The notes beneath the pieces were generated by a model that was not told where the DNA came from, made no database searches, and worked only from the letters and a program-made list of their open reading frames with translations. From Thioalkalivibrio sp. ALMg11 (lineage in GTDB: Bacteria; Pseudomonadota; Gammaproteobacteria; Ectothiorhodospirales; Ectothiorhodospiraceae): 64,000 nucleotides of DNA. The first letter of the stretch is position 1. The number at the start of each line of letters is the position of its first letter. Position numbers and translations under genes: made by a program. Below are positions 1 to 64,000 of the stretch, piece by piece. The stretch spans positions 1-64,000 of the forward strand of contig NZ_KB898873.1 in NCBI RefSeq assembly GCF_000377905.1. The letters are read 5' to 3'.

Positions 1-862
<862 letters not shown>

Positions 863-928
863 CTCTCGCTTCCCCGGATCGTGACGCTAAAACTCAACAG
901 CGACGCAGGTTGTACGCTGACATTAATA

Positions 929-1004
<76 letters not shown>

Positions 1005-1048
1005 CGAACTACCGCCAGGGCCTCGCCCGACATCGTGCGGGCCAAAAC

Positions 1049-1122
<74 letters not shown>

Positions 1123-1179
1123 AGAACCCTGGCTTGCCGCACCACCGTCCGCTTCTGGCCGCTGGCTTGAAAAACCCGA

Positions 1180-1264
1180 TGGTGGAGGGAGGAGGATTCG
1201 AACCTCCGAAGGCTGAGCCAGCAGATTTACAGTCTGCCCCCGTTGACCGCTTGGGTATCCCTCC
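1180..1264 (-). tRNA. tRNA-Tyr (anticodon GTA)
   Basis: This is a class II tRNA of 85 nt with a long variable arm. The acceptor GGAGGGA pairs with TCCCTCC, the anticodon loop contains GTA (CTGTAAA), and CCA is encoded at 1180-1182. It is the promoter-proximal gene of the tRNA-tuf unit. Confidence 0.97.
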
Positions 1265-1279
1265 TCGATCAAGCCGCGT

Positions 1280-1309
1280 ATTCTGAACCAGCGCGAAGCA
1301 CAGCGTCAA
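1280..1309 (-). promoter_or_regulatory. Candidate sigma70 promoter for the tRNA-tuf unit
   Basis: On the minus strand TTGACG (1304-1309) is followed after 18 bp by CAGAAT (1280-1285). A GC-rich stretch (ACGCGGC) follows, resembling the discriminator of stringently controlled stable-RNA promoters. It lies about 15 bp upstream of tRNA-Tyr. The assignment rests on consensus and position only. Confidence 0.6.
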
Positions 1310-1481
1310 GCACCCGTTGAATTACCCTTCAAGGGGGCCAGCAACAGCCTTGCCATTTACAGGGTTGATTCCTATGATCGGGGCTCAGCAAGGGGTCCTC
1401 GCTGCCTGGCAGCGCGTTTCCCTTCCGCCGCGGACGCACGTAGAGTGTGGCCCATCACTAGGTTTGTATACGCAGAGGCCC

Positions 1482-3200
1482 ATGGCGAATACCACTACGG
1501 CACCGCGGCTACCCGGGCTGGCGAAGCGCCTGGTCGAAGCTGGCCTGATCGCGGAGGACATCGCCTCCCAACTGGTCGAGGAAGCTCAGTCCCAACAGAC
1601 GCCGCTGATGACCCTGCTGGCTAGCAAGGGCCAGGTGGCCGAGACCCGCCTGGTCGAGGCCGCTGCCGAGGAGTTCGGGCTCCCGGTATTCGACCTGGGG
1701 AGCTTCGATGCGGAACTGCTGCCCAAGGATCACCTCAACGAGAAGCTGATCCAGAAGCACCATGCCCTGCCACTGATGGTACGCGGCAATCGCCTCTACA
1801 TCGCCGTCTCCGACCCGACCAACCTTGGCGCCACCGACGAGTTCAAGTTCGCCACCGGCATGCCGGTCGAGGCGGTCCTGGTGGAGCCACACAAGCTCGA
1901 CCGCCTGATCGACACTGCGCTGAGTGCCGCCTCGTCCCTGATGGACGATCTTGGCGACGACGGCCTCGACGGGCTGGCCATCGAATCCGGCGGGGATGAG
2001 GACAAGGATTCCTCCGACACTGCCGAGGGCGCGGATGACGCCCCGGTGGTGCGCTTTGTCAATAAAGTCCTGATGGATGCCATCAATCGCAAGGCGTCGG
2101 ATATCCATCTCGAGCCCTTCGAGAAGGACTTTCGCGTTCGCTTCCGTATTGACGGCGTACTGCACGAGATCGCTCACCCACCCAATTCCCTGGCACCGCG
2201 TATTACTGCGCGCGTCAAGGTGATGTCGCGCATGGACATCGCCGAGCGCCGCGTGCCGCAGGACGGGCGCATCAAGCTGAAGCTCTCGCGCACGCGCGCG
2301 ATCGATTTTCGTGTCTCGTCCCTGCCGACGCTGTACGGCGAGAAGATCGTGATGCGTATCCTCGACCCCAGCAGCGCCGCGATGGGCATCGACCAGCTCG
2401 GGTACGAGGAGCACCAGAAGGACGCCTACCTCAAGGCGCTCAGCCGCCCCTACGGGATGATCCTGGTCACCGGCCCCACCGGGTCGGGGAAGACCGTATC
2501 GCTGTACACCGGTCTCGGGATCCTGAACACCGCCGACCGCAACATCTCCACCGCGGAAGATCCGTCGGAAATCAACATGCCCGGGGTCAACCAGGTCAAC
2601 ATCAACCCGAAGGTGGGGCTGACCTTCGCCAGCGCGCTGCGCGCGTTTCTGCGCCAGGACCCGGACGTGATCATGGTCGGGGAGATCCGCGACCTGGAAA
2701 CCGCCGAGATCTCCATCAAGGCGGCCCAGACCGGTCACCTTGTGCTTTCCACGCTGCATACCAACGACGCCCCACAGACGCTCACACGCCTGGCCAACAT
2801 GGGCGTACCACCATACAACATCGCCTCCTCGATTCTGCTGATCATCGCCCAGCGCCTGGCGCGGCGGTTGTGCCCGAACTGCAAGGAACCGGAAAAGCTC
2901 CCGGAAGAGGCGCTGCGCAAGGAAGGCTTTACCGACGCTGACATCCAGACCGGAGTGGTCTCCTATCGCGCGGTGGGCTGCGACCAGTGCACCAACGGCT
3001 ACAAGGGCCGGCTGGGGATCTACCAGGTGATGCCCATCAGCGACGACATGCAGCGCGGCATCCTGGAGGGCTACAACTCCATGCAGCTCGCGGAACAAGC
3101 GGAAAAAGAAGGGATCGAGGACCTGCGACGCGCGGGCCTCGTGAAAGTAATGGCGGGGCTGACCAGCCTCGAGGAAGTCAATCGCGTGACCAAGGACTAG
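1482..3200 (+). CDS. pilB: Type IV pilus assembly ATPase PilB
   Basis: PilB is the cytoplasmic hexameric ATPase that powers pilus extension. An N-terminal MshEN/GspE-N region (about residues 10-150) precedes the secretion ATPase core. Walker A GPTGSGKT sits near residues 331-338, with the Asp box and the conserved GEIRD and TLHTND motifs after it. A zinc-binding CPNC/CDQC pair lies near residues 464-503. I chose ATG 1482 (MANTTTAPRLPG) because it matches PilB N-termini and gives 572 aa; the frame stays open back to 1317 but that extension looks non-coding. The usual EDPVE motif reads EDPSE. pilC and pilD follow on the same strand; no pilA is present in the window. Confidence 0.95.
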   Translation: MANTTTAPRLPGLAKRLVEAGLIAEDIASQLVEEAQSQQTPLMTLLASKGQVAETRLVEAAAEEFGLPVFDLGSFDAELLPKDHLNEKLIQKHHALPLMVRGNRLYIAVSDPTNLGATDEFKFATGMPVEAVLVEPHKLDRLIDTALSAASSLMDDLGDDGLDGLAIESGGDEDKDSSDTAEGADDAPVVRFVNKVLMDAINRKASDIHLEPFEKDFRVRFRIDGVLHEIAHPPNSLAPRITARVKVMSRMDIAERRVPQDGRIKLKLSRTRAIDFRVSSLPTLYGEKIVMRILDPSSAAMGIDQLGYEEHQKDAYLKALSRPYGMILVTGPTGSGKTVSLYTGLGILNTADRNISTAEDPSEINMPGVNQVNINPKVGLTFASALRAFLRQDPDVIMVGEIRDLETAEISIKAAQTGHLVLSTLHTNDAPQTLTRLANMGVPPYNIASSILLIIAQRLARRLCPNCKEPEKLPEEALRKEGFTDADIQTGVVSYRAVGCDQCTNGYKGRLGIYQVMPISDDMQRGILEGYNSMQLAEQAEKEGIEDLRRAGLVKVMAGLTSLEEVNRVTKD

Positions 3201-3243
3201 TGCCACAATCGGCACGGGTCACCAGCTACAGGGGGACAGGGGG

Positions 3244-4455
3244 ATGGCCGACTCCGGGACGATCTACACCTGGGAAGGACTGAACAAGAACGGCGCCCGG
3301 ATCAAGGGCGAGACTCCGGCCGACAACGAGGCCACGGCCCGTGCCGAGCTGCGCAAGAACGGCATCAACGTCATCAAGATCCGCAAGAAGCCAAAGTCAC
3401 TTTTCTCCGGCGGAAAAAAGAAGGTCGTCCCCGCGGACATCGCCTACTTCCTGCGCCAGATGACCACGATGCTGGAATCCGGCGTGCCACTGGTGCAGGC
3501 CTTCGAGATCGTCGGCCGCGGGAACGAGAAGCCCGCGATGCGCGATCTGGTCCTGAAACTGAAAGCCGATGTCGAGGGCGGCGAGACCTTTGCCCAGGCC
3601 CTGTCCAAGCACCCGAGACATTTCGACGACCTGGTCACCAACCTGGTCGAGGCCGGCGAGCAGGCGGGGACACTCGAGACCCTGCTGGACAAGGTCGCCA
3701 CCTACAAGGAGAAGACCGAGGCCCTGAAGGGCAAGATCAAGAAGGCCCTGTTCTATCCGGCCGCGGTGGTCGTGGTGGCCATCGTCGTCACCGCGATCCT
3801 GCTGATCTACGTAGTCCCGCAGTTCGAGGCCCTGTTCACCGGCTTCGGCGCCGACCTCCCGGTATTCACCCGCATGGTGGTCGACCTCTCGGAGTTCACC
3901 CAGAGCTGGTGGTGGGCCATCCTCGCGGTCATGGTCGCCATCGGGTTCGTCTTCGTTCAGGCCCGGCGGCGCCTACCACGCTTCGCCCGCTTCCTCGACA
4001 TCATGATCCTCAAGGCTCCGGCCTTCGGCCCGATCCTGCGCAAGGCCGCCATCGCCCGCTTCGCGCGGACGCTGGCTACCATGTTCTCGGCCGGGGTGCC
4101 GCTGGTGGATGCCCTGACCTCGGTCTCCGGTGCCACCGGCAACGCGGTCTATCGCGAAGCCACCCTGCGCATGCGCGACGAGACCGAGGCCGGCGGCCAA
4201 CTACAGTGGTCCATGCGCAACACCGCCGTGTTCCCCAACATGGTGGTGCAGATGGTCGCGATCGGCGAGGAGTCCGGCTCGCTGGATTCGATGCTGTCAA
4301 AAGTCGCGGATTTCTACGAGGAAGAGGTCGACAACGCCGTGGACAGCCTGTCCAGCCTGCTGGAACCGCTGATCATGGTCGTGCTCGGCGTGCTGGTCGG
4401 CGGCCTGGTCATTGCCATGTACCTGCCCATCTTCCAGATGGGTCAGGTGATCTAG
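3244..4455 (+). CDS. pilC: Type IV pilus inner-membrane platform protein PilC
   Basis: PilC is the polytopic inner-membrane platform on which PilB acts. At 403 aa it has the family length and the two duplicated T2SSF domains (about residues 68-190 and 270-395), each with long hydrophobic segments, for example AAVVVVAIVVTAILLIYVVP after residue ~175 and the C-terminal LIMVVLGVLVGGLVIAMYLP. A purine-rich ribosome site (GGGGGACAGGGGG) lies directly before ATG 3244. It is 43 bp after pilB and 3 bp before pilD, so one transcript is likely. Confidence 0.96.
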   Translation: MADSGTIYTWEGLNKNGARIKGETPADNEATARAELRKNGINVIKIRKKPKSLFSGGKKKVVPADIAYFLRQMTTMLESGVPLVQAFEIVGRGNEKPAMRDLVLKLKADVEGGETFAQALSKHPRHFDDLVTNLVEAGEQAGTLETLLDKVATYKEKTEALKGKIKKALFYPAAVVVVAIVVTAILLIYVVPQFEALFTGFGADLPVFTRMVVDLSEFTQSWWWAILAVMVAIGFVFVQARRRLPRFARFLDIMILKAPAFGPILRKAAIARFARTLATMFSAGVPLVDALTSVSGATGNAVYREATLRMRDETEAGGQLQWSMRNTAVFPNMVVQMVAIGEESGSLDSMLSKVADFYEEEVDNAVDSLSSLLEPLIMVVLGVLVGGLVIAMYLPIFQMGQVI

Positions 4456-4458
4456 GGG

Positions 4459-5322
4459 ATGCTCGCCGACATCGGAGCCCAACTGGGCGGCTGGGCACTG
4501 CCGATCGCCGGGGTGTTCGGGCTGCTTATCGGCAGCTTCCTGAACGTGGTAATCGCGCGCCTCCCGGTGATGCTGGAACGCGAGTGGGAGACCGAGGCGC
4601 GCGCGATCCTCGAGCACGAGCCAAATAGCGAGCGCGAGCACTTCGACCTGATCCGTCCGCGCTCGCGCTGCCCGCAATGCCAGCGCCCGATCCGGGCGCT
4701 GGAAAACGTGCCCATTCTCAGCTTCCTGTTCCTGCGCGGTCGCTGCCCCGGGTGCGGCACCCGCATTAGCTGGCAGTATCCCGCAGTGGAGGCACTCACC
4801 GCGCTGCTCTTCGTGGTGACGGTCTGGCAACTGGGCCCGGGTAGCGCCGGGCTGCTGGCGCTGGTCTTCACGGCCGTACTGATCGCCGCCTCCGGGATCG
4901 ATGCCCGTACGACGTTGCTCCCCGATCAACTCACCCTGCCGCTCCTGTGGCTCGGGCTGCTGGTCAACATCCCCGGTACCTTCACCGACCTGCAATCCGC
5001 CGTGATCGGTGCCGCTGCCGGCTACCTGACCTTGTGGCTGATCTTCCACGGCTTCCGCCTGCTGACCGGCAAGGAGGGCATGGGCTTCGGCGACTTCAAA
5101 CTGCTGGCGGCCCTGGGCGCGTGGCTCGGCTGGCAGGCCCTGCCGGTCATCCTGCTACTGGCCTCACTGGTCGGCGCGGTGGTCGGGATCGCGCTGATCC
5201 TGCTGCGCGGACGCGATCGCAACATCCCGATCCCGTTCGGACCCTATCTCGCCGCCGCCGGGTGGCTCGCGCTGATCTGGGGCGACGAGCTGCTGGCCCT
5301 CTACTTCCCGCAAGGGTTTTAG
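4459..5322 (+). CDS. pilD: Prepilin leader peptidase / N-methyltransferase PilD
   Basis: PilD cleaves the leader of type IV prepilins and type II pseudopilins and methylates the new N-terminus. Its 287 aa show the cytoplasmic zinc site typical of full-length enzymes, CPQC near residue 71 and CPGC near residue 96. The two aspartate motifs of the aspartic protease are also present: GIDARTTLLPD near residue 148 and GFGDFK near residue 210. Several hydrophobic membrane spans occupy the C-terminal half. The start lies 3 bp after the pilC stop, so translation is probably coupled. Confidence 0.95.
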   Translation: MLADIGAQLGGWALPIAGVFGLLIGSFLNVVIARLPVMLEREWETEARAILEHEPNSEREHFDLIRPRSRCPQCQRPIRALENVPILSFLFLRGRCPGCGTRISWQYPAVEALTALLFVVTVWQLGPGSAGLLALVFTAVLIAASGIDARTTLLPDQLTLPLLWLGLLVNIPGTFTDLQSAVIGAAAGYLTLWLIFHGFRLLTGKEGMGFGDFKLLAALGAWLGWQALPVILLLASLVGAVVGIALILLRGRDRNIPIPFGPYLAAAGWLALIWGDELLALYFPQGF

Positions 5323-5331
5323 GCCAACGTC

Positions 5332-5979
5332 ATGCTGCGAGTCGGACTCACCGGGGGGATCGGGTGCGGCAAGAGTCGCGTTGCAGGGCTCTTCGCCAGC
5401 CTCGGGGCACCGGTACTGGATGCCGACACCCTCAACCGCGAACTCCAGACCCCAGGACACGACCTCTACGCGGCCATCGTGGACCGCTTTGGCCCCGGCA
5501 TACTCGATGCGCGCGGCCACCTGGACCGCGGCGCCTTGCGCAGCCGGATCTTTGCCGACCCGGCCGAACGCCAGGCCCTGGAGGCACTGGTTCACCCGGC
5601 GGTGGAGGCCGCTATCGAGCAACGCCTCGCCGCGCTACCGGAGGAGACCACACCCTATGCCGTGATCGTAGTGCCCCTGCTGTTCGAGGCCGGTTGGGAG
5701 ACGCGTTTCGATCACGTGGTTGTGGTCCACTGCGAGCCCAGCGAACAGATCGCCCGCGTGACCCAGCGGGATGGGCGCAGCAGCGCCGAAGTGGAGGCCA
5801 TTATAGAGGCCCAGATGAACCCCGATGAGCGCCGCCTGCGTGGGGACAGCGAGATCCGCAATACCGAGCAGACGACGGATGCCGAACTGGCGAACCAGGT
5901 AGCAGAACGTGACGCTGTTCTGCGCAAACAGGCCACCACCCACCGTTCGCGGGTAGAAAACCGCCCCCCGAATACCTGA
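5332..5979 (+). CDS. coaE: Dephospho-CoA kinase
   Basis: CoaE phosphorylates dephospho-CoA at the 3' ribose hydroxyl, the last step of coenzyme A synthesis. The P-loop GGIGCGKS occupies residues 8-15, followed by the conserved VLDADTLNREL and VVPLLFE segments. The protein has 215 aa. The last ~25 residues (after AVLRKQATTHRSR) look like a variable tail. It follows pilD by 9 bp, the common pilBCD-coaE arrangement of gammaproteobacteria. Confidence 0.94.
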   Translation: MLRVGLTGGIGCGKSRVAGLFASLGAPVLDADTLNRELQTPGHDLYAAIVDRFGPGILDARGHLDRGALRSRIFADPAERQALEALVHPAVEAAIEQRLAALPEETTPYAVIVVPLLFEAGWETRFDHVVVVHCEPSEQIARVTQRDGRSSAEVEAIIEAQMNPDERRLRGDSEIRNTEQTTDAELANQVAERDAVLRKQATTHRSRVENRPPNT

Positions 5980-6038
5980 TACTGCGGGGGTTCCTGGACC
6001 ATGCAACTCCACCAGCCCTCCTGCCGAAAGGGCCCGCC

Positions 6039-6809
6039 GTGAGCCAAACCCTGACCTTCGAACAACCGCTGCACGAACGCGTGCGCCTCCTGCTGCGCCT
6101 GGAGGCCCTGAACGCGCGGTTCGGGGGCGCACTGGAGTCCGGGCGGGCCTTCGATCATCACGAGGCCCTGGTCTCGCTGGTGGACATCTACGCCCTGGTC
6201 ACCCGGGTGGACATCAAACGCGAACTGATGGGCGAGATCGAGCGCCAGACGGTCAACCTGACCCGACTGGCCAACCAGCCGGGCATCGATGCCGATCGCT
6301 TTCGCGAGACCATGGATGCCCAGAAGCGGTTGCACGATGCCCTGGAGGAACAGGCCGGCGCGCTCGATCACCGCGTCCGTGGCAGCGAGTTCTTCTCCAG
6401 CGTGCGCCAGCGCATGGCCCTGCCCGGCGGGGCCTTCGACTTCGACCTGCCGATCTACCACTACTGGCTGGCCCAGCCGAATCAGGCGCGCACCGAACTT
6501 CTTCTGGAATGGTTCGAACCACTGAACACCGTGGCCGAGGCGACCGCCCAGGTACTACGCTACATGCGTCACTCGGGCCACGCGGAGCCGGTAACGGCCG
6601 AGGACGGGTATTTCGAGCGCAACCTGGATACCGCCCATGCGTGGCAGCTGATCCGGGTGACGGTGGATCCCGACGTGGGGGTCTACCCGGAAATCAGCGG
6701 GGGACGTCAGCGCTTCACCGTGCGCTTCTTCGCCCCCGGCGACTTCCGCGAACGCCCTGTGCCGGCCCGTGTCGACGTGCCCTTCCGGCTCTGCTGCTGC
6801 GCGATTTAA
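6039..6809 (+). CDS. zapD: Cell division protein ZapD
   Basis: ZapD (formerly YacF/DUF1342) cross-links FtsZ filaments at the division ring. The protein has 256 aa with a helical N-terminal half and the family's beta-rich C-terminal region, including the segments FFSSVRQR, LPIYHYWL and YPEISGGRQRFTVRF. The start is GTG (MSQTLTFEQPLHERVR), matching the family N-terminus. It follows coaE as in E. coli, but the yacG zinc-protein gene usually found next is missing: only 34 bp separate zapD from the convergent nudix gene. Confidence 0.93.
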   Translation: MSQTLTFEQPLHERVRLLLRLEALNARFGGALESGRAFDHHEALVSLVDIYALVTRVDIKRELMGEIERQTVNLTRLANQPGIDADRFRETMDAQKRLHDALEEQAGALDHRVRGSEFFSSVRQRMALPGGAFDFDLPIYHYWLAQPNQARTELLLEWFEPLNTVAEATAQVLRYMRHSGHAEPVTAEDGYFERNLDTAHAWQLIRVTVDPDVGVYPEISGGRQRFTVRFFAPGDFRERPVPARVDVPFRLCCCAI

Positions 6810-6843
6810 GGCGGAGGCCTTGGCAAGCTTGGGAGGCCCGGAT

Positions 6844-7818
6844 TCAGCCCAGCAAGCCGCGAATGGCCGCGACCCCCTGCGCACCGGCCGCCCGCGCCCG
6901 GGGCAGGCTGACCGCCGACATCCCGCCGAGCGCATAGACCGGTAGCGCCGCGCCCCGCACCCACTCCGCGAAATGCCCCCAGCCCAGTGCCTCGGCACCG
7001 GGATGTGTCGCGGTCGCCTGCACCGGCCCCAGCACCACGAAATCCAGCCCCAGGGCCGCCGCCCGCTTGAGACCGGAACGGTCGTGTACCGAGGCGGCCA
7101 CCCAGCCACTGGATGCCGGACGCGCATCCAGCTCGCGCCAGCGCCGCTCGGGCAGATGCAATCCCACGGGCGGAAGATCAGCCAGCCAATCCGGTGGTGC
7201 ATTCGCCAGGACCGGGATACCCAGGGCATCGGCGGGCCCTGTAATCGCCGCGAGAAAGTCGCAATAGTCGACCCGGCCCAGGGCCGCCGCACGCACCTGC
7301 ACCATGTCAGCCGCGCCGGCACGCAGGGCCTGGGTTACGCGACCGGCGATGCCAACGGCCTGCGCGGCGTCGTCCGGTGACGGTGTGATCAGATAACGCT
7401 CGGGCAGGCGCAAGGCGTTGAGCATCGCGCGATTCGCGGCCGGGAAATCCGCGGGGTCCAGATCCGCCGGGGCACGCCACTCCATAGGCTGGGCCTCGCG
7501 GCCACGGGGCGTGCCCGACCAGGCGCCGACGCGGAACACGTGCAGACGGACCGCGCGCTCCCCATAGTCGTGCTCGATCGTCAGACACTGCACCGCCGAA
7601 TCGACGCCGATGCCAAGCTCCTCGTCGAGTTCGCGCTGCAGGGCCACCGTGGGGGATTCGCCGCTATCGACCTTCCCCCCGGGAAACTCCCACAGTCCGG
7701 CCAGGTGTTGCGCGTCCCTGCGACACGTAACCAGCACGCGACCCTGGTGGTCGAGGATCAGTCCGATCGCGACCTCGACCGGACGGGAAGACGCCCGCTC
7801 AGGACCGGTATTCGGCAT
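6844..7818 (-). CDS. Nudix hydrolase (MutT-like) fused to a thiamine phosphate synthase-like domain
   Basis: This is a two-domain protein. The N-terminal nudix hydrolase, probably sanitising 8-oxo-dGTP like MutT, carries the box G48-x5-E54 followed by RELDEELG (residues 48-70). The C-terminal ThiE/TenI-type TIM barrel (about residues 135-324) contains QVRAAALG, LHLPE, SVHDRSGLKRAAALGLDFVVLGPVQ and YALGGM. I start it at ATG 7818 (MPNTGPERASSRPVEVAIG), giving 324 aa, although the frame stays open to 7986. The start overlaps the end of argJ by 20 bp. The ThiE half may be catalytic or regulatory; sequence alone does not decide. Confidence 0.9.
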   Translation of the reverse strand: MPNTGPERASSRPVEVAIGLILDHQGRVLVTCRRDAQHLAGLWEFPGGKVDSGESPTVALQRELDEELGIGVDSAVQCLTIEHDYGERAVRLHVFRVGAWSGTPRGREAQPMEWRAPADLDPADFPAANRAMLNALRLPERYLITPSPDDAAQAVGIAGRVTQALRAGAADMVQVRAAALGRVDYCDFLAAITGPADALGIPVLANAPPDWLADLPPVGLHLPERRWRELDARPASSGWVAASVHDRSGLKRAAALGLDFVVLGPVQATATHPGAEALGWGHFAEWVRGAALPVYALGGMSAVSLPRARAAGAQGVAAIRGLLG

Positions 7819-9010
7819 TGATGCGCACGTACTCGTGGGAGAAGTCACAGGTGTACTTGCGTGCCAGCGCGTCACCCCGACCGAGGTCGATCCGAATCTG
7901 GATCTCCTCGGCGCCAAAGGCTCGCTGACCGTCCGCCTCGGCGTATTCCGGCGCACGTCCGCCAGCGCGGACGATCTCGACGTCATTCACGCGGATCGCC
8001 ACGCACTCGATCACCAGATCCGGCACCCCGGCGCGCCCCACGGCGGCGAGGATGCGGCCCCAATTGGGATCGGAGGCGAACAGCGCGGTCTTGACCAGCG
8101 GGGACAGCGCGACGGTCTCGGCGACCTGCGCCGCCTCCTCGCGCGCCCGCGCACCCACCACCTCGACGGTCACGAACTTGGTGGCACCCTCGCCATCCCG
8201 GACGATTGCCTGGGCCAGCTCCAGGCAGACCGCGCCCAGGGCCTCGGCAAAGGCCTCGCGGTCACCCGCCGTCACCAACCCGGCCGCACTGGCGCCACTG
8301 GCCATCACCACCACGGCGTCGTTCGTGGAGGTATCCCCGTCCACGGTGATCGCGTTGAAGCTGTCGCGATTGGCCTCGCGCAGCAGGCCGTCCAGCTCCT
8401 GCGCCTCGATGGCGAGGTCGGTCCCGATAAACGCCAGCATGGTCGCCATGTCGGGGTGGATCATCCCCGAGCCCTTGGCGATACCGGTCAGGGTCACCTC
8501 GCCCTGCGACAGCGCGACCCGACGGCTGACACCCTTGAGCACGGTGTCAGTGGTCATGATCGCGCGTCCCGCCTGCATCCAGGTGTTGGGCGCCAGGCCT
8601 GCGTGCAGCACGGGCAGCGCCGCGGTGATGCGCTCCACCGGCAGCGGCTCGCCAATCACCCCGGTGGAAAATGGCAGGACTGCCTCCGCCGGGCCGCCCG
8701 TAACCCCGGCCAGGGCCTCGCAGCAGGCGCGGGCGGCGGCCAGCCCTGGCTCGCCGGTCCCGGCATTGGCGTTACCGGCGTTAATCAGCGCCCAGCGCGC
8801 CTCGCCCGCCGCCTGGTGCTCCGCGGCAACCACGACCGGCGCGGCGCGAAAGGCATTGGTGGTATAAAGCGCCGCAATGGTCGCGTCGGGGCCCGCATCG
8901 ATCAACACCAGATCGTCGCGCCCGGGATAGCGAATCCCCGCCGCGGTCGCGGCAAGGCGAATCCCCGGTACCGGCTGCAGCACCTCCGGGGCGGTGAGTC
9001 CTACGGCCAT
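7799..9010 (-). CDS. argJ: Bifunctional glutamate N-acetyltransferase / amino-acid acetyltransferase
   Basis: ArgJ transfers acetyl from N-acetylornithine to glutamate and, if bifunctional, also uses acetyl-CoA, in cyclic arginine synthesis. The precursor self-cleaves at an Ala-Thr bond into alpha and beta chains. The site is visible as HPDMAT with the nucleophile Thr190. The upstream KGSGM, the ATTDTVLKG-like segment (MTTDTVLKG) and the C-terminal EYRS also match the family. It has 403 aa. It sits between secA and the mutT-thiE fusion, 15 bp from secA, a placement common in gammaproteobacteria. Confidence 0.95.
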   Translation of the reverse strand: MAVGLTAPEVLQPVPGIRLAATAAGIRYPGRDDLVLIDAGPDATIAALYTTNAFRAAPVVVAAEHQAAGEARWALINAGNANAGTGEPGLAAARACCEALAGVTGGPAEAVLPFSTGVIGEPLPVERITAALPVLHAGLAPNTWMQAGRAIMTTDTVLKGVSRRVALSQGEVTLTGIAKGSGMIHPDMATMLAFIGTDLAIEAQELDGLLREANRDSFNAITVDGDTSTNDAVVVMASGASAAGLVTAGDREAFAEALGAVCLELAQAIVRDGEGATKFVTVEVVGARAREEAAQVAETVALSPLVKTALFASDPNWGRILAAVGRAGVPDLVIECVAIRVNDVEIVRAGGRAPEYAEADGQRAFGAEEIQIRIDLGRGDALARKYTCDFSHEYVRINAEYRS

Positions 9011-9025
9011 GGGTTTCGCCTCCCC

Positions 9026-11824
<2,799 letters not shown>

Positions 11825-11849
11825 GGGGATCCGAAAGGGTTGGCTGAAA

Positions 11850-11877
11850 CCCGGCTAGGATAAACGATCCGTCCGGG
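11850..11877 (-). terminator. Possible terminator between the LytM peptidase gene and secA
   Basis: On the minus strand CCCGG...CCGGG encloses an inner GGAT/ATCC stem with loop CGTTT, and a short TTT run follows. The two stems are separated by an internal mismatch, so the hairpin is moderate. It could insulate secA from upstream transcription. Confidence 0.35.
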
Positions 11878-11943
11878 AAACGCTGTGGCCAAGAGACGCG
11901 CAGCCGATCACGCCCCTGCGGGACCGAGAAGCACCGTGGATGG

Positions 11944-12834
11944 TCAGTCCCGATCCTGGAGAAAATGATAAGGATTCAGGGCCTGGTCGGCGTCGACCAC
12001 CTCGTAGTGCAGGTGGGTACCGGTCGCGCGACCGGTGCGACCCATCTTCGCGATCACCTCGCCAGCCTCCACTCGCTGCCCGGGCTCGACCAGGATTTCC
12101 GCGTTATGCGCGTAGCGTGTATTCAGGCCGCCGCCGTGCGCGATCTCGACGAGCTTGCCGTAGCTACTCCGACGCCCCGCGAACACCACCAGGCCGCCGC
12201 CTGCGGCGCGGATGTCCGAACCGGGCCGACCGGCAAAATCCATTCCCGAGTGGAATCGGCGGTTCCCGGTGAACGGGTCTTCGCGATAACCGAACGCCGA
12301 GCTGATCCAGGCGTCATCCTCCACCGGGCGAAACTGCGGGGACAGGGCTTCGCGAGCCGCCTCCTGGCGTAACTCGGAGCCCACCGTCTCCACGGCGGCG
12401 CTGCGATGACCCAGCAGGTGCTCCAGCGCCAGCAAGCGGTCATGGATCTCCAGTGGAGAACCCGCCCCGTCCAGCAGCGGACCACCCTGGCCGCCGACTT
12501 CCGGCTCCAGCGTGGCCACGTCCAGCCCCAGAGAGTCACCGACCGAGCGGAGGCGCAGATCCACCCGCGTCAGCTGGCGTTCCAGCGCGACCACACGCTC
12601 AACCAAATGATTCAAACCTTCACGAGCCGCATCGCGTTCGGCCGTCTCGACCACGACCGGGTTCAGCGTGTTGGTGACCGGGATCCTGACCACCTCGCGC
12701 TGGCTTTGCCCCGCCAGGTAGGCGGTCACAACCACCGCCATCAGCAGCAGCACGAGCAGCGCGCCCGCCAGCGCCACGCCCCACAACGGAAGACGTGCAC
12801 AAAGACCATCCGGACGTAGTAGGATCAACTGCAT
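11944..12834 (-). CDS. Membrane-anchored M23 (LytM-domain) metallopeptidase
   Basis: This is a predicted murein hydrolase or hydrolase activator in the cell envelope. ATG 12834 (MQLILLRPDGLCARLP) gives 296 aa with one N-terminal membrane segment (about residues 17-40) and a coiled-coil-like region with ERVVALERQLTRVDLRL. The C-terminal M23 domain has HSGMDFAG and HLHYEV, the first and last zinc-ligand motifs of active LytM enzymes, plus an RYAHN segment. The M23-secA pair is common in gammaproteobacteria. It is divergent from dciA, 45 bp away. Confidence 0.88.
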   Translation of the reverse strand: MQLILLRPDGLCARLPLWGVALAGALLVLLLMAVVVTAYLAGQSQREVVRIPVTNTLNPVVVETAERDAAREGLNHLVERVVALERQLTRVDLRLRSVGDSLGLDVATLEPEVGGQGGPLLDGAGSPLEIHDRLLALEHLLGHRSAAVETVGSELRQEAAREALSPQFRPVEDDAWISSAFGYREDPFTGNRRFHSGMDFAGRPGSDIRAAGGGLVVFAGRRSSYGKLVEIAHGGGLNTRYAHNAEILVEPGQRVEAGEVIAKMGRTGRATGTHLHYEVVDADQALNPYHFLQDRD

Positions 12835-12879
12835 GCGATTCCTCTCGTTCCTTCCGCCGCGGCCTGCCGGAGTCCCTCG

Positions 12880-13317
12880 ATGACGGCGCAGCGGATTACC
12901 CGCTTCATCGCCCGCGACTTTGCCGCGCACTCCAGCCGCGACCGCGGCGTGGAACGCGCCCTGGAGGGGCTCGTCGGCAACGCCCTGCAGGCCGGCCGAC
13001 TGGCGTTCACCCTGCGCGAGGACACCCTGGTCGCGATCTGCGCGAACCGTGGGCTGGCCACCGAACTGCGCTTCCAGCAGCGCGAACTGCTCAAGACCTT
13101 GCGTGCCGCGGGCTACGAGGGCATCGAACAGATACGTATCCGGCTGACCAACACCCCACGACCACCCCAGCCCACCACGCGACTGGAGCGCCGCGAGATC
13201 CCGGATGCGGCCCGCCGAATCCTGGCCGATACCGCCAGCAACATCCAGGACCCCGGGCTGGCCGGCGCCCTCGAGCGCCTCGCCCGGGCGGCCAGGCCGT
13301 CACCGAAGGCGGACTGA
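12880..13317 (+). CDS. dciA: DciA family protein (DUF721)
   Basis: DciA proteins replace DnaC/DnaI as loaders of the replicative helicase DnaB in most bacteria. The product has 145 aa with the DUF721 core: LVGNALQAGRLAFTLRED, LRFQQRELLKTL and IRIRLTN. The tail is helical, charged and likely flexible. GGAG lies 9 bp before ATG 12880. The placement between lpxC and the M23-secA genes is the usual gammaproteobacterial one. It is the only plus-strand gene between zapD and lpoA, convergent with lpxC. Confidence 0.85.
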   Translation: MTAQRITRFIARDFAAHSSRDRGVERALEGLVGNALQAGRLAFTLREDTLVAICANRGLATELRFQQRELLKTLRAAGYEGIEQIRIRLTNTPRPPQPTTRLERREIPDAARRILADTASNIQDPGLAGALERLARAARPSPKAD

Positions 13318-13348
13318 CCTCACCCCCGGGAACGCGATCCAGGTTCGC

Positions 13349-14269
13349 TCAGCCCGCCGGAGTGGGCGCCAGCTGCCCGAAGGAGATCGGCAGGCGCTCG
13401 CTCGGGTCCTCGAAGGTAACCTTCTCCCAGGCCGTCTCGTCGGCCGCGAGCTGACGAATCAGCTGGTTGTTCAGCGCATGCCCGGACTTGTGGCCGGTGA
13501 ACGCACCGATCAGGCTGTGACCGAGCAGGTACAGGTCCCCGACCACGTCGAGGATCTTGTGCTTGACCAGCTCGTTGTCGTAACGCAGCCCGTTCTCGTT
13601 GAGGATCTTGTAATCATCAAGCACCACGGCGTTGTCCAGGCTGCCGCCCAGCGCCAGCTGGTTCGCCCGCAGGGCCTCGATGTCGCGCATGAACCCGAAG
13701 GTCCGGGCACGCGAGACCTCCTTCACAAAGGAGGTGGACGAGAAGTCCAGCTCCGCGCGCTGGCTACCGTCGGTGAACATGGGGTGTTCGAAATCGATAC
13801 AAAAACCGACCTTGAACCCCTCGTAAGGATCGAAGCGCACCCACTTGTCGTCCTCGCGGACTTCCACGCTGCGCTTGATCCGAATGAATTCCTTGGGTGC
13901 GTCCTGCTCCTTCAGTCCGGCGGACTGCAGCAGAAACACGAAGGGACCGGCACTGCCGTCCATGATGGGCACCTCGGCGGCACTCACATCGACATGCAGA
14001 TTGTCGATTCCCAATCCGGCAATGGCCGAGAGCAAATGCTCCACGGTCGAAACCCGGACGTCTCCATTGACCAGCGTGGTGGACAGCCGCGTGTCGCCGA
14101 CATTGTCGGCACAGGCGCGGATCTCCACGGACGGATCAAGATCGCAGCGATGGAACACAATCCCGGTATTCACCGGAGCCGGCCGCAGGGTCAGCACCAC
14201 CTTTTCTCCGGTATGCAGTCCCACCCCGGTCGCCCGAATGCTGTTCTTGAGCGTTCTTTGCCTGATCAA
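13349..14269 (-). CDS. lpxC: UDP-3-O-acyl-N-acetylglucosamine deacetylase
   Basis: LpxC is the zinc deacetylase of the committed step of lipid A synthesis. TVEHLLSA carries one zinc His, and [10 protein letters not shown] carries the others. FEHP and [12 protein letters not shown] are also conserved. I place the start at TTG 14269, which gives [20 protein letters not shown], aligning with MIKQRTLK of E. coli LpxC and the usual ~305 aa. A GAGAGG sequence lies 9 bp upstream. The frame remains open to 14344 but that part shows no homology. It is the last gene of the dcw run. Confidence 0.95.
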
Positions 14270-14306
14270 CGAATTGAGCCTCTCTAAGACTTCCAGAAGA
14301 GCGGAT

Positions 14307-14338
14307 ATGAGGAACCCGGGCCCTCCCGGGCTCCTCAT
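14307..14338 (-). terminator. Strong hairpin between ftsZ and lpxC
   Basis: ATGAGGA-A-CCCGGG and CCCGGG-C-TCCTCAT pair over 14 positions with one A/C mismatch and a CCCT loop. On the minus strand no T-run follows. It is therefore more likely an attenuator, RNA-stability element or processing site than a full Rho-independent terminator. lpxC starts 38 bp further on. Confidence 0.45.
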
Positions 14339-14397
14339 GCACACAACGATTACCGCATTATTGCAGGATTCCGCTCGTCCTGCATGTGCAGCCGCTC

Positions 14398-15555
14398 TCA
14401 GTCGGCTTGTTTGCGCAGGAAGGCCGGAATATCCAGCACATCAATGCCTTGCTGCTGGTTGTAGTCCACCGACAGGTTGTCGCCACCGCGACGCTTGACG
14501 GTCGGCTGGTCGAGGTCGACTTCGACATCCGAACCCACGGCCCTCTTCGGCTGGGCATCGACCACCCGCACCTGCGGCCGTTCGGACTGCGTCGCGGGCG
14601 CGCCAAGACCCGTGGCCACCAAGGTCACCCGCAGCTCGTCGGTCATCTCGGGGTCGATTACCGTCCCGACAACGACATTGGCATCTTCCGAGGCCAGTGC
14701 CTTTACCGCCTCACCGACTTCCTCGAACTCGCCGATCCCGACATCCATGCCACCGGTCACGTTCACCAGGATGCCGCGAGCACCGGAGATGTCGATGTCC
14801 TCCAGCAACGGGCTGGCGATCGCCGCCTCGGCGGCCTCGCGCGCACGATCCTCGCCGGTGCCGGTGCCGGTGCCCATCATCGCCATGCCCATCTCGCGCA
14901 TCACGTTGCGCACGTCGGCAAAGTCGACGTTGATCAGACCCGGGCGGGTGATCAGCTCGGCGATGCCCTGCACCGCGCCGAACAGCACGTCGTTGGCGGC
15001 CTTGAAGGCATCCAGCAGCGTGGTGTTCTTGCCCAACACCGTCAGCAACTTCTCGTTGGGGATAGTGATCAAGGAATCGACCTGTTCGGTCAGCGCCTTG
15101 ATCCCGGACATCGCAACCTGCATGCGGCGCTTGCCCTCGAACGGGAACGGCTTGGTGACCACCGCGACGGTCAGGATGTTCATCTCCTTGGCGATCTGCG
15201 CCACCACCGGCGCGGCGCCGGTGCCCGTACCACCGCCCATGCCGGCAGTGATGAAGACCATGTCGGCCCCCTGCAACAGATCCTGGATGCGCTCGCGGTC
15301 CTCCAGTGCAGCCTCGCGACCGACCGACGGATCCGCCCCGGCTCCCAGGCCCTTGGTGATATCGCCGCCCAGTTGCAGCAGCGTCTTGGCGTCCAGGCTC
15401 TTCAGGGCCTGGGCATCGGTGTTGGCACAGATGAAATCGACGCCTTCCAGCTGCGAGTTGACCATGTGCTGCACGGCGTTGCCGCCGCCGCCACCAACGC
15501 CGACGACCTTGATCGTCGCGTTCTGGCTATAGGTGTCCATCAGTTCGAACGTCAT
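14398..15555 (-). CDS. ftsZ: Cell division GTPase FtsZ
   Basis: FtsZ is the tubulin homologue that forms the Z ring. The glycine-rich nucleotide loop [11 protein letters not shown] is near residue 18, the tubulin signature [11 protein letters not shown] near residue 105, and the T7 loop NVDFADVR follows. The C-terminal peptide [13 protein letters not shown] binds FtsA and ZipA. The length is 385 aa. It lies between ftsA and lpxC on the same strand, the standard distal dcw order. Confidence 0.98.
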
Positions 15556-15655
15556 GATTGCGTCCTCTCGTTGCGTGTGTAGTACATAAACTTGTGTTTA
15601 CCTGCGTCATGGCCGGAGAGCGGTCCGGCCTCCTAAACTTCCGGGGTCCCGATCA

Positions 15656-16891
15656 TCAGAACTGTCCGGAAAACCAGCGCTTCATGCGCGCCCATACGCC
15701 CTGGAACCCGCTGCTCACGGGCCGGGCCTCCTGCTCCGCACGCGACTCGCGGGCGTAGAGCAACAGCCCCACCCCCGTCGCGTGGATCGGATTCTTCACA
15801 ACATCCAGGAGCCCGGTGACGCGTTGCGGCACCCCCAGGCGTACGGGCATGTGAAAGACCTCTTCGGCGAGGTCCACCACACCTTCCATTCGGGACGAAC
15901 CGCCGGTTAGTACCACCCCGGCGGCAATCATTTCTTCGGTGCCGCTGCGGCGCAGTTCCGCCTGCACCAGCTGCAACAATTCTTCGTAGCGCGGCTCGAC
16001 CACGGAGGCGAGCGTCTGGCGCGACAGTCGGCGCGCGGCGCGATCGCCCACACCGGGCACCTCGATGCTCTCGCTCGGATCGGCCAGCGAGCGCAGAGCG
16101 CAGGCGTACTTGATCTTGAGTTCTTCGGCGTACTGGGTCGGGGTGCGTAGCGCGACCGCGATGTCATTGGTGACCTGATCGCCGGCGATCGGGATGACTG
16201 CGGTGTGCATGATCGCGCCGTGGGCGAACACCGCGATGTCCGTGGTGCCGCCGCCGACGTCCACCAGACACACGCCCAGGTCCTTCTCGTCCTCGCTGAG
16301 GACCGAGTAACTGGAGGCGAGCTGCTCGAGGATGATGTCGTCCACCCGCAGTCCGCAGCGCTCCACGCACTTGACGATGTTCTGGGCAGCGGAGACCGCC
16401 CCGGTGACCAGATGCACCTTGGCCTCCAGCCGCACCCCGGACATCCCGATCGGCTCGCGGATGCCCTCCTGCTCGTCGATGATGTATTCCTGCGGCAGCA
16501 CGTGAAGGATGCGCTGGTCGGCCGGGATGGCGATGGCGCGCGCGGCGTCGATCACCCGATCGACATCGCCGGCAACCACCTCGCCGTCCTTGATCGCGAC
16601 CACGCCGGTGGAGTTGTAGCTCTTGATGTGCGAACCGGCGATCCCGGTATAGACCGAGTGGATTTCGCAGCCGGCCATCAGCTCGGCCTCCTCCACCGCG
16701 CGCTGGATCGACTGGACGGTGGACTCGATGTTCACCACCACACCCTTCTTCAACCCGCGCGAGGGCGAGGAGCCGATGCCGATGATCTCGATCTCGCCTT
16801 CCTCGGTCAGCTCCCCGACCACCGCCTCGATCTTCGAGGTCCCGACGTCCAGGCCGACGATCAGACCGGGTTCCGACTTCTTTGCCATCAT
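15656..16891 (-). CDS. ftsA: Cell division protein FtsA
   Basis: FtsA is the actin-like protein that tethers FtsZ to the membrane. It has the actin-type phosphate motifs (VGLDVGTSKIEAVVGE and VDVGGGTTDIAVF) and ends in the amphipathic membrane-targeting helix GVWARMKRWFSGQF. Two adjacent ATGs (16891 and 16888) begin the recognisable protein, MMAKKSEPG, with AGGACGCAGAAAG upstream. The frame is open to 16918, inside ftsQ, so the exact start is uncertain. The length is 411 aa from 16891. Confidence 0.95.
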   Translation of the reverse strand: MMAKKSEPGLIVGLDVGTSKIEAVVGELTEEGEIEIIGIGSSPSRGLKKGVVVNIESTVQSIQRAVEEAELMAGCEIHSVYTGIAGSHIKSYNSTGVVAIKDGEVVAGDVDRVIDAARAIAIPADQRILHVLPQEYIIDEQEGIREPIGMSGVRLEAKVHLVTGAVSAAQNIVKCVERCGLRVDDIILEQLASSYSVLSEDEKDLGVCLVDVGGGTTDIAVFAHGAIMHTAVIPIAGDQVTNDIAVALRTPTQYAEELKIKYACALRSLADPSESIEVPGVGDRAARRLSRQTLASVVEPRYEELLQLVQAELRRSGTEEMIAAGVVLTGGSSRMEGVVDLAEEVFHMPVRLGVPQRVTGLLDVVKNPIHATGVGLLLYARESRAEQEARPVSSGFQGVWARMKRWFSGQF

Positions 16892-16914
16892 CTTTCTGCG
16901 TCCTGTCGTTCGTG

Positions 16915-17706
16915 TCATCGGGCGTTCCCCGCACCGTCTTCCGCCGCATCCGCCCAGGCCACGGCCAGCCCGTGCGGGTAACGCAGATCGATCCGCTCCA
17001 CCGGGGCCTCGCGATAATCGCGAATCGCCGGGGCCGCGCGGACCAGCTGCCCCAGTCGTGCCAGATCGGCATCGCGCCCCATCAGCACGCGTACGCCGTC
17101 CGCCAGGTGGATGGTCCAGTCGTGGCGTTCGCCCTCTTCGAGACCGGCGACCTCCAGGCCGGCATCGGCCAGGCGTGCGGAGACCTCCAGGTAGCGATGC
17201 ATCAGCACCACCTGGCGCCCGTCGGTCCCGGCGAGTGCCGGCAGGCCCTCCCAGTCATCCAGTGCCACCGGGCCAAACAGGCGACCGTGGCGATCGACCA
17301 GATGGTCCTCGCCCCACTGCGCCACCGGTACCGGCTCGCGAATCTTCACCACCAGCGTGTTCGGCCACTGGCGCCGCAGGCGGACCGCGTCCACCCACGG
17401 CTGACCCTCAAGCGCAACGCGCAGGCGCTCCAGCTCGACACCGATGAAGCCCGGCGCATGGGTCCGCGCGATCTCGCGCACCGCCGCGAGATCCGCATGC
17501 TGCGGATTGCCGGTCACCTCGATGTTCTCGATCGGCAACCAGGCATCCGGGTCGAACTGCAACCAGGCCAGCGTACCCAGCACCAGCAGCCCGGCCAGGC
17601 CCATGCCCGACATCAGGCGTAGCCCCGGACCCGCCAGCCGGCGCAGCGGCGACGGCCCCTGAGACTGCGGGCGACGCGCGGGTCGGGTTGTGCGGCGTGC
17701 GTTCAA
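16915..17706 (-). CDS. ftsQ: Cell division protein FtsQ
   Basis: FtsQ is the single-pass periplasmic divisome scaffold. A short basic cytoplasmic N-terminus precedes one membrane span (LAGLLVLGTLAWLQF) and a POTRA domain (IENIEVTGNPQHADLAAVREI), then the FtsQ beta domain (PNTLVVKIREPVPVAQWGE and LADGVRVLMGR). I choose TTG 17706, which overlaps the ddl TGA as TTGA and has a perfect GGAGG six bases before it. The frame is open to a GTG at 17751 that lacks a good ribosome site. The chosen start gives 263 aa. Confidence 0.93.
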   Translation of the reverse strand: MNARRTTRPARRPQSQGPSPLRRLAGPGLRLMSGMGLAGLLVLGTLAWLQFDPDAWLPIENIEVTGNPQHADLAAVREIARTHAPGFIGVELERLRVALEGQPWVDAVRLRRQWPNTLVVKIREPVPVAQWGEDHLVDRHGRLFGPVALDDWEGLPALAGTDGRQVVLMHRYLEVSARLADAGLEVAGLEEGERHDWTIHLADGVRVLMGRDADLARLGQLVRAAPAIRDYREAPVERIDLRYPHGLAVAWADAAEDGAGNAR

Positions 17707-18641
17707 CGCAGTCCTCCACATTCGAAACTGGAATCGAGGATGCGCAGGCACAGCTCGTCAAAGTCGATGCCGGCCTCCGCGGCCGCCTTGGGCACCAGCG
17801 AGTGGTCGGTCATGCCCGGGATCGTGTTCACCTCGATCAGGAAGTTCTCGCCGTGCTCGTCCTGGAGGATGTCCACTCGTCCCCAGCCGCAGCCCTCCAG
17901 CGTCGCGAAGGCGGCGATGGCCATGGACTGCAACTCCAGCAACGCGCTGGAATCCAGCGGTGGCGGGCAGACATAGCCGGTATCGTCGGCCTCGTATTTC
18001 GCGTGGTAGTCGTAGAAACCACCCGGGGTGCGAATCTCCACCACCGGCAGCGGCTCGTTGCCGAGGATCGCGACCGTGTACTCGCGTCCGCTGATCCACT
18101 GCTCCGCGAACACCTGCCCCGGCTGCAGCCGCGCGGCCTCGAAGGCGGCCGGAAGATCGGCCACCCGATCCACCCGAGTGATCCCCAGGCTGGAGCCCCC
18201 GCGCGCCGGTTTCACGATCAATGGCAGGCCCAGTGCATCGGCCACCGCGTCGGGATCGAAGCCCGGCGTCAGCAAGCGGTAGGGGGCACTCGGCAGGTTG
18301 CTCCCCGCCCACAACCGCTTGCAGGCCAGCTTGTCCATCCCCAGGGCGGAACCGAGCACGCCGGTCCCGGTGTAGGGCATGCCCGCCATGTCCAGACAAC
18401 CCTGCAACGTTCCGTCCTCGCCGCACTCCCCGTGGAGCACGATGAACACCCGGTCGAAGTTCTCCAGGGCCAGGCAGCGAGCCGTCTCGCGGGTCAGGTC
18501 CAGCGGATGGGCATCGACGCCCTGGCGCTGCAGTGCCGCCAGCACCGCCTGACCACTGTGCAGCGAGACCTCGCGCTCACCGGACCAGCCGCCCATAAGG
18601 ACCGCAACACGGCCGTAATCTTGTGCGCTTCGCTTGCTCAT
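17703..18641 (-). CDS. ddlB: D-alanine--D-alanine ligase
   Basis: Ddl makes the D-Ala-D-Ala dipeptide used by MurF. The ATP-grasp features include VKPARGGSSLGITRV, the YDYHAKYEADDTGYVCP segment and the metal-binding LIEVNTIPGMTDHSLVPKAA. ATG 18641 ([18 protein letters not shown]) has GAGGGAAC upstream and overlaps the murB stop as ATGA. It has 312 aa. Its position between murB and ftsQ identifies it as the dcw-linked DdlB type. Confidence 0.95.
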   Translation of the reverse strand: MSKRSAQDYGRVAVLMGGWSGEREVSLHSGQAVLAALQRQGVDAHPLDLTRETARCLALENFDRVFIVLHGECGEDGTLQGCLDMAGMPYTGTGVLGSALGMDKLACKRLWAGSNLPSAPYRLLTPGFDPDAVADALGLPLIVKPARGGSSLGITRVDRVADLPAAFEAARLQPGQVFAEQWISGREYTVAILGNEPLPVVEIRTPGGFYDYHAKYEADDTGYVCPPPLDSSALLELQSMAIAAFATLEGCGWGRVDILQDEHGENFLIEVNTIPGMTDHSLVPKAAAEAGIDFDELCLRILDSSFECGGLR

Positions 18642-19600
18642 GCCGTTCCCTCGCTTGCCTCGTGCGTAGCCCCGGGCCGACCCAGGACCCGGACCTCGGG
18701 CTCCAGGTGTACCCCGAACTGCCGCTGTACCTCGTCCTGGGCATGACGCAGCAACCACTCGATGTCGGCGGCCCGCGCACTGCCGTCGTGGGTGATGAAA
18801 TTCGCGTGCTTGGGAGATATCTCCGCCGCCCCGTGGCGCAGTCCCTTCAGGCCGGCGGCCTCGACCAGGCGCGCGGCGTGATCGCCCTCCGGGTTGCGGA
18901 ACACCGACCCGCAGGACGGCAGCCCCAGCGGCTGCTTCGCGGATCGTTCGCGTAGCAACTCGCGGATGCGCCGGGTCCCGACGTCAGGGTCACCCGCGGC
19001 CAGCTGCAACACGCAGCCGGTGAACCACTCCGCCTCGGGGCCGCGGACACTGCGGTAGCCGATCGTGTAATCCGCCGGGGTGCGGGTATGCAGTTCGCCG
19101 CGCGCATCCACCGTGGAGACCTCCTCCACCAGCGGCCAGATCTCGCCACCCCAGGCGCCGGCGTTCATCCGCAGCGCGCCGCCCACTGTCCCGGGGATGC
19201 CGGCCAGGAACTCCGCCCCGACCAGCCCCTCGCGGGCGCCGAAGCGCGCGGCCTGGGCGCAGGCCAGCCCGGCCCCCAGCAGCAGGCGATCGCCGTCCAG
19301 ACGCCGGCGCTCATTCAGCACTCCGGAAAGGTGCACGACCAGGCCGTCCAGCCCGCCGTCACGAATCAGGACGTTGCTGCCCAGGCCGAGGAAGGTCACC
19401 GGCATCTCCGGTGCATGCGTCGCGTGGTCACGCAATGCGCTAACCAGGTCGTCGAGGTCCGCCGGCTGGAACAGCCAGTCGGCCGGACCGCCCACGCGCC
19501 AGGAGGTCAGCCCGGCCAGCGGGATCTGCGCCTGCAGTCGGCCACGCGTGGCCTGCGCGAACGGGGTCATCGCCGATTCCACTGCGCGGGCGGCCATCAT
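18638..19600 (-). CDS. murB: UDP-N-acetylenolpyruvoylglucosamine reductase
   Basis: MurB is the FAD/NADPH enzyme that completes UDP-MurNAc. It shows the FAD-binding signature [18 protein letters not shown], then [20 protein letters not shown] and the catalytic serine region [25 protein letters not shown]. It has 320 aa. The start codon overlaps the murC stop (ATGA) and is preceded by GAGGGGGAA. It is cytoplasmic and part of the coupled murG-murC-murB-ddl block. Confidence 0.96.
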
Positions 19601-21027
19601 GATTCCCCCTCGCCGACGGTCCCCAGCTGCTGCGAAAGCAGACCGGCCAGGCGGCCGATATCGCCGGCGCCCTGGGCGAGCACGACATCGTCCGGCCGCA
19701 GCATCCCCGCGAGCACACCGATCACATCCTCCGCGCGCTCGACAAACACCGGCTCCACCCGCCCGCGCAGGCGAATGGCGCGCGCCAGGCTGCGGCCATC
19801 GGCGCTGGGGATCGGGTCCTCCCCGGCGGCATACACCTCGAGCAGGATCAGGACATCGGTCTCGGACAGGGCCTCGGCGAAGTCCTCGAACAGATCACGC
19901 GTACGGGTATAACGATGCGGCTGGAAGATCGTGATCCGTCGGCGACCCGGCCAGGCATCGCGCGCGGCCGCCTGAGTGGCGGCAATCTCGCGCGGGTGAT
20001 GACCGTAGTCGTCGACCAGGGTCAGGGCCCCCTGCGCAGTCTGCAATTCCTGCACCTGGAAGCGCCGACCAATACCCTGGAAGCGTGCCAGTGCGGCCTG
20101 GATCGCCTCGGGGGCGACCTCCAGCTCGTGCGCGACAGCCGCCGCCGCCAGGGCATTGAGCACGTTGTGGCGCCCAGGCAGGTTCAGCGTCACCGGGAAC
20201 GCGGCCTGACCGGGCAACGCGAGGTCGAAGTACATGCGCACGCCTTCCTGACGCACGTTCAGGGCACACACGTCGGCCTCCTGGTCGATGCCGTAGGTCA
20301 GGCGTGGGCGCTCCAGCTCCCGGTAGAGATCGCGGACCTGCGGGTCATCGGCGCACAGCACGGCAATCCCGTAGAACGGCAGGTGGTGCAGGAATTCCAG
20401 GAAGGTCGCACGCAGCTTGCCGAAGTCGTTGCCATAGGTGCCCAGGTGGTCGGCATCGATATTGGTCACGATGCTGATCATCGGCTGCAGATGCAGGAAC
20501 GAGGCATCGCTCTCGTCGGCCTCGGCCACCAGATAGTCCCCGGCGCCCAGGTTCGAGTGGCTGGCCGTGCTGTTCAGGCGTCCGCCGATCACAAACGTCG
20601 GGTCCATCCCCGCCTCGGCCAGCACACTGGCAACCAGGCTGGTGGTCGTGGTCTTGCCATGGGTCCCGGCCACCGCGATGCCGTAACGAAAGCGCATCAG
20701 TTCGGCCAGCATCTCGGCGCGGCGCACGATCGGGATGCCCCGGCGACGCGCCTCCTGGACCTCGGGGTTGTCCGGATTGATCGCACTGGAAACCACCAGC
20801 ACATCGGCATCGGCCACGTTCGATTCGGTATGGGCCGCCACCACCGGGATGCCCATGCCTTTCAGGCGTTCGACCATCGCCGACTGCCCGAGATCGGATC
20901 CCGAGACTTGATATCCCAGTTGATGCAGGACCTCGGCGATCCCGCTCATGCCGGACCCCCCGATCCCCACGCAATGGATCCGGCGGATGCGACGCATCGC
21001 ATGACGTGGTAGGCGCGGGGCATTCAT
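19597..21027 (-). CDS. murC: UDP-N-acetylmuramate--L-alanine ligase
   Basis: MurC adds L-Ala to UDP-MurNAc. [29 protein letters not shown] starts at ATG 21027, leading into the Rossmann-like nucleotide site. The ATP loop is [10 protein letters not shown] and the Mur-ligase central motifs follow ([19 protein letters not shown]). It has 476 aa. It overlaps murG (ATGA) at the 5' end and murB at the 3' end. The same frame is accidentally open further upstream across murG; that extension is not part of the protein. Confidence 0.96.
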
Positions 21028-22118
21028 GACGATCCCTCCCGGCGGGCGCCCGCCATTTCCATGCAGGCATCGGCCAGGCGCCGTGCGGTGTCGGGGCAGG
21101 CTTGTTCGCGGGCCAGCAGGGCACGCGAACGCAGGGCCTCGCGGTCCAGCGGCGCGACCAGCGCATAGACCCGCTGAGCGTCCAACTCGGCATCCGCGAC
21201 CCGCCAGGCGGCACCCGCTTGAACGAGGGCCTCGGCATTCGCGGTCTGGTGATCGTCCACCGCATACGGATAGGGCACGAAGATCGCCGGCACGCCGGCC
21301 GCGGCCACCTCGGCCACGGTCAGGGCGCCGGCGCGGCAGATCACCAGGTCCGCCCAGGCATAGGCCGCGGCCATGTCCTCGATGAAGGAGCTGATCTCGG
21401 CTTCCAGCCCTTCCTCGGCATAGGCGGCCTGCGCCTCGTCGAGGGTGCGCTCGCCCGCCTGGTGGCGGATGTTCAGCGGCTGCTCCACGGCCACGCGCGC
21501 CAGCCCGGCGGGCAGCGTGCGGTTGAGCGAACGGGCGCCCAGGCTTCCGCCCAGGATGAGAATGTTCAGGGCGCCCTCGCGCTCGTCGAAGCGCGCCTCC
21601 GGCGCCGGGAGTTCCGCAATCGCGGCGCGCACCGGGTTGCCCACCACCGTGACCGCCACCCGCTCGGGGAAGCTGTGCTCGAAGCCGGCATAGACCCGGT
21701 CGGCGACCTTCGCCAGCCAGCGATTGGTCAGGCCGGCCACGGCGTTCTGTTCGTGGATCGCCAGCGGCCGGCCCATGGCGGCCGCCATTAACCCCCCGGG
21801 GCCTGCAGCAAACCCGCCAAAGCCAATCACTGCATCCGGTCGCAGACGCGTCATCAAACCCAGGGCCGCCCACAGCGAAATGCCGAGCCGCCAGGGTGCG
21901 AGTGCCAGTCCGACCAGGCCCTTGCCGCGAATGCCGGCGATTGGAAGCGTGTGCAGCTCGATCCCGGCCGCCGGCACCAGCCGCGATTCCACGCCGCGGG
22001 CCGTGCCCAGCCAGCGCACCTCGGCGCCGCGTTCCCGCAGCAGGGTGGCCACTGCCAGCCCCGGGAACACATGGCCCCCGGTGCCCCCGGCCATAATCAG
22101 GATGCGCGGGGCCCTCAT
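21024..22118 (-). CDS. murG: Undecaprenyldiphospho-muramoylpentapeptide beta-N-acetylglucosaminyltransferase
   Basis: MurG converts lipid I to lipid II on the inner face of the membrane. The family N-terminal glycine-rich loop [14 protein letters not shown], the membrane-contact hydrophobic patch and the donor-binding [15 protein letters not shown] segment are present. RAGALTVAE and [14 protein letters not shown] close the UDP-GlcNAc site. ATG 22118 gives 364 aa. It overlaps ftsW and murC by ATGA. Confidence 0.97.
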
Positions 22119-23320
22119 GCGGCACCCCCACGCCGGCGGCGCGCCGGGGGTGCGGCGCGCGGGGCCGGCACCTGGGCCTCGCGGTAGACGCGCATCACCA
22201 GGCCGATAGCCGCCAGCGAGACGATCAGCGAACTGCCGCCGTAACTGAGGAACGGCAGGGTCAGGCCCTTGGTCGGAAGCAGCCCCATGTTCACCGCGAG
22301 GTTCAGGAACGCCTGCAGGCCCATCCAGATTGCCACGCCAAAGGCCAGATGCGAGCCGAAGGCGTGCCCTGCGCGCTCGGCGTACAAACCGATCTGGATG
22401 CAGCGCCAGACCAGGACCGCGAACAGCGCAATCAGCGCCACCACACCGACAAAGCCGAACTCCTCGGCGAACACCGCGAACAGGAAGTCGTTGTGCGCCT
22501 CGGGCAGGTAAAAGAGCTTCTGCACGCTGTTGCCGAGCCCGGCCCCGAACCAGCCGCCGGAGCCGATCGCAATCAGCGACTGGGTCAGCTGGAAACCGGT
22601 CGCGAACGGGTCCTGCCAGGGATCGAGGAAGGCCGTCAGGCGCGCCACGCGGTAGGGCGCCGCGACCGCGACGACCGCCATCCCCGCCGCGATGGTGCCC
22701 GCCAGCGCGGCGAACTGCCAGAGCTTGGCGCCGGCGAGGAACAGCATGCCCATGCCGATCGCCAGCATGATCGCCGCGCCGCCGAAGTCCGGCTGCAGCA
22801 GCAGGAGGATAGTCCCCACGCCGAGCACGATCAGCGGGCGGATAAAACCGAGGAAGTGCAGGCGGAGCGTCGAATAGTGACGCACGATGTAACCGGCGAG
22901 GTACATCACCACCAGCAGCTTCACCAGCTCGGCGACCTGCAGGTTGAACATCCCCAGCGGGATCCAGCGGGTCGCGCCGTTGACCGTACGCCCGACACCC
23001 GGGATCAGCACCGCGATCAGCAGCACCATCACAAGGATCAGCAGCCATGGCCCGGCGCGCTCCCAGCGCGCCAGCGGGACCACCCAGAGGAAGGTCGCCA
23101 CCGCGAGGCCGATGGCGGCGAAGATCACCTGACGCTGAAAGAAGTGCCAGGTGTTGCCGAAGTAGCGCTCGCCCAGCCCCATGGACGCCGAGGCGACCAT
23201 CACCAGGCCGATGCCCAGCAGGATCGCCGCGACCGCCAGCAGGGGTAGATCGACGTGATCGCGCAAGCCGGCGACCAGGCTGCGATCGGGGAGTCCGAGG
23301 CGGGTGCTGGAGATACTCAT
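22115..23320 (-). CDS. ftsW: Peptidoglycan polymerase FtsW
   Basis: FtsW is the SEDS-family septal glycosyltransferase that polymerises lipid II with FtsI. The protein is 401 aa with about ten membrane spans. The SEDS signatures [29 protein letters not shown] and [20 protein letters not shown] are clear. ATG 23320 ([12 protein letters not shown]) overlaps the murD stop. The C-terminus is Ala/Arg/Pro-rich ([12 protein letters not shown]). Confidence 0.96.
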
Positions 23321-24666
23321 GCCGCCAGCTCCCGCACCGCATGCGCGAAGTCGTCGCCGCGCGCCTGATAATTCGGGTACATGTCCAGGCTGGCACAACC
23401 GGGCGACAGCAGGACAGTATCCCCGGGTTCCGCCCAGGCAGCGGCCTGCGCAACCGCGGCGGCCATGTCGTCCACGCGCTGGACCGGGACCACGGAGGCC
23501 AGGGCACGGGCGATTGCCGGGGCGTCCTCGCCGAGCAGCACCACACCACGGACCTTGCCCGGGACGTAATCGGCCAGCGGCGCGAAGTCCTGCCCCTTGC
23601 CCTGCCCGCCAGCGATCAGCACCAGCGGCCCGGGCGTGCCGCGCAGGGCCGCCAGAGTCGCGCCGACATTGGTGCCCTTGGAGTCGTTGATGTAGGCGAC
23701 ACCGGCCACCTCGGCAATCCACTGAGAGCGATGCGGAAGGCCGGCGAACTCGGCCAAAGCCGCCAGTGCGCGGGCGCGCGGCTCGCCCGACTCCAGCCAC
23801 GGCCAGACCAGGGCGAGCGCGGCCAGGGCGTTGGCCCAGTTGTGCTGCCCGCGCAGACGCAGACGGCCGGTCGAGAGAAGGGCCTGGTCACCGCGCACCA
23901 GGTCCGGAGCATCCGCGCCGGACGGGCGCACCCCGAATTCGTCCGCGCCGGCCGGCGCATCGAGACCGAAAGAGATCACCTTCAGACCCGGGGGCAGGGC
24001 GATCTCGCGCAGCCAGGCGTCCTCGCGGTTCAGCACACCACGCTCGGCGCGATCCAGGATGCGGGCCTTGGCACGCACATACGCATCCAGATCGGCGTAG
24101 CGATCCAGGTGATCAGGCGAGATATTCAGGATGGCCGCGGCCGCTGGCGCCAACACGTCGCTGCGCTCCAGCTGGAAGCTGGACAGCTCCAGCACGTACA
24201 GGTCCGGGGCCTGCTCCAGCAGGTCCAGCGCCGGGGTGCCGTAGTTGCCACCCACCGCCACCCGCAGGCCGGCGGCCCGCAGCAACTCGCCGACCAGCGC
24301 GGTCACCGTGCTCTTGCCGTTGGAGCCGGTAATCGCGATGACCGGGGCGTCCGCCTGTTCGGCGAACAGGTCGATGTCCCCGGTCAGGCGGACACCGGCG
24401 GCACGCGCCCGTTGCAGGACCGGGTGCTCCAGTGCGACCCCCGGCGAGACGATGATGCGGGCAAAGCCCGCGGCGTCCAGTCGATCCAGCGGCCCGACCC
24501 AGGCATCGGCCAGCCAGGCCTTGGCACCATCGGTCTCCAGCGCGGCCGGTGCCTCGCGGGTATCGGTGAGCGCAAACGGCTGACCCTGCGCACGCAGGAA
24601 GCGGGCAACCGACACGCCGGTCGCCCCCAGGCCCACGATCAGATTGTTGTCGCCGGTTCGCGTCAT
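23317..24666 (-). CDS. murD: UDP-N-acetylmuramoylalanine--D-glutamate ligase
   Basis: MurD adds D-Glu to UDP-MurNAc-L-Ala. The N-terminus NNLIVGLGATGVSVARFL binds the UDP moiety. The ATP loop is AITGSNGKSTVTAL, followed by LNISPDHLDRYADLDAYVRAK and NDSKGTNVGATLAAL. It has 449 aa. It lies 4 bp after mraY and overlaps ftsW by ATGA. Confidence 0.96.
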   Translation of the reverse strand: MTRTGDNNLIVGLGATGVSVARFLRAQGQPFALTDTREAPAALETDGAKAWLADAWVGPLDRLDAAGFARIIVSPGVALEHPVLQRARAAGVRLTGDIDLFAEQADAPVIAITGSNGKSTVTALVGELLRAAGLRVAVGGNYGTPALDLLEQAPDLYVLELSSFQLERSDVLAPAAAAILNISPDHLDRYADLDAYVRAKARILDRAERGVLNREDAWLREIALPPGLKVISFGLDAPAGADEFGVRPSGADAPDLVRGDQALLSTGRLRLRGQHNWANALAALALVWPWLESGEPRARALAALAEFAGLPHRSQWIAEVAGVAYINDSKGTNVGATLAALRGTPGPLVLIAGGQGKGQDFAPLADYVPGKVRGVVLLGEDAPAIARALASVVPVQRVDDMAAAVAQAAAWAEPGDTVLLSPGCASLDMYPNYQARGDDFAHAVRELAA

Positions 24667-24670
24667 GGGA

Positions 24671-25733
<1,063 letters not shown>

Positions 25734-25753
<20 letters not shown>

Positions 25754-27104
25754 TCGCCACCTCCGGCGCTGACGAGGCCAGCTCCAGCCCCTCGATGATC
25801 TGTTCCATGTGCTGGCTGCGCGAGCCCTTTACCAGAACCGTGGTGCCCTCCCCCAGGAGATCCTCCAGGCGCGAACGCAACGCGGCGTGGTCGGAAAACC
25901 ACTCGCCGCCGTCGCCAAAGGCCTCGGCGCTGTCGCGCGCGGCCTCGCCCAGCGCCAGGCAGTGTTCGATCCCCACCGCGCGGGCCAGGCGCCCGGTTTC
26001 CCGGTGCAACGCCGGCGTCTCGGCGCCTAGTTCCCCCATGGCACCCAGCACCAGGATGCGCCGGCCGGGCATCGCCGCCAGCACCTCGAGTCCGGCCCGC
26101 AGCGAGTCCGGATTGGCGTTGTAGCTGTCGTCCCAAATCCGTGCGCCGCTGACGTGCCAAAGCTCCTGCAGACGGCCGCGCACCGGCTTCCAGCGCGTGA
26201 GCCCCTCGACGATCCGGTCAATCCCGATGCCCACCGCGTTCGCCGCGGCGGCGGCCGCCACGGCATTGGCTGCGAGGTGGCGACCGGGGCCGGCCAGGCG
26301 CAGATCGCGGCCGGCCCCGAGGATGGACAGGCGCAGCCGGTCCGGGGCCTGCCACATGCCTTCCACTTCGCCGCCACCCTCCAGCGAAAAGCGCTGGCAG
26401 TGGTGATGCTCGTTCAGCGACAGCCAGTAGTCGGCAAAGGGATCATCCAGATTGATGACCGCGGTGCCACCCTGCGCCGGGAGACCGGAGTAGATCTCGG
26501 CCTTGGCATGAGCGACGCCCTCGAGGCTGCCGAAGCCCTCGAGATGGGCGCGCCCGGCATTGGTGATTAATGCGACCTGCGGTTCGACCCAGCGCGCCAT
26601 GCGGCCGATCTCGCCGGCGTGATTGGCGCCCAGCTCGATGACCGCGTAGTCGACTTCACAGGGCATCGCCAGCAATGTCAGCGGCGCGCCGATCTCGTTG
26701 TTCAGGTTGCCCGCGGTGGCATGCACCGACCCCACCCCCTCGAGGATGCAGCGGAGCATCTCCTTGGTCGTGGTCTTGCCATTGGAGCCGGTCAGGGCAA
26801 TCACCCGCGCGCGGCTCTGGCGCCGCCAATGGCGGCCCAGGCGGCCCAGGGCCTCGCGGGTATCGGAAACGACAACCTGCGGCTGCGGCACATCGAGTGC
26901 CCGCTCCACCAGCAGCACGGCCGCCGGCAGATCGGCGCCGACCTGTGCGTGGGCATCAAAATTCGGCCCCTTCAACGCGATGAACAGCGCACCCGGGCGC
27001 GGCTCGCGAGTGTCCGTAAATACGCCCTCGAAGGCCGTGTCGGGCACGCCTTGCAGGCACCCATGGACCGCCTCGGCCAGTTCCTGGCTGGTCATTCGAA
27101 TCAT
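25734..27104 (-). CDS. murF: UDP-N-acetylmuramoyl-tripeptide--D-alanyl-D-alanine ligase
   Basis: MurF attaches D-Ala-D-Ala to the UDP-MurNAc-tripeptide. The ATP loop is [15 protein letters not shown]. Other signatures include [45 protein letters not shown] and LGAMGELG. It has 456 aa. It overlaps murE (ATGA) upstream and mraY downstream. Confidence 0.97.
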
Positions 27105-28642
27105 TGCCCCTCCCCCCTGATCGCGCGGCCCTGGCCACGCGGGTCCTGTAGGTGCGGGCCCGCCCGTGCCTGCACCTGCTCACGGTCGCTGAACGGATAG
27201 CGCTGACCGCGGATCTCCTGGGTCGTCTCGTGACCCTTGCCGGCCACCAGGACCACATCCCCGGCGACGGCCTCCGCCAGCGCACTGGCAATCGCCGTTG
27301 CGCGATCGCCGATCTCGTGGCATTCGGCGGAATCGGCGCAGCCGGTGAGGATCTCGGCGCGGATCGCGGCCGGGTCTTCTCCGCGCGGGTTGTCGTCGGT
27401 CACGAAGATCACGTCGGCCTCCCGGCAGGCCACCCCGCCCATTGCCGGGCGCTTGCCGCGATCGCGATCGCCGCCGCAGCCGAACACCACGCTCAGGCGC
27501 CCGCGCACATGGGGTCGAAGCGCCTGCAATGCGGCCTCCAGGGCCTGGGCGGTATGCGCGTAATCGACCACCGCCAGGGCCTCGTTCGGCAGCGGGAAGC
27601 GCTCCATGCGGCCGGGAACACCGGGGAGTTCGGCGACCGCCGCGATCGCCTGCGCGCGCTCCACCCCGAGGGCCTGCAACGTAGCGAGGGTCGCCAGCAG
27701 ATTGCCGACCTGGAACAGGCCGAACAGGGCAGAACGGACCGGGTAGGCCCGGCCGTCGGCCTCGAGGGTGAAGCGCAGCCCTTCGGACGTGGCCTCCACT
27801 CCCCGGGCACGCAGATCGGCGGGTGCGCCAGTCGCGCTGTAGGTCAGGGCCTGAACGCCGGCCGGCAGATCCTGCGCGACCTGGCGTCCAAAGGCGTCAT
27901 CGATATTCAGGACCGCCGTTTGCAGGCCAGGCCAGACAAACAGCCGCGCCTTGGCTGCCGCATACGCCTCCTGGCTACCGTGGAAATCGAGGTGATCGGA
28001 GCTCAGCCGGGTCAGCACCCCGACGCGGATCGGGGCCCCGGCGAGGCGCCCTTGTGCCAGACCGTGCGAGGAGGCCTCCAGCGCCACGGCACCACAGCCG
28101 GCCGCGGCCAGCTCGGCCAGGTGGCGGTGCAGATCCAGCACACCCGGGGTCGTGTGTCCGGTATCCACCAGGTGCCCCGGTCGCCCGACACCGAGCGTGC
28201 CGATCAGACCGGTGGGCCGCCCCAGGGTCTCCAGGGCCAACGCGATCAGGTGCGTGACCGAGGTCTTGCCGTCGGTACCGGTCACCGCCACCAGCGGGGC
28301 CGCCTCCGGCCACGTACCGAACATTCCGCGCGCCATTTGCGGCAGCCGTTCCCGCAGGCCCGGGACATGAAGCATCGGCACCGCCAATGGTGCTTCCGGG
28401 GATTCGGCCTCGTCCCACAGGATCACGCCGGCACCCCGTGCCACGGCATCGGCGGCATGCGCCAGGCCATGGCCGTGCGTGCCGGCCAGGGCCACAAAGG
28501 CTGAGCCGGGCGCGACCCGGCGGCTGTCCTGAACCAGGTCGGCGACCGACAGGTCCGCCAAGTCGGGGCGCAGGAGATCGGCCGGCAGCAGATCGCCCAG
28601 CACCGGTCCAGCCTCGCCTCGGGTATCTCGGGCGGCCATCAT
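27101..28642 (-). CDS. murE: UDP-N-acetylmuramoyl-tripeptide synthetase (meso-DAP adding)
   Basis: MurE adds the third residue of the stem peptide. The ATP loop is AVTGTDGKTSVTHL, and the DNPR motif (TDDNPRGEDP) indicates meso-diaminopimelate specificity, as expected for a Gram-negative. EASSHGLAQGRL and VVDYAHTAQALEAAL are also conserved. It has 513 aa. The start (ATGATGGCC) overlaps the ftsI stop. Confidence 0.96.
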   Translation of the reverse strand: MMAARDTRGEAGPVLGDLLPADLLRPDLADLSVADLVQDSRRVAPGSAFVALAGTHGHGLAHAADAVARGAGVILWDEAESPEAPLAVPMLHVPGLRERLPQMARGMFGTWPEAAPLVAVTGTDGKTSVTHLIALALETLGRPTGLIGTLGVGRPGHLVDTGHTTPGVLDLHRHLAELAAAGCGAVALEASSHGLAQGRLAGAPIRVGVLTRLSSDHLDFHGSQEAYAAAKARLFVWPGLQTAVLNIDDAFGRQVAQDLPAGVQALTYSATGAPADLRARGVEATSEGLRFTLEADGRAYPVRSALFGLFQVGNLLATLATLQALGVERAQAIAAVAELPGVPGRMERFPLPNEALAVVDYAHTAQALEAALQALRPHVRGRLSVVFGCGGDRDRGKRPAMGGVACREADVIFVTDDNPRGEDPAAIRAEILTGCADSAECHEIGDRATAIASALAEAVAGDVVLVAGKGHETTQEIRGQRYPFSDREQVQARAGPHLQDPRGQGRAIRGEGQ

Positions 28643-30354
28643 GTCGCCCCCTCGTGGTCCGCGGCCAGGCGCATCGGGACCTCCGGCATCGCGTCCGGGC
28701 GCACATTGAACATGCGCAGGGCCGAGCCGACGACATTACGGAACACCGGCGCGGCGACCGCCCCACCGTAGTAGACGCCGGCATCCGGCTCGTCGATCAC
28801 CACGGCCATGACAAAACGCGGATCGGAGGCCGGGGCCAGGCCGACAAAACTGGAAAAATAGCGATCCTCGGTATAACCGCCCGGACCGCTCTTGCGACTG
28901 GTGCCGGTCTTGCCGGCCACGCGATAGCCGTCGATCGCCGCCTGCCGGGCGGTGCCCTCGGTCCCGATCACGTGCTCCATCATCGCCAGCACCTGGCGCG
29001 CGGTTCGCGGGGTCATCACCTGCGCCGACTCGCGCAGATCGTCGGCGGTGCGCACCAGACGAACCGGCACTCGCTCACCGTCATTGGCAAAGGCGGTGTA
29101 GGAGGCGGCCATCTGCAACGGCGACAGCGATAGCCCGTAGCCATAGCCGAGCGTCGCCTGCTCGACCTCGCGCCAGGTGGTGAAATCGCGCAGGCGGCCA
29201 CTGGCCTCGCCCGGAAAATGGGTACCGGGGGCCTGACCGAAGCCGGCCTGGTGCAGGGTCTTCCAGAAACGATCTGCCGGGGTTTCGAGTGCCAACTGGG
29301 TCGCCCCGACATTACTCGAACGGGCGATCAGGGTGGTCAGGTCGATCGTCCCGTAATCGCGCAGGTCGCGCACGGTCAGGCGCCCCACCCGCATGGTGCC
29401 CGGGCCGGTCTCCAGGGTGGCGTTGGCGTCCACCACCCCGGCATCCAGGGCCGCCGCCACGGTAAATGGCTTCATCACCGAACCGGGCTCCAGGGTGTCG
29501 GTGATGGCGCGGTTGCGGGCGCGATCGGAGCGGATGGCGCCGCGATTGTTCGGGTTGAATCCGGGCTGATTGACCAACGCCAGGATCTCGCCGCTGCGGG
29601 CGTCCAGAAGGACAGCGGAGCCGCCACGGGCATTGTGTTCGGCGACCGCGGTCTTCAGCTCGCGGTAAGCCAGATATTGCAGACGCTGATCCAGGGTCAG
29701 GGCGAGGGTGTTGCCGTCACGCGCGGTGCGAATACTGGCGACATCACGGATGCTGCGGCCGTAGCGATCACGCAGCACCCGCTTGGCGCCCGGATGACCG
29801 GCCAGCCACTGGTCAAAGGCCAGCTCCACACCTTCCTGGCCCTGATCATCGATATTGGTGTAACCAAGCACATGCGAGGTGGCCTCGCCATGCGGGTAAT
29901 AGCGCCGGAACTCGCGGGTCAGGCCGACGCCCTGGATGCGCAGGGCCGCGACGCGCTCGGCCTGATCCGGCAACATTTGGCGGCGCAGGTAGATGAATTC
30001 GCGCGAGGCACGCGCCTCGATACGCTCCTCCAGCCAGCCCGGCTCCACCTCCAACGCCGCGGCCAAATCCGGCCAGCGCTCGCGCTGGCCCATCAAGTCC
30101 TGCGGGTTGGCCCAGGCGGTCTGCACCGGGGCCGAAATCGCCAGGGGTTCGCCGTGACGATCGGTAATCATGCCGCGGTTCGCGGACTCGGTCAGGGTGC
30201 GCACCTGGCGCTGCTCACCCTGCGAGGTCAGGAAATCGCGCTCCAGGACCTGCAGGTCAACCGCCCGCAACAGCAACGCCACGCCCGCCACCGCGAACAC
30301 GGCGATCACGACCTTCAGACGGCCACCACTGATCTGCCGCTTCAGCGCGCCCAC
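28639..30354 (-). CDS. ftsI: Septal peptidoglycan transpeptidase FtsI (PBP3)
   Basis: FtsI is the septal class B penicillin-binding protein that cross-links peptidoglycan with FtsW. The 571-aa protein has a single N-terminal membrane anchor (VVIAVFAVAGVALLLRAVDL), the PBP dimer domain with RYYPHGEATSHVLGY, and the three transpeptidase motifs SVMK, SSN and KTGT in order. The start is GTG at 30354, overlapping the end of ftsL by 13 bp. Confidence 0.96.
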   Translation of the reverse strand: MGALKRQISGGRLKVVIAVFAVAGVALLLRAVDLQVLERDFLTSQGEQRQVRTLTESANRGMITDRHGEPLAISAPVQTAWANPQDLMGQRERWPDLAAALEVEPGWLEERIEARASREFIYLRRQMLPDQAERVAALRIQGVGLTREFRRYYPHGEATSHVLGYTNIDDQGQEGVELAFDQWLAGHPGAKRVLRDRYGRSIRDVASIRTARDGNTLALTLDQRLQYLAYRELKTAVAEHNARGGSAVLLDARSGEILALVNQPGFNPNNRGAIRSDRARNRAITDTLEPGSVMKPFTVAAALDAGVVDANATLETGPGTMRVGRLTVRDLRDYGTIDLTTLIARSSNVGATQLALETPADRFWKTLHQAGFGQAPGTHFPGEASGRLRDFTTWREVEQATLGYGYGLSLSPLQMAASYTAFANDGERVPVRLVRTADDLRESAQVMTPRTARQVLAMMEHVIGTEGTARQAAIDGYRVAGKTGTSRKSGPGGYTEDRYFSSFVGLAPASDPRFVMAVVIDEPDAGVYYGGAVAAPVFRNVVGSALRMFNVRPDAMPEVPMRLAADHEGAT

Positions 30355-30626
30355 GAACCACCCCCGATCACCACGATGCGATCCGAATCGGGCTGAATCA
30401 TGTCGAGACGCTCACGCGCCTGCTCCTCAACCCGGCCCTGGGTCGCCCAGGTCGATTGTTCGATCTGCAGCTGCGTCCACTCAAGGTTAAGGACATCGCG
30501 CTGGCTCAATGCCTTCTGCTGGTCGATAAAGGCCTGGCGCGACTCATGCTTGGCCGCCACCACCCCGACCGCCGAGGCAAACACCCCGGTGGCCAGCGCC
30601 ACCGCCAGGAGTCCGCGCGCGACCAT
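30342..30626 (-). CDS. ftsL: Cell division protein FtsL
   Basis: FtsL is a small bitopic divisome protein that activates FtsWI with FtsB and FtsQ. The 94-aa product has one N-terminal membrane span (LLAVALATGVFASAVGVVAA) followed by a coiled-coil/leucine-zipper-like region (ESRQAFIDQQKALSQRDVLNLEWTQL, shared in pattern with gammaproteobacterial FtsL) and ARERLDMIQP. ATG 30626 overlaps the rsmH stop by one base (TGATG). A longer open frame upstream is an artefact of rsmH composition. Confidence 0.92.
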   Translation of the reverse strand: MVARGLLAVALATGVFASAVGVVAAKHESRQAFIDQQKALSQRDVLNLEWTQLQIEQSTWATQGRVEEQARERLDMIQPDSDRIVVIGGGSWAR

Positions 30627-31561
30627 CAGAGTCGCTCCCCGACGCGCAGCACGGCCGAGCGCGAACGCGGGTTGATGCGCTGCTCCTCGCGATCGGCATG
30701 GATCGGCTTGCCGACCGGGCGCAGCTTGCGCTCCGGCTCCTCCGGCATCACCGGCAGGCCGCGCGGCAGGCGCACGCTGGACACCGGCTTGCGCAAGGCC
30801 TGTTTTACCAACCGGTCTTCCAGCGAATGGAAGCTGATCACCACCAGCCGCGCACCAGGCGGGAGCACATCGGGGATGGTCGCCAGCCACTGCTCCAGCT
30901 CGGCCAGCTCCTCGTTCACGAAGATGCGCAGGGCCTGGAAGGTGCGGGTGGCCGGATGCTTGCCGGGCTCGCGTTTCGGGACCGCACGGCGAACGATCTC
31001 GGCCAGTTCGCCGGTGCGGCCAAGCGGCGCCTCGGTCCGTGCAGCCACGATGGCCCGGGCAATGCGCCGCGAGTGACGCTCCTCGCCGTATTGATAGATC
31101 ACGTTCGCGATCTCGGTCTCGTCGGCCCGCGCCAGCCACTGCGCCGCGCTCTCGCCGCTGTTCGGGTCCATGCGCATGTCCAGCGGGCCGTCGTGCTGAA
31201 AGCTGAATCCGCGCTCGGGCGTATCCAGCTGGGGCGAGGACACGCCCAGGTCCAGAAAGACGCCGTCCGGACCACGCTCCGGCGAACGCCGTTTTAGCGT
31301 GGCGGCCATGGTCGAGAACGGCGCGGCCTCGAAGGCAAAACGCGGATCATCGGCAAACGAGGCCGCCGCCGTGGCGGCCTCCGGATCGCGATCCATGGCC
31401 AGCAACCGGCCGTCCGGGCCCAGGCGATCCAGGATCGCCCGGCTATGCCCGCCGCGACCGAAGGTGCCATCGACGTAAAAGCCATCAGCGCGCACGGCCA
31501 GGCCCTCCAGCACCGCGTCGCACAGCACCGGGATGTGAGAAACGGCTTCCATGTCCGTCAC
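30626..31561 (-). CDS. rsmH: 16S rRNA (cytosine1402-N4)-methyltransferase
   Basis: RsmH (MraW) methylates N4 of C1402 in the decoding centre of 16S rRNA. The SAM-binding segment YVDGTFGRGGHSRAIL and the family motifs VFLDLGVSSPQLDTPERGFSFQ, MDPNSGESAAQWL and SFHSLEDRLVK are present. It has 311 aa. The start overlaps the mraZ stop by ATGA, typical of the 5' end of dcw operons. Confidence 0.97.
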   Translation of the reverse strand: MTDMEAVSHIPVLCDAVLEGLAVRADGFYVDGTFGRGGHSRAILDRLGPDGRLLAMDRDPEAATAAASFADDPRFAFEAAPFSTMAATLKRRSPERGPDGVFLDLGVSSPQLDTPERGFSFQHDGPLDMRMDPNSGESAAQWLARADETEIANVIYQYGEERHSRRIARAIVAARTEAPLGRTGELAEIVRRAVPKREPGKHPATRTFQALRIFVNEELAELEQWLATIPDVLPPGARLVVISFHSLEDRLVKQALRKPVSSVRLPRGLPVMPEEPERKLRPVGKPIHADREEQRINPRSRSAVLRVGERL

Positions 31562-31998
31562 AACGCGATGGACTCGAGCGCTTCGTCATCCACGTCGCCC
31601 CCCAGCACCTGGGCACAGGTCTCCTCCCAGGCGGCCTCGCCCCAGATCTCGAACTTCTTGCCCTGGCCCAGCAGCACCACCCGCTTTTCCAGGCCGGCGT
31701 ACTGCCGCAAGGGCGGGGGCAGCAACAGGCGTCCGCTGCCGTCCAGCTCGCACTCGGTGGCATGGCCCACCAGCAGGCGCTGCAGATTGCGCACCTTGGG
31801 GTTCATGTTGGGGCGGGACATCAGGTTCTGCTCAATGCGCTCCCACTCGGGGAACGGGTACAAGAGCAGGCAGCGGGAGGGATCAACCGTGATCACCAGC
31901 TGGCTGTTGCAGCTCGCAGCGAGGTCGTCGCGATACCGCGCCGGCATGGCCAGGCGGCCCTTCGCATCCAGATTGAGCTGGCTAACGCCTCGAAACAT
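31558..31998 (-). CDS. mraZ: Transcriptional regulator MraZ
   Basis: MraZ is an AbrB-fold, ring-forming DNA-binding protein that represses the dcw operon. The 146-aa product has two repeats of the SpoVT/AbrB-like domain: MFRGVSQLNLDAKGRLAMPARYRD at the N-terminus and ELDGSGRLLLPPPLR near residue 85. It is the first gene of the cluster and has its own target repeats 19 bp upstream of the start. Confidence 0.97.
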   Translation of the reverse strand: MFRGVSQLNLDAKGRLAMPARYRDDLAASCNSQLVITVDPSRCLLLYPFPEWERIEQNLMSRPNMNPKVRNLQRLLVGHATECELDGSGRLLLPPPLRQYAGLEKRVVLLGQGKKFEIWGEAAWEETCAQVLGGDVDDEALESIAL

Positions 31999-32016
31999 CG
32001 CTGATAACGGTGGTTA

Positions 32017-32040
32017 CCCACCTTTCCCCACTTTGACCCA
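32017..32040 (-). promoter_or_regulatory. Three MraZ boxes upstream of mraZ
   Basis: On the minus strand the sequence is GTGGG-TCAAA-GTGGG-GAAAG-GTGGG, so TGGG recurs at an exact 10-bp period at 32037, 32027 and 32017. Known MraZ operators are TGGG(A/N) repeats with 5-bp spacers near the transcription start, which this matches. The boxes lie directly downstream of the -10 element, suited to autorepression. Confidence 0.85.
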
Positions 32041-32049
32041 CTTTCCGAC

Positions 32050-32079
32050 ACTATAGGTACGGGCATCCTCCAGAGTCAA
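32050..32079 (-). promoter_or_regulatory. Candidate sigma70 promoter of the dcw operon
   Basis: TTGACT (32074-32079) and TATAGT (32050-32055) are spaced by 18 bp on the minus strand. The predicted start falls about 7 bp downstream, at the edge of the MraZ boxes, which would place the repressor on the initiation region. Confidence 0.75.
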
Positions 32080-32286
32080 GAAAATCGACCCCGAGAAACG
32101 AAAAATAAGCGTTGAATCACAGAGACTTAGCGCACCCACCCCGAGGTGGACGAAAGAGCGGGGAGAAGGGTATTAAAAGCCTCGCGTTGAGGCCCAAACT
32201 TAATGCATCACCTTACAAGTTTGCCGCACACACAGCCGTGTACGCGCAGACCGAGGCGGCTGCGGGGGCTTGATCGTGGGTAAAAG

Positions 32287-32640
32287 TGGGAGCCGGCCGT
32301 AAGCCGGGTTCTGTCGAGGACAGTCATTCATCTGGGACGTCCGTCACCGGACGCCTCGAGCAGCCTACCCGGGTGCGATGCGGGCCACACCATGCACCCC
32401 TATTTGGCCTTGCTCCGGACGGGGTTTACCCTGCCACGAACTGTTACCAGTCGCGCGGTGCGCTCTTACCGCACCATTTCACCCTTACCTGTACCCGGCG
32501 AACCGGGCCATCGGCGGTATATTTTCTGCGGCACTTTCCGTCGGCTCGCGCCGCCCAGGCGTTACCTGGCGTCCTGCCCTATGGAGCCCGGACTTTCCTC
32601 CACATCCGAGGATGCAGCGACTGCCTGGCCGACTCCCGCG
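32287..32640 (-). ncRNA. rnpB: RNase P RNA
   Basis: The minus strand contains the bacterial type A RNase P core. It reads GAGTCGGCCAGGCAGTCGC at the 5' side, then the conserved GAGGAAAGTCCGGGCTCCA, the internal AGGGTGAAATGGTGCGG segment and the 3' side AACCCGGCTTACGG. The ends are approximate to within about 5 nt. Its placement between mraZ and rsmI is conserved in Pseudomonas and relatives. The catalytic RNA matures tRNA 5' ends. The 3' end runs into CTCCCACTTTT, a possible terminator. Confidence 0.95.
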
Positions 32641-32710
32641 CTCCTTTTACGCCGGCGCGTGCGCGAACGCAAGGCTTTTCAACGACCTGCTCCGCAAGGG
32701 GCTTTTGCCC

Positions 32711-33057
32711 ACCACGAAGCGCACGAAGACACGAAGAAGGTCAAGGGCGGGCCAACCACGGAGAACACCGAGGTCACGGAGAAAGACATTGTCGTGGCCT
32801 GGGTGCACCTGGACCTGCCATCCACGGGGATCTTCACCGGCACGGTGCGATCGTGCTGAACCGCAAGATATATGGATGCCGATGAGCAGAGCGAATCGCA
32901 TCATGGCTCACGCGAGGCCGGACCATTAGTGCGTTCCGCCGCGCTCAACACAACCCTGCCTGCCTCTCTGGAAGCCCTGCGCTGCTCTCCGTGTACTCCG
33001 TGCCCTCTGTGGTGCAAACGCCCTTGACCTTCTTCGAGCCTTCGTGCGCTTCGTGGT
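32711..33057. repeat. Intergenic inverted-repeat element (73-nt arms, about 200-nt centre)
   Basis: The 430-bp gap between rnpB and rsmI has no credible gene. It is built from two inverted arms: 32711-32783 on plus and 32985-33057 on minus. Both begin ACCACGAAGCGCACGAAG, share CGAAGAAGGTCAAGGGCG at the same offset, and end in CACGGAGA. By hand they agree at roughly four of five positions without gaps. The arms have a quasi-periodic CACGAAG/CACGGAG pattern. The 201-nt centre shows no open frame of note. It could be a non-autonomous mobile or palindromic repeat; no transposase or clear target duplication is visible. Confidence 0.7.
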
Positions 33058-33069
33058 AAATGAAAAGCC

Positions 33070-33954
33070 CTACCCGCCCGCGTCCTTGAGGGCGAGGGCA
33101 CGGGCGTAGACGCGGTTGCGCGGCAGGTCGGTGGCATCGGAGAGCAGGCGCGCCGCGCGTTTGAGGGGGAGTTCGTGCAACAGCGCCGCGAGCAGGCGCT
33201 CGTGCTCGTCGGACAGGGGCATGTCGGCCTCGCCCCCAGTGTCGGGTGCGGGCGCCGGGCCCAGGATCAGCACGAACTCGCCGCGGGTGCGGTTGCTATC
33301 GGCATCCAGCCAGGCCGGCAGTTCGCCGGCGGGGCCGCGATAGTGTTCCTCGAACTGCTTGGTCAACTCCCGCGCCAGGAAGACCTCCCGCCCCGGCGCC
33401 AGCTGCGCCAGGTTGGCGGCGGCCGCGCGAACCCGGTGGGACGATTCGAACAGGATGGTAGTGACTGGCAGGACCAGCAATGCCTCCAGCCGCCGCTGGC
33501 GCGCCCCGGCGGCATGCGGCAGGAATCCCTCGAAGCAGAAGCGGTCGGACGGCAGCCCGGCAACCGCCAGCGCAGCCAGAGGCGCGCTGGGCCCCGGTAC
33601 GGCGCGCACATCCAACCCGGCCTCGCGCGCCGCCCTCACTAGCCGAAAACCCGGGTCCGACACCAGCGGCGTGCCGGCATCCGAGATCAGCGCGACGGAC
33701 TCCCCCGCCATCAGCGCCTCCAGCAGCGAGGGAATACGCTCCGCCTCGTTATGCTCGTGCAGGCTGACCAGCGGCGTGTGCACGCCCAGATGGGCCAGCA
33801 GCCCGGCGCTGTGTCGCGTATCCTCCGCCGCAATGCGCTGCACCCGACCGAGGACCTCGCCCGCCCGCGGGCTCATGTCTCCGAGATTGCCAATCGGGGT
33901 AGCCACTACCCACAACGTGCCCCAGTTCGTTGACACGGCCTGATGCGCTTTCAA
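33070..33954 (-). CDS. rsmI: 16S rRNA (cytidine1402-2'-O)-methyltransferase
   Basis: RsmI methylates the ribose of C1402 of 16S rRNA, the same nucleotide targeted by RsmH. The tetrapyrrole-methylase fold is evident from LWVVATPIGNLGDMSPRA, AAEDTRHSAGLL, ALISDAGTPLVSDPG and AVPGPSAPLAAL. TTG 33954 is the probable start: GAGGAG lies six bases upstream and the product is 294 aa. A GTG a few codons later (before STNWGTL) is the alternative. It is divergent from lpoA. Confidence 0.95.
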   Translation of the reverse strand: MKAHQAVSTNWGTLWVVATPIGNLGDMSPRAGEVLGRVQRIAAEDTRHSAGLLAHLGVHTPLVSLHEHNEAERIPSLLEALMAGESVALISDAGTPLVSDPGFRLVRAAREAGLDVRAVPGPSAPLAALAVAGLPSDRFCFEGFLPHAAGARQRRLEALLVLPVTTILFESSHRVRAAAANLAQLAPGREVFLARELTKQFEEHYRGPAGELPAWLDADSNRTRGEFVLILGPAPAPDTGGEADMPLSDEHERLLAALLHELPLKRAARLLSDATDLPRNRVYARALALKDAGG

Positions 33955-33987
33955 TACTGACTCCTCATTCGCTGACGAACCGCTATC

Positions 33988-35847
33988 GTGACCCGAATCC
34001 CCGAACGCGCCGGGCATACCCGGCCCCTGTCCCGTCTTGCCCTGTTGCTGCTGGCCACGGCCATCGTGGTGGGCTGTGCCACGCCGCGCCCGGATCCGGA
34101 GCCGACCCCGGACGCCGAGGTCCGGCCGGACCTGGCCGAACTCCCTCCCGAGGTGCGCGCCAGCCTCCTGTTGAGCGAGGCCCGCTCGCGCCCGGAGGCC
34201 GACCTGGTGCGCCGCGCCATCGAGGCCGTGCTGGCGCTCGATCCCGCGACGCCGGACCAGCTGGACCGGGCCGAGGCCCTGTGGGCCGAGCTTCCCGCCG
34301 CCGAGCGTGACACCCAGGAAGTGCGCCTTCTGGGCGCGCGACTCGCAGCAGCGCAGCGGGACTGGGGGCTCGCCCGCCAACGACTGGGTGCAGACGACCC
34401 GGACGACCCCACGCGCTCCCCGGAGGTCTACCGCCAGGGGCTTGCCCTGCACGCCCGGATGCTGGAACAGGAGAGCCAATGGTATCAGGCCCTGGACACC
34501 CGGCTGCGCCTGGACCGCCTGCTAATCATGGAGCCCGACACACACGCCGAGAATCAGCAGCGCATATGGGGGCTGCTCGCGGCCCTGCGCCCGGCCCAGC
34601 GTGACCAGGTCGTGGGCAACCACCCGCCGGATGGTGATGCCTGGGTCAGTCTGTTCCGGCTACTGCGCGCCGCCGATACCGGGGAACAGGCGCACCTGGC
34701 CGCCGGACTGTGGCGCGAGCGCCATCCTGCGCATCCAGCCAACAGCCTGCTGCCGGAACTCGTCGCCAGCCACCCGCTGGCCGCGGACGCGCCGGGCGAC
34801 ACCCTGGTGCTGCTGCCGCTGTCGGGCGACCTGGCCGCACTGGGCAACGCCATACTCGATGGGATCACCCGCGCCTACTACGCGGAGGGTGGCGGCAACG
34901 GCAGGCTGATCGTGCGCGACACGCGCGGCGATCCGGACGGCGCCGCCGCCCTGTACCGGCGTGGCGTGGACTCCGGCGTCGCGCGCATCATCGGTCCGCT
35001 GCGGCGTGAGTCGGTAAACCAGGTGGCCGCAAGCGATGAAACCCTCCCGACCATCCTGCTGAACCGCACGGAAGTCTCGACCCACAGCGAACTCACAACG
35101 CTGGCCCTGAATCCCGAAGAGGACGCCCGCGCGGTGGCCGACCGGGCTACCCGCGCCGGGTGGTATCACCCGCTGGTGCTCCTGCCGGAAGGAGCCTTCG
35201 GAGATCGCGTGGCAAGTGCCTTCCGAGCGGCATTGGCCGACGAGGACCGGCGCCCGCGAGACTTGATTCGCATCCAGCCCAGCGCCGGGGAGCTGAACGC
35301 CGCCATTGGCAACGCACTCGGCATCCAGCAGAGCGAGGCGCGCATTCGGGATGTGGCACGCCGGACCGGGCTGGAACTGGAAGGCGACCCTCAGGTGCGC
35401 GCGGATGTGGACCACATCTTCATTGCCGGCACGGCGCCGCAAGTTCGGCGCATCGTGCCGCATCTGCATTTCCACCGGGCCAGCCAGCTCCCGATGATGG
35501 CCACGGCCCATGTTTATTCCGGACGTCCGGATACCAATCGCGACGCCGATCTCAACGGGATCGTCTTCCCCGACACCCCACGGCTGTTCGACCGGGTAAG
35601 CCCGCTGGCTGGCGACGATCAAGGGACCGACGAGGCGCTCCCCCGGTTCGTCGCCCTGGGCATGGACGCGATGCGCCTGAGCTTGCGCCAGGCAGGCATT
35701 CGCAACGCCCCCCATCATCAGCTAACCGGCGGCGCTGGCACCTGGAGCCTGAACCCCTTCAACCACGAGTGGGTGAGAGAACCGGCCTGGGCCCGCTTCG
35801 AGGGCGGCGAGCCCCGACGCATCGACGTACACGCCGGAGACTCCTGA
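33988..35847 (+). CDS. lpoA: Penicillin-binding protein activator LpoA
   Basis: LpoA is an outer-membrane lipoprotein that reaches through the periplasm to stimulate PBP1A. The signal peptide ends in the lipobox VVGC, with the lipidated Cys at residue 30. A TPR-like N-terminal half (many LxxAxxLxxE segments) is followed by a type I periplasmic-binding-protein-like half (VLLPLSGDLAALGNAILDGI, RIIGPLRRESV). It has 619 aa and starts with GTG 33988. The rsmI/lpoA/yraN order is the conserved gammaproteobacterial one. Confidence 0.92.
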   Translation: MTRIPERAGHTRPLSRLALLLLATAIVVGCATPRPDPEPTPDAEVRPDLAELPPEVRASLLLSEARSRPEADLVRRAIEAVLALDPATPDQLDRAEALWAELPAAERDTQEVRLLGARLAAAQRDWGLARQRLGADDPDDPTRSPEVYRQGLALHARMLEQESQWYQALDTRLRLDRLLIMEPDTHAENQQRIWGLLAALRPAQRDQVVGNHPPDGDAWVSLFRLLRAADTGEQAHLAAGLWRERHPAHPANSLLPELVASHPLAADAPGDTLVLLPLSGDLAALGNAILDGITRAYYAEGGGNGRLIVRDTRGDPDGAAALYRRGVDSGVARIIGPLRRESVNQVAASDETLPTILLNRTEVSTHSELTTLALNPEEDARAVADRATRAGWYHPLVLLPEGAFGDRVASAFRAALADEDRRPRDLIRIQPSAGELNAAIGNALGIQQSEARIRDVARRTGLELEGDPQVRADVDHIFIAGTAPQVRRIVPHLHFHRASQLPMMATAHVYSGRPDTNRDADLNGIVFPDTPRLFDRVSPLAGDDQGTDEALPRFVALGMDAMRLSLRQAGIRNAPHHQLTGGAGTWSLNPFNHEWVREPAWARFEGGEPRRIDVHAGDS

Positions 35848-36204
35848 GTGTTTCGTCCGGGCGCCTCGGGGCAGGCCGCCGAGAAGCGGGCTGCGGACTA
35901 CCTGGAGGCACACGGGCTGCAGATCCGTGCACGTAACGTCCGCCGCCCTTACGGCGAGCTCGACCTTGTCGCACTCGAGGACGATACCCTGGTGCTGGTG
36001 GAAGTACGCAAGCGCAGCCACCCGGGCTTCGGGGGCGGCGCAGAGAGCATCGACCGGCGCAAGCGTGAACGGCTGTTGCGGGTGGCCGAGGCCTACTTGC
36101 AGGAAAGCGCCTGGAACGGCCCGGTCCGCTTCGATGTAATGACCCTGGATGGCCAGGACCGGATCGAGTGGCTGCAGGACGCCATCCAGGCATCCACCTC
36201 GTGA
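35848..36204 (+). CDS. yraN: UPF0102 family protein YraN
   Basis: This is a small predicted nuclease-fold protein of unknown cellular role. At 118 aa it has the restriction-endonuclease-like pattern AEKRAADYLEAHGLQI...GELDLVALEDDTLVLVEVRKR, with D/ExK residues in place, then RRKRERLLRVAEAYL. The GTG start immediately follows the lpoA TGA with no gap, suggesting coupling. Confidence 0.92.
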   Translation: MFRPGASGQAAEKRAADYLEAHGLQIRARNVRRPYGELDLVALEDDTLVLVEVRKRSHPGFGGGAESIDRRKRERLLRVAEAYLQESAWNGPVRFDVMTLDGQDRIEWLQDAIQASTS

Positions 36205-36214
36205 GCGTCCACCG

Positions 36215-37594
36215 ATGACGCCTCTGGCCCGCGAACTGGAACAGCTCCTGGCGCCCGGCGATCGTCTGCTCGATCCCGCGGACTGCTGGACCTACGGTGC
36301 CGACAACTCGAAGCTGCATGCGGTGCCGGATGCCGTGGCCTTCCCACGGGACGCAGACATGGTGCGCGAGCTTGTGCGCCTTTGCCGGCGTCTCGGCGTG
36401 GCCCTGACCAGCCGCGGACGTGGCACGGGCACCACCGGAGCCGCGGTCCCGGACCATGGCGGGCTGGTGGTGTCATTCGAGCACATGAACCGCATCCTGG
36501 AGGTAGACCCGGACAATCGCTGGCTGATCGCCGAGCCGGGCGCCACCAACGGCGAGGTCCAGCAGGCGGCAGGCGCCAGGGGCTTCTTCTGGCCGCCGGA
36601 CCCTACCAGCAGCGCCTATTGCACGCTCGGTGGCAATCTGGCCTATAACTCCGCCGGCCCGCACGCGGTCAAGTACGGCACCCCGCGTGACAACACCCTG
36701 GGCCTGTCCGGCGTGGCCGGAACCGGCGAGGCATTCCGTACTGGCGTCCATACCACCAAGGGCGTGGTGGGCTATGACCTCACCCGGCTGCTGATCGGTT
36801 CCGAAGGCACCCTGGCCGTGTTCACCGAGGCCACGTTGCGACTGACACCCAAGCCGGAGGCGACGCGCCTGATCCAGGCGGTCTACCGCGACGTCGGTGC
36901 CGCGGCCCGCGCCGTATCCCGGCTGATGGCGCGCGCCGAGGTCCCGTCGGCATTGGAGTTCATGGACCATTCGGCGATCGCGATGATCCGTGACTACGCG
37001 CCGGATTGCCCCCTGCCCGCCGATGCGGGCGCGATCCTGATGATCGAGACCGATGGCACCGAGGCCGGCATCGACGCCACCACCGCCGGCATCCGGCGCG
37101 CGGCCGAGGGCGAAGGCTGCGTGCAGACCCTCAGCGCCGACACCGCGGAAGAGGCCCAGGCGCTATGGGCCGTGCGCAAGGCCCTGTCACCGGCGTTACG
37201 CACGGTTGCGCCGAAGAAGATCAACGAAGACGTGGTCGTGCCAGTCTCGCGCATTCCCGACCTGATTGCCGGGCTCGACCGGCTGGCCGCGGAACACGCG
37301 ATCAAGATCGTGAACTTCGGCCATGCCGGCAACGGCAACATTCATGTAAACCTGCTGGTGAACCCGGATGACCCGGCGGAACTGGCCGCGGCAGAGCGCT
37401 GCCTGGACGGCGTCTTTACCCTGGTGCTGTCGCTGGGCGGGACGCTCTCGGGCGAACACGGCATCGGGCTGGTGAAGCGGCCCTATATAAGCCGGGAACT
37501 GGACCCGGTGACACTGGAACTGATGGCCGGCATCAAGCGAACATTCGACCCGGACAACATCCTGAACCCGGGCAAGGCGCCCGGACCCGCTTAG
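36215..37594 (+). CDS. FAD-linked oxidase, GlcD / D-lactate dehydrogenase type
   Basis: The protein is a flavoprotein of the VAO family that oxidises a 2-hydroxy acid (glycolate, D-lactate or similar). The PCMH-type FAD domain has TSRGRGTGTTGAAVPDHGGLVVSFEHMNRIL, the FWPPDPTS segment and TLGGNLAYNSAG. The C-terminal domain has NFGHAGNGNIHVNLL and LSGEHGIGLVKRP, the metal/substrate region of the family. ATG 36215 gives 459 aa; the frame is open to 36149 within yraN. No glcE or glcF partner genes adjoin it, so it may act alone with a quinone or cytochrome acceptor. The exact substrate cannot be read from sequence. Confidence 0.88.
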   Translation: MTPLARELEQLLAPGDRLLDPADCWTYGADNSKLHAVPDAVAFPRDADMVRELVRLCRRLGVALTSRGRGTGTTGAAVPDHGGLVVSFEHMNRILEVDPDNRWLIAEPGATNGEVQQAAGARGFFWPPDPTSSAYCTLGGNLAYNSAGPHAVKYGTPRDNTLGLSGVAGTGEAFRTGVHTTKGVVGYDLTRLLIGSEGTLAVFTEATLRLTPKPEATRLIQAVYRDVGAAARAVSRLMARAEVPSALEFMDHSAIAMIRDYAPDCPLPADAGAILMIETDGTEAGIDATTAGIRRAAEGEGCVQTLSADTAEEAQALWAVRKALSPALRTVAPKKINEDVVVPVSRIPDLIAGLDRLAAEHAIKIVNFGHAGNGNIHVNLLVNPDDPAELAAAERCLDGVFTLVLSLGGTLSGEHGIGLVKRPYISRELDPVTLELMAGIKRTFDPDNILNPGKAPGPA

Positions 37595-37639
37595 CCAAAT
37601 ACCGGTTAGGCGCCCCCCAAGCAAGGCCCGGACAAGAAA

Positions 37640-37659
37640 AGGGCCCCGGAAGGGGCCCT
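37640..37659 (-). terminator. Rho-independent terminator of sspA-sspB
   Basis: AGGGCCCC-TTCC-GGGGCCCT forms a perfect 8-bp GC stem. On the minus strand TTTTCTT follows directly, so it terminates the ssp transcript. The sspB stop codon (37658-37660) overlaps the base of the stem. On the plus strand there is no T-run, so it is weak for the convergent oxidase gene. Confidence 0.85.
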
Positions 37660-38086
37660 ACTTCACAACCTTCAGTGCCGGCCCCTTGCGCTTCGGAGTC
37701 GGCGAATCGTCCCCGCCCCCATCATCACCAGAACCGTCCGGAGGCGTGCCCGGGCCGTCGTCGTCGGGGCCGGGCCCCGGTTCGCTGCCGAACATCATCC
37801 CCTGACCGTTCTCGCGCGCGTACACCGCGAGCACCGCTTGCATCGGCACAAACACATCCATCGGGCTGCCCGCGAAACGGGCCGAGAAGGCCACCGCCTC
37901 GTCACCGATGTTCAGGGCCTGCACTGCGGTCGGACCGACATTGAGGGTGATCTTGCCCTGGTCGACGAACGCATCCGGAACGACCACCCCTTCGACCGTA
38001 GCGTCGACCAGGAGATGCGGCGTGAAGCCGTTATCCGTGACCCACTCCCACAGTGCCCGGAGCAGATAGGGGCGCGACGAAGTCAC
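37658..38086 (-). CDS. sspB: ClpXP protease specificity-enhancing factor SspB
   Basis: SspB delivers ssrA-tagged polypeptides to ClpXP. The 142-aa product has the folded substrate-binding domain at the N-terminus (RPYLLRALWEWVTDNGFTPHLLVDA, AFSARFAGSPMDVFVPMQAVLAVYARENGQGMMF). An acidic Gly/Asp/Pro-rich linker and a short C-terminal ClpX-binding tail (GPALKVVK) complete it. The start is GTG 38086, overlapping the sspA stop as GTGA. A longer open frame to 38215 lies in sspA and is not coding. Confidence 0.93.
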   Translation of the reverse strand: MTSSRPYLLRALWEWVTDNGFTPHLLVDATVEGVVVPDAFVDQGKITLNVGPTAVQALNIGDEAVAFSARFAGSPMDVFVPMQAVLAVYARENGQGMMFGSEPGPGPDDDGPGTPPDGSGDDGGGDDSPTPKRKGPALKVVK

Positions 38087-38709
38087 AGGCGCAGCTCGCG
38101 CTCGGCCTCGGTCAGACTCACCTGGAACGATTCGCGCTTGCAGACGCGATCGGCATACTCCTGAATCGCCTGCGGCAACGCCGTCAGATCGATGCCCACG
38201 GCGGGAAGCCGCCACATCACCGGGGCAATGGCGCAGTCCACGATCGAGAACTCGTCACTCAGGAAGTACGGCTTGAGCTCGAAGATCTCGGCCGAGCTGA
38301 CCAGGCTTTCGCGCAGGATCTTGCGCGCCTTGGTCAAGCCGGAGCCGGAGGCCTGCTGGACGGCATCGAGACCTTCGTACCAGTCACGCTCCACGCGATA
38401 AAGCGCCAGCCGCGCAGCCGCCCGCGAGACCGGATCCACCGGCATCAGTGGGGGATGCGGAAAGCGTTCATCCAGGTACTCGGTGATGACATGCGTGCCG
38501 TACAGGGCCAGGTCGCGATCCACCAGGGTCGGGACCTCGTTGTACGGATTCAGGTCGGAGAGATCCTCGGGCAGTTCATCGGGCCCGAGATTCACGACAT
38601 CCACGGCGATGTCCTTCTCCGCAAGGATGATGCGAACACGGTGGCAACGCACGCAGTCGTGAGCAGAAAAGAGGGTCATAACAGAACGACGGTTGGCGAC
38701 CAGCGCCAT
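38083..38709 (-). CDS. sspA: Stringent starvation protein A
   Basis: SspA is a glutathione-S-transferase-fold protein that binds RNA polymerase and modulates transcription under starvation and acid stress. The thioredoxin-like N-terminus MTLFSAHDCVRCHRVRIILAEKD and NPYNEVPTLVDRDLALYGTHVITEYLDERFPHPPLMP match the family closely. It has 208 aa. It is translationally coupled to sspB and located downstream of petABC, a frequent gammaproteobacterial arrangement. Confidence 0.93.
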   Translation of the reverse strand: MALVANRRSVMTLFSAHDCVRCHRVRIILAEKDIAVDVVNLGPDELPEDLSDLNPYNEVPTLVDRDLALYGTHVITEYLDERFPHPPLMPVDPVSRAAARLALYRVERDWYEGLDAVQQASGSGLTKARKILRESLVSSAEIFELKPYFLSDEFSIVDCAIAPVMWRLPAVGIDLTALPQAIQEYADRVCKRESFQVSLTEAERELRL

Positions 38710-38766
38710 GGCTTTCTCCCTACCCCGGCCGAACAGTTTCCGGTGCCGGGCAGACGGTCAATAACA

Positions 38767-38799
38767 CCGGCGCGCGATCATCCCTGATCCGCGCACCGG
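38767..38799 (-). terminator. Probable terminator after petABC
   Basis: On the minus strand CCGGTGCGCGGATCA-GGGA-TGATCGCGCGCCGG pairs with one G bulge and one G-T pair, followed by TGTTATT. It lies 17 bp after the petC stop and separates the bc1 operon from sspAB. Confidence 0.6.
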
Positions 38800-38815
38800 C
38801 TACGGTTCATGCCGC

Positions 38816-39559
38816 CTAGTGTACGTCTTTCCAGTACTCCTTTTTCAAGAAGTAGGCAAGAATCGTAAAGATCCCGAGGAAAATCAGCACGTACAGGCCA
38901 ATTCGCTGACGGTCCAGCTGCATCGGCTCACCCATGTACGAGAGGTAGGTCACGAGATCGCGCACCGCACGGTCGTACTCGCTGGGCGTCATCTGGCCGG
39001 AGCGCACCAGCTCGAGACGCTCGTCACCATTCTCGTCGACGACCTTTTCCTGCCAGCCCTGCAGTTCCCACAACACGTGAGGCATGCCGACGTTGGAGAA
39101 CACCTCGTTGTTCGCACCCAGCGGGCGCGACTCGTCGATGTAGAAGCTCTTCAGGAAGGTATAGACCCAGTCCTCGCCATTGATGCGCGTGGTCATGGTC
39201 AGGTCCGGCGGGACCACACCGAAGGCCTCTTCGCCATAGTCGTCGCCCATGGCGTTCGTCATCAGCGAACCGACACCGACCGGATCACCGGACTCGTCGG
39301 TGATGAAGATGAAGTTCTCCTCCACCTGCTGCTCGGTCAGGCCGATATCGCGACCGACACGGTTGTAGCGCATGTACTCGGTCGAGTGACAGGCCATGCA
39401 GTAGTTCATGAACAGGTTGGCGCCGCGCTGGAGCGAGGCCTCGTTGGTCACGTCGACATTGGCCTTCTGCAGTCCGTCGCTGGACCCGGCCGCGGAGGCG
39501 GCCGGGACGGTGAACAGGGCCGCAGCGGCCAGGAACGTAGTTGCAATCAGCGTTTTCAT
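38816..39559 (-). CDS. petC: Cytochrome c1 subunit of the bc1 complex
   Basis: Cytochrome c1 passes electrons from the Rieske protein to soluble cytochrome c. The signal peptide ends near ASA (residue ~23). The heme c site CMACH is at residues 54-58, and the sixth-ligand region FSNVGMPHVLWEL is conserved. A C-terminal membrane anchor (LYVLIFLGIFTILAYFL) ends in KKEYWKDVH. It has 247 aa. The start overlaps the petB stop (TAATG). Confidence 0.96.
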   Translation of the reverse strand: MKTLIATTFLAAAALFTVPAASAAGSSDGLQKANVDVTNEASLQRGANLFMNYCMACHSTEYMRYNRVGRDIGLTEQQVEENFIFITDESGDPVGVGSLMTNAMGDDYGEEAFGVVPPDLTMTTRINGEDWVYTFLKSFYIDESRPLGANNEVFSNVGMPHVLWELQGWQEKVVDENGDERLELVRSGQMTPSEYDRAVRDLVTYLSYMGEPMQLDRQRIGLYVLIFLGIFTILAYFLKKEYWKDVH

Positions 39560-40968
39560 TAGGAAGTCACCCTTTCCGGAACGGCACGGTCACGGCCCAG
39601 GCCACGCGCGAACGCAGGGACCACCATGGTCACGAAGAGATATACGGTCGGAATCAGCCAGGACCACAAGATCAGGCTCCCGTCATTGGGATCGAAGCGC
39701 AGGATGTCGTAGATGGAGTAGATACCCACCACCACCGCAAACGCGATCAGACTGAAGAACATGGACCGCTCCCGGCTGAGGAACCACAGCACGAAGAAGA
39801 ACGCGAAGTAGACCGTGGAGAAGCGCAGGCTCATCTCGCTGACCTCGCTGGTGGCCTGCTGCAGGCCCAGCCAACCGAGGACCACGAACGCCACCACGAA
39901 CACCGCCAGGTTGAACTTGGCCGCGAACGAGCGATAGCGCATCGACAGGACCGGGTTGCGATCCAGCCAGGGGATGAAGAACAGCATCACGACCGCCGCG
40001 CCCATCGCCATCACGCCCAGGAACGGATCCGGCACCGAGCGCAGTACCGAGTACATCGAGGTGAAGTACCAGACCGGCGGAATCAGATCCGGGGTCACCA
40101 GCGGATCGGCCGGGATCATGTTGTCGGCCTTCAGGAACAGGCCACCCCCGGTGGGGAAGAAGAACATGATCGCGGCGAAGACCATCAGGAACACGCCAAC
40201 ACCCGCCAGATCCTTCACGGAGTAGTAGGGGTGGAACGGGATGCCATCCTTCGGGATGCCGTTCTCGTCCTTGTTTTTCTTGATCTCGACGCCATCCGGG
40301 TTATTCGAACCCACTTCGTGCAGCGCGATGATGTGCGCGGCCACCAGCATGATCAGCACCAGCGGCAGGGCAATCACGTGCAGTGCGAAGAACCGGTTCA
40401 ACGTGGCGTCGGACAGCAGGAAGTCACCGCGGATCCAGGTCACCAGGTCCGGCCCGATATACGGGATGGTCTGGAACAGGTTCACGATCACCTGCGCGCC
40501 CCAGTAGGACATCTGACCCCACGGCAGCAGGTAGCCGGCGAAGGCCTCGGCCATCAGCACCAGGTAGATCAGCACACCGAAGATCCAGATCAGCTCGCGC
40601 GGCTTCTTGTAGGAGCCGTAGAGCAACGCCCGGAACATGTGCAGGTAGACGACCACGAAGAACATCGAGGCGCCGGTGGAATGCATGTAGCGGATCAGCC
40701 AGCCCCACTCCACGTCGCGCATGATGTACTCGACCGATGCAAACGCGAGCTCGGCGTCGGGCTTGTAGAACATGGTCAAGAAGATACCGGAGACGAACTG
40801 GATGACCAGCACCAGCAGCGCCAGGGATCCGAAGAAATACCAGAAGTTGAAGTTCTTCGGTGCGTAGTACTGCGCCAGATGCTCGTTCCACATCTGGGAG
40901 AGCGGGAAGCGGGCGTCCACCCAGCCCAGTACACCGCCCTGGATCTTGGTATCAGGATTGCTAGCCAT
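39559..40968 (-). CDS. petB: Cytochrome b subunit of the bc1 complex
   Basis: This integral membrane subunit carries hemes bL and bH and both quinone sites. Its 469 aa include the Qo motif PPVWYFTSMYSVLRSVPD (PVWY in place of PEWY), the heme His pairs in GWLIRYMHSTGASMFFVVVYLHMFR and FFALHVIALPLVLIMLVAAHI, and GYLLPWGQMSYWGAQVI. The PEWY to PVWY change is worth checking against relatives. It is the middle gene of petABC, overlapping both neighbours. Confidence 0.97.
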   Translation of the reverse strand: MASNPDTKIQGGVLGWVDARFPLSQMWNEHLAQYYAPKNFNFWYFFGSLALLVLVIQFVSGIFLTMFYKPDAELAFASVEYIMRDVEWGWLIRYMHSTGASMFFVVVYLHMFRALLYGSYKKPRELIWIFGVLIYLVLMAEAFAGYLLPWGQMSYWGAQVIVNLFQTIPYIGPDLVTWIRGDFLLSDATLNRFFALHVIALPLVLIMLVAAHIIALHEVGSNNPDGVEIKKNKDENGIPKDGIPFHPYYSVKDLAGVGVFLMVFAAIMFFFPTGGGLFLKADNMIPADPLVTPDLIPPVWYFTSMYSVLRSVPDPFLGVMAMGAAVVMLFFIPWLDRNPVLSMRYRSFAAKFNLAVFVVAFVVLGWLGLQQATSEVSEMSLRFSTVYFAFFFVLWFLSRERSMFFSLIAFAVVVGIYSIYDILRFDPNDGSLILWSWLIPTVYLFVTMVVPAFARGLGRDRAVPERVTS

Positions 40969-41570
40969 CAGATCGCCTCCCCGTCTTCGTCTTCACCAAT
41001 GACAAGCAAGGTGTCGGTCCGATACATGTGCCGCGGGATCACCAGATTGGTCACCGCCGGCATGTTGCGGTACACGCGACCCGCAAGGTCGAAGCGCGAA
41101 CCGTGGCAGCCGCACAGCCAGCCGCCCAGCCAGTCGGAGCCCATCTCGGGATCGCCGATCTCCGGGCGGTAGGTCGGCGAGCAGCCCAGATGGGTGCAGA
41201 TACCGATGACGACCAGGATCTCGGGATCGCGCGAACGGTATTCGTTCTGCGCATATGCCGGCTGCTGGCTTTCCACTTCGGAGTCCGGATCGCGCAGGCG
41301 ATCGGCCACCTCGGCCAAACCGGCAACCATCTCGTCGGTGCGCCGCACTACCCAGATCGGCTGCCCGCGCCACTCGACGCTGACACGCTGACCCGGCTCG
41401 ACAGCGGCCACGTCGAACTCGACAGGGGCCCCGGCTGCCTGAGCGCGCGCGCTGGGCTGCAAGGACGCCAGGAACGGGGCCGCGACTGCGGCGACCCCGG
41501 CTCCGCCTACGACGGATGTCGCGGCGACGAGGAACCGGCGACGGCCTCGGTTTACGCCTTGGTTTGCCAT
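40968..41570 (-). CDS. petA: Rieske iron-sulfur subunit of the bc1 complex
   Basis: PetA carries the 2Fe-2S cluster that takes electrons from quinol. Ligands are visible as CTHLGC (Cys125, His127, Cys130) and CGCHGS (Cys153, Cys155, His156). The N-terminus GRRRFLVAATSVVGGAGVAA is a twin-arginine signal-anchor, as usual for Rieske proteins. ATG 41570 (MANQGVNRG) has GAGAGACAAAC upstream, giving 200 aa. It heads petABC. Confidence 0.96.
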   Translation of the reverse strand: MANQGVNRGRRRFLVAATSVVGGAGVAAVAAPFLASLQPSARAQAAGAPVEFDVAAVEPGQRVSVEWRGQPIWVVRRTDEMVAGLAEVADRLRDPDSEVESQQPAYAQNEYRSRDPEILVVIGICTHLGCSPTYRPEIGDPEMGSDWLGGWLCGCHGSRFDLAGRVYRNMPAVTNLVIPRHMYRTDTLLVIGEDEDGEAI

Positions 41571-41887
41571 GTTTGTCTCTCCAAACAACGTGTTGAAATC
41601 GTATTCCCGCGGCCGCACAAGGGAGGCGCGGCCGGTACGCGAAGGGGCTTGCCGCACGCGCGAATACCCATCTGGGCGGGCTGTAAAATGCGATAGAATT
41701 CCCGAACACGCTAATAAGGTCAAGTAGATTGCCGCCTTAAGACCGAGCATTGCACTCGGTCTCAGACCCCCGAAAACCCTATAAGCGGTTGATTATAAAT
41801 TTGCTTGTTCCGGGCGCCGCCAACGCCCCGAAACCGCACAATCTGCACCACAATCTCGCAGCGCGCTGCCCACAAGGGAGACAACGA
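41571..41887 (-). other. Non-coding region upstream of petABC
   Basis: These 317 bp separate the petA start from the end of the nif3-like gene. A possible promoter reads minus-strand TTGACC (41718-41723), a 17-bp gap, and AATTCT (41695-41700); the -10 match is poor. An AT-rich patch (about 41790-41810) lies next to the nif3-like gene end. I see no gene, tRNA or strong hairpin here. Confidence 0.5.
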
Positions 41888-42637
41888 TCAGGCCGGATTG
41901 TCGATCTCGATGAACTCGTGTTCGAGGCCGAAACGCTCCGCACACCACTGCCCCAGGGCCAGAGCCCCGTAGCGTTCGGTCGCGTGGTGCCCGGCAGCAA
42001 AGTAGTGCACCCCAAGCTCGCGCGCTTCGTGGGTGGTCTGTTCGGAGATCTCGCCACTGACATAGGCATCCACCCCCCGGGCTGCCGCCTCGGAGAGCAG
42101 CGACTGCGCCCCGCCGGTACACCAGGCGATGCGCCGGATCCGGTGATCGCCGGCCTCCACGCACAGGGCCTCGCGCCCCAGCACATTGCTGATGTGCGCC
42201 TGCATGTCCGGCGCCGACAGCGGCCGGGCGGGTGTTCCGATCTGGCCGACCCCGTCCTCGCGCAGCACGCCGTCGATCGCGAACCCCAGGCGTCCCGCCA
42301 GCTGGGTATTGTTGCCGAGTGCCGGGTGGGCATCCAGCGGCAGATGGTAGGCCACCAAATTGATTTCGTGCGCGAGCAACTGCCGCAAGCGCTCCCGCTT
42401 CATGCCGGTCACCGCCTGCGGCTCGCCCTTCCAGAAGTAGCCGTGATGCACCAGGATCAGGTCGGCCCCGGTCTCCACGGCCGCCTCCACCAGCGCCAGG
42501 GAGGCGGTCACCCCGCTGACGATTCGGCGGATCTCGCGCCGCCCCTCGACCTGCAGGCCGTTCGGACAGTAGTCGCGGAAACGCTCCGGTTCGAGTTCCG
42601 CATTCAGTGCCTGCATCAGTTCGTCGCGATCGACCAC
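41888..42637 (-). CDS. Nif3-like dinuclear metal center protein (YbgI family)
   Basis: This is a member of the widespread DUF34/NIF3 family, proposed to be GTP cyclohydrolase-like or metal-handling proteins; the function is not settled. The 249-aa protein shows the conserved metal ligands in LILVHHGYFW and NLVAYHLPLDAHPALGNN, and DAYVSGEISEQTTHEARELGVHYFAAGHHATERYG near the C-terminus. I start it at GTG 42637 (VVDRDELMQALN), with AGGGGA upstream. An open frame upstream to 43657 is antisense to the protease and not coding. It is divergent from the DegS-type protease. Confidence 0.9.
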   Translation of the reverse strand: MVDRDELMQALNAELEPERFRDYCPNGLQVEGRREIRRIVSGVTASLALVEAAVETGADLILVHHGYFWKGEPQAVTGMKRERLRQLLAHEINLVAYHLPLDAHPALGNNTQLAGRLGFAIDGVLREDGVGQIGTPARPLSAPDMQAHISNVLGREALCVEAGDHRIRRIAWCTGGAQSLLSEAAARGVDAYVSGEISEQTTHEARELGVHYFAAGHHATERYGALALGQWCAERFGLEHEFIEIDNPA

Positions 42638-42658
42638 GGCGGGATCCCCTGTTGAACG

Positions 42659-43801
<1,143 letters not shown>

Positions 43802-43824
43802 GGAAACACCCACCCGGGTCTTTC

Positions 43825-44733
43825 TCAGCCGTTGGCCGGCGAGCTGACCGTGGTCAGCACCGCGGTTAGCAGCAGGACCAACGCCACCAGGGCGCCCTCC
43901 AGCGCGATGCTGCGCCGCAGACGCCGCGGTGCTCCCGCTTCGCCCCGCTCGAAGGCCGGCACCAGCCGCCACTTGTTCGCGGCCGCCAGCAGCAGGAGCA
44001 GTGCGACGATCAGCACCTTGCCGATCAGGAACTGGCCATAGCCGGTGGTCAACAACGGCGTGATGCCACCCAGCAACCACCAGGCGAGAACCAGCCCCGC
44101 CAGCACCAGCAGCCCGACCCCGATCATCGCGACCTGCCCAAAGCGAGCGAGGATGCGCGCGGCATCGGGACCCTCGGGTGGGTGCCCGGCCAGCCGGTAC
44201 AGCGGACCCAGCGACGCGACCCAGAAGGCGGCTGCCAGCAAATGCAGTATCAGCAAGCCGGCCAGCAGGGGGCGCGGCTCGTCCACCGTATGGCCCACCT
44301 GCACGAAGGCGAACATCACCAACAGCACCCCGGCCAGGCTCAGGCCATAGCCCACCCCCGGCAGACGCCGGGCATCCAACAGGATCGCCTGGACCAGTAG
44401 CAAGCCCGTCACCGCGAGAATCAATCGGGTGCCCTGCGCGCCCTCGAACACGATCCCCAGCAGCATGGGGTCCATCGCGGAGGCGATATTACCGCCCCCG
44501 AGATACCCGGCCTGCAACAGCCACTGCAGCATGGCCAGGGCGATTGCCACCCAGGCCGAGATCGCCCCTGTGCGGGCGAGCACCCGGCGATCCGGATCGG
44601 GCAGATCCGGAAACGCCAGGCGGAACAGCACCGCCCCGGTCGCCAGCAGGGCCCCGAGGTAGAACCCGGCCGTCACGAGGATCATCGCGACGGTCCAGGC
44701 CTCCACCCCGGCGAGTGCCGACATCCAAGCCAT
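43825..44733 (-). CDS. copD: Copper resistance protein D
   Basis: CopD is a polytopic inner-membrane protein thought to move copper into the cytoplasm or between compartments with CopC. The 302-aa product has eight predicted spans and the conserved His/Trp pattern of the CopD superfamily, including QVGHTVDEPRPLLAGLLILHLLAAAFWVASLGPLY and GQFLIGKVLIVALLLLLAAANKWRLVPAFERG. It follows copC by 3 bp, so the pair is one unit. Confidence 0.92.
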   Translation of the reverse strand: MAWMSALAGVEAWTVAMILVTAGFYLGALLATGAVLFRLAFPDLPDPDRRVLARTGAISAWVAIALAMLQWLLQAGYLGGGNIASAMDPMLLGIVFEGAQGTRLILAVTGLLLVQAILLDARRLPGVGYGLSLAGVLLVMFAFVQVGHTVDEPRPLLAGLLILHLLAAAFWVASLGPLYRLAGHPPEGPDAARILARFGQVAMIGVGLLVLAGLVLAWWLLGGITPLLTTGYGQFLIGKVLIVALLLLLAAANKWRLVPAFERGEAGAPRRLRRSIALEGALVALVLLLTAVLTTVSSPANG

Positions 44734-44736
44734 AGA

Positions 44737-45108
44737 TCAGTCCTCCACCGTGAAGCGGAAGCCATCGGACATCATGTGCCCGTCGCGTGCCAGACCGCGC
44801 CAGCGCACCTGATAGCTGCCGGCCGGAAGCGGCTCCGCAGGCTCCACAAAGTAGCGCTCGGTCGGCTCGCTGCCCGGCCGATTCGCCATGCTCACACGGC
44901 CGTTGGGGCCGGTCACGTCGAACTGGGTAATGCGCATCGCGCCATCGAACTCGATGCCGATCTCCTCCGGCGAGCCCTGCACGGTGGCGCCGTCCTTCGG
45001 CGTGCTGCCCAAATCGCCCTCATGGGCCAACAGCGGCATGGCCAGGGCCAGCAGCAGGGCCGCCACGGCGGCTCGGGTGGTGTTGTGGAGCGTGTTCTTG
45101 GTCTGCAT
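44737..45108 (-). CDS. copC: Periplasmic copper-binding protein CopC
   Basis: CopC is a small beta-barrel periplasmic copper carrier. The signal peptide ends LLALAMPLLA and the mature protein begins His-Glu, the free N-terminal His that binds Cu(II) in this family. The core includes STPKDGATVQGSPEEIGIEFDGAMRITQFDV, YQVRWRGLARDGHMMSDGFRFTVED, with a second His in DGHMMSDG. ATG 45108 has AGAGGAC upstream and gives 123 aa. Its neighbour copD and the copper oxidase upstream confirm the context. Confidence 0.92.
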   Translation of the reverse strand: MQTKNTLHNTTRAAVAALLLALAMPLLAHEGDLGSTPKDGATVQGSPEEIGIEFDGAMRITQFDVTGPNGRVSMANRPGSEPTERYFVEPAEPLPAGSYQVRWRGLARDGHMMSDGFRFTVED

Positions 45109-45174
45109 GTCGTGTCCTCTTGTCGTTTTGCTGTGTTGCAAATGTTTGTTGCGTTGAAACATGGGTTGGAAAAA

Positions 45175-45198
45175 CGGAGGGCCCAACTGGGCCCTCCG
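45175..45198 (-). terminator. Rho-independent terminator after the multicopper oxidase gene
   Basis: CGGAGGGCCC-AGTT-GGGCCCTCCG is a perfect 10-bp stem with TTTTTCC after it on the minus strand. It closes the CopL-TolC-oxidase transcript and leaves copC-copD as a separate unit about 67 bp further on. Confidence 0.9.
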
Positions 45199-45217
45199 GC
45201 CGGTTCCATACCCGCGA

Positions 45218-46627
45218 CTAGTGGTCGTGGCCTCCATGCCCCCCGTGACCGCCATGGCCACCATGGCCGTTCGTTTCACGGCTCGGGGTCGGCAGCGCGT
45301 CCGAGCCCTCGCCGGCGAGCTTGCCGCGGCGCACCGGGTTGCCGAAGTCGGGGTCATCGCTGACCATCCAGGCGACCTCGCCATCCGGGTGCCAGTACCA
45401 ACCGGGGTCGCGGAAGTCGCCCGGCTCCAGGTCATCGCGGACCTTGATCAGGGTGAACATCCCGCCCATGCCGATGCTGCCGAACGGGCCCTGACCCATG
45501 GCCATCGCCAGGGTGTTCTCCGGGCCGGTCATGTGACCGCCGTCGGTGTGCTCCTGGTGGTCGGCCATGCCGTGCTCGCCCATCGCCATATAGCCGGGGA
45601 GGATCGAGCGGATCTCTTCCTCGATACCGGACTGATCCACACCCAGTGGGTTGGCAATGCCGTGCCCCATCGGGTTCATGGTGTGGTGCGACATGTGGCA
45701 GTGGAACGCCCAGTCACCCGGTGGCGCAACGAACTCGACATCGCGCGTCTGCCCGACCGCCACAATCTCGGTGGTCTCCTTGCGCCACTGGTTGCGTGGC
45801 CAGCGACCGCCATCGGAGCCGGTCACCTCGAACGACACCCCGTGCACATGCATCGGGTGGTTCCACATCGACAGGTTGCCCATGCGGATACGCACCCGCT
45901 CGCCGGTCTTCGCCACCAGCGAGTCGATGGCCGGGAACACCTTGGAATTCATCGACCACAGATCGAAGTCCACCATGATCGACGGATCCGGGGTGCGGGT
46001 ACCGGGATGCAGTCCCCAGTTGTGCAACAGGATCGCGTAGTCGCGGTCCACCGGCTCGATCTCGCCATCCCTCGGGTGGATGATGAACATGCCCATCATC
46101 CCCATCGCCATCTGCACCATCTCGTCGGCATGCGGGTGGTACATGTGCGTGCCATGCTGGTTCAGCTCGAACTCGTAGACGAAGGTCTCGCCCGGGTGGA
46201 TCGGCGGCTGGGTCACTCCCTTCACACCATCCATGCCCGAGGGCAGGTGGATGCCGTGCCAGTGCACCGAGGTGTACTCGGGCAGCCGGTTGGTCACGTA
46301 GATGCGGACACGATCGCCCTCCACCGCCTCGATGGTCGGCCCGGGCGTGGTGCCGTTATAGCCCCAGCACTTGGCCACCGAACCGGGCGCGAACTCGTGC
46401 TCGATCTCCTCGGCCACCAGGTGAAACTCCTTCACCCCGTCGTTCATCTGGTACGGCAGCGTCCAGCCATTGGGCGTATGCACCGGCATGTAGCCCTGCT
46501 CGGTACGATCGCCGGGGGTGTGGTCGCCCTGGTTGTGGTGCTCGTGACCCGTTTCGGCCATCACCCGCGTCAGGGTGGTTGCCGGCAGCAGGGCGCTGGC
46601 GGCAATCAGAAAGTTACGGCGTTTCAT
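45218..46627 (-). CDS. Periplasmic multicopper oxidase (CopA/CueO-like)
   Basis: This is a three-domain blue copper oxidase, probably oxidising Cu(I) in the periplasm. The N-terminus MKRRNFLIAASALLPA is a twin-arginine-type signal. Type 2/3 copper ligands appear as HWHG (His122, His124), HPH (164, 166), NHPMHVHG (257-262) and HCHMSHH (309-315), with type 1 Cys310 and Met320. The C-terminus is a Gly-Gly-His repeat (GGHGGHGGHGGHDH). The 469-aa length is typical of compact family members. ATG 46627 overlaps the stop of the TolC-like gene (TGATG), so the two are coupled. The exact subfamily is not certain. Confidence 0.9.
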   Translation of the reverse strand: MKRRNFLIAASALLPATTLTRVMAETGHEHHNQGDHTPGDRTEQGYMPVHTPNGWTLPYQMNDGVKEFHLVAEEIEHEFAPGSVAKCWGYNGTTPGPTIEAVEGDRVRIYVTNRLPEYTSVHWHGIHLPSGMDGVKGVTQPPIHPGETFVYEFELNQHGTHMYHPHADEMVQMAMGMMGMFIIHPRDGEIEPVDRDYAILLHNWGLHPGTRTPDPSIMVDFDLWSMNSKVFPAIDSLVAKTGERVRIRMGNLSMWNHPMHVHGVSFEVTGSDGGRWPRNQWRKETTEIVAVGQTRDVEFVAPPGDWAFHCHMSHHTMNPMGHGIANPLGVDQSGIEEEIRSILPGYMAMGEHGMADHQEHTDGGHMTGPENTLAMAMGQGPFGSIGMGGMFTLIKVRDDLEPGDFRDPGWYWHPDGEVAWMVSDDPDFGNPVRRGKLAGEGSDALPTPSRETNGHGGHGGHGGHGGHDH

Positions 46628-48459
46628 CAGTGATGCCCTCCATGCCCGTGGTTGGAATGATCGCGGTGATCCTGGCCCTGCTGACCGTGGTCATCGTGAT
46701 CCATGCCCTCGCCCTCGTGGCCCTCGTGGCCCTCGTGGCCCTCATGGCCCTCATGGTCCTCATGGTCCTCATGGCCCTCATGGCCCTCATGGCCCTCATG
46801 ACCTTCATGACCTTCATGACCTTCATGACCTTCATGACCTTCATGACCTTCGTGGCCTTCGTGACCTTCGTGACCTTCGTGGCCTTCGTGGCCTTCGTGG
46901 CCTTCGTGGCCTTCGTGGCCTTCGTGGCCTTCGTGGCCTTCGTGGCCTTCGTGGCCTTCGTCATGATCCATCCCGTCATGGGCCCCGTGATCCCCGTGGT
47001 CCATGCCGGAATGCCCTTCATCGCCACCGCCATGATCCATGGCACCGTGATCCATGGCACCGTGATCCATGGCACCGTGATCCATGGGCGCCGGGTCGTG
47101 CTCCAGCTGCGCGGTCTCGAACTTGCCGGCACTGCCCGGTTCGCCGCCCGGCAATTCACCGGCCACGGAATGCGCCAGCGCAGCACGCGCCTGCCAGTAG
47201 TCACCCAGGGCCGCGATCGCCTTCTGCCAGTCCGCCAGCTCCTCCTGCTTGATCGCGAGCAGGTCGAACACGTCGTCGAACATGAAGTTCACGCGTTCCT
47301 GGAGCCGCTCGGTCGCCAGCTCGCGGGCCGGCAGCAGATCGTCCTGCAGCACGCCGAAGCGAGTGCGGTGGTGGGTCAGACGCTCGAAGTGCTGGTGCAC
47401 ATCATTGGTAATCACCTGCACCAGCGACTCGCGCCGCGCCTCGCCGTCCGCCAGCCGTGCCTCGGCGCGGCCAATACCGGCCTGGTTCTGGTTGAAGATC
47501 GGCAGCGTGAACGAGATGCCTCCACCCCACAGGCGGGTCCCGTCACCCTCGCGCTCAAACTCCAACCCCGGCTCGATATCCCCCATCCAGCGGTAGCGCC
47601 GCACCAGGGCCACGCCCTCGGTCAGCCCATCCAGGGCATGATCCAGCGCGCGCAGATCCAGGCGCTGTTCCAGCGCCTGGTCCACCAGGGCCTGGCGCTC
47701 CTCGACCTCTGCCAGCGGCAGCGGCAGCTCTTTCGAAAGCTCCCAGTCATCGACCTCGCCAGGCAGCCCCATCAGATGCGCGAGGCGCAGCCGCGCCTCG
47801 CGCTCGCGCTGGCGGGCATCCTCGAGCTCCAAGCGCGCCTCGGCGGCGCGGATGCGCAGTTGCGCGCGCTGAAGATCCGACACGTTGCCGGCCTCATAAA
47901 AGCGTTCGCCCAGGCGGGCACCCAGGTCGGCCGCACGGGTCTCCAGACGCTGCACCTCCGCGCGCTGGCGCGCGGCCACCGCGTCATACCAGGCGCGCTC
48001 GGTATCGCTGGCCAGCGCGACCATCCCTTCGGCCAGTTGCAGACGGGTGGATTCCCAGTGCGACTGCGCCATCTCCTGGCGGGAGCTACGCATCAGCAGG
48101 CCGGAGATTCCCCAGGCCAGGCCGACGCCGTACTCGTTACCGCCACCACCCTCGGGGCGCATCACCGACAGCGACAGCGAAGGGTTGGAAAACTGGGAGG
48201 CCTCGACCACGTCGACCGCGGTCAGGTCCAGCTTGGCGTAGGCCTGCTGCATGCGCGGGTTGCGCCAGATGGCCTGGTGAACAGCCTCGTCGAGCGTCAG
48301 CTCGCCGGAGGGTCGGGGCATCTCCGACTCGGGCAGGTCGATCCCCTGCACCGAGACGTCCTCCGCCAGTTCGGACCGATCCAGCTCGGGCGCGGTAACC
48401 GCGCAACCGGCGAGGAACAGTACCGACACCACGGGGAGCAGCAATCGGGTTGCTCGCAT
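46627..48459 (-). CDS. TolC-family outer-membrane efflux lipoprotein with a giant His-rich C-terminal tail
   Basis: This is an outer-membrane channel protein of the OEP/CusC type with an added metal-binding tail. The signal peptide ends in the lipobox LAGC (Cys19). The OEP domain (about residues 50-450) has long heptad-rich helices, such as LASDTERAWYDAVAARQRAEV and LGERFYEAGNVSDLQRAQLRI. The last ~155 residues contain MDHGA repeats and 20-odd consecutive Glu-Gly-His units with further His-Asp-rich sequence. ATG 48459 has AAGGAG upstream; the length is 610 aa. It is coupled to the oxidase. No CusA/CusB-like RND pump or adaptor gene is nearby. The tail would lie in the periplasm by OEP topology, which is inference. 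Confidence 0.88.
   Translation of the reverse strand: MRATRLLLPVVSVLFLAGCAVTAPELDRSELAEDVSVQGIDLPESEMPRPSGELTLDEAVHQAIWRNPRMQQAYAKLDLTAVDVVEASQFSNPSLSLSVMRPEGGGGNEYGVGLAWGISGLLMRSSRQEMAQSHWESTRLQLAEGMVALASDTERAWYDAVAARQRAEVQRLETRAADLGARLGERFYEAGNVSDLQRAQLRIRAAEARLELEDARQREREARLRLAHLMGLPGEVDDWELSKELPLPLAEVEERQALVDQALEQRLDLRALDHALDGLTEGVALVRRYRWMGDIEPGLEFEREGDGTRLWGGGISFTLPIFNQNQAGIGRAEARLADGEARRESLVQVITNDVHQHFERLTHHRTRFGVLQDDLLPARELATERLQERVNFMFDDVFDLLAIKQEELADWQKAIAALGDYWQARAALAHSVAGELPGGEPGSAGKFETAQLEHDPAPMDHGAMDHGAMDHGAMDHGGGDEGHSGMDHGDHGAHDGMDHDEGHEGHEGHEGHEGHEGHEGHEGHEGHEGHEGHEGHEGHEGHEGHEGHEGHEGHEGHEGHEGHEDHEDHEGHEGHEGHEGHEGEGMDHDDHGQQGQDHRDHSNHGHGGHH
46711..46959. repeat. Tandem 9-bp repeat, 27 units, coding Glu-Gly-His
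   Basis: From 46711 the plus strand repeats gccctcgtg (3), gccctcatg (2), gtcctcatg (2), gccctcatg (3), accttcatg (5), accttcgtg, gccttcgtg, accttcgtg (2) and gccttcgtg (8); a degenerate 28th unit follows. The units read in the coding strand as His-Glu-Gly (or His-Glu-Asp for gtc). The clustering of synonymous variants into blocks indicates stepwise tandem expansion. All units keep the 3-base frame. Confidence 0.97.
47036..47080. repeat. Tandem 15-bp repeat, three units, coding MDHGA
   Basis: The plus strand repeats tccatggcaccgtga exactly three times, and a partial fourth unit begins at 47081. It encodes the Met-Asp-His-Gly-Ala motif at the base of the His-rich tail, between the OEP domain and the Glu-Gly-His array. 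Confidence 0.95.
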
Positions 48460-48474
48460 CGTGAAAATCTCCTT

Positions 48475-48496
48475 GATTCCGTACTCGATTCCGTAC
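48475..48496. promoter_or_regulatory. 10-bp direct repeat upstream of the TolC-like gene
   Basis: gattccgtac occurs twice (48475-48484 and 48487-48496) with a 2-bp spacer, so the period is 12 bp, immediately upstream of the ribosome site of the gene starting at 48459. It may be an operator or a chance repeat. It does not look like the known CopR box. Confidence 0.35.
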
Positions 48497-48589
48497 CGCG
48501 CGCGAAAGCACGACACGGGCATGCCGCCCGCTGCTGGGAATCCCCCAGACACACGGGCAGGAACCGGCCAAACGGCCGGCACTGCGGGA

Positions 48590-49060
48590 TCAGGAGAGGA
48601 TTGGAGGGCGGTGCAACGCGACCGCGGAAGGGCCGCTCTGGAAGGAATGCAGGCTTGCGCCCTGTGCGACCGTCGTCAGCACACTCATGCCGGTGATGGA
48701 CGGCATGCCCTGACAATGGCTGCAGGCGGCGCAGGCAGCCAGACAGGCCGCGTCCACGCAATCGACATGTACGAGCAGCTCGCTGGCCTGGGAGTGTCCC
48801 GATGAAGGAGCAGGGTCCGAACCATGCGGCGAACCGGCGTGGCCCGCCCGGTCGCCATGCGCATGGTGATGATGGGCAGCGTCGTGCCCGTGATCGTGGG
48901 CCTCGTGCTCGGCATCGCCCTTGGACTGGGCACCTTGCACCGTGTGCCCAGCGTGACCGTCTTCCATTCCCACAGCCGCCGCCAGCGCCGGCAGGCCGGC
49001 AATCGCCAGCACCAGCATCCAGCACAGCAGTCGGAAGAAGACTCGGTTCACGTCGGTCAC
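48590..49060 (-). CDS. His/Cys-rich secreted protein, CopL-like
   Basis: This is a small secreted protein with an N-terminal hydrophobic signal (FFRLLCWMLVLAIAGLPALAAA). A His/Asp-rich mid-region follows (about residues 35-85, with HDHGHDAAHHHHAHGD). Then comes a cluster of cysteines (CVDAACLAACAACSHCQGM, near residues 100-117) and an end reading ALHRPPILS. CopL proteins upstream of copA in Xanthomonas-type operons have this His-rich, Cys-rich secreted architecture and are needed for copper-induced expression. The match is architectural. Start choice is between GTG 49060 (156 aa) and GTG 49051. It is the first gene of the CopL-TolC-oxidase run, 130 bp before the TolC-like gene. Confidence 0.65.
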   Translation of the reverse strand: MTDVNRVFFRLLCWMLVLAIAGLPALAAAVGMEDGHAGHTVQGAQSKGDAEHEAHDHGHDAAHHHHAHGDRAGHAGSPHGSDPAPSSGHSQASELLVHVDCVDAACLAACAACSHCQGMPSITGMSVLTTVAQGASLHSFQSGPSAVALHRPPILS

Positions 49061-49173
49061 AACCTCGTTTCAGGGGGCGCCCGGCCCCCGGCAATCGGAC
49101 ATCAACCTACCACAAGCCACCGGGCCAGGCCTTTGGGGCCCACATCCTGGCCTCGACGCCACCTAATATCCCT

Positions 49174-49210
49174 TCATTGCGAGGCCCCGCAGGGGCCGTG
49201 GCAACCTCCC
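49174..49210. repeat. Half copy of a palindromic intergenic repeat downstream of pepN
   Basis: tcattgcgaggccccgcagg and the following ggccgtggcaacctccc match the left part of the element at 51967-52090, differing at only two or three positions. It sits between the end of pepN (49251) and the CopL-like gene start. With the copy at 51967 it flanks pepN in direct orientation. Confidence 0.85.
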
Positions 49211-49250
49211 AACGAAACCCCGACGCTCGATGAGCGAAAGCGTTCGCCTT

Positions 49251-51887
49251 CTACTCCGCCAAGGCACGCTCGACCACGTCGCGCAGATCGCGCGAAAGTT
49301 CGAGTGCGGTCAGGCGCTCGAGTTCCGCTCGCATCAATTCACTGCGCGCGGCGTCGACCTTGCGCCAGCGGGTCAGCGGCTGGGCCAGACGCGCGGCGGT
49401 CTGCGGGTTCATCGCGTCCAGCTTCTCGACGAAGCCGCCCATGCGACGATAGCCCTCACCGTCGTCCTGATGGAAGTGGCGTTCGTTGCGCGCCATGAAC
49501 GGCCCCAGCACCGCGCGCACGCGGTTCGGGTTGGTCCAGCGGAATCCTGGATGCTCCAGCAGAGCATCCAGGCGCTCGAAGCCTCCGGCGACCTGGCTGC
49601 CGGCCTGCAGGCCGAAGTACTTGTCCAGCACCAGCGGATCGTCGCGGTAGCGCTGTTCGAAGTCCGCCAGCAGCACCTGGCGCGCCTCGTGGTCCAGTTC
49701 GTTAACCGCGTTCAGCGCGCCCATGCGCATGGTCTGGCTGCGCGCCTTCTGGTACTGCGCCAGAGCCTCCGGCACCGCGGCCTGATCACGCGCGGCCACG
49801 CGCAGCGCCAGCAGGCGATTGCGCAACTGGCGCCGGCCCATGGCCTCGGCGGTGAACGCGCCATTGTCGACATCGTCCAGTTTCGGCTGGATCTGCTGCA
49901 TCGCCGCGGTCAGCGGCCCGTACAGGCGCTTCTCCAGGTCGTCGCGCTCGGCGCGCAGGCGCACCGGGTCCACGCGCTCGAACAGCTCGGCCAGTTCGCG
50001 GGTCGGCGGCAACTGCAGGATGGTCGCCAGCAGCACCGGCTCGATCGCCTCGTCACGCAACAGCGCCGCCAGCGCGTGCTCGATCGACGCCTCCAGCGCG
50101 GAGTCAGCAGCATCGTGTTCGATGCGGGAACGGATGGCGCGGCGAAACAGCGTCTGTGCAGCCTCCCAGCGGGCGAAGGCGTCGTCGTCATGCGCCAGCA
50201 GGTGGGACAGCTCGTCCACGCCCTGATTGGCATTCAGGATCACCGGGGCGGAGAAGCCGCGCAGCCAGGAGATCGCAGTCGGCGAGTCGGACAGCTCTTC
50301 GAAACGGAAGGTCTGCTCGCCCTCGTCTAGCTCCAGCACCCACTCGTCCTGCACCTCACCGCCCTTCTGGTGAGCCGTGATGCGCCGTCCTTCCGCATCC
50401 AGAAAGGCCACCCGCATCGGGATCACCACAGGCTCCTTGTGCTCCTGTCCGGGAGTGGACGGTGTCTCCTGCGTGAGCGTGATACGCGCCTGGCCACCGG
50501 GGCCGTCAAATGACGTCGCGGCCGTCACCCGCGGGGTGCCGGCCTGGGTGTACCAGCGCTTGAATGGCGTCAGATTGCGACCGCTGACCTCGGCCATCAC
50601 TGCAACAAAATCGTCGGTGGTTACCGCCTGGCCGTCGAAGCGTTTGAAGTAGACATCCAGCCCGTGGCGGAAGGTTTCGCGCCCGATCAGGGTGCGCAGC
50701 ATGCGGATCAACTCCGCGCCCTTTTCGTACACGGTCAGGGTGTAGAAATTGTTGATCTCGGCGTAGTGGTCCGGGCGCACCGGGTGCGCCAGCGGGCCGG
50801 CATCTTCCGGGAACTGGAAGGCGCGCAGCATGGCCACGTCGTCGATGCGCTTCACGCCGAACAGGGTGCAGTCGGTAGTGAACTCCTGGTCGCGGAAGAC
50901 CGTGAGTCCCTCCTTCAGCGACAGCTGGAACCAGTCGCGGCAGGTCACGCGGTTGCCCGACCAGTTGTGGAAGTACTCGTGCGCAATCACCGATTCGATG
51001 GCGACAAAGTCGTCGTCCGTGGCGGTATCGGGGCTGGCCAGCACGTACTTGGCGTTAAACAGGTTGAGCCCCTTGTTCTCCATCGCCCCCATGTTGAAGT
51101 CGTCCACTGCGACGATCATGTACACATCCAGATCGTATTCGCGGCCGAAGGCCTCTTCGTCATAGCGCATCGCGCGCTTCAGCGAGGCCAGCGCGTGGTC
51201 GCAGCGATCGGCGTTGTGCGCCTCCACGTACAGCTCCAGCGCCACCTCGCGCCCGGACATCGTGGTGAAGATTTCCCGCTGGCAGGCCAGATCCCCCGCG
51301 ACCAGCGCGAACAGGTACGACGGCTTGAGGAACGGGTCCTCCCACACAGCGTAATGGCGGCCACCGTCCAGCTCGCCGACCTCGACCCGGTTGCCGTTGG
51401 CCAGCAGCACCGGGTACTGCGCCCGATCCGCCTCCAGGCGCACGCGGTACGTGGTCAGAACATCCGGGCGATCGGGGAAGAACGTGATGCGGCGAAAGCC
51501 CTCCGGCTCGCACTGGGTGCAGAGGTTGCCGCTGGAGGCGTACAGCCCCTCGAGCTGCGTGTTCTGCTCCGGATGGCAGCGGCTGACGATCTTCAGCCGC
51601 GCGGCCTCTGGCAGGCCGTGCAGCAGCAGGCCCTCGGCGTCCTGTTCCAGCAAACCCTCGGCCGGCTTGGCGCCGTCCACCGTCAGCGAGACCAGCTCCA
51701 CGCCATCGCCATACAGGCGCAGCGGCGCATCCGGCTCCGCCGCCTCCGGGTTGCGCCGCACCGCCATGCGCGTCGTCACCTCAGTGGTCGCCGCCGCCAG
51801 ATCAAAGTCCAGCTCCAGGCTCTCCACCATAAATGCCGGCGGCTGATAGTCATTCAGATAAACCGCCAGAGGGCTCGCATCACGCAT
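49251..51887 (-). CDS. pepN: Aminopeptidase N (M1 family)
   Basis: PepN is the broad-specificity zinc aminopeptidase of cytoplasmic protein turnover. The exopeptidase motif GAMENKGLNLFN and the zinc site HEYFHNWSGNRVTCRDWFQLSLKEGLTVFRDQEF identify the bacterial PepN subfamily. ATG 51887 (MRDASPLAVYLNDYQPPAF) has GGAG six bases before it, so the length is 878 aa; a TTG four codons upstream is the alternative. It is flanked on both sides by copies of the same palindromic repeat. Confidence 0.96.
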   Translation of the reverse strand: MRDASPLAVYLNDYQPPAFMVESLELDFDLAAATTEVTTRMAVRRNPEAAEPDAPLRLYGDGVELVSLTVDGAKPAEGLLEQDAEGLLLHGLPEAARLKIVSRCHPEQNTQLEGLYASSGNLCTQCEPEGFRRITFFPDRPDVLTTYRVRLEADRAQYPVLLANGNRVEVGELDGGRHYAVWEDPFLKPSYLFALVAGDLACQREIFTTMSGREVALELYVEAHNADRCDHALASLKRAMRYDEEAFGREYDLDVYMIVAVDDFNMGAMENKGLNLFNAKYVLASPDTATDDDFVAIESVIAHEYFHNWSGNRVTCRDWFQLSLKEGLTVFRDQEFTTDCTLFGVKRIDDVAMLRAFQFPEDAGPLAHPVRPDHYAEINNFYTLTVYEKGAELIRMLRTLIGRETFRHGLDVYFKRFDGQAVTTDDFVAVMAEVSGRNLTPFKRWYTQAGTPRVTAATSFDGPGGQARITLTQETPSTPGQEHKEPVVIPMRVAFLDAEGRRITAHQKGGEVQDEWVLELDEGEQTFRFEELSDSPTAISWLRGFSAPVILNANQGVDELSHLLAHDDDAFARWEAAQTLFRRAIRSRIEHDAADSALEASIEHALAALLRDEAIEPVLLATILQLPPTRELAELFERVDPVRLRAERDDLEKRLYGPLTAAMQQIQPKLDDVDNGAFTAEAMGRRQLRNRLLALRVAARDQAAVPEALAQYQKARSQTMRMGALNAVNELDHEARQVLLADFEQRYRDDPLVLDKYFGLQAGSQVAGGFERLDALLEHPGFRWTNPNRVRAVLGPFMARNERHFHQDDGEGYRRMGGFVEKLDAMNPQTAARLAQPLTRWRKVDAARSELMRAELERLTALELSRDLRDVVERALAE

Positions 51888-51966
51888 TCCAAACTCCAAA
51901 TCATCAACAACTGTTCAACACGTATCACGCCCCGGCGGTCCATACCCGAAACCCGGACAAGGACCC

Positions 51967-52090
51967 CGTCATTGCGAGGCCCCGCAGGGGCCGCGGCAAC
52001 CCCCCATCCGCAACCCCCGCCGCCCGCTCCGTCCGGCGCAGGAGCCACCCCCAACAGATCGCCACGTCGCGGCGCGCCTCGCAATGACGG
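51967..52090. repeat. Palindromic intergenic element, 124 bp with 14-bp terminal inverted repeats
   Basis: The ends are ccgtcattgcgagg (51967-51980) and cctcgcaatgacgg (52077-52090), perfect inverted copies. Internally ggccgcggcaacc and gatcgccacgtcgcgg are partly complementary, so the element can fold into a long hairpin. This CGTCATTGCGAG family of repeats is widespread in bacterial intergenic DNA. It lies between the divergent pepN and tatD genes; no transposase is present. Confidence 0.85.
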
Positions 52091-52135
52091 AGCCAGGGTC
52101 TGGCGCCACGCCACCAATCCGTTAGCATACCGCGC

Positions 52136-52957
52136 ATGGAATGGATCGATATCTGCTTTAACCTCACCCACGAATCCTTCAACAAGGAACGCGACGAGGT
52201 CCTCGACCGCGCCCGCGAGGCCGGCGTCTCCTGGATGCTGATCACCGGCGCCGACGCACACCAGAGCGAAAAATGCCTGGAGATCGCCGACCAGTACCCG
52301 GACTGCTGCCGCGCCACCCTGGGCGTGCATCCGCACCTGGCAAAACAGTGGACCGACGCGATCGCCGCCCGGTTCAGTGACCTGGCCCGCGCGGACGACA
52401 ATGTGGTCGCCATGGGCGAGATGGGGCTGGACTACAACCGCGATCACTCGCCGCGCCCGCAGCAGCGCATCGCCTTCGAGGCCCAATTGGAGCTGGCCGC
52501 CGACCTCGGCCTGCCGGTCTTCCTCCACGAACGTGACGCCCACCACGACTTCGCGCAAATCCTGCGCCGCTGGCGCCACCGCCTGCCCCAAGCGGTCGTC
52601 CACTGCTTCACCGGCGAGGCCGATGCCCTGGCCGAATACCTCGACCTCGACTGCCACATTGGCATCACCGGCTGGGTCTGCGACGAACGCCGCGGCCACC
52701 ACCTGCACCCGCTGGTCCCGCGCATCCCGCAGGGCCGCCTGATGATCGAGACCGACGCCCCCTACCTGCTGCCCCGCAGCCTGCCCAAGGGTTCCGGCAA
52801 GAAGCTCGGCAACGGCCGCCGCAACGAACCCGCTTTCCTCCCCCACATCGGCGAATACGTCGCCCAGCTGCGCGACGAAACCACCGAAGAACTCGCGGCC
52901 CACACCACCGCCACCGCCCGCGCCTTCTACAACCTGCCGCCGGCATCAGGCGCGTAA
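52136..52957 (+). CDS. tatD: TatD family deoxyribonuclease
   Basis: TatD is a magnesium-dependent 3'-5' DNase of the amidohydrolase fold involved in DNA repair. WIDICFNLTHESF, CRATLGVHPHLAKQW, GEMGLDYNRDHSP, LGLPVFLHERDAHHDF, VVHCFTGEADAL and LMIETDAPYLLPRSLPKGSGKKLGNGRRNEPAFLPHI give the full set of family motifs. It has 273 aa and ends at TAA 52957. The last 33 codons have a degenerate second copy downstream of the RhuM-Fic gene (54095-54193). Confidence 0.93.
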   Translation: MEWIDICFNLTHESFNKERDEVLDRAREAGVSWMLITGADAHQSEKCLEIADQYPDCCRATLGVHPHLAKQWTDAIAARFSDLARADDNVVAMGEMGLDYNRDHSPRPQQRIAFEAQLELAADLGLPVFLHERDAHHDFAQILRRWRHRLPQAVVHCFTGEADALAEYLDLDCHIGITGWVCDERRGHHLHPLVPRIPQGRLMIETDAPYLLPRSLPKGSGKKLGNGRRNEPAFLPHIGEYVAQLRDETTEELAAHTTATARAFYNLPPASGA

Positions 52958-53054
52958 CACGCGGGGTGAGAGCCTCCATGTGGCCAGCCAGTGACAGGAA
53001 ACACAGGCAGGAACAAGCTATAAAACAGCAACCCCTCAGGGAAGAGGATCCGAC

Positions 53055-54056
53055 ATGACCCAGGAAGACGAAGCACCCATCATCATCTACGAGGATGCGG
53101 ACCGCGCCGTAGAGGTCCGGCTTGATATCGACGAAGAGACGGTCTGGCTGTCGCTGGGTCAGATCGCGGACGTCTTCGGCCGGGACAAATCGGTAATATC
53201 GAGGCACCTGAAGAACGTATTTGAAAGACACGAGCTCGAACGCGATTCAGTTGTTGCAAAAAAGGCAACAACTGCCGCGGACGGCAAGACCTACCGGGTC
53301 GAATACTTCAACCTCGACGCCATCATCTCAATCGGCTACCGGGTCAATTCCTCTCGCGCGACCCGCTTCCGCCAGTGGGCCACCCGCATCCTTCGCGAGC
53401 ACCTAACCCGCGGCTGGACCCTCAACCGCCAGCGCTTCGAGACCAACGCCCGGGAGCTGGAAGCCGCGCTGGAACTGGTGCGCCGCACCGCCCGCAGCCC
53501 GGAACTGGGATTGGAGGCCGGCCGCGGACTGGTCGATATCGTCACCCGCTACGCCCAGACCTTTCTGCTACTGCAGCGGTACGACGAAGGCCTGCTGACC
53601 GAGCCCAAAGCCGAGACCGGAGGCACACTGCCGACGATCGGCGAAGCGCGCGACGCCCTAGCCGCGCTCAAGGAAGACCTGATGGCAAAAGGCCAGGCGA
53701 CGGAACTATTCGCTCAGGAACGCGGCGAAGGGCTGGACTCGGTGCTGGGCAATCTCGAGCAGTCCGTATTCGGCGAACCGGCCTACCCCACCGTAGAGTC
53801 CAAGGCGGCACATCTGCTGTACTTCGTGATCAAGAACCACCCCTTTTCCGACGGCAACAAGCGCAGCGCCGCGTACGTGTTCGTAGACTTCCTGCATCGC
53901 AATCACCGCCTCATCAGCACAACCGGCGAGCCGGTCATCAACGATGTGGGTCTCGCAGCCCTGACCCTGCTGATCGCGGAATCTGACCCCGCCAACAAGG
54001 AGACCATGATCCGCTTGATCATGAATATGCTCGCCAACGAGACAAACACGGCATGA
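53055..54056 (+). CDS. RhuM-Fic fusion protein (virulence RhuM family with Fic/DOC domain)
   Basis: The N-terminal ~130 residues form the RhuM/KilA-N-like DNA-binding module (ETVWLSLGQIADVFGRDKSVISRHLKNVF, RVEYFNLDAIISIGYRVNSSRATRFRQWATRIL). The C-terminal half is a Fic domain with the active motif HPFSDGNKR at residues 262-270. Fic enzymes usually transfer AMP to target proteins. The combined architecture, 333 aa, is common in mobile or defence-type loci as an addiction-like gene. There is no separate antitoxin gene before it, and the next short frame overlaps its stop (54053) but is a tatD remnant. GAAGAGGA precedes ATG 53055. Confidence 0.9.
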   Translation: MTQEDEAPIIIYEDADRAVEVRLDIDEETVWLSLGQIADVFGRDKSVISRHLKNVFERHELERDSVVAKKATTAADGKTYRVEYFNLDAIISIGYRVNSSRATRFRQWATRILREHLTRGWTLNRQRFETNARELEAALELVRRTARSPELGLEAGRGLVDIVTRYAQTFLLLQRYDEGLLTEPKAETGGTLPTIGEARDALAALKEDLMAKGQATELFAQERGEGLDSVLGNLEQSVFGEPAYPTVESKAAHLLYFVIKNHPFSDGNKRSAAYVFVDFLHRNHRLISTTGEPVINDVGLAALTLLIAESDPANKETMIRLIMNMLANETNTA

Positions 54057-54193
54057 ACGACGTCGAGACCCATACCAATCTCAGCGGGGAATCCGTCGCC
54101 CAGATTCAAGACCAAACTCCCGAAGATCTGGTGGCAAACACTGCCGCCACCGCGCGGGACTTCTACAGCCTTCCGGACGCCGGGCGTGTCTGA
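54053..54193 (+). pseudogene. Remnant copy of the tatD 3' end
   Basis: A 46-codon frame (ATG 54053, TGA 54191-54193) encodes SVAQIQDQTPEDLVANTAATARDFYSLPDAG, which aligns without gaps to the tatD C-terminus YVAQLRDETTEELAAHTTATARAFYNLPPAS. By hand 68 of the last 99 bases agree with 52859-52957. The first ~14 codons have no tatD match. The following SDR gene starts inside it (GTG 54186), the spacing expected if this was once the end of a tatD directly followed by the SDR. It may still be translated, coupled to the Fic gene. Confidence 0.75.
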
Positions 54194-54956
54194 CGAGTCG
54201 CCGTCCCGCAGCGGCTCGCGTATTGCCCTGGTCACCGGTGCGGCGCGCGGGATCGGTCTCGGCATCGCCGAACGCCTGGTGCAGGACGGCTGGCGGGTGG
54301 TGCTAACCGATCTCGATGGTCCCGAATGCCAGCAAGCCGCGCAGGACCTCGGCCCCGCGGCCCGAGCCATGACGCTGGATGTCCGCGACGAGGCACGCGT
54401 GCGCGAGGTCATCCAGCGCACGGAGGAATGGCACGGCGGGCTCGATGCGCTGGTTAACAACGCCGGCATCAGCGACCCTCACTCCGGGCCACTGGAGGCA
54501 CTGGAACTCGCCGACTGGCAACGCTGGCTGGACACCAACCTCACCGGCGCCTTCCTGCTCAGCAAGCACACCCTGCCGCTGCTGCGCCGCCGAGGCGGGG
54601 CGATCGTGAACATCAGCTCGACTCGCGCCCTGCAGTCGGAACCGGATACCGAGGCCTACGCCGCCAGCAAGGGCGGCCTCGACGCCTTCACCCATGCCCT
54701 GGCCATCAGCGCCGGGCCGGACGTCCGCGTGAACGCCATCCGCCCCGGCTGGATCGACACCCGCAGCCCCGCGCAGCGCCAGGCCGAACCGCTATCCGAA
54801 CAGGACCACGCCCAGCACCCGGCCGGACGCGTGGGCCAGCCCTCGGATATCGCGAACCTCACCGCCTTCCTGCTCGGGCCGGAAGCCGGCTTCGTCACCG
54901 GCCAGACCTGGACCGTCGACGGCGGGATGACCCGCCGCATGATCTATACCGACTGA
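54186..54956 (+). CDS. Short-chain dehydrogenase/reductase
   Basis: This classical SDR has the NAD(P) loop TGAARGIGLGIAERL, NNAGISDP, the catalytic YAASKGGLDAF and the closing GFVTGQTWTVDGGMTRRMIY. It has 256 aa with a GTG start. After the nucleotide-binding strand the sequence reads LTDLDGP, the acidic residue suggesting NAD(H) preference. The catalytic Ser is in NISSTRA. The substrate cannot be predicted; the GMTRRMIY end occurs in uncharacterised proteobacterial SDRs. Confidence 0.9.
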   Translation: MSDESPSRSGSRIALVTGAARGIGLGIAERLVQDGWRVVLTDLDGPECQQAAQDLGPAARAMTLDVRDEARVREVIQRTEEWHGGLDALVNNAGISDPHSGPLEALELADWQRWLDTNLTGAFLLSKHTLPLLRRRGGAIVNISSTRALQSEPDTEAYAASKGGLDAFTHALAISAGPDVRVNAIRPGWIDTRSPAQRQAEPLSEQDHAQHPAGRVGQPSDIANLTAFLLGPEAGFVTGQTWTVDGGMTRRMIYTD

Positions 54957-55000
54957 GCCCGCCCGGGAGCGGCAAAGGCCGGCCCAAAAGCGGAAACGAA

Positions 55001-55033
55001 AACGCCCCGGAACGACGAGCGTTCCAGGGCGTT
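55001..55033 (-). terminator. Rho-independent terminator of the tsd operon
   Basis: On the minus strand AACGCCC-T-GGAACG and CGTTCC-G-GGGCGTT pair over 14 positions with one mismatch, and TTTTCGTTTCC follows. It lies 38 bp after the tsdA stop and faces the convergent SDR gene. Confidence 0.8.
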
Positions 55034-55071
55034 GATGTCCTCCCGGCGAATCAGCCGTGAGGCTGATCGCG

Positions 55072-56073
55072 TCAGTCGAAGGTACGCGAGCGGAGTATCT
55101 CCGGGCGCAGGAAGTCCTTCTCGCCAGTGTTGTCGTGATCACCCAGCAAGTGCCCGTCCACCTCGCGCACGGTCCCGTAGAGGGTGCGCCCGTGGAAGTT
55201 GGCGTGCTTTTCACGGGTCTCGTGGACATCACCGGTGTAGCGCGGGTCCTGCGGACGTTCGTGACTGTTCATGTAGAACGCGACGTCCCAGGCCTCCTGG
55301 TCGCTGAGAGAATTCGGCTGGCCCAGCGGCATGTTGTGCTTGATGAAGGCCGCCGAGGTATTGATCCGCGACATCCCGGCACCCCAGTTGTAGGAACCAT
55401 CCCCCCACAACGGCGGGAAGACCACCTGGCCGTCCTGCTTCAGCCCCTGACCATCCTCTGCGTGACAGATCGCACAGCTCTGTGCATAGACCTCCTTGCC
55501 GCGCTCGTAGTTAGGCTCCTGTTCCGGCTCGTCCACCGATCCATAGCCACGACCGTAAATCTCCTGATCCGGGTAGACCGGCGCACCCTTGGCCAGCCAC
55601 TGCATGTAGGTAGTGATGGCCAGCATCGTGTCGCTACCGTACTCCGGCGGGTCGCCATTCATCGAGTACGTGAAGCAGCCGACCACGCGTTCCTCGAGGC
55701 TGTTCACCTGCCAGTTCTTGCCGCGGTAGTCGGGCAGCGTGATCGCAGCCGGCCACAGGGCGGCACTGAACGGCTGGCGCCCGGCGTCCATGTGGCAGCT
55801 GGCACAGTTCATGTCATTGAATACGTGCTGGCCACGCAGCTGCTGGGTATCGACGAACAGATCATAGCCACGGCGGACCACTTCCTTGAGTTCCGGACTC
55901 ATGGCGGCATCCTCCAGATCCTGAAGGGTCGGCGGGATATGCACGAGCTGGCCCTCCTCCGGCTCGGCATAACCGAGGGCGAACAGGGGCTTGTATTCGT
56001 CCCAGGCAGCGCTCGCGGCACCGGCCAGCAGGACGGCCGCGCCCGTCGTCAGCGTGAGCTTGCGAATCTTCAT
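55072..56073 (-). CDS. tsdA: TsdA-type thiosulfate dehydrogenase (diheme cytochrome c)
   Basis: TsdA oxidises two thiosulfates to tetrathionate in the periplasm. The signal peptide ends ASA (about residue 22). Heme sites are CASCH (90-94) and CAICH (200-204). Family segments include NCASCHMDAGRQPF, NSLEERVVGCFTYSMNG, DTMLAITTYMQWLAKGAPV, GRGYGS and GSYNWGAGMSRINTSAAFIKHNMPLGQ...LSDQEAWDVAFYMNSHERPQDPRYTG. Cys133 is the likely axial Cys ligand of heme 1, the diagnostic feature of TsdA; Met248 may ligate heme 2. It has 333 aa. The start overlaps tsdB by ATGA. Confidence 0.85.
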   Translation of the reverse strand: MKIRKLTLTTGAAVLLAGAASAAWDEYKPLFALGYAEPEEGQLVHIPPTLQDLEDAAMSPELKEVVRRGYDLFVDTQQLRGQHVFNDMNCASCHMDAGRQPFSAALWPAAITLPDYRGKNWQVNSLEERVVGCFTYSMNGDPPEYGSDTMLAITTYMQWLAKGAPVYPDQEIYGRGYGSVDEPEQEPNYERGKEVYAQSCAICHAEDGQGLKQDGQVVFPPLWGDGSYNWGAGMSRINTSAAFIKHNMPLGQPNSLSDQEAWDVAFYMNSHERPQDPRYTGDVHETREKHANFHGRTLYGTVREVDGHLLGDHDNTGEKDFLRPEILRSRTFD

Positions 56074-56747
56074 TTCGAATCCCCTTGTGCCGACGTGACA
56101 CGTTGACGGGCCAGCCAGGCCGAGACTGCCCGGATGTCCTCATCGCTCATGCGCTTGGCGATCGCCGCCATCAGGCCCTGCGGATCGTTGTCCCGCTCGC
56201 CCTCCTGCCACTGATGCAGTTGACCGGCGATATAGCCGGCATGCTGACTCGCGATGCCCGGGAACGCCTCACCGGCCCCGGCATTGCCCGGTCCGTGGCA
56301 GCTCTGGCAGCTGACGATGTACTGGTTCCAGTCTCCGCGGAGGGCCAGCTCCTCGCCGCGCGCCAGGGTGGCGTCATCGACGTCGTCGCCCCCCTGGGCC
56401 TCGGTAACCGGAAGCTGGGCGTAGTACGCAGCGACATCGGCAACAGCCTGATCATCCAGCATATTGGCGAACGCAGCCATGGTGCTGTTCTGGCGGCGGC
56501 CTTCCTGGTAATCCTTCAGTTGCCGCGCGATATAGCCTGCGGACAGACCGGCCAGTCGCGGCCAGGATTCGCCCCCCGGAACGTTCTGCCCGGAGCCATC
56601 GGCCTGATGGCAGGAAATGCAGGTCTGCGTCAGACCCTCGCCGCGCTGCGGGTCACCTTCGAGGCCGTCCACGGCAAGCGCCGGCGTCCCCGCGAGGCCG
56701 AAGCCGAGGAGAAGGGCCAACCCTCCGGCAAGCTGTTTCTTTCTCAT
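56070..56747 (-). CDS. tsdB: Diheme cytochrome c4 family protein, TsdB-like
   Basis: This c4-type diheme cytochrome, the likely electron acceptor of TsdA, has a signal peptide ending ALA and heme sites CISCH (43-47) and CQSCH (147-151). The duplicated c4 domains are evident from the repeated FPGIASQHAGYIAGQLHQWQEG and WPRLAGLSAGYIARQLKDYQEG. It has 225 aa. tsdB-tsdA is the order seen in tsd operons, and electrons would go on to the high-potential side of the respiratory chain. Confidence 0.85.
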   Translation of the reverse strand: MRKKQLAGGLALLLGFGLAGTPALAVDGLEGDPQRGEGLTQTCISCHQADGSGQNVPGGESWPRLAGLSAGYIARQLKDYQEGRRQNSTMAAFANMLDDQAVADVAAYYAQLPVTEAQGGDDVDDATLARGEELALRGDWNQYIVSCQSCHGPGNAGAGEAFPGIASQHAGYIAGQLHQWQEGERDNDPQGLMAAIAKRMSDEDIRAVSAWLARQRVTSAQGDSK

Positions 56748-57096
56748 ATTTTAATGTCCTTGGTGATGAGCCGTTATGCGTCGAAAGAGTAGTCACCAAA
56801 CGGTCACCCCGATCATTTGGCCGACCCCGGAAGAACAATTAAAGAATATTCTCAACTCAGCATAAAGGATACGTCCTGCGATTAGAGACAACCGGGTTCT
56901 TGATGCAGATCAAACCTCTCCCACATAGGGACCTACGCCAAGGCGTACATTGAGCTGCGCCCCCCCCGGCTATTAGCTGAAGTGGCTCCGAATTGCGCAA
57001 GTGCCGGCAAGGGTCCCAAAGCGCCGCGGTACCTACGAACCGGAACCATGCCGTAGCATGGCCCGTCTGATCGCAACTGGAACAGGGAGACAAAGC
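56748..57096. other. Divergent intergenic region of tsdBA and the ACT-domain gene
   Basis: These 349 bp contain no gene. They contain a perfect FNR-type box at 56900-56913 (see separate entry), AT-rich DNA near 56830-56870, and TATCCT (56866-56871, minus) as a possible -10 for tsdB. No stem-loop of note or repeat was found. Confidence 0.6.
56900..56913. promoter_or_regulatory. FNR/CRP-family binding site
   Basis: TTGAT-GCAG-ATCAA is an exact match to the FNR (ANR) consensus TTGAT-N4-ATCAA. Its centre lies about 47 bp upstream of a TATCCT-based tsdB start, near a class II activator position. It could also serve the plus-strand gene; direction is not settled. Whether the regulator is FNR-like is inference. 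Confidence 0.65.
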
Positions 57097-57642
57097 ATGA
57101 AGACTTCGGTGATTCTGACCGTGATCGGGCCGGACCGACCAGGCTTGGTGAGCGCGGTGGCGGCCCGGGCGCGGGCGGCTGGCGGCAACTGGCTGGAGAG
57201 TCGCATGGCGCAGCTGGCCGGGCAGTTCGCCGGGGTCGTGCTGCTGGAGGCCGAGGTGGATGCCGCGGACCAGCTGGAGGCGGCGCTGCGCGATTTGGAG
57301 AGAGACGGTCTACAGGTCCAGATCCAGCGCGGGAGCGATCTTCCGGCGCCGCCCTGGCACTACGTGACGCTCGATCTGGTCGGACACGACCGACCGGGGA
57401 TCGTGCAGGACATCACCGCCATCCTCTCGCGCCACGGCGTCAGCGTGGAAACCCTGGATACGGCCTGCAAACCGGGCTCGATGACCGGCGAGCCAATGTT
57501 CCACGCGCAGGCGCAGCTCGGCGTCCCCGAGGACCTGGATCTGGACACCCTGCAGGACGCCCTCGAGGCACTGGCCAACGAACTGATGGTCGACCTCGAA
57601 CTCCACGACCCGCAACGCGAGCCTCCCGAGGCCGCAACCTGA
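57097..57642 (+). CDS. GcvR-like double ACT domain protein
   Basis: The product has two ACT domains (TVIGPDRPGLVSAVAARARAAGGNW at the N-terminus and DLVGHDRPGIVQDITAILSRHGVSVETL near residue 90), the layout of GcvR, the glycine cleavage transcriptional repressor. It has 181 aa. The ATG 57097 start has GGGAGA upstream. No gcvA or gcvTHP genes are in the window, so a GcvR role is by family only; such proteins can sense amino acids in other pathways. Confidence 0.8.
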   Translation: MKTSVILTVIGPDRPGLVSAVAARARAAGGNWLESRMAQLAGQFAGVVLLEAEVDAADQLEAALRDLERDGLQVQIQRGSDLPAPPWHYVTLDLVGHDRPGIVQDITAILSRHGVSVETLDTACKPGSMTGEPMFHAQAQLGVPEDLDLDTLQDALEALANELMVDLELHDPQREPPEAAT

Positions 57643-57873
57643 GGGGCTTCAAGGTCGGCTTTAGATCGCAATCAGCCCCGGCGCATTGCCCGGATCACGA
57701 CCTCGGGGTCGTTTTCGACGTCCTTGAACAGCGCCCGAGCCGGGCTACGATGCGGGTTCGGACCGGATTTCGCCATGACGGGATACCCGCTACAACGGAT
57801 GCGATCCAACGGCGCTTCAATCGACTCCGAAGGTTCCACAAGATCGTCGATTCCACTCACCCATGCGTCGAGG

Positions 57874-58542
57874 CTACCCCAGTATTCCGGCGAGTTCCTT
57901 GAGGCCCCGGATCGTGGCTGTGGGCTTATCGCCCCAGGGGTCAAACAGGCCCCGACCCGTGCGGTCGAGCCAGACCGTCCGCATACCCACGGCCTGCGCG
58001 CCGATTACATCGAACGGGTTGCCCGAGATCAGCGACGTCTGTTGAGGTTTCGAGCCCGCCCGCTGCAGGAAGTGCTGATACACGCGCGGATCCGGCTTGA
58101 AGCATCCGATCTCGTCCACGCTGACGATATCCTCGAAGCGATCCTCCAGCCCGGCGTGGCGCAGCAATCCGCCCACTGTTTCCGCCGTCCCGTTGGAGAA
58201 CGCGAATAGGCGGTGCCCATCCGCACGCAGTCCATCCAGAGCGGGCGCGGCATCGGTGAATGCCGGGAGCTGACGGTACCGCTCCAGCAGTTCTGCTTCC
58301 TGCCCCGCGCTCAGCGTCACGCCCTGCATCTGGCAGCAATACCGCAGGGCCTGTTCCGTGCAGGCATCGAAGTCCGCATACGCCCCCATCAGCCCGCGCC
58401 GGAAGGTGTATTCCAGCTGCTTCTCGCGCCAGGCGCGCGCCAGCACCGGTGCCAGCTCGCCAATCCAGCCCTCAAGCGTCGCCGCGATCCTCTGAGTATC
58501 GATCAGCGTCCCGTAGATATCGAACGCCAGTGTCTGTCCCAT
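57874..58542 (-). CDS. Haloacid dehalogenase, type II (L-2-haloacid dehalogenase family)
   Basis: This HAD-superfamily hydrolase has motif I AFDIYGTLID (nucleophile Asp near residue 7) and the motif II FSNGT. Motifs III/IV appear as CFKPDPRVYQ and SGNPFDVIGAQAVGMRTVWLDRTG. This pattern matches (S)-2-haloacid dehalogenases, though many members have other physiological substrates. ATG 58542 (MGQTLAFDIYGT) gives 222 aa; a frame to 58587 is open but outside the family. Confidence 0.88.
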   Translation of the reverse strand: MGQTLAFDIYGTLIDTQRIAATLEGWIGELAPVLARAWREKQLEYTFRRGLMGAYADFDACTEQALRYCCQMQGVTLSAGQEAELLERYRQLPAFTDAAPALDGLRADGHRLFAFSNGTAETVGGLLRHAGLEDRFEDIVSVDEIGCFKPDPRVYQHFLQRAGSKPQQTSLISGNPFDVIGAQAVGMRTVWLDRTGRGLFDPWGDKPTATIRGLKELAGILG

Positions 58543-58641
58543 GCGCCCCCCCGTGATCTCTACCGGCTGTTCACAGCGGAGCTGCAATCTGCCCGGACGA
58601 CCCCCGACAAGTCACCAGCTCTGCCAGAAACTGCACGCGTT

Positions 58642-59259
58642 TCATTGGACTGCAGGGACCGGAACACCCGGACCGGGCACCGGTCCAGCATCCCCCAACT
58701 GCAGCAGCCGATCCACCGGAATATATGAACGGCCCGCCATCCGTGGCAGGTCCGCCTGGTCCAGGGCCGGGTCCACGTGTTCAAGGGCTCGCCACACGAG
58801 CTCCGAACAATAGAGCGCAGAGTCGTCTTCCAGGCGGAACTGGGTGTCGAAGGGTGTGCCGCGCGCCAGCTGCCCGGCCAGCCAGTCTCCAACGCGCCGG
58901 CGTTGTGCGGCGTCCAGCCCCGTGCGCACCAGCTGCATGGCTTGTGGGCCCTCGCTGAAGGCCTCCAGCGAGTCGGCACGAATCTCGCCCCCGGCCGGCG
59001 AGCCGTCCATGTGAACGACCCTCACAGTTTCACCCTCGCGGAGGATCACCCCGGCATGGCTCCAGCGCGGATCCGATTCCGAGAACCGCCGCGCCAGAAA
59101 GGCCCAGGCGCCATTGCCGGCGCGCAGGACGATATCGCCCGTAACGGGCGTCACTTCCGCCCCACGGGAGACTTCCGCCTGTACAGCCACCGGCACCGCC
59201 AGCCATAACCCCAGCAAGCCCGCCAGGAGGGGCTGCAGGATTACATGCCGGTGTTGCAC
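58642..59259 (-). CDS. YiiX/YebB-like NlpC/P60 cysteine hydrolase, secreted
   Basis: This is a permuted papain-like hydrolase of the YiiX group. The likely start is GTG 59259, giving a signal peptide (ILQPLLAGLLGLWLAVPVAVQA) and about 205 aa. GDIVLRAG, RWSHAGVIL (catalytic His) and ALYCSELVWRALE (catalytic Cys) mark the domain. The start overlaps the end of the upstream lipoprotein gene by 19 bp, so the pair is probably co-translated. Substrates may be peptide or lipid amide bonds in the envelope; unknown. Confidence 0.8.
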   Translation of the reverse strand: MQHRHVILQPLLAGLLGLWLAVPVAVQAEVSRGAEVTPVTGDIVLRAGNGAWAFLARRFSESDPRWSHAGVILREGETVRVVHMDGSPAGGEIRADSLEAFSEGPQAMQLVRTGLDAAQRRRVGDWLAGQLARGTPFDTQFRLEDDSALYCSELVWRALEHVDPALDQADLPRMAGRSYIPVDRLLQLGDAGPVPGPGVPVPAVQ

Positions 59260-59549
59260 TGCTTGCCGGCAATCATCAGCTCTTCCATGACCTCGGCATC
59301 GACCGCCTGCTCGACCTCCCTCATGGTCGCGCCACCATCCTGCATCAGTTCGACCAACTGGGCGTATTGATCCCGGTCGAGGTTGTTGTCGAGACGCTCG
59401 GCCGCACACGTGCAGCCCTCCGTATCACCCGAGTTCTCGATACAGGCATTTTCAAAATCCGCCCGTGGCGAGGAACACCCTGCCAGTGCGATCACCAGCA
59501 TCCCCAGGAGGCTCGTACCGGCCATCCGCATCGCTGAAATCTTCATCAT
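59241..59549 (-). CDS. Small Cys-containing lipoprotein of unknown function
   Basis: The 102-aa product has a signal peptide with a lipobox (VIALAGC, Cys near residue 25). Four more Cys follow (NACIENSGDTEGCTCAAE and KQC near the end) that could form disulfides in the periplasm. No family is recognised. It precedes and overlaps the YiiX-like hydrolase and is divergent from bolA. Confidence 0.7.
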   Translation of the reverse strand: MMKISAMRMAGTSLLGMLVIALAGCSSPRADFENACIENSGDTEGCTCAAERLDNNLDRDQYAQLVELMQDGGATMREVEQAVDAEVMEELMIAGKQCNTGM

Positions 59550-59715
59550 GCTTCCCTGTCACGAAAATGAGCGCGGCAGTATAACCCTCCCGCACCGGGC
59601 GTCCGCCCGATGACGGGCAACATCCGTCCAACCGACGGCGGATCTGGACATGGCGGCGCATCAAGGCAGACTGGTGGCCTGTACGCAACACACCAGCATT
59701 CGCGGGAGCCCCAAC

Positions 59716-60039
59716 ATGAGCATGCAGGAACAGATCACCGCCAAGCTGGAGGCACAGTTCGAGCCGGTGCATCTTGCGGTGGAAAACGAGAGCCACATGC
59801 ACAACGTACCGCCGGGTTCGGAGTCGCACTTCAAGGTAACCATCGTCTCCGACGCCTTTCGCGACCAGAAGCTGATCGCCCGGCATCGCCTGGTGAACCA
59901 GGCCCTGGCCGACGAGCTGGCCGGCGGCATCCACGCCCTCGCGCTGCACACGCTGGACCCGGATCAATGGTTCGAACGCGCCGGAAAGGTCGCGGACTCC
60001 CCGCCCTGCATGGGCGGCGACGGCGGCGCGAAGGCCTGA
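59716..60039 (+). CDS. bolA: BolA family protein
   Basis: BolA proteins work with monothiol glutaredoxins in Fe-S handling and can act as transcription factors. The 107-aa product has the BolA class II/KH-like fold with ENESHMHNVPPGSESHFKVTIVSDAF and RHRLVNQALADELAGGIHALALHTLDP. ATG 59716 (MSMQEQITAKLEA) is preceded by GGGAG. The tail has a Cys (SPPCMGG). Confidence 0.92.
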   Translation: MSMQEQITAKLEAQFEPVHLAVENESHMHNVPPGSESHFKVTIVSDAFRDQKLIARHRLVNQALADELAGGIHALALHTLDPDQWFERAGKVADSPPCMGGDGGAKA

Positions 60040-60043
60040 CGTC

Positions 60044-61243
60044 TTGTCGGTAACCGCCACCCCCACGGCCCACTCGGCCGTGGACGCCATCCTGCGCGCG
60101 CGGCTGCAATCGCCTGGACTAATGGATCTGCTCGGCCAGATCGAGGCCAGCCTGAACCCGGCGGCCGCGCACCCGCCGCTGCCGGGTGTGTCCGAGCATC
60201 TGGGGCCGGATCGTCACATTGTTCTGTGGCTGATCGACGGCTTTGCCGCCCGCTACCGCCGCCACACGCCGCTGCTGGGTGCGGACCACGTGACCGATCT
60301 GGAGACCGTGTTTCCCAGCACCACGGCCACCGCGATCACCAGCATCCTGACCGGCCGCCACCCCGCCCAGCACGGCCTGCTCGGCTGGCATACCCGCCTG
60401 GCGGCCGCCGACCGCACCCTGACGGTACTGATGGGCCAGGAACGCGGCGCCGACGACCAACCGGCCACGCTCGGCTACCGCGAGCTGACCGGCCGCGTGC
60501 AACCCGACCGCCTGGGCGACCGGATTGATTGCGGCATGACCTTCATCGGCCCGGACTGGATCGGCGGCACGCCCTACAACCGCATGATGAGCCGCGGCGC
60601 CGACTTCATCGGCTTCGAGGATCTGTCCGAGCTGCCGGCGCGGGTGGCCGCGCATGTGAACGCGACCCCGGGCCCGCATTTCACCTACGTCTACTGGTCG
60701 GAGCTGGACCATCTGGGCCACGAGTACGGCCCGGACAGCCCGGAGGTGGAGCGCCACCTGAAACAGCTGGACCTGGCCTACACCGCCACCTGCGCGCAGA
60801 TCCAGCGCCCGGAAAGCGTGTTCCTGACCACCGCCGACCACGGCATGCGCACGATGGACCGCCGCCTGGACCTGCGCGAGCACCCGGCCGTGCAGGCCTG
60901 CCTGCGCCACCGCCTGACCGGCGAACCCCGCGCCGCCCTCGCCCACATCCGACTTGGACAGCACGCTGACTTCCTGCAGGCACTGGAGCGGGCGTTCGGT
61001 GACGACGTCCTCGCCATCCCGCAGGCCGAATGGCTGGGCCACGGGACCCTCGGCCCCGAGCCGCAGCACCCGGAACTGCGCGAACGCGTCGGCGACTACC
61101 TCCTGCTGCCCGCGGAGGACGCCTACCTGGTCGACCCGCCTGCCGACGACGAGGGGCCGTTCTTCCGTGGTGCCCACGGCGGGCTGTCGCCGGAAGAACG
61201 CCATATCCCCCTGTTTCTACGGAAGCCGGTCCATTCCGGGTAA
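60044..61243 (+). CDS. Type I phosphodiesterase / nucleotide pyrophosphatase family protein
   Basis: This is an alkaline-phosphatase-superfamily hydrolase. The metal and nucleophile motifs are LWLIDGFAARY, FPSTTATAITSILTG (likely nucleophile Thr in TTAT), SELDHLGHEYGP, LTTADHGM and GAHGG. It has 399 aa if the start is TTG 60044, four bases after bolA. ATG 60122 is a shorter alternative. A signal peptide is not evident, so it probably acts in the cytoplasm. The substrate is unknown. Confidence 0.85.
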   Translation: MSVTATPTAHSAVDAILRARLQSPGLMDLLGQIEASLNPAAAHPPLPGVSEHLGPDRHIVLWLIDGFAARYRRHTPLLGADHVTDLETVFPSTTATAITSILTGRHPAQHGLLGWHTRLAAADRTLTVLMGQERGADDQPATLGYRELTGRVQPDRLGDRIDCGMTFIGPDWIGGTPYNRMMSRGADFIGFEDLSELPARVAAHVNATPGPHFTYVYWSELDHLGHEYGPDSPEVERHLKQLDLAYTATCAQIQRPESVFLTTADHGMRTMDRRLDLREHPAVQACLRHRLTGEPRAALAHIRLGQHADFLQALERAFGDDVLAIPQAEWLGHGTLGPEPQHPELRERVGDYLLLPAEDAYLVDPPADDEGPFFRGAHGGLSPEERHIPLFLRKPVHSG

Positions 61244-61303
61244 ACTGTCGCGTTTTTCGGCGGTCTCAACTTGCGGGCCGCCCGCAATCGCTTTCGAGAA
61301 CCC

Positions 61304-61606
61304 ATGAACGACACCACCGACCAGACCTACAACAACGCCGCCCAGCACCTGATCGAGCTGGCCAACCGCCTGGCGGATGACGGCCAGGCCGACGAGACCG
61401 GCGATGTTGCCGACGGCCTGCTGGCCGGTGCGATCCACTTCTGGCTGTACAGCCGCCAGCCCTGCGGCGACCCGCTGTGCGAAGACTGCGCCCCGTTCGC
61501 GGATGCCGAGAGCCGGCTGGCCATGCTGCACGAGCTGATCGACGAACTGGCGCGCGACAGCGACTATTTCCACTCCACTACCGACACCACCGTCGGCCAC
61601 GCCTGA
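61304..61606 (+). CDS. Small conserved-looking protein with a CxxxxCxxC motif
   Basis: A 100-aa protein starting at ATG 61304 (MNDTTDQTYNNAAQHL). The helical N-terminus with LIELANRLADDGQADETGDVADGLLAGAIHFWLYSRQPCGDPLCEDCAPFA contains three Cys spaced C-x4-C-x2-C, possibly a metal site. The C-terminus is helical (AMLHELIDELARDSDYFH). I do not recognise the family. It lies between the phosphodiesterase and lhr genes. Confidence 0.6.
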   Translation: MNDTTDQTYNNAAQHLIELANRLADDGQADETGDVADGLLAGAIHFWLYSRQPCGDPLCEDCAPFADAESRLAMLHELIDELARDSDYFHSTTDTTVGHA

Positions 61607-61631
61607 CCCGCCAGCCCGGGCACCCCAGCCG

Positions 61632-64000
61632 ATGCCGGTCACGCCCTTTCGCCCCGCGACCGACACCTGGTTCCGCGAGGCCTTCGAGCAGGCCACCACC
61701 ATCCAGTCCCGCGGCTGGCCCGCGATCCGGGCCGGCCGCCACTGCCTGCTGATCGCCCCGACGGGTAGCGGCAAGACCCTCGCCGCGTTCCTGAGCGCGA
61801 TCGACCGCCTGAGCGGCGAACCGGCTCCAGAGCCGCGCACCGGCTACTCGGTACTCTACATCTCGCCGCTGAAGGCACTAGCCACCGACATCGAGCGCAA
61901 CCTCCGCGCACCCCTGGCCGGGATCGCACGCACCGCGGCACGCGTGGGCGAGCCGGCGCGCGAGCCCGTGGTACACATCCGCACCGGCGACACCTCGCAG
62001 GCCGAGCGCCGCGCCCAGGCCCGCGAACCCGGCGACATCCTGGTGACCACACCCGAGTCCCTGTACCTGCTGCTGGGCTCCAGGGCCGCGGAGAACCTCG
62101 AGTCGGTGCACACCGTGATCATCGACGAGGTGCACGCCCTGGCCGGCAACAAGCGCGGCGCCCACCTGGCCCTGTCGCTGGAGCGCCTCGCCGAGCGTTG
62201 CGGCGAGGACCCGCAACGCATCGGACTGTCCGCGACCGTGCACCCGGTGGAGGTGGCGCGCGGCTTCCTCGGCGGCGACCGCGAGGTAGAGGTGATCGAC
62301 GCCGCCGAGCCGCCGCGCCTGGATCTCGAAATCCTCGCCCCGGAGGAACCACCGGCCGAGCATGCGCCCGCCACCATCGAGCCGTCCGAAGGCACGGACA
62401 TCATCCCGTCCGGCTCCATCCTCGGCGCGGTCTACAGTCAGGGCACCGGACAGCTCCCGTCCGGTCGCGGCGACCGCGCCGCGCGCCTGGAGCCGCGCCT
62501 GCTGGCCGCGATCCTGGAACACCGCTCCACCATCGTGTTCGTGAACAGCCGCGGGCTGTGCGAGCGCCTGGTCCAGCGCATCAACGAGGCCTGGCGCGAA
62601 CAGCAACCCGAGGATGCCGAAAAGCCCGAAGACCTGGTCGCCGCCCACCACGGCAGCGTCTCCCACGAGCGCCGCGCGGAGATCGAGGGCCGACTGAAGA
62701 CCGGGCGCCTGCGCGGCATCGTCGCCACCAGCTCGCTGGAGCTGGGCATCGACATGGGTGCGGTGGACCTGGTGATCATGGTCGAATCACCCGGCGCCGT
62801 AGCCCGCGGCCTGCAGCGCGCCGGGCGCGCCGGGCACGGGGTCGGGCAGGTCTCGCGTTCGCTGCTACTGCCACGCTTTCGTGGCGACCTGCTGGAGTGT
62901 GCGGTGATCGGCCAACGCATGCAGGCCGGTGCGCTGGAGCCCATCCACGCCCCGCACAATCCGCTGGACGTGCTCGCCCAGCAACTGGTCGCAATGGTCT
63001 GCGAACGCCCGCGCACGGTGGACGAACTCCACACGCTGGTGCGCCGCGCCGCCCCCTGGCGCGAGCTGTCGCGCCCGCTGCTGGAGGCGACCCTGGACAT
63101 GCTCTCCGGCCACTACCCGAGTACCGACTTTGCCGACCTGCGCCCCTGGCTGGCCTGGGACCGCGCGCGCGACGAGCTGACCCCGCGCCGGGGCGCGGCG
63201 CTGGCCGCGCGCCTCAACGCCGGCACCATCCCCGACCGCGGCCTGTACGGCGTGCACGTCGGCGAGGGCGGCCCACGCATCGGCGAGCTGGACGAGGAGA
63301 TGGTGTTCGAGCTGAAGACCGGGGAGAACGTGACCCTGGGCGCCAGCACCTGGCACGTGGAGGCGATCACCCGCGACCGCGTACTGGTCTCCCCCGCCCC
63401 CGGCGAGGTCGGCAAGTTGCCCTTCTGGCACGGCGATGGCCCCGGCCGCCCGATCGAACTCGGGCGCGCAATCGGCGCGGCCACCGAACGGCTCGCGCGC
63501 ATGAACCGCACGGAGCGCGCCGCGTGGCTCAAACAACACGCCCCGCTGTCCGCGGCGGCGGTCGAGACCCTGTGCGACTACATCGACGAACAGCGCGAGG
63601 CCACCGGGCAACTGCCGTCGGACAAGCGCATCGTCGTGGAGCGCTTTCGCGACGAGGTCGGCGACTGGCGCGTCTGCATCCTGACCCCGTTCGGCGCCCG
63701 CGTGCACGCCCCCTGGGCCCTGGCCCTGCAGGGCGCGCTGACCAGCACCTCCGGCTTCGAGGTGCAGGTGATGTACACCGACGACGGCATCGTGCTGCGC
63801 CTGGCGGATAGCGAGGACCTGCCCGAACTGGACAGCCTGTTTCCGGACCCGGAGGAACTGGAGGAGGCCGTCACCCGCGAGCTGGGGAACTCCACGCTGT
63901 TCGCCAGCGCCTTCCGCGAAAATGCGGCCCGCGCCCTGCTGCTGGTGCGCAACCGCCCGGGCCAGCGCACGCCGCTGTGGGCGCAGCGTCTGAAGTCGCA
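61632..64000 (+). CDS. Lhr-type ATP-dependent DNA helicase (5' part, runs off the window)
   Basis: Lhr family helicases are large 3'-5' superfamily 2 enzymes. ATG 61632 gives MPVTPFRPATDTWFREAF. The core motifs are Walker A APTGSGKT (residues 42-49), Ia SPLKALATDIERNL, DEVHALAGNKRG (II), GLSATVHP (III) and, in the second RecA domain, VAAHHGSVS, VATSSLELGIDMGAVDLV and QRAGRAGH. The later WHEL-type domain begins (LSRPLLEATLDMLSGHYPSTDFADLRPWL). About 789 codons are present and the frame is open to the window end. Confidence 0.93.
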   Translation, partial: MPVTPFRPATDTWFREAFEQATTIQSRGWPAIRAGRHCLLIAPTGSGKTLAAFLSAIDRLSGEPAPEPRTGYSVLYISPLKALATDIERNLRAPLAGIARTAARVGEPAREPVVHIRTGDTSQAERRAQAREPGDILVTTPESLYLLLGSRAAENLESVHTVIIDEVHALAGNKRGAHLALSLERLAERCGEDPQRIGLSATVHPVEVARGFLGGDREVEVIDAAEPPRLDLEILAPEEPPAEHAPATIEPSEGTDIIPSGSILGAVYSQGTGQLPSGRGDRAARLEPRLLAAILEHRSTIVFVNSRGLCERLVQRINEAWREQQPEDAEKPEDLVAAHHGSVSHERRAEIEGRLKTGRLRGIVATSSLELGIDMGAVDLVIMVESPGAVARGLQRAGRAGHGVGQVSRSLLLPRFRGDLLECAVIGQRMQAGALEPIHAPHNPLDVLAQQLVAMVCERPRTVDELHTLVRRAAPWRELSRPLLEATLDMLSGHYPSTDFADLRPWLAWDRARDELTPRRGAALAARLNAGTIPDRGLYGVHVGEGGPRIGELDEEMVFELKTGENVTLGASTWHVEAITRDRVLVSPAPGEVGKLPFWHGDGPGRPIELGRAIGAATERLARMNRTERAAWLKQHAPLSAAAVETLCDYIDEQREATGQLPSDKRIVVERFRDEVGDWRVCILTPFGARVHAPWALALQGALTSTSGFEVQVMYTDDGIVLRLADSEDLPELDSLFPDPEELEEAVTRELGNSTLFASAFRENAARALLLVRNRPGQRTPLWAQRLKS

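Follow-up and report, generated by a model that had tools for sequence, protein, structure and literature searches.

In Sinorhizobium meliloti, omp and cueO were induced 646- and 243-fold by copper, respectively, and the omp mutant was hypersensitive to copper (PMC4932525). The Sinorhizobium operon comprises genes for Omp, CueO, an azurin-like protein and a chaperone (PMC6266702). CutF-like leaders possess a signal peptide, a Cys-rich metal motif and a C-terminal PP, and CopL has been placed among them; their commonest neighbour is a TolC-family outer membrane protein (OEP) described as RND-associated, and the mechanism of CutF has been described in the same work (PMC9973294). In the Pco system, the exact function of PcoB was called uncertain (PMC7558416).

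The window analysed here is a 64,000-nucleotide stretch of the genome of Thioalkalivibrio sp. ALMg11. Its minus strand contained an operon in the order of leader, OEP, multicopper oxidase (MCO), CopC and CopD (Table 1). The start of the MCO gene overlapped the stop codon of the OEP gene, and CopC and CopD, both absent from the first-pass annotation, completed the operon. MCO, CopC and CopD were thus found in one operon, the combination by which Cop/Pco systems are recognized, and CopB/PcoB (PF05275) had no match in the whole genome. We consider it probable that the operon is a Cop/Pco-like one that is induced by copper and confers tolerance to it. A TolC-family OEP would occupy the outer-membrane position that belongs to CopB/PcoB in copABCD/pcoABCD, and the operon would operate by the mechanism proposed below.

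Table 1. Features of the OEP-MCO operon, in positions of the window.
Feature	Position	Strand	Description
Leader ORF	48590..49060	-	156 aa, GTG start, CutF/CopL-type by motif; signal peptide, His-rich middle, CVDAACLAACAACSHC, C-terminal LHRPPILS
Anti-Shine-Dalgarno	48588..48597	-	TCTCCTGATC, within the leader's last codons and stop
Shine-Dalgarno of OEP gene	48469..48474	-	AAGGAG, predicted to be paired with the anti-Shine-Dalgarno
OEP	46627..48459	-	TolC-family lipoprotein, 610 aa; lipobox LAGC at Cys19, two PF02321 domains
His-rich C-terminal tail of OEP	46630..47145	-	residues 439-610
MDHG(A) x4 in tail	47029..47085	-	residues 459-477, MDHGAMDHGAMDHGAMDHG
EGH array in tail	46717..46959	-	27 tripeptide units, residues 501-581
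HGGHH at OEP C-terminus	46630..46644	-	invariant; in the family as a whole, one terminal His (...GGH) corresponds to it
MCO	45218..46627	-	two-domain, 469 aa; Tat-like signal, His-rich C-terminus HGGHGGHGGHGGHDH
CopC	44737..45108	-	PF04234, E 4e-19
CopD	43825..44733	-	PF05425, E 1e-22

The OEP gene started with an ATG at 48459 and stopped at 46627-46629, and its two OEP domains matched PF02321 at E 7e-43 (147 bits, cut-off 22). Its C-terminal tail comprised 172 residues from residue 439, including 45 His and 51 Asp/Glu. The lipobox-bearing OEP, the MDHGA repeats and the 20-odd EGH units reported by the first-pass annotation were all recovered; the repeats consisted of four MDHG followed by 21 EGH, two EDH and four EGH, and TRF recovered the same 9-bp array. 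Matches of the tail to collagen and SclB were rejected as low-complexity artefacts, and a 705-aa ORF on the plus strand opposite the OEP (46579-48696) was rejected as a mirror frame of GC-rich DNA. A phmmer search of the OEP domain against the PDB gave no match at E 0.01, and the AlphaFold model, built on an alignment limited to 16 sequences, those of the window and close relatives, had a mean pLDDT of 49.9. In the TolC/OprM fold, the C-terminus leaves at the equatorial domain, halfway up the helical barrel, and the earlier placement of the tail around the channel mouth conflicts with this fold. A flexible tail of 172 residues could come within reach of the mouth but would not be anchored there.

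The MCO search (E<=1e-70) covered 369 genomes from the same class and 397 from across the phylum, and the resulting set contained 60 loci found via the MCO and 15 found via the OEP. An OEP was located directly 5' of the MCO in all 59 MCO-ascertained loci with upstream sequence, and an MCO directly 3' of the OEP in all 15 OEP-ascertained loci. RND sequence was found within ~6 kb in five of these 59 loci (L065, L069, L071, L103, and L115) and in none of the 15. The same gene order, with CopC/CopD or cupredoxins, was present on named plasmids of Burkholderia, Sulfitobacter, and Sinorhizobium. Since the OEP was directly 5' in 59/59 loci and RND sequence was near few of them, these loci indicated that OEP-MCO is the unit, and that the missing pump is the norm for this OEP family, not an oddity of the window locus. 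In the window, no RND pump or adaptor gene adjoined the OEP, that is, the co-operonic RND genes that mark CusC and CzcC were not found. The claim that the OEP is coupled to a multicopper oxidase and has no pump partner was therefore upheld at the locus and in the survey of homologs; the genome's CzcA-type RND pump was on a different contig with its own adjacent OEP and a His-rich adaptor, and no CusAB-like genes belonged to the operon.

In known systems, the opening of the OEP depends on a pump in the inner membrane together with an adaptor, which counts against a pump-independent reading, and an RND pump elsewhere in the genome, which encodes nine full-length RND proteins, could be the true partner of this OEP. 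An alternative that we hold to be possible though not likely is that the OEP serves as the outer-membrane component of a conventional tripartite pump, borrowing its RND-adaptor pair from genes located elsewhere, with the tail only raising the local metal concentration. One OEP, E. coli TolC, serves several pumps, which counts for this alternative, and one of the nine RND proteins is of the CzcA/CusA type; however, its own OEP and adaptor suggest a complete system of the Czc type, and RND sequence near the OEP-MCO pair is rare, as given above. The tip regions of the cassette OEPs point in both directions: the aGN motif kept in the family presumably resembles the first turn at the tip of typical OEPs, whereas the second tip region (YNxM..vFeLL), also conserved within the family, appears to differ from the pump-type tip.

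The MCO aligned with the three-domain structure 6vow over the first and last domains, and the middle domain was missing; it aligned across both of its domains with the two-domain laccase 2zwn (5 entries, 15 chains). It scored 169 bits against TIGR01480, the CopA/PcoA subfamily, for which the cut-off is 479. The AlphaFold model had a mean pLDDT of 37, from an alignment of only the window and close relatives (15 sequences). Two-domain laccases are trimers, and the docking of the MCO on an OEP trimer is therefore an attractive idea. Here, two forms of this idea were considered. In the first, which is conceivable and about as uncertain as the borrowed pump, OEP-MCO would be a distinct pump-independent outer-membrane copper machine, with a trimeric oxidase docked on the OEP trimer and the conserved C-terminal His as the site where copper passes between oxidase and channel; in Thioalkalivibrio and its relatives, this site would be expanded into an antenna rich in His. 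In the second, the C-terminal His and the tail would serve the oxidase for metallation or docking, with copper exchanged by the tail of a trimeric OEP and a trimeric MCO. The second appears doubtful: OEP and MCO were inseparable in the sample, a C-terminal His was frequent in both (OEP 63/78, MCO 38/74), and the alignment with 2zwn fits, but the trimer state is taken from homologues and the OEP-MCO contact is putative.

A terminal His was present in 63 of the 78 cassette OEPs and in none of 25 other OEPs; these controls were non-cassette OEPs encoded in the genomes that carry the cassette and in that of the window itself. Most cassette OEPs without a long tail ended in a linker of ~15-25 residues, often Gly/Ala-rich, with the His at its end, and the terminal His was scattered across both halves of the OEP-domain tree. 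The long tail cannot underlie the OEP-MCO partnership, because most partners have only such a His-ending linker. Judged from the sequences, it is best seen as an enlarged form of the C-terminal His that this OEP family tends to keep in several classes of Proteobacteria. The full-text literature searched contained no TolC-family protein with a His-rich tail and no TolC-MCO operon in copper resistance. The terminal-His signature of the cassette OEPs was likewise unreported there, and the tail variant is new in a widespread copper-tolerance module of a type already known. Removal of this single residue would be a simple way to probe the role of the OEP.

A His-rich tail was found in 15/15 loci of Thioalkalivibrio and near relatives, with lengths of 58 to 125 residues. 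The closest named genome was that of Thioalkalivibrio versutus AL2 (95% across the OEP domain). The tails of the relatives were built from repeats (EGH, DHG or DH/EH) or from irregular sequence rich in His, and their GGHH end was invariant. With the tail defined as the sequence past the end of the OEP domain, long His tails, with 9 or more His, occurred in 20 of the 78 cassette OEPs and were of two kinds, DHG/EGH/DH in Thioalkalivibrio and two relatives, and Met/His-rich (MDHSGHDM-like or other) in L062, L067, L068, and L069; the MDHG(A) Met/His motif of the window tail resembled the MDHSGHDM of these other tail-bearing relatives. In the OEP-domain tree, the long tails needed four changes, all within a single group of 23 rows that was moderately supported (87). 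The tails can be regarded as natural length variants of one device.

A further explanation, pure sequestration, would make the OEP the membrane anchor of a copper sponge like PcoE/SilE, with its channel function irrelevant. The large number of His in the tail and the description of PcoE as a periplasmic metal sponge (PMC7558416) count for it. It is nevertheless improbable, as most cassette OEPs retain the full channel domain without a long tail, and copper tolerance requires omp in Sinorhizobium, although the matching OEPs there have just one His at the end. It is hardly credible that the tail arose by expansion of a triplet repeat and has no function, for although the length of the array varied strongly among strains and the repeat units differed too, the reading frame, the His content and the GGHH end were kept in all 16 sequences (15 relatives and the window), the different units (EGH, DHG, and DH) converged on one composition, and the codon variants within the window array were almost wholly synonymous (29 against 2 non-synonymous, with opportunities of 5 to 22, duplicated units not being independent events), which argues for selection on composition rather than bare slippage.

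The gene preceding the OEP had been called CopL-like. It carried the CutF-like motifs, namely a signal peptide (judged by eye), a Cys-rich metal motif and a C-terminal PP, but it reached only 20 bits against the CopL profile NF033807 (cut-off 40), and DUF2946 (PF11162) had no match in it. The name thus held for the motifs and not for the profile, and the leader is assigned to CopL/CutF by its motifs, with profile scores below the cut-offs. At 156 aa, it slightly exceeded the 150-aa filter of PMC9973294. A leader-like ORF with a C-terminal PP was found upstream in 59 of 74 loci under a lenient motif filter, a few of them likely false (L098 and L102). The gene is better read as a copper-sensing leader of the CutF/CopL type that would control the translation of the OEP, rather than as a metal carrier.

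The final codons and the stop of the leader (ATCCTCTCCTGATC) were complementary to the Shine-Dalgarno (SD) of the OEP gene (GATCAAGGAGA). In the window, the pairing probability of the SD core GGAG was predicted to fall from ~1.0 to ~0.12 once the leader end was masked over the footprint of a ribosome. In 28 loci with a gap under 180 nt, including 3/13 Thioalkalivibrio relatives, the duplex energy of cognate anti-SD/SD pairs averaged -15.7 kcal/mol vs. -10.6 kcal/mol for swapped pairs, and 0/10,000 permutations reached the observed value, in a test that leaves in shared ancestry and GC content and a set outside which many alphaproteobacterial loci fall, their leader-gene gap being long. An earlier test, in which the next gene was often wrongly picked, gave a weaker signal (19/57 at p<0.05). 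Prediction and covariation both pointed to an RNA structure hiding the downstream SD, as in CutF-type systems, and the co-varying SD/anti-SD suggests CutF-type control across much of this operon class. The switch may respond to copper.

Most likely, the locus encodes a copper-inducible, pump-independent pair of channel and oxidase, in which the tail is disordered and buffers Cu(II) in the periplasm. The nascent CutF/CopL-type leader would sense periplasmic copper, and a ribosome stalled on the RPP of its C-terminus would uncover the Shine-Dalgarno of the OEP, so that OEP, oxidase, CopC and CopD could be made. The Tat-exported two-domain oxidase would then convert Cu(I) to Cu(II), and a putative OEP trimer, paired with the oxidase instead of a dedicated RND pump, would retain and probably export the Cu(II). 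The buffer would be formed by three tails per trimer (about 135 His), as an enlargement of the family-wide C-terminal His.

Compared with CusCFBA and CzcCBA, the locus shares the OEP lipoprotein family, but the window has an oxidase partner and no RND or adaptor gene. A second comparison is with the S. meliloti omp-cueO operon. The retrieved S. meliloti loci matched the reported content of Omp, CueO, azurin and chaperone, and their OEPs were members of this family. As in the window, an OEP was followed directly by an MCO of the same family, there was no adjacent RND pump, a leader-like ORF with a C-terminal RPP was located upstream, and cupredoxin and chaperone genes followed downstream. The OEP copy on a plasmid of S. 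meliloti GR4 had the C-terminal His of the window family, whereas the S. meliloti OEPs compared had no long His tail, and azurin and copper-binding genes were present instead of CopC/CopD. The copper role proposed for the OEP-MCO locus thereby gained outside support (PMC4932525; PMC6266702), Sinorhizobium omp being tied to this OEP family by operon content and not by the mutated gene's own sequence.

The leader resembles that of CutF-CutO in Rhodobacter capsulatus in being an exported Cys-rich protein with a C-terminal PP, and in both systems the Shine-Dalgarno of the next gene would be hidden by upstream RNA. However, the anti-SD predicted in the window is part of the final codons of the leader itself, and the first target would be the OEP, 130 nt away. 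In comparison with Cop/Pco (copABCD, pcoABCDE, and Xanthomonas copLAB), one operon likewise comprises an MCO, an outer membrane protein, CopC, CopD and a CopL-type leader, and Met/His-rich motifs of the MDH type are shared. The differences are that the outer membrane protein is an OEP instead of CopB/PcoB, and that the MCO is without the middle domain and below the TIGR01480 cut-off. The OEP beside the oxidase in every sampled locus bears on how Cu(II) made by periplasmic oxidases exits the cell, a question that extends to Pco/Cop.

The terminal residue of the OEP, the TolC-family outer-membrane lipoprotein, was characteristic: most OEPs in the OEP-MCO operons (loci L035-L121) ended in a lone C-terminal His (...GGH), and a C-terminal His was found in none of the 25 control OEPs, which were non-cassette proteins from the cassette-bearing genomes and the window's own genome. 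The adjacent two-domain multicopper oxidase (MCO, 45218-46627) scored below the CopA cut-off. Its second cupredoxin domain was followed by a Met-containing C-terminal extension of ~110 residues, and a terminal His was often present on the MCO.

Another contig of the window's genome held a Czc-type RND operon (L155:3640-9602, G000:C10), which encodes an OEP of its own and an adaptor protein rich in His. Two further groups of genes were assigned from sequence only: a short distance downstream of the copper operon, genes probably coding for cytochrome bc1 (c1, b, Rieske; 38816-41750), and a cell-wall and division cluster of probable secA, lpxC, ftsZ, ftsA and mur/mra genes (9026-31998).

Putative Shine-Dalgarno (SD) pairing elements of the copper operon
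Feature	Position	Strand	Remark
Anti-SD	48588-48597	minus	in the leader ORF's final codons
SD of OEP gene	48469-48474	minus	pairing partner of the anti-SD

These two elements were complementary and co-varied Proteobacteria-wide. This suggested, at the sequence level, that the OEP-MCO operons are under CutF-type translational control.
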